Part shown: one piece after another, positions 1 to 64,000 of the stretch
Layout: the number at the start of each line of letters is the position of its first letter
Numbering within the stretch: the first letter of the stretch is position 1
Source of the DNA: Candidatus Zixiibacteriota bacterium
GTDB taxonomy: Bacteria > Zixibacteria > MSB-5A5 > GN15 > JAAZOE01
NCBI GenBank assembly: GCA_030668485.1
Contig: DAOUTW010000018.1
Coordinates: forward strand, 1 to 64,000
Direction: 5' to 3'
Length of the DNA stretch: 64,000 nt
Program-made: the position numbers and the translations under genes
Notes under the pieces: generated by a model
What the model was told of the DNA's origin: nothing
Databases searched by the model: none
Seen by the model: only the letters and a program-made list of their open reading frames with translations

Positions 1-453
1 AGCTAAATCGTCTGAAAATACTTATTGTCAAAACCGAGGCTTAATCAGAAGATGAGAAAAAGTTACTTCCTCTGGTGCCTCCATCTGTGTAAAAAAATGA
101 CCCCTTTACCAACACTTTTTGGTCATTATGCCCGCGATGACAGCGTTTATTTGGGTTTATCAACATGCCCTAAAGGAGTGCGGCACCCAGCACATTGGAG
201 GGCCAAAGGGGGAGGGTTTTCTATAGAAAAGGGTCGGTCCCGGTAACCGGCCCTTTATTTCATCCTAACTTTCCCTATTGACATTATTCTCCCTGATGCT
301 ATATTGAGGCAGGATCACTCACAGCAAGGGCAATCGCTTTCTGGACAGGTGAATCGTGGTTTTGAAACCCTTATATGGGAAATCTCGGATTAGGAATAAA
401 AAGTCGTTTTGTTTCTGCTGTAATTTTAACAATTTTTAACAGGAGGCAAACTC

Positions 454-1287
454 ATGCATATGTATTCGTTATCACGTGTTTTTTGCCTGATGGTGCTGGT
501 GTGCATGTATTTGGCCAGCCCGGTAATTTCTGAAGGGAGCAGGTGCGGCGACGCCAATGGCGACGGCGATATCAACGTCGGCGATGCCGTTTACCTGATC
601 AACTACGTATTCAAGGGTGGTCCGGAGCCGGATACAACCTGCTGTGAATCTTATTGTTCATCGACAGCGACTGATATAGATGGTAATTTTTACCGAACAA
701 TTAAAATTGGTGATCAGTGCTGGATGATGGACAACCTAAAGGTCACCCACTACCGTAATGGCAATGACATACCAAACGTGACAGACAATACCGCATGGGC
801 AGGTCTTTCTACCGGCGCCTACTGCGACTACAACAACGATGTAAACAATGCTGCTACCTATGGCCGACTATATAACTGGTATGCAGTGCGTGACAGCCGA
901 AATATGGCACCTGAAGGCTGGCATATACCAACAGATGCTGAATGGAAGCAACTGGAAATGTATCTTGGAATGAGCCCGGCAGAGGCGGACGCTACTGGAT
1001 GGCGAGGGACTGATGAAGGCGGCAAGCTAAAAGAAACGGGGACAACGCGTTGGGGCAGTCCCAATGCTGGCGCGACCAACGAAAGTGGTTTCACCGCGCT
1101 GCCCGGCGGGTACCGCTACAGCGATGGTAGCTTCGGCGCTATGGGTATCTATGCCTTCTTATGGTCATCCACGGAGTTCGATAGTGGCACCGCATGGGGC
1201 CGGGGCCTGCATTCCAATGGTTCAGACGTCAGTCGTACCTCCGACGATAAGCTTTACGGGTTTTCGGTCCGTTGTGTCAGAGATTAA
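454..1287 (+). CDS. Secreted dockerin-like / FISUMP-domain (C-type-lectin-like) protein; candidate DGR target
   Basis: N-terminal signal peptide, dockerin-like Ca-binding motif GDANGDGDINVGDAVYLINYVFKGG, then FISUMP-type domain (DIDGNFYRTIKIGDQCWMMDNLKVTHYRNG ... WSSTE ... GFSVRCVRD). Confidence 0.85.
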   Translation: MHMYSLSRVFCLMVLVCMYLASPVISEGSRCGDANGDGDINVGDAVYLINYVFKGGPEPDTTCCESYCSSTATDIDGNFYRTIKIGDQCWMMDNLKVTHYRNGNDIPNVTDNTAWAGLSTGAYCDYNNDVNNAATYGRLYNWYAVRDSRNMAPEGWHIPTDAEWKQLEMYLGMSPAEADATGWRGTDEGGKLKETGTTRWGSPNAGATNESGFTALPGGYRYSDGSFGAMGIYAFLWSSTEFDSGTAWGRGLHSNGSDVSRTSDDKLYGFSVRCVRD

Positions 1288-1344
1288 TCGACTATTTGAC
1301 GATTCGGTCTATGGGGTGAAGCCCAGCGAAATCGATTTGTAAAA

Positions 1345-1521
1345 ATGGCAGAGTACGATGGATTAACAGTATGCAAGACAAGCTATGACCTGCTGCTTGA
1401 GATTTTTCGTTTTACCAAAGAATTCAACCAGGAGTTCAAATATACCGTAGGAGAAAGCCTGAAGAAGGAGACCTTGGAGTTGATCATCCTGATCTACCGG
1501 GCCGGTGGCCGCGATCTTTGA
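1345..1521 (+). pseudogene. Truncated Avd-like four-helix-bundle protein (DGR accessory), N-terminal 58 codons only
   Basis: Translated by eye: MAEYDGLTVCKTSYDLLLEIFRFTKEFNQEFKYTVGESLKKETLELIILIYRAGGRDL*. Resembles the Avd / four-helix-bundle family up to 'LIYRA', then runs into repeat DNA. Below the ORF-track length cutoff. Confidence 0.65.
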
Positions 1522-1980
1522 TCGCGGTTTACGAACAGTATCAACTTTTAATGACCTGCCGAGAACACAGAATCATCCTATCCATAGATTGCATCCCGCC
1601 ATGGCGGGCAGGCGTCACTCGTTCCGCCATCGGCGTCACTTGTTCCTCGCAATGACCGGCAGGGGCCGGGTTTTGGCAGGGGCCTGTTTTCTGCTGTCGC
1701 GTGGATGACCGGCAAAAGCCGGTTTTTGGCTGTCGCGTGGATAATCTGAATTAATTGCCATAGTAAACGCTGGGGCAGACGAGGGCGTCTGCCGCCCACA
1801 GCACCCGGCACAATCATTTGCTGCAGGGTCACAATCCCGCAAGCGGGATCAGGACCCTGCAGAACAGTAAATATCTTACTTTTGAGACAGTCTCAGGGCG
1901 TTTGCCGCTCACAGGCAGAAGCCGGTTTTTGGCTGTCGCGGTGGCATTCGTATACTGCGATCAAGATCGCGGCCACCGGT
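1501..1980. repeat. Composite intergenic repeat island bounded by an inverted ~27-bp repeat
   Basis: 1501-1528 gccggtggccgcgatctttgatcgcggt versus the reverse complement of 1954-1980, accggtggccgcgatcttgatcgcagt. The interior is packed with short palindromes. Confidence 0.6.
1821..1862. repeat. Nested hairpin repeat, copy 1
   Basis: Outer stem CTGCAGGGTC/GACCCTGCAG (perfect 10 bp), inner hairpin ATCCCGC-AA-GCGGGAT. Confidence 0.75.
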
Positions 1981-2167
1981 CAGATGATTATTGGGACTTC
2001 GCACTCCTAAAGGAGTGCGGCACCCAGCACAATCATTAACTGCAGGGTCATCCGCCACGGCGGACCGCCCACAGGCAATTATCGCAATCTTTTGTCAGCA
2101 TTCGCTTTGTGAAAATAAAAAGCCGGCCAAATTTAATCTCACAAAAATCTATCAAAAAATGAAATTA

Positions 2168-2212
2168 ACCTTGATTATATAGTGTAGCTTTTGTATACTT
2201 AATAATCAAGGT
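2168..2212 (+). promoter_or_regulatory. Candidate promoter/operator of the MerR gene
   Basis: Perfect 11-bp inverted repeat ACCTTGATTAT(23 nt)ATAATCAAGGT surrounding TTGATT-N17-TATACT, directly upstream of the MerR ORF. Confidence 0.55.
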
Positions 2213-2239
2213 ATAGACCCAATAACTGGTGAACGGAAA

Positions 2240-2749
2240 ATGCGGGAATCGGACGACGGACTTAGAGAAAAATTTCACAATCTCGCCGGCAACGGGGAAA
2301 GCGATTCCGACTGGGATCCGGTTATCTCAATCGGCACCGCCGCCGAAAAAGTAGGCCTGTCGGTCTCAGCCTTGCGCAAGTATGAAGCCGAAGGGCTGCT
2401 GATTTACCATCGTAGCGCCAGTTGCCGACGTCTGCTGTCACGGGCCGATATCAAACGTATCCGCATCATCCAGCATATCATCAACGATCTCGGGCTTAAC
2501 ATGGAAGGTATCCGGCGCCTGCTGGCCCTTCTTCCCTGCTGGCGGCTTAAACCATGCAGCGAGGAAGAGAAAAAATCATGCCAGGCGTTATCGAATGCGG
2601 TCAAGCCATGCTGGATGATAAAGGAAACGGAATGTGCCCGTCGGGGGTATGATTGCCACCAGTGCAATGTTTACCGTTATGGCGCCTACTGTACCGAGGC
2701 AATGAAGGCGCTTTTGCATAACCTGGGAGATGAAAACGACAGCAAGTAA
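2240..2749 (+). CDS. MerR-family transcriptional regulator with Cys-rich C-terminus
   Basis: N-terminal MerR HTH (ISIGTAAEKVGLSVSALRKYEAEGLL); eight Cys in the C-terminal third. Confidence 0.85.
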   Translation: MRESDDGLREKFHNLAGNGESDSDWDPVISIGTAAEKVGLSVSALRKYEAEGLLIYHRSASCRRLLSRADIKRIRIIQHIINDLGLNMEGIRRLLALLPCWRLKPCSEEEKKSCQALSNAVKPCWMIKETECARRGYDCHQCNVYRYGAYCTEAMKALLHNLGDENDSK

Positions 2750-2781
2750 TTTGGAATTATAGATTCATATCTGGAGGGATA

Positions 2782-3708
2782 ATGGGTTTACTGCAATTAT
2801 TAAGCTATTTTGCCATACTGTTGTTTATCGTGGTCGTTACGGCCAAGATGGTCAAAATAGCGCGGATGCCGCTCCATTTAAGATGGGACCTGTATCCGAT
2901 ACCGCATGAAAAGGGCCGCGGTTCCTACGGCGGCTCATACTTCGAGGAAGTCGATTGGTGGACCAAACCGATGAACTTCTCGCTCATCAGTGAAATTTCA
3001 GCCATGGCCAAAGAGATTATCCTGGTCCAGTCGGTTTATCATAACAACCGATCGCTCTGGATATTCTCCTTCCCCTTCCATTTCGGCATGTACTGCCTTA
3101 TCGGTTTTATGGTCATGCTGGTGGCTGGTGCGATTTTCCAGGCAACCGGTGTCGTCATCGGTTCCGATTCGCCCAATACCCTGGCTGTAATCATCTTCCA
3201 CCTGACCAAAATTTTCGGTCTGGTCGGCTGGGTTCTCAGCATCATCGGCGGCATCGGATTGTTTTTCAGCCGCTTGTTCAGGGCCGAAATGCGCAACGCC
3301 TCGGTAATCAGCGATTACACCAATCTGCTGCTGCTTCTGGCGGTCTTTATTTCCGGACTGGCAGCCGCCTTCACGGTCGATTCTAATTATGTCGCCCTGA
3401 GAGGATTTGTGCAAAGCCTGATTACGCTCAAGCCGGCCGGAGTCCTTCCCGGAGCCGTTACTGTGCAACTCTGGTTATGGGCCGCGCTGATGATCTATTT
3501 CCCATATACCCATATGACCCATCTGTTCGGCAAGTATTTTACTTATCATAAAGTACGCTGGGAAGACGCGCCGAATATCAAGGGCAGTAAGATTGAAGCG
3601 ACTGTCAACAAAGCCCTCGGCTATAAGATAAACTGGTCAGCTCCCCACATCAAAACGGGCGCCACCTGGGCCGAAGCCGCAACTGAGGAGACCGCCAAAG
3701 ATGAGTAA
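2782..3708 (+). CDS. Membrane cytochrome b-type subunit, HdrE/DsrM/NarI-like
   Basis: Multi-TM protein, nitrate-reductase-gamma-like, overlapping an HdrD-like gene. Confidence 0.75.
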   Translation: MGLLQLLSYFAILLFIVVVTAKMVKIARMPLHLRWDLYPIPHEKGRGSYGGSYFEEVDWWTKPMNFSLISEISAMAKEIILVQSVYHNNRSLWIFSFPFHFGMYCLIGFMVMLVAGAIFQATGVVIGSDSPNTLAVIIFHLTKIFGLVGWVLSIIGGIGLFFSRLFRAEMRNASVISDYTNLLLLLAVFISGLAAAFTVDSNYVALRGFVQSLITLKPAGVLPGAVTVQLWLWAALMIYFPYTHMTHLFGKYFTYHKVRWEDAPNIKGSKIEATVNKALGYKINWSAPHIKTGATWAEAATEETAKDE

Positions 3709-5314
3709 CAAGAAAACTTCATTAAAAGACTTTTCGCAGAAGGAAGGTCAGCTCGTCAATTTGGACGCCTCCAAGTTTTTACCGCTGCCTCCTCCCTATG
3801 ATAAAATCGAGGATTTGCCCACGATAAAACCGCTTTCGGAAAGTGCGCAGGAGAAATACGAGTGCGACCTCGACGGCATAACCGCGTTCAAATTCCCCCG
3901 TCCGGAGACTGACGAAGAGAAAAAGGAAATGATCGAGAAATTCCTCTCCGGCCTGCAGAAGCTATTTGACAGAGAGGACAACTGGACTTTCATGCAGCCG
4001 CTTTTCCTGACGATGGAATATTGCGCCAAATGCCAGACCTGTTCGGCGGCCTGCCCGGTGTACAAGGAATCCGGAGGGATCGATATCTATCGTCCCACCT
4101 ACCGCAGTGACATTCTCCGACGCCTGTACAAGAAATATGTGAAAGGCGGCGGCAAGTTTTTCTCGAAAATCTCCGGCAATGATATCGATGTCACCTGGAG
4201 GATGATCGCCCGTTTGATGGAATTGTCGTACCGCTGCACCATCTGCCGGCGCTGCGCTCAAACCTGCCCGATCGGCGCCGACAACGGCCTCGTGACTCGC
4301 GAACTGCGCAAGATTTTCAGCCAGGAGATGGGCATCGCCGTCGAACCTCTCCACAAGAAAGGTTCCGTGCTGCAACTGCAATCGGGATCATCGACCGGCA
4401 TGACCCCGGCTGCCTATCTTGACAATATCGAATTTCTGGAAGAAGAAGTCGAAGAACGGGTCGGGATGAAATTCAATTGGCCGATGGATAAGGAAGGGGC
4501 CGATATCCTTCTGATCCACAATGCCGGCGAATTTCTGGCCTGGCCGGAAAATCCGGAAGCGTTCGCCATCATCCTTGAAAAAGCCGGAATCAGTTATACT
4601 TTGTCGAGCGAACTGGTTGCCTACGACGGTGTCAACTACGGCGTCTGGTACGATGATGTCCAGTTTGCCAAAGTTGCGCTGAAACATCTTGCGGTAGCCA
4701 AGAAGCTTGGCGTCAAGAAAATCGTCCTCGGCGAATGCGGCCATGCTCACAAAGCCCTGACGGTCATCGCCGACCGCGTCATGCCGGGCGAATTGAATGT
4801 CCCCCGCGAAAGCTCCGTTACCCTGCTTCGGGATATTATTAAGGAAGGCCGCCTCAACCTCGATAAATCTCGCAATGACGAATACCATGTCACCTTGCAC
4901 GATCCCTGCAACATGGTTCGCCTGATGGGTATCGTCGAACCGCAGAGGGAGATACTGAGAGCGGTGGTCAATAACTTCCGTGAGATGGAGCCGCACGGCG
5001 TACACAATTATTGCTGCGGCGGCGGCAGCGGCTTTGCCATCACTCAGGATTTGAACTTCCCCGACTGGCGCCATGCCCTCTCCAGCCGGATCAAAATGCG
5101 CCAGATTCTTGACACCTATCAGGACATTATTGGACCGGAGCACAAGAAGTATGTTTGCGCTCCCTGCTCCAACTGCAAAGGGGCTATCCGCGATATGTTC
5201 GTCGCGTATAATACATTCGAACGCTGCAACATGTTGTATGGAGGTCTGGTGGAATTGATCGTCAACGCCATGACCGATTTCGACAAGGAATATATTGAAT
5301 GGGAATGGCATTAA
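3701..5314 (+). CDS. Fe-S oxidoreductase, HdrD/DsrK-like
   Basis: Two ferredoxin motifs (CAKCQTCSAACP, CTICRRCAQTCP) and CCG-type motifs (NYCCGGGSGF, CAPCSNC). Confidence 0.85.
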   Translation: MSNKKTSLKDFSQKEGQLVNLDASKFLPLPPPYDKIEDLPTIKPLSESAQEKYECDLDGITAFKFPRPETDEEKKEMIEKFLSGLQKLFDREDNWTFMQPLFLTMEYCAKCQTCSAACPVYKESGGIDIYRPTYRSDILRRLYKKYVKGGGKFFSKISGNDIDVTWRMIARLMELSYRCTICRRCAQTCPIGADNGLVTRELRKIFSQEMGIAVEPLHKKGSVLQLQSGSSTGMTPAAYLDNIEFLEEEVEERVGMKFNWPMDKEGADILLIHNAGEFLAWPENPEAFAIILEKAGISYTLSSELVAYDGVNYGVWYDDVQFAKVALKHLAVAKKLGVKKIVLGECGHAHKALTVIADRVMPGELNVPRESSVTLLRDIIKEGRLNLDKSRNDEYHVTLHDPCNMVRLMGIVEPQREILRAVVNNFREMEPHGVHNYCCGGGSGFAITQDLNFPDWRHALSSRIKMRQILDTYQDIIGPEHKKYVCAPCSNCKGAIRDMFVAYNTFERCNMLYGGLVELIVNAMTDFDKEYIEWEWH

Positions 5315-5336
5315 GCCGTCAGGAGGGATTATATAT

Positions 5337-5711
5337 ATGGCTAAGAAAATACTTATCGTGGATGATGAGGAAGATCCCAGGACATACCTCGAAGTCCTCT
5401 TTCAGGATAACGGTTACGAAACCAAATGTGTGACCGATGGCGACGAAGCGCGTGCGGTGGTCAAAGACTATATGCCCGATCTGATCACGCTGGATATCAT
5501 CATGGAGCGGGAAACCGGTCAGAAGTTTTACCGCTGGATGCAGGATGACGAGGCGTTGAAGAAAATTCCGGTGATCATCTGCAGCGGCGTGACGCGGTAC
5601 AAAGAACTGTTTTCGCGCGATCATCTGAAGATGCCGAAACCGTTCTTTTTCGTCGAAAAACCGATCGACCGCCAATTGATGCTCGACAAAGCCAAAGAAG
5701 CGATGGGATAA
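5337..5711 (+). CDS. Single-domain response regulator
   Basis: Receiver domain MAKKILIVDDEEDPRTYLE...DLITLDII...ICSG...FVEKPID. The internal Met of the 5295 ORF is the likely start. Confidence 0.85.
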   Translation: MAKKILIVDDEEDPRTYLEVLFQDNGYETKCVTDGDEARAVVKDYMPDLITLDIIMERETGQKFYRWMQDDEALKKIPVIICSGVTRYKELFSRDHLKMPKPFFFVEKPIDRQLMLDKAKEAMG

Positions 5712-5719
5712 AGCATATC

Positions 5720-5760
5720 CCGGCGGGTCACAATTCGCAAAGCGAATCAAGACCCGCCGG
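5720..5760. repeat. Nested hairpin repeat, copy 2 (may also act as terminator after the response regulator)
   Basis: CCGGCGGGTC ... GACCCGCCGG outer stem; inner ATTCGC-AAA-GCGAAT. Confidence 0.75.
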
Positions 5761-6507
5761 AACATTATTGATCGGATTCCTCGCCACATGCGAGGAGCCT
5801 GACTTATCCCTCCCCCACGATATATCTGCTGTTCTAGATTATACCACATATTGCGTTATTGTTTTAGCTGACACCACATCATGTTGATCTTAAATCGGTA
5901 AAATTCGGTGTAAGCTATCACCTCCTTTATAGTTATGAAGAATTGGCTTTGAATTGTACAAAAAGGGTGGCGGGGGCCACTTTTTGGCTGTCGCGGTGGC
6001 AGGTGCAACTTTTGTGAGTTTATGATTCTTATTTATCGGCATTACTCATCTCCCTTTTGGTTTTCTACTAATGGGAGATGATTCTGGATTAGCATCGATC
6101 CTATGTTGATTTTGTGGCAAAAGCCACTTTTGGGCTGTCGCGTGGATAAGTTATTCCAGTACATGAATCCGAAAGATGGGTGGCCTGCATCTTTAGAACG
6201 TGTTGAAAAAGTCGGCATGAGTCATTAATGGCCCATTTATTACTAACAGAGATGAAATTACTCCATTACTATGATAGAGTATAGATCGCCACGTCGCCCC
6301 CGGCGGACGATGGGTGAAGACTAGATGCCCGGTCGTCATGATCAAAATGATTGAGCTTCATGATGAGATTATTCCCAATAGAACCGGAATCGTCAACCAC
6401 AAATTAGCGCAACGAGATGCCCCCAAAAAACCACCCGCCGTCGCATCCGCGAACTCTGGGTGGGGTACTCGGTAAAGCGCGATCAGGGATTGTTTCGTGA
6501 CCGATCA

Positions 6508-6550
6508 GAAACCCGGAGCAAAGCTCCGGGCCACGCTCCGAAGGGGTTTC
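6508..6550. repeat. Nested hairpin, related architecture
   Basis: Inner CCCGGAGC-AAA-GCTCCGGG; flanking GAAACCC/GGGTTTC. Confidence 0.5.
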
Positions 6551-6601
6551 GACTTACTCGATAAATGAGAGGTGTATGAAATGCAAAAACCAGGGAACTG
6601 G

Positions 6602-7336
6602 TCAGGTAACGAGTTCGAGTTGGTCGGACTCCCAAAAGTCTTTGGTGAGGATGCGGCCGCCGAGAAAGCCATTAAGTTCGAGGATGATCCCTTTCATCGC
6701 CTTACCGCATACGCTGGCATTATCGATTTTGAAGCAAACCGGATCTTGTTCAAGGCCCATCTCTTTGCAGCAATCGTCATAATCGGGATCGTTCAGAATA
6801 TCATCGATCTGTTTTTCGCTCGGTTTTGCCGTCTGCGCATCCATATGGATATCGATGACCTGATCGGCCAGGCGGGTATGGACGAATTCATTACGGACTA
6901 CAATCAACTGCCTGAATTTGCGATACTCACCGGTTTCAATTTTGAAATACTCGTCTTTTTCCATCCGGCTGTCTTCGTTGCAGACATACGGTGTCAGGTA
7001 TAATTTCCATTTCATCGGAATCTGAAAGGTGCGACCCCGCCGTTTGCGGCGATTTTTGGGGAATTTTTCGCTGCGAGGGAATTGATCTGCAAGAATGCCC
7101 AGTTCTTTGAATTTCTCCGGGATGCAGAATTCTTCCAGCGCATTGTTGAGTAGCGCCTCGATTGACATCATGCGGGCGATAAACGACATCCGGGCCAGCC
7201 GGTATTTCCAGAAAGTATAATACTCAGATTCGGTACCGCCGTTGTCGGCCTGCGAGGCGTATTCATAGGCCAGTTTAATAAGATGATCGGCATCATCCCA
7301 GTAATATCGATGCTGTTTTACGAGGGTTTCAGCCAT
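6602..7336 (-). CDS. Hypothetical protein
   Basis: Intact 244-aa ORF after a terminator; no recognised motif. Confidence 0.6.
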   Translation of the reverse strand: MAETLVKQHRYYWDDADHLIKLAYEYASQADNGGTESEYYTFWKYRLARMSFIARMMSIEALLNNALEEFCIPEKFKELGILADQFPRSEKFPKNRRKRRGRTFQIPMKWKLYLTPYVCNEDSRMEKDEYFKIETGEYRKFRQLIVVRNEFVHTRLADQVIDIHMDAQTAKPSEKQIDDILNDPDYDDCCKEMGLEQDPVCFKIDNASVCGKAMKGIILELNGFLGGRILTKDFWESDQLELVT

Positions 7337-7349
7337 TGAATATCCTTTG

Positions 7350-7379
7350 AAAAGAAGGGGGAGAATTCCCCCTTCTTTT
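7350..7379 (-). terminator. Terminator hairpin downstream of icd
   Basis: AAAAGAAGGGGG-AGAATT-CCCCCTTCTTTT, 12-bp perfect arms, immediately 3' of the icd stop. Confidence 0.75.
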
Positions 7380-7390
7380 GGTGATGTTGT

Positions 7391-8641
7391 CTATCGCATG
7401 TTGTTGATGATCTCGGTGGCGTACTTCGAAGTCGATAGCTTCTTAGCGCCTTTCATCTGGCGGTGCAGGTCGTACGTGACAGTCTTCTTGGCGATAGTTT
7501 TCTCAATCGCCTTGTTAACCATCTCGGCGGCTTTACCCCAGCCCAGATATTCGAGCATCATCACACCGGACAAAATCAACGAACCGGGGTTGACCATATC
7601 CTTGTCGGCATACTTCGGAGCCGTCCCGTGGGTGGCCTCGAAGAGACCGATATAGTCACCCATATTCGCGCCCGGAGCCATCCCCAGACCGCCGACCTGC
7701 GCCGCGGCAGCGTCGGATATATAGTCGCCATTGAGGTTCGGCGTGGCAATCACGTCGTACTCATCGGTGCGGGTCAGAATCTGCTGGAACATGGAATCGG
7801 CGATACGGTCTTTGATGACCACTTTGCCCTTGGGCTATTTGCCTTTGTACTTGCTCCAGAGTTCATCTTCGGTGATGGTCTTCTTGGGGAAGTACTTCTT
7901 GGCCGTGGCGTAGCCCCAGTCGCGGAAAGCGCCTTCAGTAAACTTCATGATATTACCCTTGTGCATCAGGGTAACCGAGGGGCGCTTGTGATCGATGGCA
8001 TACTGGATCGCCTGTTTCACCAGTTGAGTCGTTCCCTTGACCGAAATCGGCTTGATGCCGATTCCCGAATCGGTGCGGATGTTCTGTTTCATCTGCTTAT
8101 TAATCCAACCGATGACTTTCTTGACATCCTTGGTGCCCTTCTTCCATTCAATACCGGCATAAACATCTTCGGTATTTTCACGGTAGATGACGACATCCAT
8201 TTTTTCCGGAGCCTTGACCGGTGACGGTACACCTTTGAAATAGCGGACCGGACGGACGCAGGCATACAGATTCATGATTTGTCGCAACGACACATTGAGG
8301 GAACGGAAGCCGCCGCCGATCGGAGTCGTCAGGGGGCCTTTGAGGGCAACGTAATAGTACTTGATGGCGTCGATAGTTTCCTGCGGCAGCCATTCATTGT
8401 ACAATTCATTGGCCCTCTCACCGGCATAGACATCCATCCAGGCGATTTTCTTTCTGCCCTTGTAGGCCTTCTCAACGGAGGCGTCGAGAACGCGGCGGGT
8501 CGCCTTCATGATATCGCGGCCGATGCCGTCACCTTCGATGACAGGTATGACCGGTTTACTCGGGATCGAGAGTTTACCTTTTTTGACGGTAATTCTCTTT
8601 CCATCTTGGGGTATTTCAATATGCTTATATTTTGGTGCCAT
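7391..8641 (-). pseudogene. icd: NADP-dependent isocitrate dehydrogenase interrupted by an in-frame TAG
   Basis: ORFs 7835..8641 and 7391..7822 are in the same frame, separated by tag ccc aag ggc aaa; together 417 codons. N-terminal and C-terminal Icd motifs are continuous. Confidence 0.85.
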
Positions 8642-8653
8642 GTTTACTCCCTA

Positions 8654-9580
8654 TTAGTATCCGATTTCTTTCAGTACACCTTTATACTTATCAGCAGAGG
8701 CCTTGAGTGCGCCAAGTTCTTCTTCGCTCAGATCCAGTTCGAGAACCTTTTCCACGCCATTGGCACCGAGAATCGCCGGGACGCCGATATAGATATCCTT
8801 GATACCATACTGGCCTTCCAGGTAACACGAGCAGGGCACGACGCGTTTTTCATCACAGAGAATCGAACGAGCCATTTCAACCGAGGCCGAAGCCGGCGCA
8901 TAATAGGCTGAACCGGTCTTGAGCAGCTTGACAATTTCGCCGCCACCCATACGGGTGCGTTCGGAAATTTCCTTGATCCGATCGGCACCGATCAATTCCT
9001 TAATCGGAATTCCGGCGACGGTGGTATATCGCGGAAGAGGGACCATAGTGTCACCGTGACCGCCCATAACCATCGCCTGAACATCTCTCATTGCCACACC
9101 CAGTTCCATCGCTACGAAAGCCCGGAATCGGGTAGAGTCAAGGATTCCGGCCTGACCGCAGACACGATTTTTGGGGAATCCGGTTACTTTCCACATATGA
9201 TAGGTCATGATATCAAGCGGATTGGAAACCACGACGACATACGCATTGGGCGCATGCTCTTTGATATTCTTGGCGGCCGTGCCGACGATTTCGGCGTTTG
9301 CAGCCAGCAAATCCTCGCGCGACATTCCCGGCTTACGAGCCAGGCCAGCGGTCATGACTACCAAATCCGAATCCTTGATGTCTTTATAGTCATTGCTGCC
9401 GGTGATCATGCAATTATAATTGCGGATCGGTCCGGCCTGGGTCATATCGAGCGCTTTACCTTGCGGGAATCCTTCGATGATGTCGATCATTATGACATCG
9501 GCAATATTAGCCTCGGCCATGTACTGGGCCACTGAGGCGCCGACATTTCCGGCACCGATAACTGCGACTTTCTTGTTCAT
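8654..9580 (-). CDS. mdh: Malate dehydrogenase
   Basis: MNKKVAVIGAGNVGASVAQYMAE, VVSNPLDIMTYH, VMGGHGDTMVPL. Confidence 0.93.
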   Translation of the reverse strand: MNKKVAVIGAGNVGASVAQYMAEANIADVIMIDIIEGFPQGKALDMTQAGPIRNYNCMITGSNDYKDIKDSDLVVMTAGLARKPGMSREDLLAANAEIVGTAAKNIKEHAPNAYVVVVSNPLDIMTYHMWKVTGFPKNRVCGQAGILDSTRFRAFVAMELGVAMRDVQAMVMGGHGDTMVPLPRYTTVAGIPIKELIGADRIKEISERTRMGGGEIVKLLKTGSAYYAPASASVEMARSILCDEKRVVPCSCYLEGQYGIKDIYIGVPAILGANGVEKVLELDLSEEELGALKASADKYKGVLKEIGY

Positions 9581-9610
9581 TTCTTGCCTCCGATTATTAA
9601 TTACATCCTG

Positions 9611-10843
9611 TCAATTTAATTTTGTTGCCAAAAGCCCGGCATCCCGGACCAGCAATATATCTATCTTATCTTTTTCTTTCGGTTTCAATTTCTGCATCTC
9701 AGCCTCGATCGACACCGCCGGCTCGATAAACACCCGTTCGAGGATCTCGTTTTTGACTCCGGTCAGAGCCCTGATATTGATTCGCTTTGCCAGCCGCACT
9801 ATCCGAGAGAGTTTGTGAATCCCCATCGGGGGATTGTCCGCTTCCGAGTGCGACAGAACCATTTCCTCGTTTTTCAGTTGCTGAGCCAGTTCATAAAACT
9901 CCTCATTACCTATCCCCTCTCGACATTCCGACACCGCCAGAAGAGTGCCGCCGTCGCGGACGGCTGCGGCGGTGTTTTCGATCGCCTTCTGGAGTTGATA
10001 CAGATTGCGATCCAGAGGCGGCCGCATCTCGGCTATCACGAGATCAAACTGCCGTGAGCAGTCGAATGAATAAACCTGCTCGGCCACCGAGACGGCATCT
10101 TCAAACGATTCCTTGAGCGGTCCGGCGAAACATTCGATGACCTTTTGATGACGTCCGGTAACTATCTGGATCGAAAGCACAACGGGCAATTTGACCATCT
10201 TAATCAATCGGTCCAAATCATCGGCAACCGGATTTCCCTTCAGTCGGAGCGGCTGCGCATCTTCACTGACCGCCAGGGCATGATTGCGGCGATTAATGTC
10301 GATATTTGCCAGCCCCGGAATCAATGATTTGCGGCCGCCTGTATAACCGGCAAAATAATGCGGTTCCACCGACCCGATGATGATAACGGCCGGATACTCA
10401 AAGATCATGCGGTTGAGAAAGAGCTTGTCTCCGGCGATATCCCCGATCTCCGTCATGGAATCAATATCTCGCGAGTCATGGGAGTAGATCCGAGCGTCGT
10501 CCGGACGCTGGAAGCCTTTGAAGATCGCGGCCAGATCATCTTTGCCCGGCGGCGGATGATTGCCGCAGGCAACAATATAATCGGCCTGAAATTCAGGGTA
10601 CCACTGTTTTATTTGTGAAAGAACCTGGCCGGTCGGAGTCGGTCGAAAGGCGTCATTGACCACCACCAGCGGCTTTCCGCCGGTTAAAAGATCATTGAAA
10701 TGGTTCGTTTCGAGAGCCTGACGAAGAGCTTCGCGTTGCCACTCACCGGTGTCATCATTCGGCTCTTTTTCGGTCAGTGTATCTCCCGGGTCCAGATCAA
10801 TGTCTATTTCTTCCGCTCCATAGGCAACTTTTGGCATAACCAC
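9611..10843 (-). CDS. LarA-like (lactate racemase N-domain / DUF2088) protein
   Basis: NDAFRPTPTGQVL, GSVEPHYFAGYTGGRKSLIPGLA motifs. Confidence 0.75.
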   Translation of the reverse strand: MVMPKVAYGAEEIDIDLDPGDTLTEKEPNDDTGEWQREALRQALETNHFNDLLTGGKPLVVVNDAFRPTPTGQVLSQIKQWYPEFQADYIVACGNHPPPGKDDLAAIFKGFQRPDDARIYSHDSRDIDSMTEIGDIAGDKLFLNRMIFEYPAVIIIGSVEPHYFAGYTGGRKSLIPGLANIDINRRNHALAVSEDAQPLRLKGNPVADDLDRLIKMVKLPVVLSIQIVTGRHQKVIECFAGPLKESFEDAVSVAEQVYSFDCSRQFDLVIAEMRPPLDRNLYQLQKAIENTAAAVRDGGTLLAVSECREGIGNEEFYELAQQLKNEEMVLSHSEADNPPMGIHKLSRIVRLAKRINIRALTGVKNEILERVFIEPAVSIEAEMQKLKPKEKDKIDILLVRDAGLLATKLN

Positions 10844-11242
10844 CTATCCGAAGAAAAATGGAATTTCCACATCGGCCGATTCCTGAGAATCGGAGGCATG
10901 CACGGAATTGTGCTGCACATCGACTCCGATCTCATTACGCAGAGTTCCGCATTCGGCCTGTTCCGGGTTGGTTGCACCGATCAATTTACGCAGATCGGCG
11001 ATAGCATTTTCCTTCTCCAGAACCATCGGGATCACCGTCCCCGACGACATATATTCCGTCAAGCTGTCGAGGAAGGGTTTGCCCTCGTGCACGGCATAGA
11101 ACTTCCGGGCCTCATCAATCGTCAGCCGCGTCAGTTTCATGTCCACAAGGGTAAACCGCGCCTTTTCCAAACGGTTGATAATATGCCCAACCAAGTTTCT
11201 CCCGGTGGCATCCGGCTTGATTATTAATAGTGTTCGCTCCAT
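10844..11242 (-). CDS. ndk: Nucleoside diphosphate kinase
   Basis: MERTLLIIKPDATGRNLVGHI...LIGATNPEQAECGTLRNEIG..QHNSVHASDS. Confidence 0.93.
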   Translation of the reverse strand: MERTLLIIKPDATGRNLVGHIINRLEKARFTLVDMKLTRLTIDEARKFYAVHEGKPFLDSLTEYMSSGTVIPMVLEKENAIADLRKLIGATNPEQAECGTLRNEIGVDVQHNSVHASDSQESADVEIPFFFG

Positions 11243-11256
11243 GATTACTTTTGGTC

Positions 11257-11859
11257 CTACTTCCTTTTGGCTTTCTTGGCGACGTCAAATCCGACCTGTA
11301 AAGCCTTGAGGTTTTTCTCCTCGGTTCCCTTGGGAGCAAACTCCTTGACAATCGCCCTGATCGCCTCGCGGGGGACGATTCCAGTCAATTCGGCAATCGC
11401 ACCCAGGGCAATCACATTGGCCACCATCGGATGTCCCACTTTTTCGCGGGCCAGACGGATAAACGGGAACCCATAGCTGTTCTTGATCGGTACTTTGGTC
11501 ACCATCGTAGAATCAACTACGAGCAGTCCGTCCGGTTTCAAATCCTGGCAGTATTTATCGCACGCCTCCTGAGTAAATGTAAGGAGCAGATCCAGTTTCA
11601 TGGTCTTGGGATAGAAGATTGCTCCCTTGGCCATCACCAGGTCGGCTCGGACGGCGCCGCCGCGTGCCTCGGGTCCATAACTCTGAGTCAGGACTACATT
11701 GCGACGAGGATCGGTTCCGATGGCGCGAGCCAGCATAACGCAGGCCAGGATCACTCCGTGACCGCCGGACCCGGACAAACGGACCTCGTAACGATCATCT
11801 TTGGGAACTTTATGGCTTTTGCTGTCTCGATGTGTTTTATGTTCTCTTGCGGTAGTCAT
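11257..11859 (-). CDS. korC: 2-oxoacid:ferredoxin oxidoreductase gamma subunit
   Basis: RLSGSGGHGVILACVMLARA...QSYGPEARGGAVRADLV. Confidence 0.88.
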   Translation of the reverse strand: MTTAREHKTHRDSKSHKVPKDDRYEVRLSGSGGHGVILACVMLARAIGTDPRRNVVLTQSYGPEARGGAVRADLVMAKGAIFYPKTMKLDLLLTFTQEACDKYCQDLKPDGLLVVDSTMVTKVPIKNSYGFPFIRLAREKVGHPMVANVIALGAIAELTGIVPREAIRAIVKEFAPKGTEEKNLKALQVGFDVAKKAKRK

Positions 11860-11869
11860 GGTCGCCTGC

Positions 11870-12718
11870 CTATTCCTTATCTTTTTCCTGGAAACTGTCG
11901 ATTAAATTCTGATACAGTTCGCAATACTCCGGCATTTCAACGTCCCACAAAACACCGGTCAGGAATTTGCCTTCAAGTTTTTCCGGCGGCAGCACTTTGG
12001 CCGCTTTGACCGGCATGGCATGTTCTTTCATCAACTTCAGCATCGCCACAGCATCGCCTTCCTTATTGAGACGGCCATAATAGGTATGGCAGTTGGAGAA
12101 GGCTTCTACCATGGCAAAACCTTTCTTATTTAGTCCGCCGTATATCAGCTTGTCGAGTTGCTGAACATGATAGACGGTACCGCGAGCCACATAAGAAGCT
12201 CCGGCCGCCTTGGCCAATGTGGTAGGATCAAATCCCTTTTCCATATTGCCGTAGGGGGCTGTAGCTGCGAAAGAATCATGAGGCGTGGTCGGCGAACATT
12301 GACCGCCGGTCATACCGTAGATCTGATTGTTAATCAACACGGTCGTGATATCGATATTACGCCTGCAGGCATGAATGAAGTGATTGCCGCCGATAGCAAG
12401 TCCGTCACCGTCGCCGGTGACAACGATCACCTTCAACGAAGGTTTGGCCAGCTTGACGCCGGTGGCAAATGCAATCGCCCGCCCGTGAGTTGTATGCAGG
12501 GTATTGAAATCGCAGTATACCGGAAGCCGTGAACTGCAGCCGATTCCCGAGACTAAAGCCACCTCATCCTTGGAATACCCCATTTTGTCGATGGCACGAA
12601 TTATCGATCCCATAACGGTTCCGATACCACATCCGGCACACCAGACATTGGGGAAGCGCTTCTTGACCCGCAGGTAATCATAGGTCACATTGGAGGATTG
12701 GATCGGGTCGGCCATCAT
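11870..12718 (-). CDS. korB: 2-oxoacid:ferredoxin oxidoreductase beta subunit (TPP-binding)
   Basis: WCAGCGIGTVMGSI..., TGDGDGLAIGGNHFIHACRRNIDITTVLINNQIYGMTGGQ. Confidence 0.9.
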   Translation of the reverse strand: MMADPIQSSNVTYDYLRVKKRFPNVWCAGCGIGTVMGSIIRAIDKMGYSKDEVALVSGIGCSSRLPVYCDFNTLHTTHGRAIAFATGVKLAKPSLKVIVVTGDGDGLAIGGNHFIHACRRNIDITTVLINNQIYGMTGGQCSPTTPHDSFAATAPYGNMEKGFDPTTLAKAAGASYVARGTVYHVQQLDKLIYGGLNKKGFAMVEAFSNCHTYYGRLNKEGDAVAMLKLMKEHAMPVKAAKVLPPEKLEGKFLTGVLWDVEMPEYCELYQNLIDSFQEKDKE

Positions 12719-13860
12719 TTCACCTCCAGAATTCTTTTGAAGATTTCGACGGGATTGAGGACCTCACCATCATAGCGAGTCAAACCGGCGACTTTACACG
12801 TTTTGGGCGCCACCCGCTCGATTTCATGAATCAGTTGACCCTGATTGAGTTCCACCACCAGCACTCGTCTCACATGCGCCAGGAGTTCCCTGAGCTGATC
12901 ATCGGGGAACGGCCAGATGGTGATGGGGCGAATCAGCCCGGCCCGGATGCGTTTTTCGCGCGCCATATGTACGGCCTGACGCGCCGCGCGGGCAGTGGTG
13001 CCATAGGCGAAAACGACAATACCGGCATCGTCGACCATTTCGACATCAAGTTGAGTGACCTCATCGGCAAAGCGCACTATCTTGTTTCTCAACTTATCCA
13101 TCTTGGCTTTGATCTCGTTGGGATTGGCCGTCGGAAAGCCGTCCTGATCGTGAACCAGCCCGGTCACATGATAACGGTATCCGTCGCCCATGGAGGCCAT
13201 CGGCGAGACCAGAGTTGGTGTGATTTCAAAGTGATGATACCATTCATGAGGAACATCCGGCTTTTCGCGATCCACAACCTCCAGTTCACCCGATTCAGGG
13301 ATGGTGATCATTTCTCGCATATGGCCCAGGACCTCATCGGTGAGCATGGTCACCGGGGTGCGGAAACGTTCGGCGAAGTTAAACGCTTTAACAGTTTGTT
13401 CAAAACATTCCCGAACCGAAGCCGGAGCCACGGTGATCGCCTGGTAATCTCCATGAGTCCCATAACGGGCCTGCATGGTGTCGGCCTGGGCAATCTTGGT
13501 CGGTAACCCGGTCGAAGGACCGCCGCGCTGAACATTAACAACGACAACAGGAACCTCGGTGATATAGGCATAACCGATATTTTCCTGCATCAGTGAAAAG
13601 CCGGGTCCGCTGGTGGCGGTCATCGATTTGGTACCGGTGAGAGAAGCGCCGATAATCGAGGCCATGGATGCGATCTCGTCTTCCATCTGGATAAAGTGTC
13701 CGCCACACTTGGGAAGTAATCTGGCCATACCCTCGGCTATCTCAGTCGAGGGTGTGATCGGATAACCGCCGAAGAAACGGCAGCCGGCGTATAGAGCGCC
13801 GTGAACACAGGCCTCGTTACCCTGCATTAATTTGCGGGCGGATGTAATACGATGCGGCAT
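12715..13860 (-). CDS. korA: 2-oxoacid:ferredoxin oxidoreductase alpha subunit
   Basis: GNEACVHGALYAGCRFFGGYPITPSTEIAEGMA; TSGPGFSLMQENIGYA. Confidence 0.9.
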   Translation of the reverse strand: MPHRITSARKLMQGNEACVHGALYAGCRFFGGYPITPSTEIAEGMARLLPKCGGHFIQMEDEIASMASIIGASLTGTKSMTATSGPGFSLMQENIGYAYITEVPVVVVNVQRGGPSTGLPTKIAQADTMQARYGTHGDYQAITVAPASVRECFEQTVKAFNFAERFRTPVTMLTDEVLGHMREMITIPESGELEVVDREKPDVPHEWYHHFEITPTLVSPMASMGDGYRYHVTGLVHDQDGFPTANPNEIKAKMDKLRNKIVRFADEVTQLDVEMVDDAGIVVFAYGTTARAARQAVHMAREKRIRAGLIRPITIWPFPDDQLRELLAHVRRVLVVELNQGQLIHEIERVAPKTCKVAGLTRYDGEVLNPVEIFKRILEVK

Positions 13861-13870
13861 AGCTCCATCC

Positions 13871-14167
13871 TTACTTGTAGTTCGAGGTTATGACAAAATC
13901 AGGACAATGCAACCAACAGATTGCGCATTGAGTGCATTTCTCGGGCCTGGCCACAATCGGTCTTCCGTCACGGTCAGGATCGAACACCTTCTGAGGGCAA
14001 AAGCTAATGCAAATATTGCAGGCTTTGCACCAGTGAAGATACAGGTTGAGCGGAGGCAGACCTTTACCCTCTTGATACGAGTACTTGATCTTCTTATCCT
14101 CCGTCTGAGCCTCCTTCTCGGCGGCCGTTTTCTTCACCGGAACTTCTTCCGGTTTTTCATCGGGCAT
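13871..14167 (-). CDS. korD: 4Fe-4S ferredoxin subunit of the 2-oxoacid oxidoreductase
   Basis: CKACNICISFCPQKVF and CTQCAICWLHCPDFVI. Confidence 0.85.
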   Translation of the reverse strand: MPDEKPEEVPVKKTAAEKEAQTEDKKIKYSYQEGKGLPPLNLYLHWCKACNICISFCPQKVFDPDRDGRPIVARPEKCTQCAICWLHCPDFVITSNYK

Positions 14168-14196
14168 GTTGATCTCCTAACAGATGCTGCAGCGGC

Positions 14197-15177
14197 TTAT
14201 TTCTTTTTAGCCTTGGTTGTCCTTTTGGCGGCCGCTTTTTTGGGCGACTTCTTGCCGGCAACTTTCCGGGTCGTCGTTTTTTTGGCGGTCGTCTTGGTTG
14301 TCTTCTTCTTGGAGAACTTTTCAGTCATTAAAACGGGTATTTCCAAAGGTGATGTCGCCACCGGGATTCCGACTTTGTTGAGGGCCGCGACCTTATCGGC
14401 CGCCAGTCCGGAACTGCCGGAGATGATGGCCCCGGCATGCCCCATCCGTTTTCCGGGAGGCGCCGTACGACCGGCGATAAAACCGACAACCGGTTTGGTT
14501 ACCTTTTTCTTTATATACGCGGCAGCATCCTCTTCATCGGAACCGCCGATTTCACCGATCATTACAATACCCTTGGTGGAGCGGTCGTTTTCGAAAGCTT
14601 CCAGGGTATCGATAAAATTGGTTCCAATTACCTGATCGCCTCCGATTCCTATGCAGGTCGACTGACCCATTCCGGCTTGTGTCAGGGCAAAAATCACCTC
14701 GTAGGTCAGGGTGCCACTGCGAGAGACAACACCAACATTGCCCTTCTTGCAGATCTTCCCCGGAATAATTCCGACCTTGGACAGTTCCGGTGAAATGAGT
14801 CCCGGACAGTTCGGTCCGATCAGACGCACATTGCGGTGCTTGATATAGTGATAGACTTTCATCATATCGTTAGCCGGTACACCTTCGGTGATGCAAATAA
14901 TGGTCTTGATTCCAGCGTCGACCGCTTCGTAAATCGAATCGGCGGCGAATGCCGGAGGAACGTAAATAATCGAAGTGTTAGCTTTGGTCTTGTCAACCGC
15001 AGCCTGCATAGTATTGAACACCGGGATACCCGAGACCTTGGTCCCGCCTTTACCCGGCGTCACGCCGGCAACCACGTTGGTTCCGTATTTCTTCATCTGC
15101 GCGGCATGAAATGAGCCGTCGCGGCCGGTGATCCCCTGGACCACCAGCTTCGTCTTTTTATCTATGAATATCGCCAT
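14197..15177 (-). CDS. sucD: Succinyl-CoA synthetase alpha subunit with Lys/Ala/Thr-rich C-terminal tail
   Basis: [45 protein letters not shown]; tail [37 protein letters not shown]. Confidence 0.93.
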
Positions 15178-15185
15178 ATCGTCCT

Positions 15186-16331
15186 CTACTCCTCTTCCAG
15201 TCCGGCCATGGAAATTGCTTTCTGAACGACGGCATCGAGTGTCGGCGCAGAAGGTAATTTCACCTCTTTGAGAATTCTACGCCCCGCCGCCTCATTGGTA
15301 CCGGTCAAACGGGTCACAACCGGAACTTCGGGGTGAAGCTCTTTGAAGGCGCTGACGATACCGGTGGCGACGTCGTCGCAACGAGTGATACCGCCGAAAA
15401 TATTGATCAGGATCGCCTTGACATTCGGATCGCCAAGGATGATTCGCATGGCCGTCAAAACCTTATCAGGATTGGACGAACCGCCGATATCAAGGAAGTT
15501 GGCGGGGTCGCCGCCATAATGTTTGACCAGGTCCATGGTCGCCATCGCCAGACCGGCGCCATTGACGATGCAGCCGATATTGCCATCGAGCTTGATAAAA
15601 CTAAGACCGGCTTCGCGCGCATCCACTTCGGAAGAATTTTCGGCATCGAGATCGCGCATCGCTTCGATTTCCTTCTGACGAAACAGTCCGTTGTCGTCGA
15701 TGTTGATCTTGGCGTCGATGGCGATAACCTGGTTGATCGGCGTCGTAATCAGAGGATTAATCTCCACCAGCGAGGCGTCGATCTTCCAGAAGATGTCATA
15801 TAGCTTGACAATAATATCCGTCACCTGACGCACCAGCTTGATATCGCGAAAGACATTATAAGCCAGAGCGCGAGCCTGGTACGGGCGTAACCCAACCCGC
15901 GGATCGACCGCCAGCTTATGAATCTTTTCCGGTGTTTTGGCGGCGACTTCCTCGATATCGATGCCACCGGCAGCCGAAATCATGATAACCGGCATTTTGG
16001 TGACGCGATCGAGGATGATCCCCAGATAGGTTTCGGAGGTAATATCAACCGCCTCGGTAACCAGGATCTTTTTGACTGTCAGACCTTTGATATCCATACC
16101 CAGGATACGCTGGGCCCAGATTTTGGCCGACTCGATATTTTCTGCATACTTAACGCCGCCAGCCTTGCCGCGGCCGCCCACATGTACCTGGGCTTTCACC
16201 ATCACCGGCCGGTCGATTTCCTCAGCAATCGCGACAGCGTCCTGTACCTCGGTCGCCACCCGCCCCGGAGGAACCGGTATGCCGCTTGCTGCGAAAATCT
16301 CCTTGGCCTGATACTCATGAATTTTCATCAA
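15186..16331 (-). CDS. sucC: Succinyl-CoA synthetase beta subunit
   Basis: [51 protein letters not shown]. Confidence 0.94.
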
Positions 16332-16366
16332 CCCACTCCAAACTACGTGTTTATATATCTAATCTC

Positions 16367-17716
16367 TTATTTATCTTTCAAAAACTCCCGAATGTATTTT
16401 TTTAGGACCTCCGGATCATTGTCATCCGGATTATCCAACACCTTCTCCATCAAATACTCGAAGATATCTCCAATCATCGGCGACTGGTCGAGATCAAAGA
16501 TGCGGATGATTTCGCCTCCGTTGAGAGCCAGATCGGAACGGCCGAAAGGTGGTTTGCGGGAAATCTCATCGGCAATCGCCCTTTCCATTTCGTCGACATC
16601 TTCGGTCGTCCCCCCCATCCCCTGCGCGATCACATCGGCGCGTCTCAAGTCCAGCAGATCGGGGATCAATCTCTGGCCAATACGCCGAATAAACCGGCGC
16701 AGGCCCTTGGAACCGACGTCGGTGGTAAACATGTGACGCTCGATCAGGAGCATGACATCTTTTATCAATTCATTCGAATAACGCAGCCGGGTCAGCACCT
16801 GACCGGCAATTTTCGCTCCCGTGGTTTCATGGCTGTAGAAAGTAGCCCCGGTGTCGGTCAGACGTTTGTGATACGGTTTGGTGATATCATGGAATAAGGC
16901 CGCCAGACGGAGGTGGAGTTTCGGCGGGCAGGCATCGACAATCCGCAGCGTATGTTCGAACACATCGTAGGCATGGAAACCGCCCGGCTGATCGCAGCCG
17001 ACGGCCGGTTCCATTTCCGGGATGATATGTTTCATCAATCCCGTTTCCTGCATCAGCCGTAAACCGATCGACGGTTTGTCGGCTCGCGTCATCATTTTGT
17101 TTAGTTCTTCGGCGATTCGTTCCGTAGATACGCTCTTGATCAAATCGACATTCTCTACCAGGGCCTGACGTGTCCCGGCCTCAATCTCAAATTCAAAGCG
17201 GGCCGCAAATTGAACGGCACGCAGCATCCGTAGCGGATCTTCAGTAAATGATTGCGGTGCGACCATGCGGATCACGTGATTTTCGAGATCGGTTTGGCCG
17301 CCATAGGGATCGATTATAGATCCGTCATGTAAATCATGCGCAATGGCATTGATGGAAAAATCGCGGCGGATCAGATCCTGGTCGACCGGCAATGCGGGAT
17401 CGAAATCGACTTCAAAATCGGTATGGCCGATGCCGGTTGATTTTTCACTTCGCGGCAGGGAAATATCAAAGGTCATAGCAATCTCGTCATCATCGGCGTG
17501 GGGAGTAAACTTCACCACACCGAAGGACCGCCCAACGGTGTCCACCCGCCCGTACCGCCGCAGAATCTGCTGCAGGCGCGGCAGAGTAATACCGCAGACA
17601 AGGTAATCGCGATCCTTGGAATCGAGGTTACGATGTAACAGTGAGTCGCGGACGCAGCCCCCTACTTCGTATATGCGACCTTCACTCAGGATATCCTGCA
17701 CCACATCGTCCTTCAA
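16367..17716 (-). CDS. CCA-adding enzyme / poly(A)-polymerase-type nucleotidyltransferase with HD domain
   Basis: YEVGGCVRDSLL, RRDFSINAIA, HDITKP. Confidence 0.85.
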   Translation of the reverse strand: MKDDVVQDILSEGRIYEVGGCVRDSLLHRNLDSKDRDYLVCGITLPRLQQILRRYGRVDTVGRSFGVVKFTPHADDDEIAMTFDISLPRSEKSTGIGHTDFEVDFDPALPVDQDLIRRDFSINAIAHDLHDGSIIDPYGGQTDLENHVIRMVAPQSFTEDPLRMLRAVQFAARFEFEIEAGTRQALVENVDLIKSVSTERIAEELNKMMTRADKPSIGLRLMQETGLMKHIIPEMEPAVGCDQPGGFHAYDVFEHTLRIVDACPPKLHLRLAALFHDITKPYHKRLTDTGATFYSHETTGAKIAGQVLTRLRYSNELIKDVMLLIERHMFTTDVGSKGLRRFIRRIGQRLIPDLLDLRRADVIAQGMGGTTEDVDEMERAIADEISRKPPFGRSDLALNGGEIIRIFDLDQSPMIGDIFEYLMEKVLDNPDDNDPEVLKKYIREFLKDK

Positions 17717-17727
17717 CTGATAATTTC

Positions 17728-18690
17728 CTAATCGGGATAGATCTGAGTCCCGGCTTTTCCCGCCATCGCTTCGGCAGCCAGATCCAGCGAAGTTATGACA
17801 ACTTTGCGACCGCCGTTTTCCATGAAATTTATGGCCGCTTCCACTTTCGGGCCCATGGAACCGGGCGGGAAATGACCTTCTTCAAAATATTTTTTAATTT
17901 CAGAAATCGTCACCTTATCGAGCTTTTTTTCATCGGATTGCCCGAAATTCAGAGATACCTGATCGACTGAAGTCAAAATCAAAAACAGTTCGGCGCCGAT
18001 CTCTCGTCCGAGCATGGCCGAAGCGCGATCTTTATCGATTACGGCATCAACCCCTTCATATCCCAGTTCGGGATCGATATTGACCGGGATGCCGCCACCG
18101 CCGGCTGCAATAACGATAAAGTGATGATCCAGCAGGACGCTGATAACATCTTTTTCGACACAGGTGAGCGGTATTGGTGAAGCTACCACCCGACGCCAGC
18201 CGCGATTAGCATCGGCTTTGACGATCCAACCGCTTTCATCGGCCATCTTGCGGGCCTGTTCTTCGCTGTAAAACTGCCCGATATACTTGGTGGGCTTTTT
18301 AATCGAGGGGTCGTCAAAATCGACTACCATCTGCGTAATGATAGTGCACACCTGGCGGTCAACACCTTCTTTATCAAAACGATTCTGCAATGACTGCTCG
18401 ATCATATATCCCATCCCGCCTTCGGTATCGGCGACGCAGATACCCAGAGGCAGTATCGGGGCTTTGCCGCGGGCGAGTTCCACCCGCAGCAAAGCGTTTC
18501 CTACCTGAGGCCCATTGCCATGACTGACACAGAGGTCATACCCCTGACGGGCCAGTTCGACTATTGTCTCCAGAGACCGGCGAGTATTGGAAAACTGATT
18601 GGCAATGGTATCTTCCAGTTCTTTACTGGTGATAGCATTGCCGCCCAGGGCAACAATTGCCCTCTTGCTTTTAGAATCGGAGCCGGTCAT
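17728..18690 (-). CDS. arcC: Carbamate kinase
   Basis: ALGGNAI, SHGNGPQVGNALL, IAAGGGGIPV, GSMGPKVEAAI. Confidence 0.92.
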   Translation of the reverse strand: MTGSDSKSKRAIVALGGNAITSKELEDTIANQFSNTRRSLETIVELARQGYDLCVSHGNGPQVGNALLRVELARGKAPILPLGICVADTEGGMGYMIEQSLQNRFDKEGVDRQVCTIITQMVVDFDDPSIKKPTKYIGQFYSEEQARKMADESGWIVKADANRGWRRVVASPIPLTCVEKDVISVLLDHHFIVIAAGGGGIPVNIDPELGYEGVDAVIDKDRASAMLGREIGAELFLILTSVDQVSLNFGQSDEKKLDKVTISEIKKYFEEGHFPPGSMGPKVEAAINFMENGGRKVVITSLDLAAEAMAGKAGTQIYPD

Positions 18691-18695
18691 CTATT

Positions 18696-20030
18696 TTATT
18701 TTTTCTTCTTCGACTTTTTCAGTTTGGTGGTCAAAATATCTTCCAGATCGGGATGGCCGATTTCCTGCAAGCTATATCCCACGCGGGCGGTCGGCTTTTT
18801 GATCTTTACGATACGCCTGAGATCGATCGGCGTACCGATAATCACCAGGTCGCACTTGGTGGCGTTGATCGTCTTCTCCAGGTCCTTGATCTGCTGGCCG
18901 GAATAACCCATGGCCGGCAACAGAACTCCGATTTCCGGATACTTTTCAAAAGTCTCGGAAATGGTCCCGACAGTATAAGGCCGCGGATCGACCAGTTCGG
19001 CGGCGCCGAACTTCATAGCCGCAACCACACCGGCGCCATAAGTCATTTCACCGTGAGTCAGGGTCGGGCCGTCCTCGACTACCAGCACTTTCTTGCCGGT
19101 GATCGCTTCGGCGTTTTCGACCGTCAGCGGACTGGCGGCATCGACGATGGTCGCCTTGGGATTGATCATCCGGACATTGCTGCGCACGGTATCGACACCT
19201 TCCGGATGAGCCGAATCGATTTTGTTGATCACTACGACGTCAGCCAGATGGACGTTGGTCAGACCGGGGTAATAAGACAGCTCATGGCCCGGACGATGAG
19301 GATCAACGACCGTAATATAGAGATCGGCCTTGTAGAACGACATATCGTTATTGCCGCCGTCCCAGACGATCACATCGGCTTCCTTCTCAGCTTCGCGAAG
19401 GATCATCTCATAATCCACACCGGCGTAAACGATGACGCCGCGGTCGATATGAGGTTCGTACTCCTCGCGCTCTTCGATAGTACATTTATGCTTAACGAGA
19501 TCTTTGTAATCGGCAAAACGCTGACAGGCTTGCTTGGCCAGATCGCCGTAAGGCATGGGATGACGAATGGCCACCACCTTTTTGCCCATCTTCTGCAGTA
19601 CTTCGCACACGCGGCGGGTGGTCTGAGATTTGCCGCATCCGGTCCGGGCGGCACAAACGGCCACTACCGGCTTTTTGCTGACAACCATGGTCGGCTCTCC
19701 GCCAGCCATCGAGAAGGCGGCGCCGTTGGCGATAACTTCCGCACCCTTGGCCATGACGACCTCGAAGGGGATATCGGAATACGAGAAAACGACCTCGGCA
19801 ATATTGTGCTTGCGGATCAGCTTTATCAATTCCGATTCGTCATAAATCGGAATTCCTTTGGGATACAGTTTTCCGGCCAGCGACGGCGGGTATTTGCGTC
19901 CTTCGATATCGGGAATCTGAGTAGCGGTAAAAGCTACGACTTCAATACTTTTGTCATTCCGGTAGAGACAATTGAAATTGTGGAAATCGCGCCCGGCCGC
20001 GCCCATGATAATGATCTTCCTTCGTGCCAT
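18696..20030 (-). CDS. GTPase related to cyclic 2,3-diphosphoglycerate synthetase
   Basis: GAAGRDFHNFN, P-loop AARTGCGKSQTTR, DADVIVWDGGNND-like motif. Confidence 0.75.
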   Translation of the reverse strand: MARRKIIIMGAAGRDFHNFNCLYRNDKSIEVVAFTATQIPDIEGRKYPPSLAGKLYPKGIPIYDESELIKLIRKHNIAEVVFSYSDIPFEVVMAKGAEVIANGAAFSMAGGEPTMVVSKKPVVAVCAARTGCGKSQTTRRVCEVLQKMGKKVVAIRHPMPYGDLAKQACQRFADYKDLVKHKCTIEEREEYEPHIDRGVIVYAGVDYEMILREAEKEADVIVWDGGNNDMSFYKADLYITVVDPHRPGHELSYYPGLTNVHLADVVVINKIDSAHPEGVDTVRSNVRMINPKATIVDAASPLTVENAEAITGKKVLVVEDGPTLTHGEMTYGAGVVAAMKFGAAELVDPRPYTVGTISETFEKYPEIGVLLPAMGYSGQQIKDLEKTINATKCDLVIIGTPIDLRRIVKIKKPTARVGYSLQEIGHPDLEDILTTKLKKSKKKK

Positions 20031-20217
20031 GATGTATCTCCATTTTCTATTTTCAGTTTTCTATTACAGTTATCCTACGGTATATGGACATCTGACCGAA
20101 TTATATGGCCGAAGCATTCCAGATATGCCGCACCAGAAAGCGGCTCCAATCGGCCGCCCCTGACTTACCTCGTATGGACAAAACAAAACTGAACATCGAA
20201 TTCTCTATTGACATCCT

Positions 20218-21714
20218 TTACTGGTTGTCGATCTGTGCTCTCTGGTTGGTTCCGGAGAAATCGATATAAACCGATTTCCATTCCGAGAAAACTTCCAGCG
20301 ACTGGGTGCAGGCTTCACGATGACCGTTGCCGGTATGTTTGGTACCGCCAAACGGCATGTGCGTCTCGGCGCCGATGGTCGGAGCGTTGACATAGAAAAT
20401 ACCGGTATAAACATCGCGCATCGCCGTGAAGGCGCGGTTGACATCCTGCGTATAAATCGAGGCCGACAAACCGTAGGCGCAATCGTTGGCAAATTCAATC
20501 GCCTGATCAAAGTCATTGACAGGAATGCAGTCAGTCACCGATCCAAAAATCTCCTCTTTGAAGATCCGCATACCAGGCTCCACATCGCCGAAAATTGTCG
20601 GCTGAGTGAACCAGCCCTTGTCATAAGCGCCGCCGGTAAGACGCCCGCCGCCGCAAAGCAGCTTGGCTCCGTCTTCCTTCTCTCCGATACGCATATATTC
20701 GAGAACCGAATTCATCTGCGACTCGGAAATAGCGGGACCCATCTCAATGCCGTCTTCGAGGCCGTTACCGACCTTGAGAGCCTTGGCGCGCTCGACCAGC
20801 ATCTTGGTAAATTTGTTGTACACCTTCTTGTGGATAATCAGCCGCGATGAGGCGGTACAGCGCTGACCGGTGGTGCCGAAAGCGCCCCAGAGGGAACCCT
20901 CGAGGGCGAGATCAAGGTCAGCGTCATCCATAATGATGATACAATTCTTGCCGCCCATTTCCAAATGGCAGTGCTTGAAGTCCGGCGAGCATGCTTCGGA
21001 AATTTTGCGCCCGATATCGGTTGAACCGGTGAAAGAAACACAGCCGACCCGCTTGTCGGTCATCAGAGGCTGTCCCACTGACGATCCGGAACCGCTGACA
21101 AGATTGACGACTCCGGGCGGAAGCCCCTCTTCTTCGAACGCCTTGACCAGATTAACCACTGACAGCGGGGTGTAGGTGGCCGGCTTGATAACCACAGTGT
21201 TACCCAGCACCAGCGCCGGTGTCATTTTCCATGACGGAATTGCGATCGGGAAATTCCACGGGGTAATCATACCGCAGACTCCCAGAGGCTGGCGGATCGA
21301 CATACAAAACTTATTGGTCATTTCCGAAGGTGTCGTCTGACCGAAACTACGGCGGCCTTCACCGGCCATGTAGTAGGTCATGTCGATCGCTTCCTGGGTA
21401 TCGCCCCGAGTTTCGGCAAGTACTTTACCCATTTCGCGCGTCATGTCGCGTGAAATCTCTTCCTTGTCCTTGAGGAGTCTCTGCGCGACACGGTAGAGGA
21501 TCTCTCCCCTCTTCGGAGCGGGATAAAGACGCCATGATTTATATGCTTCCGCGGCGGCGCTGATGGCGGCGTCGACATCCTGATCGTCAGATTGCTGAAA
21601 TATGCCGACAACGTCATCGGTATTGGCCGGGTTTATATTCTGAAATGTTTCTCCGGTATGCGATTTTACCCATTCGCCATTGATGAAGTTTTTATATACC
21701 TTCGGCTTCTTCAT
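20218..21714 (-). CDS. Aldehyde dehydrogenase family protein
   Basis: [47 protein letters not shown]. Confidence 0.92.
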
Positions 21715-22074
21715 AGGGACCTCCTGAATTTATAATCAACATCATGTTTCATATTTACTCCCATACCAAAATGTGAATCTTTTCACCATTTCGGCCAAGA
21801 TTGCTAATATAGAAAAATTAGGGGAATTGTCAAACGCTTTGGGGCATTTGTACAAAGATTTTTGCTTTGGCAGACAACAAATTAACCCCGATTTGAGGCC
21901 AAAACAGGGAGGGGTGATTCTTTCCTCGAAAATCGCAGGGTTTTGGCGGAAATTTCGCCAACTTTTATCCCTATGTTGGCTGAAGTTGGGCGAAAACCGA
22001 ATTCGAAGGAAAGCGGAAAAAGTCGATCGAATTTTGATTTCCGAGGTAGATTGATCGGTAATACTGGCGACAGC

Positions 22075-23217
22075 TTAAGACTCGCTTTGCGAGCGGGCGA
22101 GAAATTCCTGTTTGAATTTCATAAAACGGTCTTCCCTGATCGCCAGCCGGATATCTTCCATCAGGCGAATAAAGAAATTGACTGAGTGATAAGACGCCAA
22201 TCGATGAGCCGTAATTTCCGAAACAGAGTATAAATGACGTAAATATGCCCGGCTGTAACGCTGGCAGACATAGCAATCGCAGTCGGGATCGAGCGGTAAA
22301 TAATCCTCTGCGGCGGCGGCATTGCGGAAATTATATGGGCCGGCGGCAGTAAAAACCAGACCGGTGCGGGCATTGCGCGTCGGCAAAACACAGTCGAACA
22401 TATCGACACCCCGCTCCACCGCCATAAGAATATCCTCGGGATAACCGACGCCCATCAGATAGCGCTGCTTATCTTCCGGCAATAGCGGCAGGGTAACATC
22501 GAGCATTCGCGTCATCTGATCTTTGGGTTCGCCAACTGACAGACCGCCGATGGAATAGCCAGGGAAATCCATCTCCAGAAGCTCTTCGGCTGATTGTCGG
22601 CGCAAGTCTTCATACACCGATCCCTGTACTATACCGTGCAAAAGCTGTTTTGGGAAATCTCCGGTTTCTTCGAGACGATTGAACTGGTCAATCCCTCTTT
22701 GCGCCCAGGCGGTGGTACGTTTGACACCCTTAAGAGCATCTTCATGGGAGGCTGGGTATGGCACGCATTGATCGAAAGACATGATAATATCCGGTCCCAA
22801 CTGCCGCTCGATTTCGATCACCTTTTCGGCGGTGAAATCATGGTAGGAACCGTCGAAATGAGACTGAAACCTGACACCGTCGTCGGTGATCTTATTGCGC
22901 CCCATATGAGAAAATACCTGAAATCCCCCCGAGTCCGATAGAATAGCATGAGGCCAAGATGTGAAGCCGTGCACTCGTCCCATCTTTTCGACCACATCCG
23001 CGCCTGGTCGCAAATAGAGATGATAGGTGTTGACCAGGAAAATTTGTGCCCCCATCGCCTCGAGATCTTCGCAGGCCAGGGTTTTCACAGCCCCCTGCGT
23101 TCCGACAGGCATAAATACCGGCGTTTCGATTTCGGCATGAGGGGTCGTCAGTCGTCCGAGGCGGGCTTTGCCGTCCTGATGCAATAATTCGAATGAGAAG
23201 CCGTCGGGATAATTCAT
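22075..23217 (-). CDS. tgt: Queuine tRNA-ribosyltransferase
   Basis: TPVFMPVGTQGAVKTL, LSDSGGFQVFS, CDCYVCQRYSRAYLRHL. Confidence 0.94.
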   Translation of the reverse strand: MNYPDGFSFELLHQDGKARLGRLTTPHAEIETPVFMPVGTQGAVKTLACEDLEAMGAQIFLVNTYHLYLRPGADVVEKMGRVHGFTSWPHAILSDSGGFQVFSHMGRNKITDDGVRFQSHFDGSYHDFTAEKVIEIERQLGPDIIMSFDQCVPYPASHEDALKGVKRTTAWAQRGIDQFNRLEETGDFPKQLLHGIVQGSVYEDLRRQSAEELLEMDFPGYSIGGLSVGEPKDQMTRMLDVTLPLLPEDKQRYLMGVGYPEDILMAVERGVDMFDCVLPTRNARTGLVFTAAGPYNFRNAAAAEDYLPLDPDCDCYVCQRYSRAYLRHLYSVSEITAHRLASYHSVNFFIRLMEDIRLAIREDRFMKFKQEFLARSQSES

Positions 23218-23235
23218 GAACTTGCCCTTTTTGTC

Positions 23236-24603
23236 CTAACGTATAGCCTGTAATGCCTGATCGACATTGGTCACCGGAATCAATTCCATCCCTTTCGGGA
23301 CTGCCAGACCATTGCGATTGGCAGCCGGGATCATCGCCCGTGTCATCCCCAGTTTGACTGCCTCAGCCAGACGGCGGCTGATATGCGAAACACCGCGAAC
23401 ATCTCCGGACAAACCAACCTCACCCACCACCAGCATCTCCGACTCGACGGTGATATTCAATTTGGAAGAGGCCGCGGCCAGTAGAAAAGCCAGATCGAGG
23501 GCGGTGTCATCGAGATGAATACCACCAGCGATATTGACAAAAACATCGTTGCCGCTCAGTAATACCCCGCCCCTTTTTTCGAGCACGGCATTAATAATCG
23601 CCAGCCGTTTGGAATCTATCCCGGACGCAACCCGTTGAGGGGTGCCGTATGGTGAGGATGCCACCAGAGCCTCGACTTCCACCAGAAACGACCGGGTCCC
23701 TTCGACCGCTGCGGAGACGACCCGCCCCGGAAGTTGATCGCCCTGATTCGAGGTCATAAATATCTGCGATGGGTTTTTCATTTCCATCAGGCCGTTGCCG
23801 GTCATTTCGAATACGCCGATTTCTCCGGCCGGGCCGAAGCGATTTTTCTGAGAGCGGAGAATGCGATAAAGATGATAACGATCTCCCTCGAAATAAAGCA
23901 CGGTATCGACCATATGTTCCAGCACCTTGGGGCCGGCGACACTGCCGTCTTTCGTGATATGACCGATGAGAAACAGGATTTTTCCGGTTTGTTTGACCAG
24001 TTCGATCAGGCGAGCCGATGATTCCCGGACTTGCCCGACTGTTCCCGGAGGAGAATCAAAAGCGGGCGAAGCTACGGTCTGGATGGAATCGATAATAAGA
24101 AATTGAAAATCTTCGCGCCCCAGCGACAGGATTTCATCGAGGTCCGAGACATTGGCAACCGAGATCATTTTGCCATCGATACCGAACCGCAGGGAACGAT
24201 CCTTAATCTGCTGAATCGATTCTTCTCCCGAGATATAGAGCACACGGTGACCTTTTTCGCCGTACTTTTCGGCAACCTGCAGAAGCAGCGACGATTTGCC
24301 TATCCCCGGCTCACCGCCGATCAGTAACGCCGATCCATAGACGGCCCCGCCTCCAAGAACGCGATCGAGTTCATCCATCCCCGATTCGATCCGGTCCTGG
24401 TATTGGGTAGTGATATCGGGAATCGGTATGGCAGACGTTGAGCTTTTGCGGGAAGTTTCTTCTTTGGCGGAGGTGGCAATCACTTCTTCATGAAGGCTGT
24501 TCCATTGCCCGCATTCGCGGCACTGTCCCTGCCAGCGATGATGCATTGCCCCGCAACCGGTACAAAAGTATGCTGTTTTCTTTTTTGGCTTGGCTTTCAT
24601 CAA
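23236..24603 (-). CDS. radA: DNA repair protein RadA
   Basis: Zn finger CTGCGAMHHRWQGQCRECG, Walker A GGEPGIGKSSLL, KNRFGPAGEIGVFEM. Confidence 0.94.
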   Translation of the reverse strand: MMKAKPKKKTAYFCTGCGAMHHRWQGQCRECGQWNSLHEEVIATSAKEETSRKSSTSAIPIPDITTQYQDRIESGMDELDRVLGGGAVYGSALLIGGEPGIGKSSLLLQVAEKYGEKGHRVLYISGEESIQQIKDRSLRFGIDGKMISVANVSDLDEILSLGREDFQFLIIDSIQTVASPAFDSPPGTVGQVRESSARLIELVKQTGKILFLIGHITKDGSVAGPKVLEHMVDTVLYFEGDRYHLYRILRSQKNRFGPAGEIGVFEMTGNGLMEMKNPSQIFMTSNQGDQLPGRVVSAAVEGTRSFLVEVEALVASSPYGTPQRVASGIDSKRLAIINAVLEKRGGVLLSGNDVFVNIAGGIHLDDTALDLAFLLAAASSKLNITVESEMLVVGEVGLSGDVRGVSHISRRLAEAVKLGMTRAMIPAANRNGLAVPKGMELIPVTNVDQALQAIR

Positions 24604-25346
24604 TGCACCGTGATCGGGCCGGTCGAGGAGCCGGTGATGAATTGTTTGACAATGGCGTTATCGGTTTGCCGGATCTGGTCCGGAGTTCCATCCCAGACGA
24701 TTTTCCCCTCATAGAGCATGATTATGCGGTCGGCGATTTTGTAGGCCGAAGCCATGTCATGGGTGACGGCAATCGAGGTCACACCCAGTTTCTTATTGAC
24801 ATCGACGATCAGCTCATTGATCATATCGGCCGAAATCGGGTCCAATCCGGTGGTCGGTTCGTCATAAAGAATGATATCGGGTTCGGTAGCGATTGCCCGT
24901 GCCAGAGCGACTCGTTTTTTCATCCCGCCGGAAATTTCGGATGGCATCTTATGCCCGACATCTTTCATACCGACCAGCGCCAGTTTTTCTTCGGCAATCT
25001 GTTTCACCTGTTGCGGTTTCATATGCAGGCTTTCCTTGAGACAGAAGCCGATATTCTCGGCCACCGTCATCGAATCAAAAAGCGCCCCGAACTGAAAGAG
25101 CACCCCGACTCGTTTGCGGAAATCCATGAGGTCAACATGCTTCAACTCAAAAACATTCTGACCATCGACCACCACGCTGCCCTCATCCGGACGTAGCAAG
25201 GCGATAATATGCTTCAACAAAACCGACTTGCCACATCCCGACTGTCCGATCACGACCACCGACTCGCCCTTTTGGATTTCGAGGTCGATGCCGGTGAGGA
25301 CCTCCAGCCGGCCAAAACTTTTCTTTAAATTCTCAACCTTTATCAT
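24600..25346 (-). CDS. ABC transporter ATP-binding protein (MlaF-like)
   Basis: GQSGCGKSVLL, SGGMKKRVALARA, ILYDEPTTGLDP. Confidence 0.9.
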   Translation of the reverse strand: MIKVENLKKSFGRLEVLTGIDLEIQKGESVVVIGQSGCGKSVLLKHIIALLRPDEGSVVVDGQNVFELKHVDLMDFRKRVGVLFQFGALFDSMTVAENIGFCLKESLHMKPQQVKQIAEEKLALVGMKDVGHKMPSEISGGMKKRVALARAIATEPDIILYDEPTTGLDPISADMINELIVDVNKKLGVTSIAVTHDMASAYKIADRIIMLYEGKIVWDGTPDQIRQTDNAIVKQFITGSSTGPITVH

Positions 25347-26125
25347 ATTCTAAACAACAAAGTGGCCATGATATAGTCGGCAATAAGGACCATCACCGCC
25401 GAGCTGACCACCGCCCGGGTTGTCGACGCACCTACTCCCTGCGCGCCGCCGGAGGTGAAAAATCCGTGATAACAGCCCATCATCGAAATGATTGCCCCGA
25501 ATGCAGTCGCCTTGATCAGGCCGGAGAAAAAGTCGGATAACGTGAAAAGCTGTTTGAATCCGTTCATGAATGTTTCGGTCTCAACCCCGATCAGGCTGAC
25601 GGCCACGAGCAGGGCGCCGAAGATGGCGATGAAATCGGCCAGCGCGGTGATTATCGGGAGCATGATAATACCGGCGGCGAAACGAGGCATGACCAGATAT
25701 CGGATCGGATCGACCGACATCGATTCCATGGCGTCGATCTGTTCGGTTACTTTCATTGAGCCGATTTCGGCTGCGATACCTGCGCCGACGCGTCCTGCTA
25801 TCACCAGCGCCGTCAAAACCGGCGCCAATTCGATCAGAACCGCCTTGCCGACCGCTCCCCCGAGATATCTGATTGGAACATAATTTTTAAACTGGTAGGC
25901 CGCCTGCCAGGCCGAAACGCCTCCGGTGAAAACCGAGGTAATCATGATCAGCCAGATCGATTTGACTCCGATATGATACATCTGGTTGACGACCAGATGA
26001 AGCGAGGAGAAGAAATATCGGAACGCCAGCAGCGTTCGTCCCAGCATGAGGGACAAGCGCCCCAGGCCGCTGATAAGGGTCGTTGGCCTCAGGTCAAAAA
26101 CCGGTGAATGTTCGTCCATATTCAA
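25343..26125 (-). CDS. ABC transporter permease (MlaE-like)
   Basis: AELGTMKVTEQIDAM-type motif (AAEIGSMKVTEQIDAMESM), six-TM pattern, paired with the MlaF-like gene. Confidence 0.88.
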   Translation of the reverse strand: MNMDEHSPVFDLRPTTLISGLGRLSLMLGRTLLAFRYFFSSLHLVVNQMYHIGVKSIWLIMITSVFTGGVSAWQAAYQFKNYVPIRYLGGAVGKAVLIELAPVLTALVIAGRVGAGIAAEIGSMKVTEQIDAMESMSVDPIRYLVMPRFAAGIIMLPIITALADFIAIFGALLVAVSLIGVETETFMNGFKQLFTLSDFFSGLIKATAFGAIISMMGCYHGFFTSGGAQGVGASTTRAVVSSAVMVLIADYIMATLLFRI

Positions 26126-26146
26126 TGTTACCGGACCAGTTTAGAG

Positions 26147-26216
26147 TGTTTGGCCACAATCAAAGACTAATCGCTGCCGGACACAACTAAATAATCGAGA
26201 AAATGATATTGCGTTA
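26147..26216. repeat. 70-bp direct repeat, copy A (flanks the Fic gene)
   Basis: tgtttggccacaatcaaagactaatcgCtgccggacacaactaaataatcgagaaaatgatattgcgtTa. Confidence 0.95.
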
Positions 26217-26293
26217 GGGGGGGTATGGCATTCTCAGAATGATTATTGGGACCGTTACCGGTGATTATCCAATCAATAGGCAAATAAAAACTT

Positions 26294-26327
26294 ATGATAT
26301 GATGATGATGATGATGATGACGATGAC
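26294..26327. repeat. (ATG/GAT)n microsatellite
   Basis: atgatatgatgatgatgatgatgatgacgatgac. Confidence 0.8.
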
Positions 26328-26503
26328 GGTGGCGGCAGTAACTGGATCGATATTGCCATTTAAATTGGCATTACTTCACTTGAAATTATTTGTCATTTTT
26401 CCCGCATTGAGTCGTGTTTATGACTTAAACACAACAAAATCACGTGTCGAATTAAGCGACATTCATCGACACGTATACTCAATGTGTCGATACTGTCGAC
26501 ATG

Positions 26504-27589
26504 TTATTTTGACAATAAATTATAAAGTTTGATGTTTAAATACAGGGTTTCCTTACCGATTATTTTGGATTTCAAAATACCGATTTTTTCAACTTCCTTG
26601 AGGTAATCAGCTGCTGTTTGGCGTTTTGCAATACCTCCATCTACCAGGAAACTACCTTTTGTATAGGGTTGCCGAAATAGGATTTCTATTAACTCTTTGG
26701 AATAAACCCTACTTGGCAGTCTTCGCCTTGCATCTTCCATCGTTTCCAACATTAAATCACGAATATCGAGAATACGCCTTCGAGTAATATGAGCGGTTTT
26801 TTCGATGGCTTCCAGCATATAGAGAATCCACGATTCCCAATCGCCCTTTTCGGTAACCTTTCTGAGAAGCCGGTAATAGTCACTCTTGTGCTCAATGATG
26901 AAGTGACTTAAATATAGAACGGGTAAATCCAATAATTTATGAAGAACAAGAAAAAGGATATTGATGATACGTCCTGTGCGCCCGTTACCGTCAGAGAACG
27001 GGTGGATTGCTTCAAATTGATAATGAATTATAGATAGTTTAATAAGCGGATCGATGCCTGTTTCCTCGTGTATGTACTCTTCCAAGTTTTTGAGTTTGTC
27101 ACGGATAATTAATTCACCCTCTGGTGGTGTATATACTATTTCGTCTGTTGCAGGATTCATCAGGTTTGTACCTGGAGAACGGCGAATCCCCGCCTGATTC
27201 TTGGTGATAGTCTGAACGATTTTAATGAAAAGATTAGTCGAGAGAACCGCTTTCTCCCTCATTGAATTATAACCATTCCAAAGCGCCTCACGATACCGCA
27301 AGACTTCCTTTGTTGCTGAGCCCACTTGGCTCGTATTAGCGGTGATCGCTTCGAAGAGAGAATCGTTAGTCGTTATAACGTTTTCAATCTCTGAACTAGC
27401 TTTGGCTTCTTGTAGTAATACTGTGTTAATAAGCAACGCTTGATCGGGAATCGTTTCGCCCAACCCCTTCAACTCTGCCAAAGCGCGACTTGCAGTTATG
27501 GCGCGCCTAAGTACAACGGCAGTCTCTATTTCTTTTTTTGGGGGCAACAAGGGAAGGTCGTTGAATGGTCTTTGAGGATTAAATTTCAT
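26504..27589 (-). CDS. Fic family protein with wHTH-like C-terminus (putative AMP transferase)
   Basis: Fic motif HPFSDGNGRTGR; N-terminal inhibitory-helix-like SSEIEN matching (S/T)xxxE(G/N). Confidence 0.92.
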   Translation of the reverse strand: MKFNPQRPFNDLPLLPPKKEIETAVVLRRAITASRALAELKGLGETIPDQALLINTVLLQEAKASSEIENVITTNDSLFEAITANTSQVGSATKEVLRYREALWNGYNSMREKAVLSTNLFIKIVQTITKNQAGIRRSPGTNLMNPATDEIVYTPPEGELIIRDKLKNLEEYIHEETGIDPLIKLSIIHYQFEAIHPFSDGNGRTGRIINILFLVLHKLLDLPVLYLSHFIIEHKSDYYRLLRKVTEKGDWESWILYMLEAIEKTAHITRRRILDIRDLMLETMEDARRRLPSRVYSKELIEILFRQPYTKGSFLVDGGIAKRQTAADYLKEVEKIGILKSKIIGKETLYLNIKLYNLLSK

Positions 27590-27683
27590 GGCACATAATT
27601 CCTTATTATCATAACAATAAATCTTGGGGGAGGCTTCAAGTCAATCATAATCTCTGTACTGCGGGCAACGCTATTTCTTGATA

Positions 27684-27753
27684 TGTTTGGCCACAATCAA
27701 AGACTAATCGGTGCCGGACACAACTAAATAATCGAGAAAATGATATTGCGTCA
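27684..27753. repeat. 70-bp direct repeat, copy B
   Basis: Identical to 26147-26216 except two substitutions (C/G and T/C). Confidence 0.95.
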
Positions 27754-27792
27754 AGGAATTGCAATTACAGACCCACACACTATTTGCGAGGA

Positions 27793-28011
27793 TCAACGCC
27801 CTACCGTTATAGATGTCCCCAACCAGAATCCGATTATCGCGCCAATGAGACCAAAAGCAAACTGCTTCTCAGATTGACCATAATCCAGTGACAAAATAAT
27901 CCATAAAGACGCGAAAAGCAGAATGAGGGATATGACAACCCGCATTATAATTGCAATGTGACTAAAGGCGAAATTCAACATCCATTTTATATCGTTGAAT
28001 TTAATACCCAT
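27793..28011 (-). CDS. Small membrane protein, hypothetical
   Basis: 72 aa with two predicted hydrophobic segments. Confidence 0.45.
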   Translation of the reverse strand: MGIKFNDIKWMLNFAFSHIAIIMRVVISLILLFASLWIILSLDYGQSEKQFAFGLIGAIIGFWLGTSITVGR

Positions 28012-28284
28012 AACAATACTCCGTCGAGTAAAACTTTCTCACCTTATTTAATTGTCATTGGGTTATAATTGTATATAGCTGTCGAAATTAAATTTGTCAA
28101 ACATATTTAGGCACTTTTTTCAGAAAGTTTTTCTCGTTGCTCCACAACGAGTTACGATAACGGCAAAAAATAGTTTAAATTTTTTATATTTTTACGGCAA
28201 AAAACCCACAAATTAGCACTGCCAATAAGGTATTTCGATCACAAAAGGCCTTATCCCCTTCGTCTTCATAGCCTAATGCCGAAT

Positions 28285-28359
28285 GTTTTTGTGGTTGGTA
28301 TACGTCTCGTGCACCAACAAAGAAAGTTGGCAGACGAGACGTCCGCCAGCCACAAAAAT
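28285..28359. repeat. Large imperfect inverted repeat
   Basis: Arms gtttttgtggttggtatacgtctcgtgcaccaac and gttggcagacgagacgtccgccagccacaaaaat, 7-nt loop. Confidence 0.75.
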
Positions 28360-28375
28360 CAACATCCATAATTTT

Positions 28376-29800
28376 CTAAAACGGCGATGATGCTTCCGGG
28401 GGTTCTACCGGGCCGGACATTCCTGCTGCCAGGTTTTCGAACCGGGCGAATTCCTTGAGGAACGACAAGGTCACGGTTCCGGTCGGGCCGTTACGCTGCT
28501 TGGAAATAATAATTTCAGATTTCCCTTTGGACTCAAGAAACTTGGGATCATTCTGATCGAGATGCGACAAATAATATTCCGGGCGGTAAACGAACATCAC
28601 CAAGTCGGCGTCCTGCTCGATTGCACCCGATTCTCTCAGATCGGATAGCTGCGGCCGCTTGTCGCCGCCGCGCTGTTCGACCATACGAGATAACTGGCTG
28701 CAGGCAACGACCGGTACGCTCAATTCTTTGGCCAGCCCTTTTAAGCCCCGCGAAATCTGCGAAATTTCCTGCTGGCGGTTTTCCGATCGGCGGCTGCCGC
28801 TCATCATCTGCATATAGTCGATGATAACCAGTCCCAGATCAACCTGCGATGCCAGCCGTCGCGCCTTGGCTCTCATCTCGAGCACCGTCATCGCCGGAGA
28901 ATCGTCGATATACATCTTGGCTTCGGCCAGCGGTCCGCCGAATCGTCCCAGCCGTTCATAATCGGTTTCCGACAGGCGACCGGTGCGCAATTTATGAGAC
29001 GAAATCCGGGCACGACCGCAAATCATTCGCAAAGCCAGTTGTTCCTTTGACATTTCCAGAGAGAAAAACGCTGCCGCTTTGCCGGTTTCGAGACAGAAAT
29101 TTTCAGAGAGATTAAGGGCCAGCGCCGATTTTCCCATCGACGGACGACCGGCGACAATGATCAAATCGCCCCGATGAAACCCCGCGGTCAAGGCATCGAG
29201 ATCCTTGAAACCGGTCGGGAAACCGACCAGGCCTCCCTTGGTGTCTTTGTATTCCTCGATCGCCTCAAACGTTCGCGGCAGCAGATCCTTGACGCTGGTG
29301 AAATCAGATTTCAGGCGGTCTTCGGAAATCGCAAAAATCTTCTGTTCCGCCGCATCCAGCAGATCATCGACATCCTCTTCCTGACGGAAACACTGTCCGA
29401 TAATATCTGATGAGGCGGTGATAAGGTCGCGCAAGGTCGCTTTTTCGAGGACGATATTGGCATAATATTCGGAGTTGGCGGCTGTCGCCACACCGCTGGC
29501 CAGTTCCGTCAAATAGGTACGACCGCCGCAATCGTCAAGATCACCGGCGCGTTCCAATTCCTCCGCCACCGTTGTAATATCTGCCGGCTGAGAATGCTCA
29601 TAAAGGCCGATCACGGCATCGAAAATTTTCCGGTGTGAGGGAGCATAAAATCTGCGGCTGCTACCGAGAGCCTCGACCGCTTTGGCAATCGCTCCCTGAT
29701 CTATCAGCATCGCGCCCAGCACCGCCTGTTCGGCATCATGCGAATGAGGCGGAGTGTGTCCCGTGCGTTGCTGGCTATTTGTCTTTGTTGATCCGTTCAT
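28376..29800 (-). CDS. dnaB: Replicative DNA helicase
   Basis: PPHSHDAEQAVLGAML, GRPSMGKSALALN, VIIDYMQMM, DLRESGAIEQDADLVMFVYR. Confidence 0.95.
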   Translation of the reverse strand: MNGSTKTNSQQRTGHTPPHSHDAEQAVLGAMLIDQGAIAKAVEALGSSRRFYAPSHRKIFDAVIGLYEHSQPADITTVAEELERAGDLDDCGGRTYLTELASGVATAANSEYYANIVLEKATLRDLITASSDIIGQCFRQEEDVDDLLDAAEQKIFAISEDRLKSDFTSVKDLLPRTFEAIEEYKDTKGGLVGFPTGFKDLDALTAGFHRGDLIIVAGRPSMGKSALALNLSENFCLETGKAAAFFSLEMSKEQLALRMICGRARISSHKLRTGRLSETDYERLGRFGGPLAEAKMYIDDSPAMTVLEMRAKARRLASQVDLGLVIIDYMQMMSGSRRSENRQQEISQISRGLKGLAKELSVPVVACSQLSRMVEQRGGDKRPQLSDLRESGAIEQDADLVMFVYRPEYYLSHLDQNDPKFLESKGKSEIIISKQRNGPTGTVTLSFLKEFARFENLAAGMSGPVEPPEASSPF

Positions 29801-30590
29801 GTTCCGCCATTAAGGTCTGCATATCTTCCCAGGTCGGCCGCTTGTATTGCTGAAAACGCAAAAGCGCCGCCGGATGGTAGGTTACTATCAAAGGAATATC
29901 TTCGAAACGATGCCATTCTCCGCGTAATTTGCCCAGAGGAGTCGTCGTCTGCAACAGGCCATGAGCCGCAATACGTCCCAAGGCACAGATTAATTGCGGC
30001 TTGATCAATCTGATCTGCTCTTTCAAATAGGGCATGCAAAGCTTCATCTCATCCGGCTGAGGATCGCGGTTGTCCGGAGGACGGCATTTGAGAATATTCG
30101 CGATATAGACATCATCGCGGGTAATACCCATCGCGATAATAATCTTATCAAGGAGTTTCCCGGCTCGCCCTACAAACGGCTCACCCTGCTGATCTTCATC
30201 CCGGCCCGGCGCCTCGCCGATGAACATAATATCGGCATTGGGATTGCCCACGCCGTACACGAATTTGGTACGGGTCAGCCCCAACGGGCATTTGGTGCAG
30301 TCGCATATCGCCTGACGATGATCATCCACGCCGGTGAATTCGACTGTCTGGTTTGGTGAAGTCTGATCCATGATTGATGTTTGATCGCCCGCATCGGGAG
30401 TGATACTTCCCGCGGCCATTTCGGCGAAGTGCTCCTCGGTTGATTTTATTTCATTCGTAGTTGATTGCGAAATATTATCATAACTTCGGTGCTGCTCAAA
30501 AATTATTTCCTTGTGACCCAGTTCCGCCTGACAACTCAACGCCCGGCGGGCCAGATCATAAACTTCCCTGATTTCGTCGTCAAACGCCAT
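29775..30590 (-). CDS. Type-4 uracil-DNA glycosylase (Fe-S)
   Basis: CTKCPLGLTRTKFVYGVGNPNADIMFIGEAPGRDEDQQGEPFVGRAGKLLD; start chosen at internal Met. Confidence 0.9.
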   Translation of the reverse strand: MAFDDEIREVYDLARRALSCQAELGHKEIIFEQHRSYDNISQSTTNEIKSTEEHFAEMAAGSITPDAGDQTSIMDQTSPNQTVEFTGVDDHRQAICDCTKCPLGLTRTKFVYGVGNPNADIMFIGEAPGRDEDQQGEPFVGRAGKLLDKIIIAMGITRDDVYIANILKCRPPDNRDPQPDEMKLCMPYLKEQIRLIKPQLICALGRIAAHGLLQTTTPLGKLRGEWHRFEDIPLIVTYHPAALLRFQQYKRPTWEDMQTLMAEHERINKDK

Positions 30591-30824
30591 TTGCCGACCC
30601 TGAATTCCCTTGCTTTGATTTTCCCTACTTTTCCCGGCGTCTGCCGGAATATCCCTGAACCGGCACACCGACGCCGGATAACCCCTCAGATTCGTATGTC
30701 ATTCAATTTAAGGCTACTATTTACTATAATGACGACTGGCCCGGAAATCAATTCTATTTTTAAATTAGACGGCCTGTGACGCAAAAAACTGCAAGAGTGA
30801 CGAGAATTAACGATTGTTCACGGT

Positions 30825-32027
30825 CTAATTGCTGTCGGAAGGAAGAATATATTCCCAGATTCGGGCCGCGATCTCATCTTTGGGAGCCTTGTCGACCGCC
30901 AGAGAATCGCCTGACTTGGAAAGAATCGTCACCCGGTTGGTATCGCCGTCAAATCCAGCCCCATCTTCATTGGCATTATTGACCACGATGAAATCCAAAT
31001 TCTTGGCCTTTAATTTCTTTTTGGAATTTTCGATTTCGTTCTCGGTTTCCAGAGAGAACCCGACCATAACCTGGGATTCTTTGCGATTGGCCGACAATTT
31101 CATGAGAATATCGACGGTCGGAACCAGTTCGACCTTCATCCCCTTGTCACATTTTTTTATTTTCTGATCGAAGCTGATCGCCGGTTTATAATCTGCCGGC
31201 GCCGCCGCCATCACCAGGAAGTCGGCATCTGCAAATTCTGCCTCCACCGCCTGCGCCATCTGCTCGGTCGTCTCGATCTTAGCTACTTTAACACCCGGCG
31301 GATCTTCAAGACTCACCGGACCAGCCACAAGGTGAACCTCGCCGCCCAGTCTTTCGGCCTCGCGAGCCAGCGCATATCCCATCTTCCCCGATGATCGATT
31401 CGAGATAAAACGGACCGGATCGATAGATTCCCGACAGGCTCCGGCGGTTACCACAACTTTTTTTCCGGCCAGCGGTCCGCCCCGACCGATTTCGGCGGCA
31501 ATCAATTCGAAAATATCTTCCGGCTCCGCCATGCGGCCGGCGCCATAACTCTTGCAGGCCATTTCTCCGACGCCGACATCGGCCATGACATGCCCCATCG
31601 CCTGGAGGGTCTCGATATTTTTCTGCACCGTTGGATTGGCGAACATCCCCTCGTTCATCGACGGCGCCCAGATCACTTTTCGCTGTGTGGCGCAGATTAT
31701 GGTCGCCAGCAATGACGAACAGAAGCCATGGGACACCTGGGCAATCAAATCGGCCGTGGCCGGGGAAACGACGATCAGGTCGGGCCATTTGGAATAGCTG
31801 ATATGATGAGTGCCGGCGAATCGGTCTTTGGGGAACATCTCCACCGGAACCTCGCGGTCGGTCAGGGCCTCGAAAGTTAACGGCGTAATGAATTTGGTTG
31901 CCGCCTCGGTCATAACCACCTGGACTTCCGCCCCGGCTTTGACCAACAGCCTGACCAGATAGGCGGATTTGTAGGCCGCAATCCCGCCGCTGATCCCGAT
32001 AAGGATTTTTCGATTAGTCAGTTTCAT
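30825..32027 (-). CDS. coaBC: Bifunctional phosphopantothenoylcysteine decarboxylase/synthetase
   Basis: GISGGIAAYKSAYLVRLL; SNRSSGKMGYALA. Confidence 0.94.
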   Translation of the reverse strand: MKLTNRKILIGISGGIAAYKSAYLVRLLVKAGAEVQVVMTEAATKFITPLTFEALTDREVPVEMFPKDRFAGTHHISYSKWPDLIVVSPATADLIAQVSHGFCSSLLATIICATQRKVIWAPSMNEGMFANPTVQKNIETLQAMGHVMADVGVGEMACKSYGAGRMAEPEDIFELIAAEIGRGGPLAGKKVVVTAGACRESIDPVRFISNRSSGKMGYALAREAERLGGEVHLVAGPVSLEDPPGVKVAKIETTEQMAQAVEAEFADADFLVMAAAPADYKPAISFDQKIKKCDKGMKVELVPTVDILMKLSANRKESQVMVGFSLETENEIENSKKKLKAKNLDFIVVNNANEDGAGFDGDTNRVTILSKSGDSLAVDKAPKDEIAARIWEYILPSDSN

Positions 32028-32041
32028 AGAAAGCGACCGAA

Positions 32042-32527
32042 CTAATTGATCGGTTCACTATCCGGATCGCCCGCCCAGACGGCGTAAGGAAATTCCGACG
32101 AGCCGGTGTCAAACATTGCCACAGAGGCGAGAATTTTCATTTCACCGATATCGATCGGATCGTTGACAAACAGGGCGCATCGATCAAGGATCATTTCCAT
32201 TTGTTCCGGAGTCAGTAAATTCAATTGCCGCAATTGCAACAGATAGCCGAATGCCTCGGGTGATATGACTCCCCGCTCGGCCTCGGAAAGAATTCGTACC
32301 GATCGACGGCTAATCTTTTTTTCGGAGAAAGAAAAACTATCCGGATAATCTTCAAAATGCTGCAACAGCCAGTTGTATGCCGACGATATTTCACTGTCGG
32401 TAAAACCCATAGATCGAAGATCGGCCGACATTTCATCTATGTTGCCTATCGTACCTTGATGATCAGTCAACTGATTCATCAGGTAAACAACTATTTCCAA
32501 AATCTTATCTTGCACAACACCTCTCAC
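32042..32527 (-). CDS. DUF494 / Smg-like protein
   Basis: DKILEIVVYLMNQ...MGFTDSEISSAYNWL...RSVRILSEAERGVISPEAFGYL. Confidence 0.75.
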   Translation of the reverse strand: MRGVVQDKILEIVVYLMNQLTDHQGTIGNIDEMSADLRSMGFTDSEISSAYNWLLQHFEDYPDSFSFSEKKISRRSVRILSEAERGVISPEAFGYLLQLRQLNLLTPEQMEMILDRCALFVNDPIDIGEMKILASVAMFDTGSSEFPYAVWAGDPDSEPIN

Positions 32528-32585
32528 TCTAGTGTACTTTCAGAATTTAACCAGAGTTTTAAAATATAGCAAGCACTATGTTATC

Positions 32586-34169
32586 CTAATGACGGAAATG
32601 CCGTATTCCGGTAAACACCATGCTAACACCACACCGGTCCGCAGCAGCAATAACATCGGGATCACCCTTTGAACCACCGGGTTGGATAAAGGCCGTGACT
32701 CCTTTCTCGGCAACGACTTCCAGACCATCCGGCATCGGGAAAAAAGCATCGGAAGCACAGGTGCCGCCTTTGGCTCGGTCGCCGGCCCGCTTGACTGCCA
32801 GATACGACGAATCGACCCGGGAGGTTTGTCCCATCCCGATCCCGACCGCCGCCTTGCCCTTGCAAATCAGTACCGCATTTGATTTTACATGCTTGACAAG
32901 TTTGAACCCGAAAATCAACGATTCCATTTCCTCTTCGGTGGGCTGCTTTTTGGTCGGAATTGTCAATTGTCCCGGATCCAGATCCAGATTATCTCGTTCC
33001 TGCACCAGAATTCCGCCCCGGACATATTTGAAAACCTTGTCTGTGGTCGGCAGATTTTCCGCTATCGCCGGAAGCGACAGCAAACGACGCTGTTTTTTCT
33101 TCCTGAGCAACGCCAGCGCTTCATCGGTGAATCCGGGAGCCAGAATACATTCGACAAATTTCGTTTTGTGTAGAAGGGGCGCCACCTCCATATCGACGAT
33201 CCGATTCAATCCGATAATCGAACCGAAGGCCGACAGAGGATCGGTTTCATATGCCATTTGATAGGCATCGGCAATATTATCAGCCGCCGCCGCTCCGCAA
33301 GGATTGGCATGCTTGACCACCGCCGCGAACGGATCGGCATAATCGAGGATCATATCCAGAGTCGCGTCGATATCGGAAATATTGTTGTATGAAAGTTCCT
33401 TGCCGGCATGCTGCACGGCATCGGCCAGCGTCGGTCCTTCATACCCTTTCAGACGATAAAACGCCGCCGACTGATGCGGGTTCTCACCGTATCTCATATC
33501 CTGGACTTTTCGGAATCCGAGACCGAATCTATTTTCTCCGCCGCTGTCATCGGTTGACGAAACCGGCTTGGCCGTCCCGGAGAAATAACCGGAAATGGCG
33601 CTATCATAGCGGGCTGTCAGGGCGAAGGCCTTGCTTGTAAGGTTTTTCCGTGTTTCCAGAGTTAAGGCGCCTTCGTTTTCGGACAACTCCTTGATTATCC
33701 CGGCATAATCGGTCGGTTCGGTGACCACCGCAACGCTGTCGCTGTTTTTGGCCGCAGCGCGGACCATCGTCGGACCGCCGACATCGATATTCTCAACCTT
33801 GTCATTATGAGTAGAATTGGGGTCGGCCAGAGTCTGTTCGAAAGGATAAAGATTGACCACCACCAGGTCGATCCGTTTGTATTCCTGCTGCGACATTTCG
33901 GCCAGATGATCGTCATTGTCACGTTTGTACAAAATCCCGGCATGCACCTTGGGATGGAGTGTCTTGACCCGTCCGTTCAGAATTTCCGGGGCACCGGTAA
34001 AAGTGGCGATCGAAATGACATGAACACCGGCCTCTTTCAGCTTCGCCAGGGTGCCGCCGGTTGAAATTATCTCGACACCGAGTTCATCAAGTTTTTGAGC
34101 CAGTTCAATCAGACCCGTCTTATCCGAAACTGAAATCAGCGCCCGCTTTATTTTCACCAAATCTTCCAT
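32586..34169 (-). CDS. purH: AICAR transformylase / IMP cyclohydrolase
   Basis: KRALISVSDKTGLIELAQ, DVGGPTMVRAAAKN, HANPCGAA. Confidence 0.95.
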   Translation of the reverse strand: MEDLVKIKRALISVSDKTGLIELAQKLDELGVEIISTGGTLAKLKEAGVHVISIATFTGAPEILNGRVKTLHPKVHAGILYKRDNDDHLAEMSQQEYKRIDLVVVNLYPFEQTLADPNSTHNDKVENIDVGGPTMVRAAAKNSDSVAVVTEPTDYAGIIKELSENEGALTLETRKNLTSKAFALTARYDSAISGYFSGTAKPVSSTDDSGGENRFGLGFRKVQDMRYGENPHQSAAFYRLKGYEGPTLADAVQHAGKELSYNNISDIDATLDMILDYADPFAAVVKHANPCGAAAADNIADAYQMAYETDPLSAFGSIIGLNRIVDMEVAPLLHKTKFVECILAPGFTDEALALLRKKKQRRLLSLPAIAENLPTTDKVFKYVRGGILVQERDNLDLDPGQLTIPTKKQPTEEEMESLIFGFKLVKHVKSNAVLICKGKAAVGIGMGQTSRVDSSYLAVKRAGDRAKGGTCASDAFFPMPDGLEVVAEKGVTAFIQPGGSKGDPDVIAAADRCGVSMVFTGIRHFRH

Positions 34170-34181
34170 TGTCTCCCTCCA

Positions 34182-35072
34182 TTAGTCGGTCAAACGCGCG
34201 ACCACTTCCTGGTACTTCCTTAGCGTCTTTTGTACCACCTCATCCGGAAGCTCCGGACCCGGGGCGGTTTTGTTCCAATCGAGCGTGTCAAGATAATCGC
34301 GAACGATCTGTTTGTCAAATGATGGTTGCGATTGTCCCGGCTGATATTTATCCATCGGCCAGAAGCGTGACGAATCGGGCGTCATGACCTCGTCGATAAT
34401 CATCAACTTTTCTCCATCAAACCCGAATTCAAACTTGGTATCGGCGATAATGATCCCTTTAGTCAAAGCGAATTCGGCCCCTTTGGTATAGACCTCAAGC
34501 GATTTGTCCCGACACAGAGCCGCCGTTTCCGGACCGACCATCTCGACCATCTTTTCAAACGAGATATTGATATCATGCCCTTCCTCGGCCTTGGTCGAGG
34601 GAGTGAAAATCGATTGTGGCAATTTATCCGATTCTTTGAGGTCATCGGGAAATTCGATATTATGCAGGGTGGAGCTGCCTTCGGCGCGAGCTTTCTTATA
34701 TTCCTTCCACATCGAACCGGAGATATATCCCCGAACGATACATTCGACATCGACTCGTTTTGCCTTTTTAACGATCATCGACCGACCCTCAAGAACCTCG
34801 GCGTATTTCTTCAATTCGTCGGGATATTCTTCTATGTCCGCCGTGATCATGTGATTGTCGATAACGTCCTTGAGGAAATCGAACCAGAACACCGAGATCG
34901 CGGTGAGGACTTTTCCCCTTCCCGGGATACCGTTCGGCATGACCACATCGAAGGCCGATACCCGGTCGGTAGCGATAAACAACAGCCGATCGCCCAGGTC
35001 ATAAATATCTCGGACTTTTCCCCGCCATGAAAGGGGGAATTCTTTTATATCGGTGGTCAGTACTTCCTTCAT
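34182..35072 (-). CDS. purC: SAICAR synthase
   Basis: [53 protein letters not shown]. Confidence 0.95.
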
Positions 35073-35680
35073 TGTTTTCTCTCCTTAAGTATTTTCTCCG
35101 CCAGGCTCTTTATAACCCGCGGATATAACTGATGTTCCACTTCGAGTACCCGTGCGGCCAACGTTTCCGGCGTGTCGTCGGGATAAACCGGTATCTTTTC
35201 CTGTTCAATGATCTGCCCGTGGTCGTAGATTTCGTCCGTATAATGAATAGTTGCGCCGGATTCCTTTTCGCCTGCCTCAATTACCGCCCGGTGAACTCGC
35301 ATACCATACATTCCCTTGCCGCCAAATTTAGGCAACAAAGCCGGGTGGATATTTACGATACGATGGCGGTAAGCTTTTATCACCACCGGCGGAAGCTTTC
35401 TTAAATATCCGGCCAGAGCAATCATATCTACGCCATGCTCGTTCAGGATTCCCAGGAGATGGTGGCCGGCCGTATCACTGTCGGAAAAGCTTTTTCTCAG
35501 GAAGAGATGGCGGTCGATTCCGGCTTTCTCGGCGCGAACCAGCCCATAGGCGTCCTTTTTGTTAGATATCACCAGGACGACTTCGCCGGGAATAGAACCG
35601 CTCCGGCAGCTATCAATTATCGATTGCAGGTTGGACCCGGAACCGGATGCAAACACCGCCAAACGAAGCTTGTCAGCCAT
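35069..35680 (-). CDS. purN: GAR formyltransferase
   Basis: [42 protein letters not shown]. Confidence 0.94.
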
Positions 35681-37124
35681 CCAGTTTCTCCTTGAGCAAT
35701 TTATTAACCATCTCAGGATTGGCCTTCCCGCTGGTCGCCTTCATCACCTGCCCGACAAAGAAATCGAACAATTGCCTTTTGCCCTCTCGATACTTTTGAA
35801 CTTGGATCGCTTCCTGCGTTATTATCTCTTCAATCACTGCTGTCAATTTTGTACTGTCGCTGATCTGCCTCAGATCCTGCTCTTCAATTATTGCCCCGGC
35901 ACTTTTCCCGCTTGCGGCCATTTCCCTGAAAATCTCTTTGGCCATTTTGCCCGATATTATATCTGATTCCAGGCTGCAAAGCAACTCCGCCAGCATGTTT
36001 GGTGTAATAAAAAATTCACCCACCTCAAGTTTTCGTTCATGAATCTCCCGCAACACATCTACCATCAACCAATTAGCTACCCGTTTCGTGTCCTCAACTT
36101 GCGCCGCCACGGCCTCAAAATAATCAGCCAATTCGTTCGACCCGGTTAAAACACCGGCGTCGTATGAAGTAATATCATATTCTTTAGCCAGCCGTTCCCT
36201 TCTGGCATCCGGAAGCTCCGGCTGATCAGATTTTATTTCATCGATCCAAGATTGTTCCAGTTTGATCGGGATCAAATCCGGCTCAGGGAAATAACGGTAA
36301 TCTTCCGACTCTTCTTTGCCACGCATCGCTTCCGATTTCTGATCGTCATCATTCCAAAGGAGCGTTTCTTGAATCACCTTGCCGCCTGCATCCAGAATCG
36401 CGGCGTGCCTTTTAATCTCATAAGCAAGCGCCCGCTCCACCGCTCGAAAGGAATTCAGATTCTTCAATTCCGTCCTCGTTCCGAAAGACTTTTCCCCCCT
36501 GCGCCTGAGCGAAATATTGGCATCGCAACGGAGAGCACCCTTTTCCATATCGCCGGAACAAATCTTAAGATATTGCATGATCAGTTTCAGCTTCGACAGA
36601 AAACGATGAGCCTCCTGCGGGCTGCGAATATCCGGTCGGGTGACAATTTCGAGAAGCGGTACGCCACAGCGATTCAGGTCGATTTTGGTCTCCCCTTCCC
36701 CGCCTTCGGGATGAATCGACTTCCCGGCATCTTCTTCAAGGTGAATCCCGATCAATTCGATATCGCGAGAATATTCAGGCAATTCGATTTGTATCGAACC
36801 GCCAAGCCCGATCGGTGAATCATACTGCGATATTTGGTATCCTTTCGGCAAATCGGGATAAAAATAGTTTTTGCGGGCGAAAATCGAATGTTTCCGTACC
36901 TCGCCGCCGACCGCCAGAATCATCTTGACGGCGTATTCGACGGCACGCCTATTTAGAACCGGCAGAGCGCCGGGATGCCCCAGGCATACCGGGCAGGTCA
37001 GGCTGTTGGGCGCGGCCCCGAATACGATACCGCAGCCACAAAACATTTTGGATTGAGTCTGCAGTTGAGCATGCACCTCCAGCCCGATAACCGCCTCATA
37101 CCCGATTTTATCCACAGTATCCAT
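35673..37124 (-). CDS. gatB: Asp/Glu-tRNA amidotransferase subunit B
   Basis: EAVIGLEVHAQLQTQSKMFCGC; CPVCLGHPGALPVLN. Confidence 0.96.
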   Translation of the reverse strand: MDTVDKIGYEAVIGLEVHAQLQTQSKMFCGCGIVFGAAPNSLTCPVCLGHPGALPVLNRRAVEYAVKMILAVGGEVRKHSIFARKNYFYPDLPKGYQISQYDSPIGLGGSIQIELPEYSRDIELIGIHLEEDAGKSIHPEGGEGETKIDLNRCGVPLLEIVTRPDIRSPQEAHRFLSKLKLIMQYLKICSGDMEKGALRCDANISLRRRGEKSFGTRTELKNLNSFRAVERALAYEIKRHAAILDAGGKVIQETLLWNDDDQKSEAMRGKEESEDYRYFPEPDLIPIKLEQSWIDEIKSDQPELPDARRERLAKEYDITSYDAGVLTGSNELADYFEAVAAQVEDTKRVANWLMVDVLREIHERKLEVGEFFITPNMLAELLCSLESDIISGKMAKEIFREMAASGKSAGAIIEEQDLRQISDSTKLTAVIEEIITQEAIQVQKYREGKRQLFDFFVGQVMKATSGKANPEMVNKLLKEKLDG

Positions 37125-37921
37125 CAGTCTTTACTTTTTGACACCACTCTTTCAAGAAATTGTTCAAATCTGAAATTGAATCTTTCCGGCGCTTCCATAT
37201 TCAGCATATGCCCGACGTCGGGCACAATATCGATTTCCGAATCGGCGATTTTCTCATGGAGGATTTTCGCCAGCGGAATAAAAAAACGGTCCTTATCGCC
37301 GACAAAGATCATGGTCGGGAGCTTGATTCCATCGGCCAGCGTGACATCGTCGCGATCTTTATATTTGCCCCGTTTCGGATCGAGCCATAACAGTCCGCAA
37401 TGGCCTGAGATGATTTCCTTCAACTCCTGCCGCAACTCTTCATTGCGATTGATATAATAAAACAGGGTCGACCTGATCCAGAGTCGTTTGGTTTTTTCCA
37501 CCCCGATGGTCATCGCTTGTTCCCGGAAATCTCTATATTTCGGAGGCGGACTGTATCCCCCGGCGGCGGTATCAACCAGCGTCAACGACATCAGCGTCTC
37601 GGGATAATCTATCGCATACCCCAATGCCGTGGCGCCCCCCATCGACAGACCGACCAGGTGAAACTTATCCAGATGCAGCCCCTTTGTAAAATTGCGCAAA
37701 TCCTCGACCCGGTCCCCCCGCGAATAACCCGACTCGGGACAACATGATTTTCCGTGTCCGCGCGAATCGTAAGCTATCACCCGGTATTTCGGGGAGAAAT
37801 ATTCCATCTGCCGCCGCCACATGCGCCGGTCGAGAGTGAAACCATGCAGGAAAACGATCGGATCACCCGATCCTTGATCATCGTAATAAAGCGTGACTTC
37901 GCCAACTTTGATTTCAGGCAT
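37124..37921 (-). CDS. Alpha/beta hydrolase
   Basis: VFLHGFTLDRRMW, GLSMGGATAL, DVGHMLNMEAPERFN. Confidence 0.88.
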   Translation of the reverse strand: MPEIKVGEVTLYYDDQGSGDPIVFLHGFTLDRRMWRRQMEYFSPKYRVIAYDSRGHGKSCCPESGYSRGDRVEDLRNFTKGLHLDKFHLVGLSMGGATALGYAIDYPETLMSLTLVDTAAGGYSPPPKYRDFREQAMTIGVEKTKRLWIRSTLFYYINRNEELRQELKEIISGHCGLLWLDPKRGKYKDRDDVTLADGIKLPTMIFVGDKDRFFIPLAKILHEKIADSEIDIVPDVGHMLNMEAPERFNFRFEQFLERVVSKSKD

Positions 37922-39374
37922 AATTATATCCTATCATTTGTTCTATTTGTCCGGCTACGGTTAACAATTTTTTCTCTCCGAATGCCGGTGCCATAATCTG
38001 CAATCCAATCGGCCGCCCATCCGCTGTCCTGTCGCAAGGAATCGACATCGCCGGAATACCGGCCAGATTGGCCGGTACCGTCAGGATATCGGACAGATAC
38101 ATCTGAAGCGGATCGCCGGACTTCTCACCGACCCCAAAGGCTGCGGTCGGAGAAGTTGGGGCAAGAATCAGATCGACCGAATCGAATGCTTTATCAAAAT
38201 CAATTTTTATCAATTCCCGGACCTTCTGAGCCTTCCGGTAATAGTTCTCATAATATCCAGCCGACAGAGCAAACGTCCCCAGCATTATCCGCCGTTTAAC
38301 TTCTGTCCCGAACCCCTCGCTTCGTGTCTCGCTATACATCGTATCGAGCCCCTGCTCCCGGCCTGCCGACCGACCATACCTGACACCATCATAACGGGCC
38401 AGGTTGGCCGACGCCTCGGCATTGGCGATCATATAATAAGCAGACACAGCATACTCAGTATGTGGCAACGATATCTTTTCGATTTCATAGCCAGCCGCAT
38501 CAACTTTTTCGATAGTCTTATCAATCATGGTTCGTACTTCGTCATCTATCCCTTCAGAGACATACTCCAACGGAATACCTATACGCGGTTTCTTTGTCGA
38601 TAACTTTTCGATAGACTTTGAATAAGGAGGATGATCAAACTCGGCTGAGGTGCTATCATTCGGATCAAAACCTGCTATCGCCTCATAAGCAAGAGCACAG
38701 TCGGCGACATTCCTCGCCAGCGGCCCGATCTGGTCGGTGGATGACGCAAAGGCAATCAAACCATAGCGGGAAACCGCGCCATAAGTCGGCTTCAGTCCGA
38801 CAACGCCACACAGGGCAGCCGGTTGACGGACCGATCCGCCGGTATCGGAGCCGTAAGCAATCGGAACAATCCCGGCCGCGACCACCGCCGCCGATCCGCC
38901 CGATGATCCTCCGGGAACAAGATCGTCACGAACCGGATTTTTAACCGGTCCGAAGGCGCTGTTTTCATTCGATGATCCCATGGCGAATTCATCCATGTTC
39001 GCCTTGGCAATAATCACCGCTCCGGCTTCTTCCAGTTTTTTTATGCAGGTGGCGTCATACGGCGAAATATAGTTTTCGAGAATTCGGCTGCCGCATGTGG
39101 TTGGATATCCGGAGTAGACGATATTGTCTTTAACGATCACCGGCACCCCTGCCAGAAGCGGTAGTTCGTTTCCTGACGCGACTTTTTGATCTATTTGTTC
39201 AGCCTGGGAAATAGCCTTTTGATGACACAGCGTGATGACGGCATTGAGACGCCGACCCTCGCTGTCGGCCAATTGCAAAGCGGTTTCGGCCAGATCGACC
39301 GCTTTCAATTGCCCGGCTCTGATCCGCCTGACAATCTCGGCGGCTGTTAGCTCTCTATAATCTTTTATCATCAT
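37914..39374 (-). CDS. gatA: Asp/Glu-tRNA amidotransferase subunit A
   Basis: PGGSSGGSAAVVAAG, SDTGGSVRQPAALCGVVGLKPTYG. Confidence 0.96.
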   Translation of the reverse strand: MMIKDYRELTAAEIVRRIRAGQLKAVDLAETALQLADSEGRRLNAVITLCHQKAISQAEQIDQKVASGNELPLLAGVPVIVKDNIVYSGYPTTCGSRILENYISPYDATCIKKLEEAGAVIIAKANMDEFAMGSSNENSAFGPVKNPVRDDLVPGGSSGGSAAVVAAGIVPIAYGSDTGGSVRQPAALCGVVGLKPTYGAVSRYGLIAFASSTDQIGPLARNVADCALAYEAIAGFDPNDSTSAEFDHPPYSKSIEKLSTKKPRIGIPLEYVSEGIDDEVRTMIDKTIEKVDAAGYEIEKISLPHTEYAVSAYYMIANAEASANLARYDGVRYGRSAGREQGLDTMYSETRSEGFGTEVKRRIMLGTFALSAGYYENYYRKAQKVRELIKIDFDKAFDSVDLILAPTSPTAAFGVGEKSGDPLQMYLSDILTVPANLAGIPAMSIPCDRTADGRPIGLQIMAPAFGEKKLLTVAGQIEQMIGYNYA

Positions 39375-39391
39375 TCGGGCGGGCCCGAAGG

Positions 39392-40717
39392 TTACAACAT
39401 TGACATATATTTATCTATTTCATATTCGGTCACGCAGGTGCGGTACTGATCCCATTCGATCCGCTTGTTTTCGAGGAACTTGGCGAACATTTTGTCGCCC
39501 AGAAGGCCACGCACCAATTCCGATTTCTCGGTGGCGTTGATCGCCTCTTCCAGCGTCCCGGGAAGCGACTTTATATTCAACTTCTCCCGTTCGGATGGAG
39601 TCATATCGAAAATATTTTGCTCGATAGGATCGGGCAATTCATATTTTCCTTCGACGCCTTTCAAGCCGGCGGTGAGCATGGCGGCAAAAGCCAGGTACGG
39701 ATTGCAGGCCGGATCGGGGGAACGGAGTTCAATCCGGGTCGCCTTTTCTTTCCCCACTCGGTACATCGGAACCCTGACCAGCGAGGAACGATTGCGCCGC
39801 CCCCATGAGATATAAACGGGCGCTTCATAGCCGGCGACAAGCCGTTTATAACTGTTGACCCATTGATTGGTGATCAGGGTGAATTCATGAATATGCTTCA
39901 GTATCCCGGCCATAAAATGGCGCGCCATAGCCGAGAGCTGATACGGAGCGTCGCTGTCGAAAAAGAGATTATGGCTGTTTTCGAAAATCGACATATGACA
40001 ATGCATCCCCGAACCGTTCTCACCGAACAACGGTTTGGGCATAAAGGTCGCATAGTACCCATTCTCCTGAGCCTTTTCCTTGACAATAAATTTATATAAC
40101 TGTGCGAAATCGGCCATCACCAGCGCATCCCTGTACTTCAGATCGATCTCCTGCTGCGATGGCGCCACTTCATGATGAGAACATTCCACCATGATGCCGA
40201 TATCTTCGAGGGCGCGGACCGTTTTCTTCCGTAGCTTGGTACTGATATCGACGGTGCCATAATCGAAATACCCGCCCTTATCGATTATCTCCGGCTTATG
40301 ATCGTCCTTGAAATAGAAGTACTCAATCTCAGGCCCGGTATTGAATGTCCACCCTTTACTCTCGATCTTTTTGAGGGTCTTACGAAGAATATAGCGTGGA
40401 TCGCGATCATACGGCTTGCCCTCGGGCGTCTGAATATCGCAGAACATCATGGCCACTTTTTCATCACCTATACGCCACGGGAAAATTCTGAACGATCTCA
40501 GATCCGGAACCGCCATTAAATCGGATTCCTCGATCCGAACAAAGCCTTCAATTGAGGAACCGTCAAACCCCTGGCCGCTGTCAATCGCCTCCTCGATTTC
40601 GGGTCGGGTCAGGGCAAGGCCTTTCAAACGGCCCAGAACATCGGTAAAACACAATCGGATATACCGGACTCCCGCCTCGTCGATCTGTTTGAGGATATCC
40701 TCTTTAGTCTTTGCCAT
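39392..40717 (-). CDS. glnA: Glutamine synthetase
   Basis: GQGFDGSSIEGF, NGSGMHCHMS, NPYLAFAAMLTAG. Confidence 0.95.
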   Translation of the reverse strand: MAKTKEDILKQIDEAGVRYIRLCFTDVLGRLKGLALTRPEIEEAIDSGQGFDGSSIEGFVRIEESDLMAVPDLRSFRIFPWRIGDEKVAMMFCDIQTPEGKPYDRDPRYILRKTLKKIESKGWTFNTGPEIEYFYFKDDHKPEIIDKGGYFDYGTVDISTKLRKKTVRALEDIGIMVECSHHEVAPSQQEIDLKYRDALVMADFAQLYKFIVKEKAQENGYYATFMPKPLFGENGSGMHCHMSIFENSHNLFFDSDAPYQLSAMARHFMAGILKHIHEFTLITNQWVNSYKRLVAGYEAPVYISWGRRNRSSLVRVPMYRVGKEKATRIELRSPDPACNPYLAFAAMLTAGLKGVEGKYELPDPIEQNIFDMTPSEREKLNIKSLPGTLEEAINATEKSELVRGLLGDKMFAKFLENKRIEWDQYRTCVTEYEIDKYMSML

Positions 40718-40791
40718 GACACCGGCTCCTTATCTGATCGGAGATTAAGTCTACAACTTAGAGCAATTGAAATCCAAAATCAAAACAAAAA

Positions 40792-40822
40792 TTGCCGCCC
40801 ACAAAGGGCGGCAAAAAAAAAG
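40792..40822 (-). terminator. Rho-independent-type terminator downstream of the sel/amidohydrolase cluster
   Basis: GCCGCCC-TTTGT-GGGCGGC on the minus strand, followed by AATTTTTGTTTT. Confidence 0.75.
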
Positions 40823-40918
40823 ATACGAAACCGCAAATGATTACGCTAATATTTTTGTCGGAACGCCTTAATTTTTATGAATTGACCGTAGATACAGCTT
40901 TTGGCGTCCGCCTCGGCT

Positions 40919-42514
40919 CTAACGCAAGCCTTTTACCAAGCCGTTGTGATACACCACTTTCCCATCAAAAACAGTCGCGGCGACTTGTGCCCGGTATATC
41001 TGCGAGGGCGGCATGGTGTAGATATTGTCATCGAAAATAGTCAGGTCGGCCTGAAATCCGGGGGCGATTTTGCCTGAGAAATCCTCCCGTCCGGCGGTAT
41101 AGGCCGGCCCGGTCGTAAACCCGTTTACCGCCTGAGCAACCGTAAGAGATTCTTCAGGATAGAACCGTCCCCCCCGCTCCCCGTAGCCATTGCGGTTAAC
41201 AGCGGCATGGACCCCGGCAATCGGATCGAGCGGTTCGATCGGGCAGTCCGAACCAAAAGTAAGGGGGATGTTTGTTTTTAACAGAGTCTTAAAAATATAG
41301 GCATTCCGGCCTCGCCGGCCCCAATATTCGGCCACCAGTTGGCGGTCCGACGGGCAATGGCTCGGCTGCATTGAGGCGACCGCGCCGGTCTTTTTCAAAC
41401 GGGGAATATCGCCTCGGGAAATAATCTGCAGATGTTCGATCCGGTGCCTCAAATGATCCTTTTTGGGCGCCGATTCATAAGCGCTGATAACATTGGCCAC
41501 CGCCTGGTCGCCGATGGCATGAATGGCGCAGGCGAGATTATTTCTTGCTGCTTTCCCCACCATCCGTTTCAGATCTCCGACGCTGATAACCTGCACTCCG
41601 GTTCCGGTTCGTTTGCCTTGATAAGGTTTCTTCATCAGGGCGGTCTGGGCGCCCAGCGATCCGTCGGAAAATATTTTTACTCCGCCGACCCGCAGGGTCT
41701 CATCCCCCTGGCCGGTCATAACCTTTTTGGCTATCAATTCATCGAGCATCGCCACCGGGAAGTAATAGTGAACGCGAAATCCCAGTTTCTTTTGCTTATG
41801 AAGCTTCTGAAAATAGGTCCATGCCTCAGGGAGGTCAACCGAATGAAAACCGGTCACCCCTCGTTCATAAACAGTCCGGGTCGCTATCCTCCATGCTCGA
41901 TCAAGTTTTTTCGGATCGGGACGGCTCATCAACTTGACAACCGGAAAATAACCGGGTATCTCCCGTAATATACCGGTCGGTTTGCCGGTCACCGGATCGC
42001 GATCAACCCTGCCTCCCTCCGGGACCTTATATGATTTATTAATACCGGCCAGCTCCAGCGCCCGAGAATTGACCCACATTATATGCTGATCTTTGCTGAA
42101 AAAAGCGGCCGGACGTTTCCCGGTAACACGGTCCAATTCCGCCGCGGTCGGAAGATGATACTCCTCCCAGCGGTCGGCCGACCATCCGTCGCCGGTGATC
42201 CATTTATCGGTTTTATGCTTTTCCGCAAACCTCTTTATCCGATGCAAGGCATCACCAAAGGTCGCCGTTCCGTCGAGATGGACCGTATCCAGAGTTGCCG
42301 CCCAGAAATGAAAATGAGTATGACTGTCAACCAATCCGGGAGTAACCGCCCGCCCCTTGAGATTGACCAGACGATATGATGGATACTGAGACTTGAAAAA
42401 AGACAGGTTGTCGCCTAAGGCAGCTATTTTATTACCCTTGATAACAACTATTGTGGGGCGTTTTCGGGTGGGATACTGAGGATAGACCCGGGCATTATAA
42501 AAGATGGCGTTCAT
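40919..42514 (-). CDS. YtcJ-like metal-dependent amidohydrolase
   Basis: VTPGLVDSHTHFHFWA, SDGSLGAQTALM, FGSDCPIEPLDP; start set at MNAIFYNARVY. Confidence 0.88.
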   Translation of the reverse strand: MNAIFYNARVYPQYPTRKRPTIVVIKGNKIAALGDNLSFFKSQYPSYRLVNLKGRAVTPGLVDSHTHFHFWAATLDTVHLDGTATFGDALHRIKRFAEKHKTDKWITGDGWSADRWEEYHLPTAAELDRVTGKRPAAFFSKDQHIMWVNSRALELAGINKSYKVPEGGRVDRDPVTGKPTGILREIPGYFPVVKLMSRPDPKKLDRAWRIATRTVYERGVTGFHSVDLPEAWTYFQKLHKQKKLGFRVHYYFPVAMLDELIAKKVMTGQGDETLRVGGVKIFSDGSLGAQTALMKKPYQGKRTGTGVQVISVGDLKRMVGKAARNNLACAIHAIGDQAVANVISAYESAPKKDHLRHRIEHLQIISRGDIPRLKKTGAVASMQPSHCPSDRQLVAEYWGRRGRNAYIFKTLLKTNIPLTFGSDCPIEPLDPIAGVHAAVNRNGYGERGGRFYPEESLTVAQAVNGFTTGPAYTAGREDFSGKIAPGFQADLTIFDDNIYTMPPSQIYRAQVAATVFDGKVVYHNGLVKGLR

Positions 42515-44393
42515 CGTAGCGGGCTCCTTTGATGCGGAAATCTCCATCCCGGCGGGTCATACCGAGACGGTCAAGGTTTTCCAGAACCGGCAGGGCGTAT
42601 TTGCGACTCGAACCGAAACGATCACGAAATTCAGCGACCGTTAATTTCCCATGGGTTTCAAGTTTCTCTTCGATAAAGGCTGTTATTTCCTTCCAGAGAG
42701 CGCCGGTCATCACGAATTGATTACCGATGGTATTGAGCCGACCCTCATCCCTCAGAAAGATGACCGTTCGCCGACTACCGGCAAACCGCGATTCGATATC
42801 ATCGTAAGAAAGGTAACTGTGCCCGGCTTTTTCGACTTCGGCCATAATCCGTTCGGCCTCGTCTTTCATTTTATTATCCAGTTCCGGAATAAAATCGGGC
42901 ATATGGTAGAATTGCAGGGTCCGTCCCACCGATGATATACTCTCGAAGTATCTGAGCAGGAAAACGAATTGTTCCAGATCTCCGAATTTCAGACGACGCG
43001 ACAGTTCCTCGGCGGTTAATCCCTTGAGGTGTGATTTATGCTTGTGCGTCTTTTCCAGTTCGCGGACGATACCGGTCAGCCTCTCCGATACTTTACTTCC
43101 CAAGGCCACAGAATCTTCGAAACGAATCACCTTGTTGTCATCGATCAACCGACTGACCGTATCCCCGATCTGTTCGGCTGAGAAACCGGAATGCCGTAAA
43201 AGACCTGACACAGGCCAAAAAAATCTTTTGTCCAGTTCCGTAAGAATAATCTCTTCGACCCCGCCCTCTCTGCGGCGCATCAGGTTCTCGGTCAGCGCCG
43301 ACAGATCCTTGCGGCGGGGGTAATGATCGAGAAGGTCCAATATCCGCCCTCCGCCGACTGTCATCTGCGGGGTTGGCAGACGGAGAATGAAATTATCGGA
43401 AACAAATGCCGCCAGCGGATCGACTGTCTTGAAAATGGCCAGACCGCTCTGGCCCGGACCTATCCCCTTATCATCGAAGGGACGGATTATCGCCTCGGTT
43501 TCAGACGTGCCGAGAATGATTAATACTTTGCGGCCCTCCTTGAGCGCGATGCCGGAATTGCTGAGATTTTTTATCCATCCGGCAAAAAAGGTCGGGCGCG
43601 CTTTATATTCAAAACCGGTGATCACCTGCCCTCGCTTGACTTCCGAACGATCGACTCCGGTCAGGTTAATCGCCACCCGGGTTCCGGCTCCCATATGATC
43701 CACCTTGCGCGCATGCGATTGCAAGGCTCGAATTTTGATCCGATCGCCGCTGGGAAAATGATACACATCGGTATCGGCCGAAAAACCGCCCCCCCGGCTG
43801 GTGCCGGTCACGACTACCCCGATTCCGGTCAGGACAAATGATCGGTCGATAAACAATCGCGCTTTGCCGATATCCTCGACTGCCTTAAGCTCCTGCGAAA
43901 TCTCCGTAATCGCCTGGATAATATTTTCGACACCTTCACCGGTTTCAGATGACACCGGCACCACCGGAGCATTCTCAAGAAAGGTCCCCGTAAGACGGGT
44001 CTTCACATCGGCCTGTACCAACTCGAGCCAATCCGGTTCGACCAGATCGGTTTTGGTCACCGCCACCAGGCCATGTTTTATTTCCAGCAGATTGAGAATA
44101 TCGAAATGTTCCTGGGTTTGCGGCATCCAGCCGTCATCGGCGGCGATCACCAGCATCGCGGCATTGATCCCTCCGGCACCCGCTACCATATTGCGGACGA
44201 ATCGTTCATGCCCCGGCACATCGACCAGGCCGATTTCGCTGCCGTCAGGCAATGACAGCCAGGCAAAACCGAGGTCGATAGTCATCCCGCGTTCTTTTTC
44301 TTCCGGTAACCGATCCGGATCGATACCGGTCATCGCTTTTATCAGGGATGATTTGCCGTGGTCGATATGTCCCGCAGTACCAAGAACAAACAT
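42495..44393 (-). CDS. selB: Selenocysteine-specific elongation factor
   Basis: GTAGHIDHGKSSLIKAMTGIDPDRLPEEKERGMTIDLGFAWL; C-terminal wHTH repeats. Confidence 0.95.
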   Translation of the reverse strand: MFVLGTAGHIDHGKSSLIKAMTGIDPDRLPEEKERGMTIDLGFAWLSLPDGSEIGLVDVPGHERFVRNMVAGAGGINAAMLVIAADDGWMPQTQEHFDILNLLEIKHGLVAVTKTDLVEPDWLELVQADVKTRLTGTFLENAPVVPVSSETGEGVENIIQAITEISQELKAVEDIGKARLFIDRSFVLTGIGVVVTGTSRGGGFSADTDVYHFPSGDRIKIRALQSHARKVDHMGAGTRVAINLTGVDRSEVKRGQVITGFEYKARPTFFAGWIKNLSNSGIALKEGRKVLIILGTSETEAIIRPFDDKGIGPGQSGLAIFKTVDPLAAFVSDNFILRLPTPQMTVGGGRILDLLDHYPRRKDLSALTENLMRRREGGVEEIILTELDKRFFWPVSGLLRHSGFSAEQIGDTVSRLIDDNKVIRFEDSVALGSKVSERLTGIVRELEKTHKHKSHLKGLTAEELSRRLKFGDLEQFVFLLRYFESISSVGRTLQFYHMPDFIPELDNKMKDEAERIMAEVEKAGHSYLSYDDIESRFAGSRRTVIFLRDEGRLNTIGNQFVMTGALWKEITAFIEEKLETHGKLTVAEFRDRFGSSRKYALPVLENLDRLGMTRRDGDFRIKGARYDERHLL

Positions 44394-44395
44394 AT

Positions 44396-45778
44396 TTATT
44401 TCACTATCTTCCCGACCGCCTCAATCAGCAGTTGATCTTTTTCCGGCGGCACCGTTCGCAGATCTATGAGGAAATCCTCCTTGTCAACCCGACCGATTAT
44501 CGGCGGGGAATAGGACCTGAATTGTTTTGCCAGCGAGGTCGGGCTGATTTTCGACCTCAAGGATAAGGCCAGCGATGGTATTGTCTGCCCCGGAGTAGTA
44601 CCTCCACCCAGGTAGGCTTCAGTCGCCACCAGCACCATATCTTTGTCCGGGGATGCTTTTTGGATCGCCTCTCCCCGTTTTTTCAATTCCGTCACCGGTA
44701 TATTGATCATCCTCCAGATGGGGATATCTTCAAACTGAGTTCCCTTAAGATACGCGGCCAACACCTGGGTTGTTATCGAAAACACCATCTTATCGCACCG
44801 CAGAGCCCGGAGTAAAGGATTCTTTTTAATTTTGGTCACCAGATCGGCACGTCCCGCAATCAAACCGGCCTGAACACCGCCGAGTAATTTGTCGCCGGAA
44901 AAACAGGTCAGGTCGGCCCCGGCACGCACCGATTCATGCACATCCGGCTCGCCGGTGATCTTGATCCCCGGCGGAAAAGCGAACAACCCCGAACCAAGAT
45001 CATGCGTCAGGATTACGCCATGTTTCCGGCATAACGCGGCCAGTTCCGGCAACGGTGTCTCCTCGACGAATCCTTCCTGCGTAAAATTGGATCGATGAAC
45101 CTTGAGGATCATGCAGGTCTTATCGCTGACAGCCTCGGCGTAATCTTCCAGCGTGGTGCGATTGGTGGTCCCGACCTCAACCAGACGTGCACCCGAACGG
45201 GCCATGATATCGGGTATCCTGAACCCCCCTCCGATCTGCACCAGTTCCCCTCGGGAGATAATCACTTGCCGGCGATTGGCCAGCGTATTGAGAATAACAA
45301 ACAACGCCGCCGCATTATTGTTGACGATAGTACCGCTTTCGGTCCCGCACAATGTCGCCAGGAGCTTTTCGACCAATATTCCCCGCTTACCTCGCTTGCC
45401 GGTTGCCAGGTTAAATTCAAGATTACTATAGCCGGTGGTCATCGCCAGAGCCCTGGTTATCATCTCTTCCGATATGGGAGATCGTCCCAAATTGGTGTGA
45501 ATCACGATCCCGCTGCCGTTGATAACCGCCTCAAGATTCAATGTCATCAAACGATCAAGCTGGGAAGTCACCGCTGCCAACAGACCGGCCTCGGTTACCG
45601 ACTTTTCGCCGTCCTTAAACTGTTTTTTAAGATCGGCGATGACCGTTTTCACGGTTTCCACCACCAGCGGGCGTGTTAAGATATCCAGATAGGGCATCAG
45701 CGCATCGTGCCCGGCCAAAATTTCCACCGAAGGGAAATCTCTCAAGGATTCAAACGATAATGACTTTTTATTCGCCAT
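44396..45778 (-). CDS. selA: L-seryl-tRNA(Sec) selenium transferase
   Basis: VINGSGIVIHTNLGRSPIS, TCFSGDKLLGGVQAGLIAGR. Confidence 0.96.
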   Translation of the reverse strand: MANKKSLSFESLRDFPSVEILAGHDALMPYLDILTRPLVVETVKTVIADLKKQFKDGEKSVTEAGLLAAVTSQLDRLMTLNLEAVINGSGIVIHTNLGRSPISEEMITRALAMTTGYSNLEFNLATGKRGKRGILVEKLLATLCGTESGTIVNNNAAALFVILNTLANRRQVIISRGELVQIGGGFRIPDIMARSGARLVEVGTTNRTTLEDYAEAVSDKTCMILKVHRSNFTQEGFVEETPLPELAALCRKHGVILTHDLGSGLFAFPPGIKITGEPDVHESVRAGADLTCFSGDKLLGGVQAGLIAGRADLVTKIKKNPLLRALRCDKMVFSITTQVLAAYLKGTQFEDIPIWRMINIPVTELKKRGEAIQKASPDKDMVLVATEAYLGGGTTPGQTIPSLALSLRSKISPTSLAKQFRSYSPPIIGRVDKEDFLIDLRTVPPEKDQLLIEAVGKIVK

Positions 45779-46703
45779 AGATCACATCCAAAACCACGCG
45801 ACCGACAGCCGACAGCGAAACGGTATCGCATTTATCCGGGGTGTCGGCATGCGTATGCCAATGAGGGTATTCGAAATCAATTATATCGACCGTCGGGATA
45901 CCGGCCGCGATCAGCGGGACATGATCGTCGAGGATATCATGCTTGACACTGTCAATAAACTGCGGCAGGCCCAGCCGCGCGGCGGCATTCCATACTTTGT
46001 CATTAATTTCTTTGGCGTACCGTTCCGAAAGTCGTTCTCGATATATTTGCAGGTCGCGGTCGCCGATCATATCCAGCAGTAGCCCGTATTCATAGGTTCT
46101 ACGCTCATGGCTGGCAAAGTAGGTCGAGCCAATCAAGTACTGATCGTTTCGCCCCGGAGGACCGTAATCTTCGCCATCGAAGAAGATAAGATCAACCCCG
46201 ATGCGAGGAGGATAGGATGTCAATATTTCAGCCAGATGCATCAACACGGCGGTAGCCGCGGCGCCGTCATTGGCTCCGATAATCGGTTCCTCTCGCCGGT
46301 TCGGATCGGGATCGTATTCGGCGCGAGGACGGCAGTCATAATGAGCGGCCACCAATATTCGTTTCGGTGCGGCGGAGTTCAGGCTTGCGATCCAGTTGAC
46401 CAGATGCAGGGTATCGCCGGTTAAATAGTCATAATAATCGAACGCCTGCTTTTCATACTTTATATTCAGCGAATCGAGATGCGCTGCCAGAAGCGTCTGG
46501 AATTGATGCCATCCGACCGAACCGGGATTGCGCGGCCCGAGATCGGTTTGACTAAGGAGCAATTCAAAGGTCCGGGCGGCGTCAAAATCGGGGATGGCTC
46601 TTTCGCTGCGGCATGCCGGCAGAAGCAGAGATAACCCAAGCGGGATAATGACGCAAAATCTGCCGATTCGCCTGAATATGGATGTTTTCGTCATAAAAGC
46701 CAA
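45768..46703 (-). CDS. M28-family peptidase / glutaminyl cyclase-like lipoprotein
   Basis: Lipobox-like LLPAC; VAAHYDCRPRAEYDP, GANDGAAATAVLMHLAE, FFDGEDYG. Confidence 0.88.
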   Translation of the reverse strand: MAFMTKTSIFRRIGRFCVIIPLGLSLLLPACRSERAIPDFDAARTFELLLSQTDLGPRNPGSVGWHQFQTLLAAHLDSLNIKYEKQAFDYYDYLTGDTLHLVNWIASLNSAAPKRILVAAHYDCRPRAEYDPDPNRREEPIIGANDGAAATAVLMHLAEILTSYPPRIGVDLIFFDGEDYGPPGRNDQYLIGSTYFASHERRTYEYGLLLDMIGDRDLQIYRERLSERYAKEINDKVWNAAARLGLPQFIDSVKHDILDDHVPLIAAGIPTVDIIDFEYPHWHTHADTPDKCDTVSLSAVGRVVLDVIYGE

Positions 46704-46740
46704 AATACCCGCCGCCGCCAGTTTGTCAAACTGTTTTTAA

Positions 46741-49700
46741 TTAGAATCGTAGCTCAACCCAAATCTGTAACTCACGGGTATGCGATTTCCGCCGCGTACG
46801 AATATCGTTGGAATCCTGCCAACGGCCGGAGACACCGCCTTTGACTGTCGATGAGAAACTGTAGTTGGCGCTGGGACGAATAGCCAGACTGGTTTTATCC
46901 TCGGTCGGCAGGAAGTCAAAATCCGATTTGGAATTGGCCGACTCGCCCTTGCTTTTGCGGTATGTCACATCGATGGTAACCGACAAATTCGATTCGAATT
47001 TCAATCGTCCGAGTAGCGGCAGACTGATTCCTGAAGGATTACGGAAAGAATAGGACCAACTGAAAGCCATGCTTTGAGAACTGCGCCGGGTAATATTGGT
47101 TTCCTGACCGGAAGTTTCACTGATCTGAGTATTGGTCGATGAACTCGTTTCATAACGCACCGATGATCGCATTGACCTCATAGGATTGATAGTAAAGGAA
47201 ATTAGCGGCGCAAAGGCCTGCTTCTCACTCAACTCCGAGGGGAAGGGCTGATTGGTACGCCGTTTGGTATTTTTTGTTCGATTGAAACTCGAGGACGGCG
47301 AAAGGGCATTCATAACTTTCCCCACGTACCATAAACCTTTGATCGACCGCAGGTTGAATTTCACATCCGGCCATTTTTCGGAAATCGTTTTGGTTGGCGT
47401 GGAGGTAAATGTCTCCTTGGTATTGCGCCCGTAGGAAACATCGGCGCTTATTCCGGCAAACAAGGACACTCCCGAACTGGCCGATAATGATCTTGTTGTA
47501 GATTTGGAGGCTCGTACCGTCGTTGCCGTCGTATTCACATTCTCCACACCAGGATCATCGGTGATTCCGAACCGGAATGGTATCGAGGCTTTGTCGGCCA
47601 ACCCCGGGAAGGATAACGATCGGCCGGTCCCGATCTTACCGGAGACCGGTTTGATCGCATCGGTAATATATCTGATACCTTTCAAAACCAGGCCAAAGCC
47701 GTCGAATATGGATGAAGTTGAATCTTCTTTATCACCGATTCCCCGGCTCTGCCCGGAACGGTTGGAACCTATCAGCGATTGATGCTTGAAACTGAGGCTA
47801 ACATTGGCGGTCACCTTGGAATTTACGCTATGGATAAAGGTTGAATCCCGGCCGTTGCGGTAGGTGTCACCATATGATGCCGAATAATCGAATTTGTGTG
47901 TCAGGAATTTGAAAAGGTCCGGGGTATAATTGGCCCGGAAAGACTGTTTGTAGCTCTGTTCGACACCCAGTTTGAATTTCTTGGGATTGAATGAGAATTT
48001 GACCGTATTGGGATCCCGCATATCGCGAGCGGTGTTGAAATTATACGACCCGGACAACCCATCGATAATTTTGAAATTCATGTTCATGCTGCCACGAAAA
48101 TCCTTCTTGCTGGTCGACGGGTTGGCGCTATTCTGGTTGATCGATTGCGAAAATGAGCCGGCAAATGAACCCGAGAAATCAAGCCGCGTGGGATACAGGT
48201 AAAATCTTGTCTTGGGGAGCCCGAAAGGAATCTTGAGCATACCCAGCCATGTCAGAGGTGTAATCGACGGCGGCTTTTTCATGCTAAGATTAAAGCTTGC
48301 CTTGGCGTCATACCGCTCCCGCATAAACATCGGTTGCGTCGCCGAATGACCTTGGGTAATGTTATAGCTGAAACTGGACCCCAGCCGGTTCAGCAGAAAG
48401 GTAAAAAGTGGATTTTTAGTTTTTTTGTTAAATTTCTCGGATATTCGAAATCCCTTGGTTATTGTTACAGCGGTTTCCACACCCTTCAGTTCTTCCGGCA
48501 CCACGATATCAGTACCGGACCGAAGAAGCGGTTCTTGAACGCTCTGCGACCAGTTTATACTGACCGGCAATTGCACTTCCAATGCGCGCGGGAAAAACTT
48601 ATCGAGCTTCACCGAACCACTGAAAGAATAATTCTTCCTCGTCTGCCCCGACCCGAGGTTATTGGACGCTCCGCCTTTGGTCGCCGATGACACGCCTCGA
48701 TAATAAGCATCCTGCGTCGAATAACTGAAACTGTAGTTTCCCAGATCGGACATGTTGCCGCTGACCGAGAATCGTCCCGCTATGCCGACGTCGTCACGAA
48801 CATCGGTCAGGCGCAACTCGTCAACCCATATCTCCCCTTTCACCGTTTTAGCGGTATCGAGGTTTACCACCCCCATCGAGAAATACTGAATCCGTGTCAG
48901 GGTCGGGTCCGATCCTGACGGTTTTATTTTAACGAGGTACTTACTTGCCGAGTCATAACGCACCAGCGATGAATCGAGTCCGTCTCGGCGATCGTTGATC
49001 AGTTTTGCCTTAAGACCGGTGATCTCGGCGAAATCGATGATAATATGATTATCAGCATGCCATTCCGGCTTGACCAGCGTCCGATATTCGTAATAAGAGT
49101 CTTTATCATACCCCATGCGGAAAAAGAAAAGCACGGAATCTTCATCTTTGATTTTGCCGTAGACATACGCATGCAGTTGTCCATAACCCATGAAATTCAT
49201 CGACCGGAAAAACTTTCGTACCGCCAGACCGGTATCTGAGGCAAGCACAATTCCGGAATCGGGTGAATAGACATCAATTCCCGCATTGAGCCCATCGAAA
49301 ATCATATTCAGCGACTGCTCGGCCTCGACCACATCCCGGGTTTGATCATAGAAACCCTCAACTCCCGGCGGCGGATAATAATTTTCATTGACCTCGTTGT
49401 TGACTACCGCCACATCAAAACTGACGGGACCGCTGCGTAGCGAATCGGCGACGACAAAGGAATCGGCCCAGGTGGTCGAGAGCATTTCTATCGCGGCGAT
49501 ATCGACTATGATCGAATCATCAGGAAAGTCTTCATACAAAGAATCGAACCAGATGCGCGCATACCAGATATTGCTCCACGACGGATCGCCGACTACGGTA
49601 TCTATAGCCAGATAATCTCTTAACGGAATTCGAATCGTGCGCCAATCGGTTGAAGTATCCCGGGTACCCTCAACATAGAAACCCTCGTAGAAATCGGTCG

Positions 49701-52700
49701 TATCGGAGAGATCGATCCGGTAGGAATAATAGCTGTTGACCGTTTCCAGACCATCCAGGTCAGGGTCCTCGGTATCGGGGTATTGCCCGCCGTCGGGATC
49801 GACCGCATTGCCCTCCGTCCCGTTTATTTTCCAAATATCGAAATTGTAAGGTCCGCTGTATACATAATTGTCACCTGCCGGATCTTGCGGGGTCGTAATC
49901 GTCGTATCATACCCGAATTCCTTCTCATCGGGTAATAAATCAAGTCCCACATCCTCGTTATCGTCGAGGATACGGTAACCGTCAATATCTTCGTTGTTGA
50001 CCATGCCGTTACCGTCGATATCCTCGGTTATTCTACCGAGATCGATATGCATGATACCGGCATTACCCCTGAGACGCATTTCCAAAAGCTGGGCGTTTTG
50101 AATCTGGCTCACCGCCCCGGACGGCATATTGCGCATAAACCCGGCCCAGGACTCGGCCTGGTCGATTTCGACGGTCGATGAATCGATTATATTATTGATG
50201 GTGTCCTGTATAAATTTGTGATTGACCGGCTTAAATACGACTTTGAGAATATTCGTATTGCCACTCTCACCGGTACCGACGCCCCGATTGGGCCATATTT
50301 CCTCGATGGGGGTCGGATCGAACGGATTGAACCAGGCGACATGACCTTTTTCCGACAATGAGTCAATTATCACTGTCGGCTTAGAGGCATGTCTCCAGTT
50401 GGTTCTCAGGATACCCAGCGAATAACTGTCTTTGGACCCTTCAAAATCATCAATGTACACCTGGCCGTCGACATTAGGATTAGGTCGCGACTGAGCCACC
50501 TCCGCTCCCAGTTGCACATACGATTTAGCCGATGCCCGAATAAAAGGTATGGCATTGACCAGCGTCGTAAAAATCGGATTTTCCCGGCGGTAATTGAAAT
50601 CGACATCCCATACGAGAATATTCGATGTTTCTTCACCTACCTTCGGCTTGCGACTGGTCGACTTGTCCGATTTATACAGAAGCGTCGTCCCGATCCTGAA
50701 ATCGCGATGAGGCTCATACTTTATTCGCGATCCCAGAAGTGTCTTTCTTTCCAGCGAGAAAAAGGGCGCCTTTTCGAACATAATACTCAAATTGGAATTG
50801 ACATCGAGAGTATCGCTGAGAAGGGTCAACCGGCCGAAATCATAATCAATTTCGTAATGGGTTCCCTTAACCAACCGCTGCGACCCGGCCGTAATCACTT
50901 CCGATCCTTCGATGATATTGGACGCATTGAGATTGATCATCGACGAACCTCGCTCCTCCGTGGTTATGGCGAGATAATACTTGGAAGAAAATTGCGTCGT
51001 CGTCGAGGTATTGTTATAAATTTCGGGAACCGAATCGACCAGGTAAATGGAATCTCCCCCATTGGGATCGGTAACGTAAGAAAAACGGGAATCAAAAGGA
51101 TGCCGATTGGGAAAGAATAGATATCCGAGATTGGCATCTATCAAATCCAATCTTTTACGGTCGATTTCATTGTCGGCTGGTGGATCGCCGTCATTATCCC
51201 CCAAATCCAGGCCGAAGATGCGAAGATAGTCGATACCTTGCGGTTCCTGGTGGGGAAGGTCGTCGGGATTGAGTGTCTGATTGTTGATCGGTGAGCCTTT
51301 ATAAATCTTTATATCGAGCTGACTGACATCAATATTGGATCCGCCAAGGTTATAAACGTTTTTCCATTCATATTCCCAGACATGATGGTTTACGGAGGTA
51401 TATTCCTTCGGTTTGATAAGTTTCAGTTTCAACGGCTCGGCCGAAATATCGCCAATGGTATCAATCGTGCCGTCGCTGCGCTTGACCTCCATATAAACGC
51501 CGATAACATCGTTATATCCCACCAGCGACCTTAGAAACAGAACGTAATATTGATCTTCCTGAATATAATAGTCGACTTCATCGAGCTTTTCAAAGAAACC
51601 CGATGTGCGGTATTCGCTGTTCGGATCATCGGAGACGGTATCGGTCGGATCGATATAACAGATGGCATTGGTGCGAGAGAAACGAATGGGATCGGTGGTC
51701 AGGTCATCGAGATAGACGATGGCATTGACGATTTTGTCGCCCGGCAGGAAGTCATACTTTTCGGGTTCGGAAAGGGAATCGGAGCGCGATCGATACAACG
51801 GCCGGCGTCCCAGATCGTAAATGGTCCGTTTCTTATAATCGACATCCCGGATAACCTTGGTCGCCATGGCCGAGGAGCCGGAACTGATTTCTATCGTCTC
51901 GGTCGAACCCTTTTCCTGGGAGGCTATGGCGGTGATTTCGAGGTCGGCCAGTCGCGCTGTCGCCTTGATACCGAACAACCCCTGAACCCGTGTCGAATAA
52001 GCCAGGAACTGCGTCGGCGGCAAATTTAAAGTTGTATTACCGGCCTCCACGGTCTGCAAAATATCATCCTCGTCCCCCTTGTAGCGAAGGATAAGACGGT
52101 TTGCCAGAGGGATATCGTTGCGGGAATCCTGATTGACCTTGACGCTAATTTTTGATCCGATCGTCCCTTCAATATCGAAACGGTAAATCTGCTCCATCTG
52201 GAGCACCGGGAATTTGGATTGCTTATTAAACGCCGTTTCCTGACCGTCGGTCCAACTCGAACGCCCGGTAAATGAGATTTTACGATGGCCGTTGACCTTC
52301 AGCCCGGCCCCGCCTTCGCCGAAAATCGATTCAAAGGCCCGCGACCGAATCGGGATCGTGAAGTTGATCAATCCTCCGGCTTTGTCTTTTTGGGCTTTAA
52401 CCAGCGATCGCCGGCCTACGTCGGTGGAGGTATTGGCGATACTCAATTCGATCCGCCGATCGACAAATTTATCGAGATCGGTGGTGACCGGAATCATCAT
52501 CTCTTCGCCCTTGATCCGGCGCGTATAGGTCAGGGAATAATCCGGATAATCGAATTCAAATGAATATGGAGTGCCGCGACCGATTTTTGCCAGCGGGATA
52601 TAAACGGTTGGCGTTATGGAACTGATGAATTTCGGTTCAAATGCGGGAAAAGGAGAAAAGACATTGGACGTGTATGTCCACCCGGGATTATACTGAGGCG

Positions 52701-52800
52701 GTGAGGCATACACCTGCCACGGCAAACACACCACAACGGTGAGTGCCAGTGAGAGTAAAATTAAAAATGTTGAGCGCCTGACGGCCATAAACCACCACAC
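46741..52800 (-). CDS. SprA/Sov-like giant outer-membrane protein
   Basis: 2019 aa; signal peptide; GQVYIDDFEGSKDSYSLG and TVKGEIWVDELRLTDVR motifs; repeated beta-strand-rich C-terminus. Confidence 0.85.
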   Translation of the reverse strand: MWWFMAVRRSTFLILLSLALTVVVCLPWQVYASPPQYNPGWTYTSNVFSPFPAFEPKFISSITPTVYIPLAKIGRGTPYSFEFDYPDYSLTYTRRIKGEEMMIPVTTDLDKFVDRRIELSIANTSTDVGRRSLVKAQKDKAGGLINFTIPIRSRAFESIFGEGGAGLKVNGHRKISFTGRSSWTDGQETAFNKQSKFPVLQMEQIYRFDIEGTIGSKISVKVNQDSRNDIPLANRLILRYKGDEDDILQTVEAGNTTLNLPPTQFLAYSTRVQGLFGIKATARLADLEITAIASQEKGSTETIEISSGSSAMATKVIRDVDYKKRTIYDLGRRPLYRSRSDSLSEPEKYDFLPGDKIVNAIVYLDDLTTDPIRFSRTNAICYIDPTDTVSDDPNSEYRTSGFFEKLDEVDYYIQEDQYYVLFLRSLVGYNDVIGVYMEVKRSDGTIDTIGDISAEPLKLKLIKPKEYTSVNHHVWEYEWKNVYNLGGSNIDVSQLDIKIYKGSPINNQTLNPDDLPHQEPQGIDYLRIFGLDLGDNDGDPPADNEIDRKRLDLIDANLGYLFFPNRHPFDSRFSYVTDPNGGDSIYLVDSVPEIYNNTSTTTQFSSKYYLAITTEERGSSMINLNASNIIEGSEVITAGSQRLVKGTHYEIDYDFGRLTLLSDTLDVNSNLSIMFEKAPFFSLERKTLLGSRIKYEPHRDFRIGTTLLYKSDKSTSRKPKVGEETSNILVWDVDFNYRRENPIFTTLVNAIPFIRASAKSYVQLGAEVAQSRPNPNVDGQVYIDDFEGSKDSYSLGILRTNWRHASKPTVIIDSLSEKGHVAWFNPFDPTPIEEIWPNRGVGTGESGNTNILKVVFKPVNHKFIQDTINNIIDSSTVEIDQAESWAGFMRNMPSGAVSQIQNAQLLEMRLRGNAGIMHIDLGRITEDIDGNGMVNNEDIDGYRILDDNEDVGLDLLPDEKEFGYDTTITTPQDPAGDNYVYSGPYNFDIWKINGTEGNAVDPDGGQYPDTEDPDLDGLETVNSYYSYRIDLSDTTDFYEGFYVEGTRDTSTDWRTIRIPLRDYLAIDTVVGDPSWSNIWYARIWFDSLYEDFPDDSIIVDIAAIEMLSTTWADSFVVADSLRSGPVSFDVAVVNNEVNENYYPPPGVEGFYDQTRDVVEAEQSLNMIFDGLNAGIDVYSPDSGIVLASDTGLAVRKFFRSMNFMGYGQLHAYVYGKIKDEDSVLFFFRMGYDKDSYYEYRTLVKPEWHADNHIIIDFAEITGLKAKLINDRRDGLDSSLVRYDSASKYLVKIKPSGSDPTLTRIQYFSMGVVNLDTAKTVKGEIWVDELRLTDVRDDVGIAGRFSVSGNMSDLGNYSFSYSTQDAYYRGVSSATKGGASNNLGSGQTRKNYSFSGSVKLDKFFPRALEVQLPVSINWSQSVQEPLLRSGTDIVVPEELKGVETAVTITKGFRISEKFNKKTKNPLFTFLLNRLGSSFSYNITQGHSATQPMFMRERYDAKASFNLSMKKPPSITPLTWLGMLKIPFGLPKTRFYLYPTRLDFSGSFAGSFSQSINQNSANPSTSKKDFRGSMNMNFKIIDGLSGSYNFNTARDMRDPNTVKFSFNPKKFKLGVEQSYKQSFRANYTPDLFKFLTHKFDYSASYGDTYRNGRDSTFIHSVNSKVTANVSLSFKHQSLIGSNRSGQSRGIGDKEDSTSSIFDGFGLVLKGIRYITDAIKPVSGKIGTGRSLSFPGLADKASIPFRFGITDDPGVENVNTTATTVRASKSTTRSLSASSGVSLFAGISADVSYGRNTKETFTSTPTKTISEKWPDVKFNLRSIKGLWYVGKVMNALSPSSSFNRTKNTKRRTNQPFPSELSEKQAFAPLISFTINPMRSMRSSVRYETSSSTNTQISETSGQETNITRRSSQSMAFSWSYSFRNPSGISLPLLGRLKFESNLSVTIDVTYRKSKGESANSKSDFDFLPTEDKTSLAIRPSANYSFSSTVKGGVSGRWQDSNDIRTRRKSHTRELQIWVELRF

Positions 52801-52848
52801 AAGGCGTTAAGTTTACTTCTTAAAAATGGGCTATAAGACCTCCTCCTG

Positions 52849-53787
52849 TTAAAATTCCCCGAGGCACCTTATCTCCTCGGTCAACTCTATGCCAAATTTC
52901 TTCTTAACTTTCTCTTTCAATATATCGGCCAATTGCCTGATATCTTTCGAGGTCGCCTGCCCGGTATTGATAATAATATTGGCATGTTCCCCGAAAACCG
53001 CGGCCCCGCCGACTCTCATATCCTTGGCTCCAACCTCATCCAGAAGCTTTCCCGCCGCCAACTTGCCGTTCGGCTGACTACTGTCCTCAATGTTTTTGAA
53101 AAAACAGCCAGCGGAGCATGGTGTCGTCGGGTGTTTATGAGTACGCAACTGGCGGATTTCCTCGGTCCTCTTTCTGATCGCCTCCCGGTCTCCCGATACC
53201 ATCTGCAAACAGGCGTATACTATCGTTTCGTCAGTTTCCTTCAAAATCGAGTGCCGATAGGAAAATTGAAAATACCGATTCTGCTCTATCCGGATGTTTC
53301 CATCAGGATCTACCAGCTCCGCATACTTCAGGACCGCTCCGATCTGGCTTCCGAAAGCGCCGGCATTACCGTAAATCGCACCGCCAACCGTTCCCCAGAT
53401 TCCGGCTGCAAATTCTAATCCTGTCAAAGATCGTGTGGTGGAAAAATCAACCGTCTCGTCCAGAGACTCTCCGGCTCCGGCAAACAGGTCGGTATCTTTT
53501 ACCTCCAACCGCCTTATAGAGTTCCGTATTATAAGACCGCGATACCCGGCATCGCTTACCAGCAGGTTGCTCCCGCCGCCGATGATAAAAAAAGGAAGCT
53601 CCATCCGTCGCGCCAGAATGACAACTCGAGACAATTGATCGGCGTCGGTAACATCTATAAAAAGGTCTGCTTCCCCACCGGTTCGAAATGTAGTATAGGC
53701 AGACAAACGCTCGTTTTTCTTTACCGGTCCGTCATACTGCTCAATAAAACTACGGTATTGCGTTTCCGGAACCTTCATCATTTCCAC
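52849..53787 (-). CDS. murB: UDP-N-acetylenolpyruvoylglucosamine reductase
   Basis: TTFRTGGEADLFI, GGGSNLLVSDAGYRGLII, GTVGGAIYGNAGAFG. Confidence 0.94.
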   Translation of the reverse strand: MEMMKVPETQYRSFIEQYDGPVKKNERLSAYTTFRTGGEADLFIDVTDADQLSRVVILARRMELPFFIIGGGSNLLVSDAGYRGLIIRNSIRRLEVKDTDLFAGAGESLDETVDFSTTRSLTGLEFAAGIWGTVGGAIYGNAGAFGSQIGAVLKYAELVDPDGNIRIEQNRYFQFSYRHSILKETDETIVYACLQMVSGDREAIRKRTEEIRQLRTHKHPTTPCSAGCFFKNIEDSSQPNGKLAAGKLLDEVGAKDMRVGGAAVFGEHANIIINTGQATSKDIRQLADILKEKVKKKFGIELTEEIRCLGEF

Positions 53788-53872
53788 TACTAATAATAGG
53801 TCTTAGAACATCAAAAAGCAAGCTCTTTAAACTCCAGGGGCGTATTATAAATTATTGCCGGACAAAACCTTA

Positions 53873-54247
53873 TTAATCGCCCGGAGTTTCCGGTGAGGCG
53901 TTTTCATCCTCTCCGCCGGAGGCTTCATCGGTGGCCGGTTTTTCCTCGGGTTCACTCGACGCACCGGTTTCCTTTTCCTTGTCCTGATTCAACTCATCGA
54001 TATAATTCATCTGGAGAGTATAGACGGTATTATCGAGAATCTTCTTTTCATCCCCCAGCAAATTCCCTTTGGTTTTTTCCTGAAGCATATTCAGTAAATC
54101 AATCGAGACCCGGGCTTCATCCAGATTTCGCTCGATTTTCCCGGTTATCGGCGACATCGTTTTGCCTAGTTGATACCATGCCGCTGATTGCAGCGACAAG
54201 ACCAATTGTAGAAAGAGAGGATTTACTTGTTCTTTATCATCCGGCAT
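53873..54247 (-). CDS. DUF1844 protein
   Basis: Short acidic protein with LFLQLVLSLQSAAWYQLGK..LDEARVSIDLLNMLQEKTKGNL. Confidence 0.75.
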   Translation of the reverse strand: MPDDKEQVNPLFLQLVLSLQSAAWYQLGKTMSPITGKIERNLDEARVSIDLLNMLQEKTKGNLLGDEKKILDNTVYTLQMNYIDELNQDKEKETGASSEPEEKPATDEASGGEDENASPETPGD

Positions 54248-54298
54248 TTCAAATCTCCCGCTCGGTTTTTAATCCATTCTGAATGTGCCCCTGCCGTA

Positions 54299-56386
54299 TC
54301 AGGCCACATCGATTAAATCAGCCTGCAAGTTAGAAAAAACGGCGGTATGATTCAACAAAAATCGCGTCTTTTCCGCATCCCGGGTATGTTCCTTGTACAA
54401 TTTCTCCGCCCATTCGCGGGCCCTGATCAGAATTTCCTGATCGGTAACCGGATTGGCAATCCTGAACTCCGGCAGGCCATGCTGACGGATACCGAAGAAT
54501 TCACCCGGCCCGCGCAACTCCAGATCGGCCTCGGCAATTTTAAAACCATCGGTGGTCGAGGCGAAATATTCCATCCGCCGGCGCCCGATATCAGATACCG
54601 GATGATACGCTATCGCTACCGCCAAACCTCTGCGGCTTCCGCGTCCGACTCGCCCCCTCATCTGATGCAACTGCGACAGGCCGAACCGTTCGGCATGCTG
54701 AATAATCAATATCCCCGCATTCGGAATATCGATTCCGACTTCAATGACCGTCGTCGCCACCAGAACATCGAGTTTGCGGTCATGAAATTGTTCAATCGTG
54801 GCATCCCGTTTGTCGGCTTTGATCCGGCCATGCACCAGGCCAATTTTCCGATGGGGCATGATTTTTTCTGTCAGTTCCTTATATCCCTCTTCGGCTGCCT
54901 TGAGATCCAGTTTCTCCGATTTCTCCACCAGAGGAAAGATGACAAAAGCCTGATTTCCCTTTTCGATCTCGCCGTCTATATACTTATAAATATCTCCCAG
55001 CACCGATGAAAATCGCCAGACGGTTTTTACCGGCTGACGCCCGGGCGGCATATCGGGGATAGTGGAAACATCGAGATCACCGTACAAGGTCAGCGCCAGA
55101 GTGCGCGGTATCGGCGTGGCGGTCATCACCAGCCGGTCGGGCTGATCTCCCTTCTCGGCCAGTTTGCTGCGCTGCATAACTCCGAAGCGATGTTGCTCGT
55201 CGATCACGACCAACCGCAAATCGGAAAACTCGACCGTCTTGCTGATAATCGCATGCGTCCCGAAAATAATATTTATCTCACCTGAGGCGAGAGCGGCGAT
55301 GGTCTCTCTTTTGCCCTTGGCCTTAATCGAACCGATTAAGAGACCGGATGATATTCCGGCTTTGGCCAGCGGTTCTTTCCAGTTCTTGTAATGCTGCTCG
55401 GCCAGGATTTCAGTCGGCACCATAATCGCCGCCTGTCCTCCGTTTTCGACCGCCAGAATTGCCGCCAGAATCGCCACCACCGTTTTGCCCGATCCGACAT
55501 CACCCTGAAGCAGGCGGTTCATTGGCCGCTTCGAAACCATATCGTCGATGATATGATCGAGACTTTTCTTCTGGCCCGGCGTCAGTTTGAAAGGCAGTTG
55601 ATCGAGGATAGTGGTAAACATCTTCCCCGGCTGCTTGCAGGCATGCAATTTTTCCTTCTGTTTGAACTTATGTTTGCGCGACTGCAGGAGAAACTGAAGA
55701 TGAAGCAACTCGTCGAAAGCCAGGCGGTGGCGGGCCGCCTCGGCCGCTTCGGTTTCCGACGGATAATGCATTTCATAAATCGCTTCGGACAAACCGGTTA
55801 GTTTCTCGGCCTCGATAATCTCCGGCGGCAAATATTCTTCGACATTCCCCCCCACGGCATCCAGAGCGGTCTTGATAAGTTTACGAATACTGCGCGAAGT
55901 GAGGCCGACTTTGTTAAGTTCGGCTGTTAGCGGATAGACCGGTACAATCCGGCCGGTATGAATCTGCTCGTCGGCATCGCCGCCGATAAATTCAAATTCG
56001 GGATGAAGCATCTGGTAGCCCTGAAAATAGGTTACCGTCCCCGTGACCGCCAGTTCATCCCCTTTCTTGAACTGTTTCTCAAAATACCTGTACCCCGCAA
56101 ACCACATAAGCGACAGATGCCCGGTGTCGTCACCGAGGATGACTTCCAGCCGCGTCTTCCCTCCGCGCAATAGTCCCTTGCCGAGGACTTTTCCCACCAC
56201 GGTTTTATAATCATTCTCGCGGAGCGATGATATTTCATCGACCTCGGAGCGGTCGATATATTTTCTCGGAAAATAAAACAGCAGTTTCCCCACGGTATCG
56301 ATACCGTGAGCCGCCAGCACCTCGCCCCGTTTGGGGCCAACCCCTTTAAGGTATTGGATATCGGTTGTAAAATCTAAATGTGCCAC
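54299..56386 (-). CDS. recG: ATP-dependent DNA helicase RecG
   Basis: YLKGVGPKRGEVL; RLLQGDVGSGKTVVA; DEQHRFGVMQR; MRGRVGRGSRRG. Confidence 0.96.
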   Translation of the reverse strand: MAHLDFTTDIQYLKGVGPKRGEVLAAHGIDTVGKLLFYFPRKYIDRSEVDEISSLRENDYKTVVGKVLGKGLLRGGKTRLEVILGDDTGHLSLMWFAGYRYFEKQFKKGDELAVTGTVTYFQGYQMLHPEFEFIGGDADEQIHTGRIVPVYPLTAELNKVGLTSRSIRKLIKTALDAVGGNVEEYLPPEIIEAEKLTGLSEAIYEMHYPSETEAAEAARHRLAFDELLHLQFLLQSRKHKFKQKEKLHACKQPGKMFTTILDQLPFKLTPGQKKSLDHIIDDMVSKRPMNRLLQGDVGSGKTVVAILAAILAVENGGQAAIMVPTEILAEQHYKNWKEPLAKAGISSGLLIGSIKAKGKRETIAALASGEINIIFGTHAIISKTVEFSDLRLVVIDEQHRFGVMQRSKLAEKGDQPDRLVMTATPIPRTLALTLYGDLDVSTIPDMPPGRQPVKTVWRFSSVLGDIYKYIDGEIEKGNQAFVIFPLVEKSEKLDLKAAEEGYKELTEKIMPHRKIGLVHGRIKADKRDATIEQFHDRKLDVLVATTVIEVGIDIPNAGILIIQHAERFGLSQLHQMRGRVGRGSRRGLAVAIAYHPVSDIGRRRMEYFASTTDGFKIAEADLELRGPGEFFGIRQHGLPEFRIANPVTDQEILIRAREWAEKLYKEHTRDAEKTRFLLNHTAVFSNLQADLIDVA

Positions 56387-56498
56387 GGAAATAAGCTACG
56401 GATGCGGAAGTTTTAAGTCAATCATTTTAGTTTATGTGATTGGCGTAAGTCCCACCAAACGCCTGAGACTTCTGAGGGGTGCGCCGGCACTCGAATAC

Positions 56499-56540
56499 TG
56501 GTGCACGAGGACGTACACCAGCCACAAAAACACCAGCCAC
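56499..56540. repeat. Copy of the 28.3-kb GTGCACGAGACGT palindrome arm
   Basis: tggtgcacgaggacgtacaccagccacaaaaacaccagccac versus ttggtgcacgagacgtataccaaccacaaaaac (reverse complement of 28285-28318). Confidence 0.65.
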
Positions 56541-56736
56541 ATAATTATTATCTTGAAGTAGATGATCTGGTCATCCTGGCGAAGCAGAGAAGGGGCTTTT
56601 GCCCCGCGACAGCCTAAAACCGGCTCCGCCGCCCGCCTTTGATGGCTTTGATGATGAGAATTTGAATTTCATTCTGAAATCTGTGGTCGTATGCGCGACA
56701 GCCTAAAACCGGCTCCGCCGGCCTGCCTGAATAAAG

Positions 56737-56829
56737 CGGAAGGGGTGGGAATCGAACCCACCGCCGACGGCATAACCGCCGGCCCACGGTTTTGAAGACC
56801 GCAAGGGCCACCAGACCCTATCCGCTTCC
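56737..56829 (-). tRNA. selC: tRNA-Sec (anticodon UCA)
   Basis: Anticodon arm GCGGT-CTTCAAA-ACCGT, 6-bp D stem AGGGTC/GGCCCT, 8-bp long variable arm GCCGGCGG/CCGTCGGC, TTCGATT T-loop; acceptor 3' strand lacks one nt. Confidence 0.9.
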
Positions 56830-56877
56830 GATCTATTTATAATGAATTTAGTCCTCGATTGCAAGGAGGAGTTATGG

Positions 56878-56926
56878 CCGCAGGGTCATTCGCCTATGGC
56901 GAATCCATACGGAAAGGACCCTGCGG
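56878..56926. repeat. Nested hairpin repeat, copy 3
   Basis: CCGCAGGGTC/GACCCTGCGG outer stem; inner ATTCGCC-TAT-GGCGAAT. Confidence 0.75.
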
Positions 56927-56974
56927 AACAGGAAACAGGCAAAAGCCTGACTCAGGCCCTGCCTGGAGATTTGA

Positions 56975-57688
56975 TTAAATCGAACGAGGCGATTGGGCGG
57001 TGGGGTCGTCCAACAGGATCGGCTCGGAGATATAGAAACCTTCGGCAAATTGGCAATTGACTTCAATACCATATAAGCGTTGATATGTTTCCAGCAGCTC
57101 GAAGATATCGATCCCCGGTTTGTAAATCTGATTGGCGAATTTACTGCCGTTGAATTGCGACCGATAGGCGGAAATAGATTCCTTCTTGCGTTCCCAATAG
57201 TCGGAGATATCGACAAAGAACGACTGTTCCACCTTCATGAACGATGAGGCATATATGATCTTATGCGGACGATGAGGTTCACCCTCAAGTTTGGCCTTGA
57301 CCAGGCCGGCTAAAAAACAGGCATCGTATCCGAGGATCGAAGCGATCCGATGATCGGGATGCCGCTGTCCGTATTTATATGGCAGAATAACCGTTTGCGG
57401 TTTGTACTTTCGTATCACCGCGGCGATTTTGGCTATGTTAACATGCTTGCACTCCATAGCGGAATCGGGCAAATGCAGGTTTTCTCTGGCCGACAGGCCC
57501 ATAATTTCCGCCGCCCGGTCGGCATCTTTCAGCCTTTCCGCTGGCGTTCCCAGTGTCCCCATTTCCCCTTCGGTAAGATCCAGGACCCCGGTCTTTTTGC
57601 CCATTTCGGCCATTTTGATCATCGTCCCGCCGCAGGTGATTTCGACATCATCGGGGTGCGCGGCTATCGCCAGAATATCAAGCTTCAC
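56975..57688 (-). CDS. bshB1: Bacillithiol biosynthesis deacetylase BshB1
   Basis: LDILAIAAHPDDVEITCGGTMIKMAEMGKKTGVLDLTEGEMGTLGT. Confidence 0.92.
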   Translation of the reverse strand: MKLDILAIAAHPDDVEITCGGTMIKMAEMGKKTGVLDLTEGEMGTLGTPAERLKDADRAAEIMGLSARENLHLPDSAMECKHVNIAKIAAVIRKYKPQTVILPYKYGQRHPDHRIASILGYDACFLAGLVKAKLEGEPHRPHKIIYASSFMKVEQSFFVDISDYWERKKESISAYRSQFNGSKFANQIYKPGIDIFELLETYQRLYGIEVNCQFAEGFYISEPILLDDPTAQSPRSI

Positions 57689-58823
57689 TTTTTTCCTCCA
57701 TCACCCGGCAGTAATATTGTTCGTAATGGTCGACCACTTTTTCGGCATTGAACTTCTCATGAGCATTTTCGGTCGCACGTTTCTTGAATTCATTGAGGTT
57801 GAAATCATCGGACAGGAGTGCGATGGCGGCATCAGCCATGGCTTGCGTATCGGCCACAGGATAAAGATAACCGTCAACTCCATGACTGACCACCTCGACC
57901 AATCCCGTCCCCGACGACCCGATAACCGGTACGCCACATCCGAGCGCCTCGAGTGCCGCCAGTCCGAACGATTCCTCCTCGGAGGGACACAGAAACAGAT
58001 CAACCAGGGGCAATACATCCTCGACTTTCGCCTTACTGCCAAGAAAGGTCACCTTATCCGCCAGGCCGTTTTTCTTGACGATCCGCCGAACCAGCATCGT
58101 ATCGGGACCTTCACCGATCAAAAGCAGGCGTGCCGGGAGTTTTTTGTGAACCCGTTCAAAAATTTGGATGACATCCATCGCACGTTTGACCGGCCGAAAA
58201 TTGGAAATATGGCACAATAATTTTTCATGCGGTTCGGCGAACTCTTCCCGCCCACAGCAGGTCGTACAGGGATTGAATCGTTCGGTATCGATGAAATTCG
58301 GAATCACCTCGATATGCTTCTCAATTTTGAATTCGCGAATGGTTTCATCGGCGAGGTATTTCGACACGGCGGTGATACCATCGGACGATTTTATCGAAAA
58401 CCTGGTAATGTCATAAAAAGATTTGTCGGCGCCCACGAGAGTTATGTCGGTTCCGTGCAGAGTGGTAATAATGCGGGGCGCGCAGCAATGAGCCGTCATT
58501 TGTCGAGCCAGAAAGGCCGCCGTGGCATGCGGGATGGCATAATGGACATGCAGAATATCCAGGTGATATTCACATGAAATCTCGGCCATCTTGGCCGCCA
58601 GGGTCAATGTATACGGCGGATATTTGAATAGCTGGTACGACACCGTATCGACCTCATGAAAGAACAGATTGGGTCGAAACGTCTGCAGCCGAAAAGGAAG
58701 GTCATACGCTATGAAATGGACGTTATGCCCCCGCTCGGCAAGTTTGATCCCCAGCTCAGTGGCGACGATGCCGGAACCGCCCGCCACCGGATAACAGGTA
58801 ATGCCAATCTTTAACTTATCCAT
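57678..58823 (-). CDS. bshA: BshA glycosyltransferase
   Basis: KIGITCYPVAGGSGIVATELGIKLAERGHNVHFI; HVHYAIPHA. Confidence 0.93.
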   Translation of the reverse strand: MDKLKIGITCYPVAGGSGIVATELGIKLAERGHNVHFIAYDLPFRLQTFRPNLFFHEVDTVSYQLFKYPPYTLTLAAKMAEISCEYHLDILHVHYAIPHATAAFLARQMTAHCCAPRIITTLHGTDITLVGADKSFYDITRFSIKSSDGITAVSKYLADETIREFKIEKHIEVIPNFIDTERFNPCTTCCGREEFAEPHEKLLCHISNFRPVKRAMDVIQIFERVHKKLPARLLLIGEGPDTMLVRRIVKKNGLADKVTFLGSKAKVEDVLPLVDLFLCPSEEESFGLAALEALGCGVPVIGSSGTGLVEVVSHGVDGYLYPVADTQAMADAAIALLSDDFNLNEFKKRATENAHEKFNAEKVVDHYEQYYCRVMEEKSEA

Positions 58824-58824
58824 A

Positions 58825-60438
58825 TTACTCCGATAACATCAAAAGCCGGTGTCCGGTTTCATCAAAAGTGATATTTTCGTAAATATAATCTATGATTGGC
58901 CGGCCATACCGGGAAATCAGATAGGCCGGAGCGATGGAACGCTCGGCCATACTGCGATCAGGAAACAAATTATTCCGGGCTCGATGAATTTTATCCCGAT
59001 CGGTTCGGTTTTTTCGTTTATGAGCGGCAAACATTTTTTTGCCCAGCTCTTTTAACTGGAAATCGAGTTTTTCCCCGGCGCGATCTATCATATCGTTTCT
59101 CGCCCGGTCAGGTTCGGTAAACATTCCCTTGAGTTTTCGCAGATCATCGTTTGTCCGCACCGACAGATCGGCCAGATAATTGTCGGCATCGACCGGATAT
59201 GATTCCTTGAGGATTTGACTGATGATTGATTCCGGATCGACAGCCAAATCTTCGAAATTGATATTATACTTATCCAGAAGCCGCTCATACCTTTTTTCGA
59301 TTACGGTAAGGGAGGCGCGATGTATCATTTGAGGCCGGGGCAGGTCAAACAGGTCAAACAGCCGCCCGATCTGAGCATAATAGGCGACCTCGGCCGGGCC
59401 TCCCACCACAGCAATTGTGGGAAAGAAATATGACTGTATCAATGGCCGTGTCAGGGCATCCGATGAGAAATCGAGCGGCGAGGATTTGATTGCCTGAATC
59501 AGTTCGTCACCGCTAAAACTGCTCTCCCCCGCCCGAAATTGTTCACCATCTTTGTGCAATGCGATACGCTCGGGAGCATGATAGAACATATGGGCCGAGG
59601 ATGAGGGTTTTTGAACCTGTACATGATAATGGGCGTCAATTAGTTCCGACTCGGTCGCAGAAAGCGCTTTTTTGAGATCAGAATGCCGTGAAACGATATC
59701 CTGCATTAACGGAGCCGTGCATGCCTTAAACTGTTCGTCGTAGGGGTTAAAGCAGACAATCCCGAGATGGCCGACGAGGGATAGCATATATTCAGCAAAG
59801 CAATCGACGATTTTTTTGCCCGGACGATATATTCGCTCGATCGGTTTCAGGACATCCGACCGGTAATCATTATCCGGCAGAAGTGACTCAAGACGACGGA
59901 CTTCTCGCTCGATGGACTGGTCATAAGACAGTGATCCAATGGGCGGATATCTTTTATCAGGATCATGGTCGATGGTCAACCGGGACAATTCACCCGATTG
60001 GTCGAAAGTATCGACCGATGATATTTCTTTATAGTCATGATCGTCGGCGGCAATCCAGAAAATCGGTACGACCGGGAGCGATAGATTTTTCTCCCATTGA
60101 TGCGCGATTTTAATCGCGGCCAGAGCTTTCAGGATGACAAGATACGGCCCTCCGAAAAGGCAGGCCTGCTGTCCGGCCACGACCGCAACGGCATTTTCTG
60201 AATTCAGTTTATTAATTGATTCCAGAACCGGCTCAGGTGCATTCCATGATTTGTTTTGTCGGGTCAGGATTTCAACCGCGGCTTCACGCCGGCTGTATCG
60301 CTTGCCAATCGATATGACACTCTTCGCAATGCTATCCTGTCCAAAAAATGCGGCTGTTTTTTCGGGGTGATATATAAAATTGCGGAAGAGCCTCGAATAG
60401 CCGAGCCGTTCTGAATATTCTACGATCTCTTGAGGCAC
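58825..60438 (-). CDS. bshC: BshC cysteine-adding enzyme
   Basis: AVVAGQQACLFGGPYLVILKALAAIKIA; PIFWIAADDHDYKEI. Confidence 0.93.
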   Translation of the reverse strand: MPQEIVEYSERLGYSRLFRNFIYHPEKTAAFFGQDSIAKSVISIGKRYSRREAAVEILTRQNKSWNAPEPVLESINKLNSENAVAVVAGQQACLFGGPYLVILKALAAIKIAHQWEKNLSLPVVPIFWIAADDHDYKEISSVDTFDQSGELSRLTIDHDPDKRYPPIGSLSYDQSIEREVRRLESLLPDNDYRSDVLKPIERIYRPGKKIVDCFAEYMLSLVGHLGIVCFNPYDEQFKACTAPLMQDIVSRHSDLKKALSATESELIDAHYHVQVQKPSSSAHMFYHAPERIALHKDGEQFRAGESSFSGDELIQAIKSSPLDFSSDALTRPLIQSYFFPTIAVVGGPAEVAYYAQIGRLFDLFDLPRPQMIHRASLTVIEKRYERLLDKYNINFEDLAVDPESIISQILKESYPVDADNYLADLSVRTNDDLRKLKGMFTEPDRARNDMIDRAGEKLDFQLKELGKKMFAAHKRKNRTDRDKIHRARNNLFPDRSMAERSIAPAYLISRYGRPIIDYIYENITFDETGHRLLMLSE

Positions 60439-60544
60439 AACATCCTCCGGAAAACCAGTATCGGCACCCGATCAGGTAATGAGTTATCCATTGACAATAT
60501 ATACGGTGTTAGATCACTTAAACGATAAACTCCGGGGGACGGTT

Positions 60545-61513
60545 TCAAATCCATTTCTTTTTTTTTAAGAAAAACAAAAGCGCAATCGTAACCAGAATGA
60601 CGATTCCCCAGAAGAAAACATAGCCGTATTTCCAGGTAATTTCCGGCATATACTTGAAATTCATGCCATATAAACCGACCAGAAAGGTCGGAGGCATCAG
60701 GATAGCGGTGAAGATAGTCAGAATTTTTATGATCTCGTTGGTTCTCGTGGAAACGCTGGAGTAATAAACTTCCAGAGCCGATATCAGGGTATCACGATGG
60801 GCGTCAGCGGTTTCATTGATACGCAATAGGTGATCGTAAATATCGCTTAGGTAAACCGCCGATCTTTCCGAGACCAGGTCATATTTGTCACGGGTGAGAT
60901 GGGCCAGCACCTCCTGCTGCGGCACAGCAATCCGCTTCAGATGATGAATATCGCGCCGCAGGGTAAAGACGCTTTTGACCGTCTCCTCATCCGGTTCCTC
61001 GAAAACATCATCCTCAACGGCATCGACCTCAAATTCGAGAATATCCAGAGCGGTGTTATAATTATCGACGATACCGTCCAGCACGGCATGCGACAGAAAA
61101 TCGGCTCCCCGCGAAAAAAGGCGATCATCCTTGCGAGCCTTGGCATAAAGATTGTCGAATACCGGGTGATCATCGAAATGAACGGTTACAACCGCGTTTT
61201 TGGCCAGGAAAAGGTCGACCTCGCTGACTTTAAGCCCTTTCTCTTTGCCCATATAATCCACAAGCTGGAAAACAAGAAAAAGATAATTGCCGTAATCATC
61301 GAGTTTGGAACGGGGAACTTCGGAAATTACGTCTTCGATGGCCAGTGGGTGAAATTTGAAATCATGGGTCAGAACAAATGATTCCTTATCGGATGGGGCA
61401 CACATATCGACCCACATTATCAGATCCGGTCGGGCCAGATATTTATCAAAATCGATAATCCCCTCATGAACCTCGGTCCCCTCCTGTGGAGTCCAAATAA
61501 ACGTTCTAATCAT
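60545..61513 (-). CDS. corA: CorA-family Mg/Co transporter
   Basis: C-terminal TM with GMN motif (FLVGLYGMNFKYMPE). Confidence 0.94.
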   Translation of the reverse strand: MIRTFIWTPQEGTEVHEGIIDFDKYLARPDLIMWVDMCAPSDKESFVLTHDFKFHPLAIEDVISEVPRSKLDDYGNYLFLVFQLVDYMGKEKGLKVSEVDLFLAKNAVVTVHFDDHPVFDNLYAKARKDDRLFSRGADFLSHAVLDGIVDNYNTALDILEFEVDAVEDDVFEEPDEETVKSVFTLRRDIHHLKRIAVPQQEVLAHLTRDKYDLVSERSAVYLSDIYDHLLRINETADAHRDTLISALEVYYSSVSTRTNEIIKILTIFTAILMPPTFLVGLYGMNFKYMPEITWKYGYVFFWGIVILVTIALLFFLKKKKWI

Positions 61514-62556
61514 CGATTGTCTCCCTCAATGGGGACTTCACCTTCGACCACCATTTTCTCCACCTCAGCGATCAATTCCTCGTCTTCACTGATTTCAGAC
61601 AGAGAAAAATGCTCCTTGAACAGGAAAAACGCTGAAAAGGCTATCATCGGCAACATATCCACGATGTAGAGAATTACCGAAAAAAGAACCGCCTCGGTCT
61701 TGGGGACATTGAACAGGTTCAGCCCCGCTACCACGGCCAGTTGGAAAGAACCGACATTTCCCGGCGTTATCGGTACCATCAACGCCAGATAATTTATAAG
61801 AATCACGACTACCGCCGCCCAAATGGGGAGATCGAAATTAAAAAGATAAAAGAGGAAATAAACCGAGACAATATGCGATGCCCAGGACAAGAAGGTCAGA
61901 ATCGAAATTCTAAAGAGCTTATCGGTCGATTTCATCACCGATATACCCTCATTGAACGTTCTCAGAAACTTCCTCAGAACAAGGAACATTTTGGGCGAAC
62001 GGCGGCGCAGCTTGTTGTACCCGATCCGCTCCAGCCGAGCCTGAAAGTTGAGGCTGAGGTAAAACAGAACCATAACGAAGAGGGTCGCGGCCCCGATAAT
62101 ATAGCTGATAAATCGGTATTCCTGGGGGAAGACAAAGACGCTCGAACTGGCCAGCATCAATAATATCAACCCGGCGCCGTCAAGAACCACCTCCAGAAAA
62201 ATAGTCGAGAAAGCGTAGGTCTTGGAGAAATTACCTTTTTTGGAAAACAGGATCACTCGTCCCGCCTGCCCGGTCAGAGCCGGCAGCAAGACAGCGATTA
62301 ACTGAGACGTAGCATAGAGCGATATAGTCGGCCATAATAGCACTTTTTTGACCTTGCTCACGATTGTTTTCCACCGCATCGCCTTGAAAACAACCAGCAG
62401 AGTCGTGCTGATGAATATCGGGACCAGGTACCACAACCTCAGACGTTTGGCGACCTCTAAGGTTCGCGGAAGATTCAGATCGTAGAACAGGAAAGCCAAT
62501 ATCCCGATGGCGATAAGACCGCCCCAGAGCTGTTTTTTCTTAAATATGGAAGCCAT
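61510..62556 (-). CDS. Lysylphosphatidylglycerol synthase-type TM protein (UPF0104)
   Basis: Polytopic, AVLLPALTGQAGRVILFSKKGNFSKTYAFSTIFLEVVLDG; VPITPGNVGSFQ. Confidence 0.85.
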   Translation of the reverse strand: MASIFKKKQLWGGLIAIGILAFLFYDLNLPRTLEVAKRLRLWYLVPIFISTTLLVVFKAMRWKTIVSKVKKVLLWPTISLYATSQLIAVLLPALTGQAGRVILFSKKGNFSKTYAFSTIFLEVVLDGAGLILLMLASSSVFVFPQEYRFISYIIGAATLFVMVLFYLSLNFQARLERIGYNKLRRRSPKMFLVLRKFLRTFNEGISVMKSTDKLFRISILTFLSWASHIVSVYFLFYLFNFDLPIWAAVVVILINYLALMVPITPGNVGSFQLAVVAGLNLFNVPKTEAVLFSVILYIVDMLPMIAFSAFFLFKEHFSLSEISEDEELIAEVEKMVVEGEVPIEGDNR

Positions 62557-62564
62557 AACGTCTC

Positions 62565-62590
62565 AAAAAAAAATTACCGGCCTTAGCCGG
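62565..62590 (-). terminator. Terminator downstream of the bat genes
   Basis: Minus strand CCGGC-TAAG-GCCGG followed by TAATTTTTTTTT. Confidence 0.7.
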
Positions 62591-62669
62591 AGTTTTTTAC
62601 ACCTCAAAAGTAGATAAAATTTTTACTCGTGTCAATCAAAAATGGAGAGTATTACCCTGCCTTAAAATC

Positions 62670-63428
62670 TCAAATTTCAGCCGCAACCGCCTTCGGGATC
62701 CAGCCCTTGAGACGATTTTCGAAATTTACCCAGTAATATCCGGCCTCTTCCCGCTCAATTACAAACATTAAGCCGGCATGAGCGGTGAATTTGGTGTTGA
62801 AATCCTCTCCGGGGCCGTTTTTAACATCGGCCTGCTGCACCAGGACCACACCCCGGCGAGTCAACACATCACGATCCAGTTTGGCACCCGTAAACACCAC
62901 CGCCACAACGAATAAGAGAAGAATGGCGGCGAATACCGGGGTCGGGACATGATAACGATTATAGATGAAACGAACGAGGATTATAACCATCGTCAAGAGG
63001 TACAGAACCACGGCAATCCAGGTAATGCCGTTAAGAGTAAATGAGTCAAAAAAACTATTGATATAATCGAGGAGGATGGTCTCTTCGGAAATCTCGATTT
63101 TATCGATTGCGAATTGCCGGGCAAAAGCGAGGTTGGCCTGGATATCATCGTCTCCGGGGTCGAGCCTGACCGCCCTGATATAGTTCACTATTGCCAGGCC
63201 CAACTGCCCTTCCCGGAAATAAGCGTTCCCCAAATTGTAATACAATTCGGCCGATTCATACTCCGCCGATACAATCTTTTCGTACTCCTGAATGGCCCCG
63301 GCATAATCGCCTTCAGTATAAAGTTTGTTACCCTGTTCGAAATTGTGGTCAAGGCTCCCTGCCAGGGTCGATGAAACGCAGATGAGACAGGCAAGAATTG
63401 TCAACCATGGGGCAAAACGCTGTATCAT
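62670..63428 (-). CDS. BatE-like TPR + SH3 protein
   Basis: TPR repeats (AELYYNLGNAYFREGQLGLAIVNYIRAVRLDP), TM pair, SH3-like C-terminus. Confidence 0.8.
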   Translation of the reverse strand: MIQRFAPWLTILACLICVSSTLAGSLDHNFEQGNKLYTEGDYAGAIQEYEKIVSAEYESAELYYNLGNAYFREGQLGLAIVNYIRAVRLDPGDDDIQANLAFARQFAIDKIEISEETILLDYINSFFDSFTLNGITWIAVVLYLLTMVIILVRFIYNRYHVPTPVFAAILLLFVVAVVFTGAKLDRDVLTRRGVVLVQQADVKNGPGEDFNTKFTAHAGLMFVIEREEAGYYWVNFENRLKGWIPKAVAAEI

Positions 63429-64000
63429 AGCGCCTCCTCAAGGTTGACGATGAGCGACCGCGCCTGTTCGAAGAGCTCTTTTTTTCCGGCCGAGGCTCCC
63501 GATCCTCCGGCGAAACGACCAAAACCGAGAGTATTTAAAATTCCGATCGTTTCTTCAAGGAGGCTGTCAGAAATATTTTCCCCCCTGAGGAGTACGCTAA
63601 CCTTTTCGGAGGTCAGTCCATGAGCCGAGACATTGAATTTATCGGCGATAAACTGATAGACCGCTGTCGATAGCTCTGTATAAAATGCATTTTCATCATC
63701 ACTGCTCAAGTATTTCCCGGCCTGTTTCAGCCGCTTTTTGGCCTCGCCCGTGGCCCGTCGCTGGCGCGCGTAACCAATATCATTGGTTAGACGGCGCTTT
63801 CTGCGGTTATCAAACAGGCTGCCGAAAACAACGAGCAGAGGCAACACCAGGACCATCAAAAATAGCGGTGAGGTTAAAAGAATTCTGCCCCGGCGAGTCA
63901 GGTTGCCGTTTTCCACCCTGATAAATCTGATATCGGTCTCGTTCAAATTGATAATCTGACCGGACACCATATTATAGGGAATATCGGCTCCGGCGACCTC
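63425..64000 (-). CDS. BatD-like protein, C-terminal part (5' end beyond the window)
   Basis: Frame stays open to 64000 (EVAGADIPYNMVSGQ...); TM segment and C-terminal domain; adjoins BatE. Confidence 0.65.
   Translation of the reverse strand, partial: EVAGADIPYNMVSGQIINLNETDIRFIRVENGNLTRRGRILLTSPLFLMVLVLPLLVVFGSLFDNRRKRRLTNDIGYARQRRATGEAKKRLKQAGKYLSSDDENAFYTELSTAVYQFIADKFNVSAHGLTSEKVSVLLRGENISDSLLEETIGILNTLGFGRFAGGSGASAGKKELFEQARSLIVNLEEAL

Follow-up and report, generated by a model that had tools for sequence, protein, structure and literature searches.

How did a single foreign fic gene, enclosed by two near-identical long direct repeats, come to lie inside a conserved bacterial operon? 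The locus falls in a 64,000-nucleotide stretch of a Candidatus Zixiibacteriota genome, referred to here as the window. To our knowledge, the means by which SoFic and other solitary defence genes move in the absence of a recombinase are not settled. Near-identical long repeats at this locus, their enrichment at other Fic genes, and occupied and empty sites for one phage together make this question testable by comparative genomics.

The repeat pair

Repeat copies A (26,147–26,214) and B (27,684–27,751) lie on the minus strand in direct orientation, and their 68-bp cores are identical at 67 of 68 aligned positions. Realignment confirmed the 68 of 70 match and the period of 1,537 bp reported by the initial annotation for 26,147–26,216 and 27,684–27,753, and a longer alignment, to 26,219 and 27,756, retains 70 identities in 73 bp. 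The longest perfect stretch shared by the copies is about 40 bp, and the probability that a 67/68 match arose by chance is negligible. Between the repeats are 1,464 bp (26,220–27,683), made up of fic and flanks of 284 and 94 bp. The repeats do bracket a Fic gene, as first described, and fic (26,504–27,589) is the only gene that they enclose.

The pair is unique to this locus. A search of the whole 4.51-Mb, 139-contig assembly finds these two copies only, which excludes the possibility, raised at the outset as one that would count against an insertion, that the 70-mer is a common dispersed repeat. Among 60 relatives, the only match to the repeat is a chance-level one of 31 nt in G035, and viral contigs contain no exact 26-mer match to it. 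A scan for direct repeats with at least 40 matching bases, 0.4–6 kb apart, covered 357 kb of the genome sampled as 20 stretches; judged by their sequence, the other pairs look like repetitive coding sequence or members of dispersed families.

An assembly or binning artefact that linked fic to the locus through the repeat deserves almost no credence. The assembly is a draft of 139 contigs; however, the repeat copies differ from each other, the locus is far from the ends of its 69-kb contig, and both flanks keep the conserved operon order. Since a duplication made in assembly would be exact, the one internal mismatch also speaks against that origin.

As DNA, the repeat folds no better than shuffled sequence (z-scores 0.4 to 1.6). 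An Rfam search returned no family at gathering score, and its sole match up to E = 1 is a sub-threshold miRNA on the palindrome at the dnaB end of the insertion. A structured RNA was rejected on these grounds.

An insertion between dnaB and mlaE

The order on the minus strand is dnaB, o72, copy B, fic, copy A, mlaE, an mlaF-like ABC-type ATP-binding gene, radA, and tgt, with the names radA, tgt, and dnaB assigned from sequence. The replicative helicase gene dnaB (28,376–29,800, minus strand) and the permease gene mlaE (25,343–26,125, minus strand; probable ATG at 26,119) belong to the host operon and flank the inserted DNA on its upstream and downstream sides, respectively. The nearest named relative of MlaE belongs to an 'FCB group bacterium' (79%), and Candidatus Zixiibacteriota comes next.

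The 26 related loci examined come from two collections and may count the same genome twice in some cases. Every one of them has dnaB and mlaE side by side on one strand, with no more than about 50 bp from the dnaB stop to the mlaE start. The distance is 2–15 bp in the 24 loci where a start codon was found; in the remaining two, alignment to MlaE starts 11 and 29 bp past the dnaB stop. Neither fic nor either repeat lies between dnaB and mlaE in any of the 26. Here the gap is about 2.25 kb, and the 2,250 bp from 26,126 to 28,375 are therefore a lineage-specific insertion, with a G+C content of 39.7% against 54% in the flanking genes. The lineage-specific insertion of a SoFic-type gene is a real and well-supported observation. 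Of the insertion by recombination that the initial annotation proposed, the insertion stands, since relatives have neither fic nor repeats at this point and the gene is foreign; the mechanism at this locus is one that we infer.

The likely coding content of the insertion is fic and o72 only, and no transposase, integrase, or recombinase gene was found in it. The o72 gene (27,793–28,011, minus strand) encodes a probable membrane protein of 72 amino acids and has a Shine-Dalgarno-like GGAG upstream. It matches no Pfam or NCBIfam family and has no homolog in 60 relatives, so it was dropped as a clue to the origin of the insertion. At the dnaB end, directly after dnaB, is a 73-bp palindrome (28,286–28,358; folding z-score −6.5 as DNA) of a dispersed family with several further matches in this genome and others in G002, G003, and G004. 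A different dispersed repeat of the window consists of GGC(A/G)xxxGCC...TTTTTGGCTGTCGCG units, some in tandem (1,671–1,742, 1,910–1,945, 5,965–6,000, and 6,112–6,147), and also occurs in L302 around 5,259–5,985. The interval between fic and copy A holds an ATG/CAT trinucleotide microsatellite at 26,291–26,330, and just past the 3' end of fic, at 26,443–26,503, four TGTCGA/TCGACA half-sites cluster in what may be a binding site. The same operon carries another insertion of 1.45 kb in a family relative (G001; L120, 9,921–11,367), between mlaF and radA, with a membrane ORF and a probable SAM methyltransferase gene and without long flanking repeats.

The comparison also bears on the origin of the repeat. 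The suggestion that it duplicates a leader or promoter which the mlaE operon had ancestrally was rejected, because relatives have only 2–15 bp between dnaB and mlaE and no leader there; copy A can only be, at most, a new mlaE leader gained with the insertion. Family relatives checked for a single-copy empty site have no repeat at all, so the repeat came with the same or an earlier insertion and is not demonstrably a host target.

It is unlikely that the repeat is a promoter or operator duplicated to stand before both fic and mlaE and so restore expression of the cut operon. The arrangement is suggestive: both copies have the same orientation and each lies 5' of a gene, copy A about 27 bp from the mlaE ATG and copy B 94 bp from the start codon of fic, and the insertion parts mlaE from its ancestral operon. 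However, sigma-70-like sites in the insertion show no excess over shuffles, on which ground a sigma-70 promoter within the repeat was also rejected; there is no conserved fold; and relatives lack the repeat. A functional duplication is nevertheless compatible with a long target duplication, and the two are not exclusive.

The fic gene and its product

The fic gene (26,504–27,589, minus strand) encodes a 361-residue protein of the SoFic type with Fic_N, Fic, and SoFic_C domains, and it has a Shine-Dalgarno-like AAGGA upstream. In alignment, the Fic active-site motif HPFx[D/E]GN[G/K]R is present as HPFSDGNGRTGR, and the inhibitory motif [S/T]xxxE[G/N] is present as SSEIEN, which we take to be a self-inhibitory motif of the kind found in class II Fic proteins. 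The PADLOC SoFic profile matches over its full length (residues 14–360; 377.6 bits, E 1.8e-113), and the NCBIfam SoFic equivalog NF046030 scores 479.5 bits, under its cut-off of 550. On these matches, the protein is classed as a SoFic-type relative and not as the named NF046030 equivalog. The closest solved structures are 9vjc and those of SoFic, 3eqx and 3zcn.

The best match within its own phylum, among 133 genomes, reaches only 34–36% identity, whereas matches outside the phylum reach 56% in the unrelated genome G377 and 56% in an IMG/VR contig. This difference (36% at best against 56% elsewhere) indicates that fic was acquired horizontally.

SoFic-type Fic AMPylases are a known family of anti-phage toxins. 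SoFic is reported to be an abortive-infection toxin that AMPylates its targets, and in E. coli a 47-amino-acid antitoxin, AS1, is encoded downstream of it (PMC12249575). The gene described here resembles that system in its full-length match to the PADLOC model, its Fic_N/Fic/SoFic_C domain order, its active-site motif, and its status as a solo gene. It differs in that about half of its residues depart from those of close homologs, in its score below the NCBIfam equivalog cut-off, and in that no convincing AS1-like ORF was seen downstream of fic. By family membership, the gene most likely encodes an AMPylating toxin that inhibits itself and acts against phages by abortive infection.

Mode of insertion

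Insertion sequences and transposons also place foreign DNA between direct repeats. Target-site duplications made by transposases span about 2–14 bp, however, and the 68-bp repeat is far longer; in addition, the insertion lacks a transposase gene. Integron cassettes consist of a single gene between direct repeats, and attC sites range from about 55 to 140 bp, which includes the length seen here. Unlike attC sites, the repeats have no R''/R' hairpin ends (their ends are not complementary) and no stem, there is no integrase, and only two copies exist.

The initial annotation had offered an att-like duplication or a gene cassette, and neither an att site nor an attC cassette was upheld: there is no recombinase gene, no fold above shuffles, and no third copy. 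It is very improbable that the repeats serve as att or attC sites for a small cassette that integrates with a recombinase encoded elsewhere. Such a cassette would fit the direct orientation, the 68-bp length, and the single gene between the copies, and some plasmid SoFic relatives adjoin an integrase or recombinase. It fits poorly with an insertion without a recombinase, with the absence of attC-like ends or a stem (the z-scores of 0.4 to 1.6 given above), with two genomic copies only, and with the repeats at other fic genes, which are unrelated in sequence and range from 43 to 297 bp.

Insertion with long target duplication was described from a comparison of restriction-modification genes in two Helicobacter pylori strains (Nobusato et al. 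2000, Gene 259:99–108, as cited in PMC3031569, PMC1643837, and PMC4978471), and a passage of PMC3031569 characterizes the duplications as long and variable and as found with all types of restriction-modification systems. The dnaB–mlaE locus shares with those cases a small, foreign, potentially self-serving unit, long direct repeats of variable length, an insertion relative to relatives, and an insert without a transposase or integrase. The cargo differs, being a SoFic-type fic here and restriction-modification genes there, but this is a feature of the known examples and not of the mode. Unlike the two-strain comparison in H. pylori, the comparison here is with relatives from outside the genus, which lack the repeat.

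By analogy with restriction-modification genes, the foreign SoFic-type fic at dnaB–mlaE was probably inserted with a long target duplication. Under this reading, fic would have come to lie between dnaB and mlaE either within the larger AT-rich insertion or along with it. The arrangement before its arrival would have been o72, a single repeat, and mlaE, and the second repeat copy would have arisen at insertion, when about 68 bp of neighbouring DNA were left on both sides of fic. Recombination between the copies could plausibly remove fic again. The mode would then be a known one that carries a new cargo: the scar is known for restriction-modification genes, and fic would extend its range if the proposed mode is right. 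Targeted literature searches found no earlier report of a long-duplication scar for Fic genes.

Long repeats around other fic genes

Loci with fic homologs, taken from IMG/VR and from whole genomes, were surveyed for similar repeats. In a first pass requiring at least 25 matches, with random intervals as controls and the window included, 6 of 108 fic loci were bracketed, compared with 8 of 1,232 intervals. A stricter pass required at least 30 matches in the 600 bp to either side, excluded the window, and used real ORFs as controls; it found 5 of 82 fic ORFs bracketed and none of 170 further ORFs from those loci (Fisher p 0.003), an enrichment that is supportive and not definitive because the threshold was altered between the passes. 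Two of the five bracketed genes (L159 and L165) are near the SoFic type, and the rest belong to other Fic subfamilies.

The bracketing repeats at these loci are unrelated sequences of 43–297 bp with periods of 1,458–2,167 bp. In all three cases read closely, the repeat is DNA of a neighbouring gene. In a phage contig (L149/L165), it consists of the final 61 codons of the tape-measure gene; in G324, of a whole yciI-like gene; and in the Zixibacteria genome G033, of a 43-bp palindrome that lies beside the end of the neighbouring gene and recurs on the far side of fic.

The phage case includes both an occupied and an empty site. Phage L149 has the order tape measure, repeat, fic, repeat, parDE, and its relative L271 has the tape measure, a single repeat, and parDE without fic. 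When the insert and one repeat are removed from L149, its flanks align with those of L271 over 1,449 columns with 14 gap columns, and the end of the tape-measure gene is single-copy in about 20 relatives of L149. The comparison demonstrates occupied and empty states of one site for a fic insertion whose repeat is 183 bp long. The L149 copies differ by 8%, and 11 of the 15 nucleotide differences fall in synonymous codons, which suggests that a related phage, and not duplication at insertion, may have been the source of the second copy.

In G324, the yciI copies that flank fic are 10% divergent, and an adjoining helicase island is likewise bracketed by pieces of yciI. The copies and fragments extend over 2,779–17,135 of L280, where they bracket fic, the island of about 11 kb, and a further segment; the island has ZorD/DpdE-, DpdF-, and GajB-like matches. 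This pattern suggests repeated insertions at one target. An empty site was sought in three family relatives, none of which carries the locus.

These diverged copies give some weight to a different origin of the pair in the window, in which the incoming fic DNA already carried a homolog of the repeat, its other side was joined illegitimately, and the copies descend from two parents. The mostly synonymous divergence in the phage and the yciI pieces around both fic and the helicase island are what such an origin would leave behind. It is a doubtful possibility for the window itself, where the copies differ at just 1 of 68 non-coding positions, so that the parents would have been nearly identical, and where no donor was found.

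Long target duplication is the preferred reading for the dnaB–mlaE locus, and if it is correct, this mode would extend from restriction-modification genes to Fic toxins. As a generalization across Fic genes, it is a lead that has moderate evidence behind it. Its broadest form is offered tentatively: SoFic and related Fic toxin genes might make up a general class of minimal units, free of any recombinase, that move into genomes and phages and leave long (about 40–300 bp) duplications of adjacent DNA, a mobility mode shared with restriction-modification systems and perhaps with other solitary defence toxins.

Ten plasmid and phage SoFic loci were read separately, and two more have long repeats, which lie farther away. 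In the plasmid locus of Mesorhizobium loti (L287), long direct repeats at 640–1,013 and 4,416–4,787 bracket an integrase gene together with fic, and in that of Ilyobacter (L282), repeats at about 800, 4,174, and 5,902 bracket SoFic and a second Fic gene. The junction after the tape-measure gene also holds another insert of about 840 bp in L258 (4,966–5,809) and L274 (509–1,352), and it looks like a hot spot for cargo.
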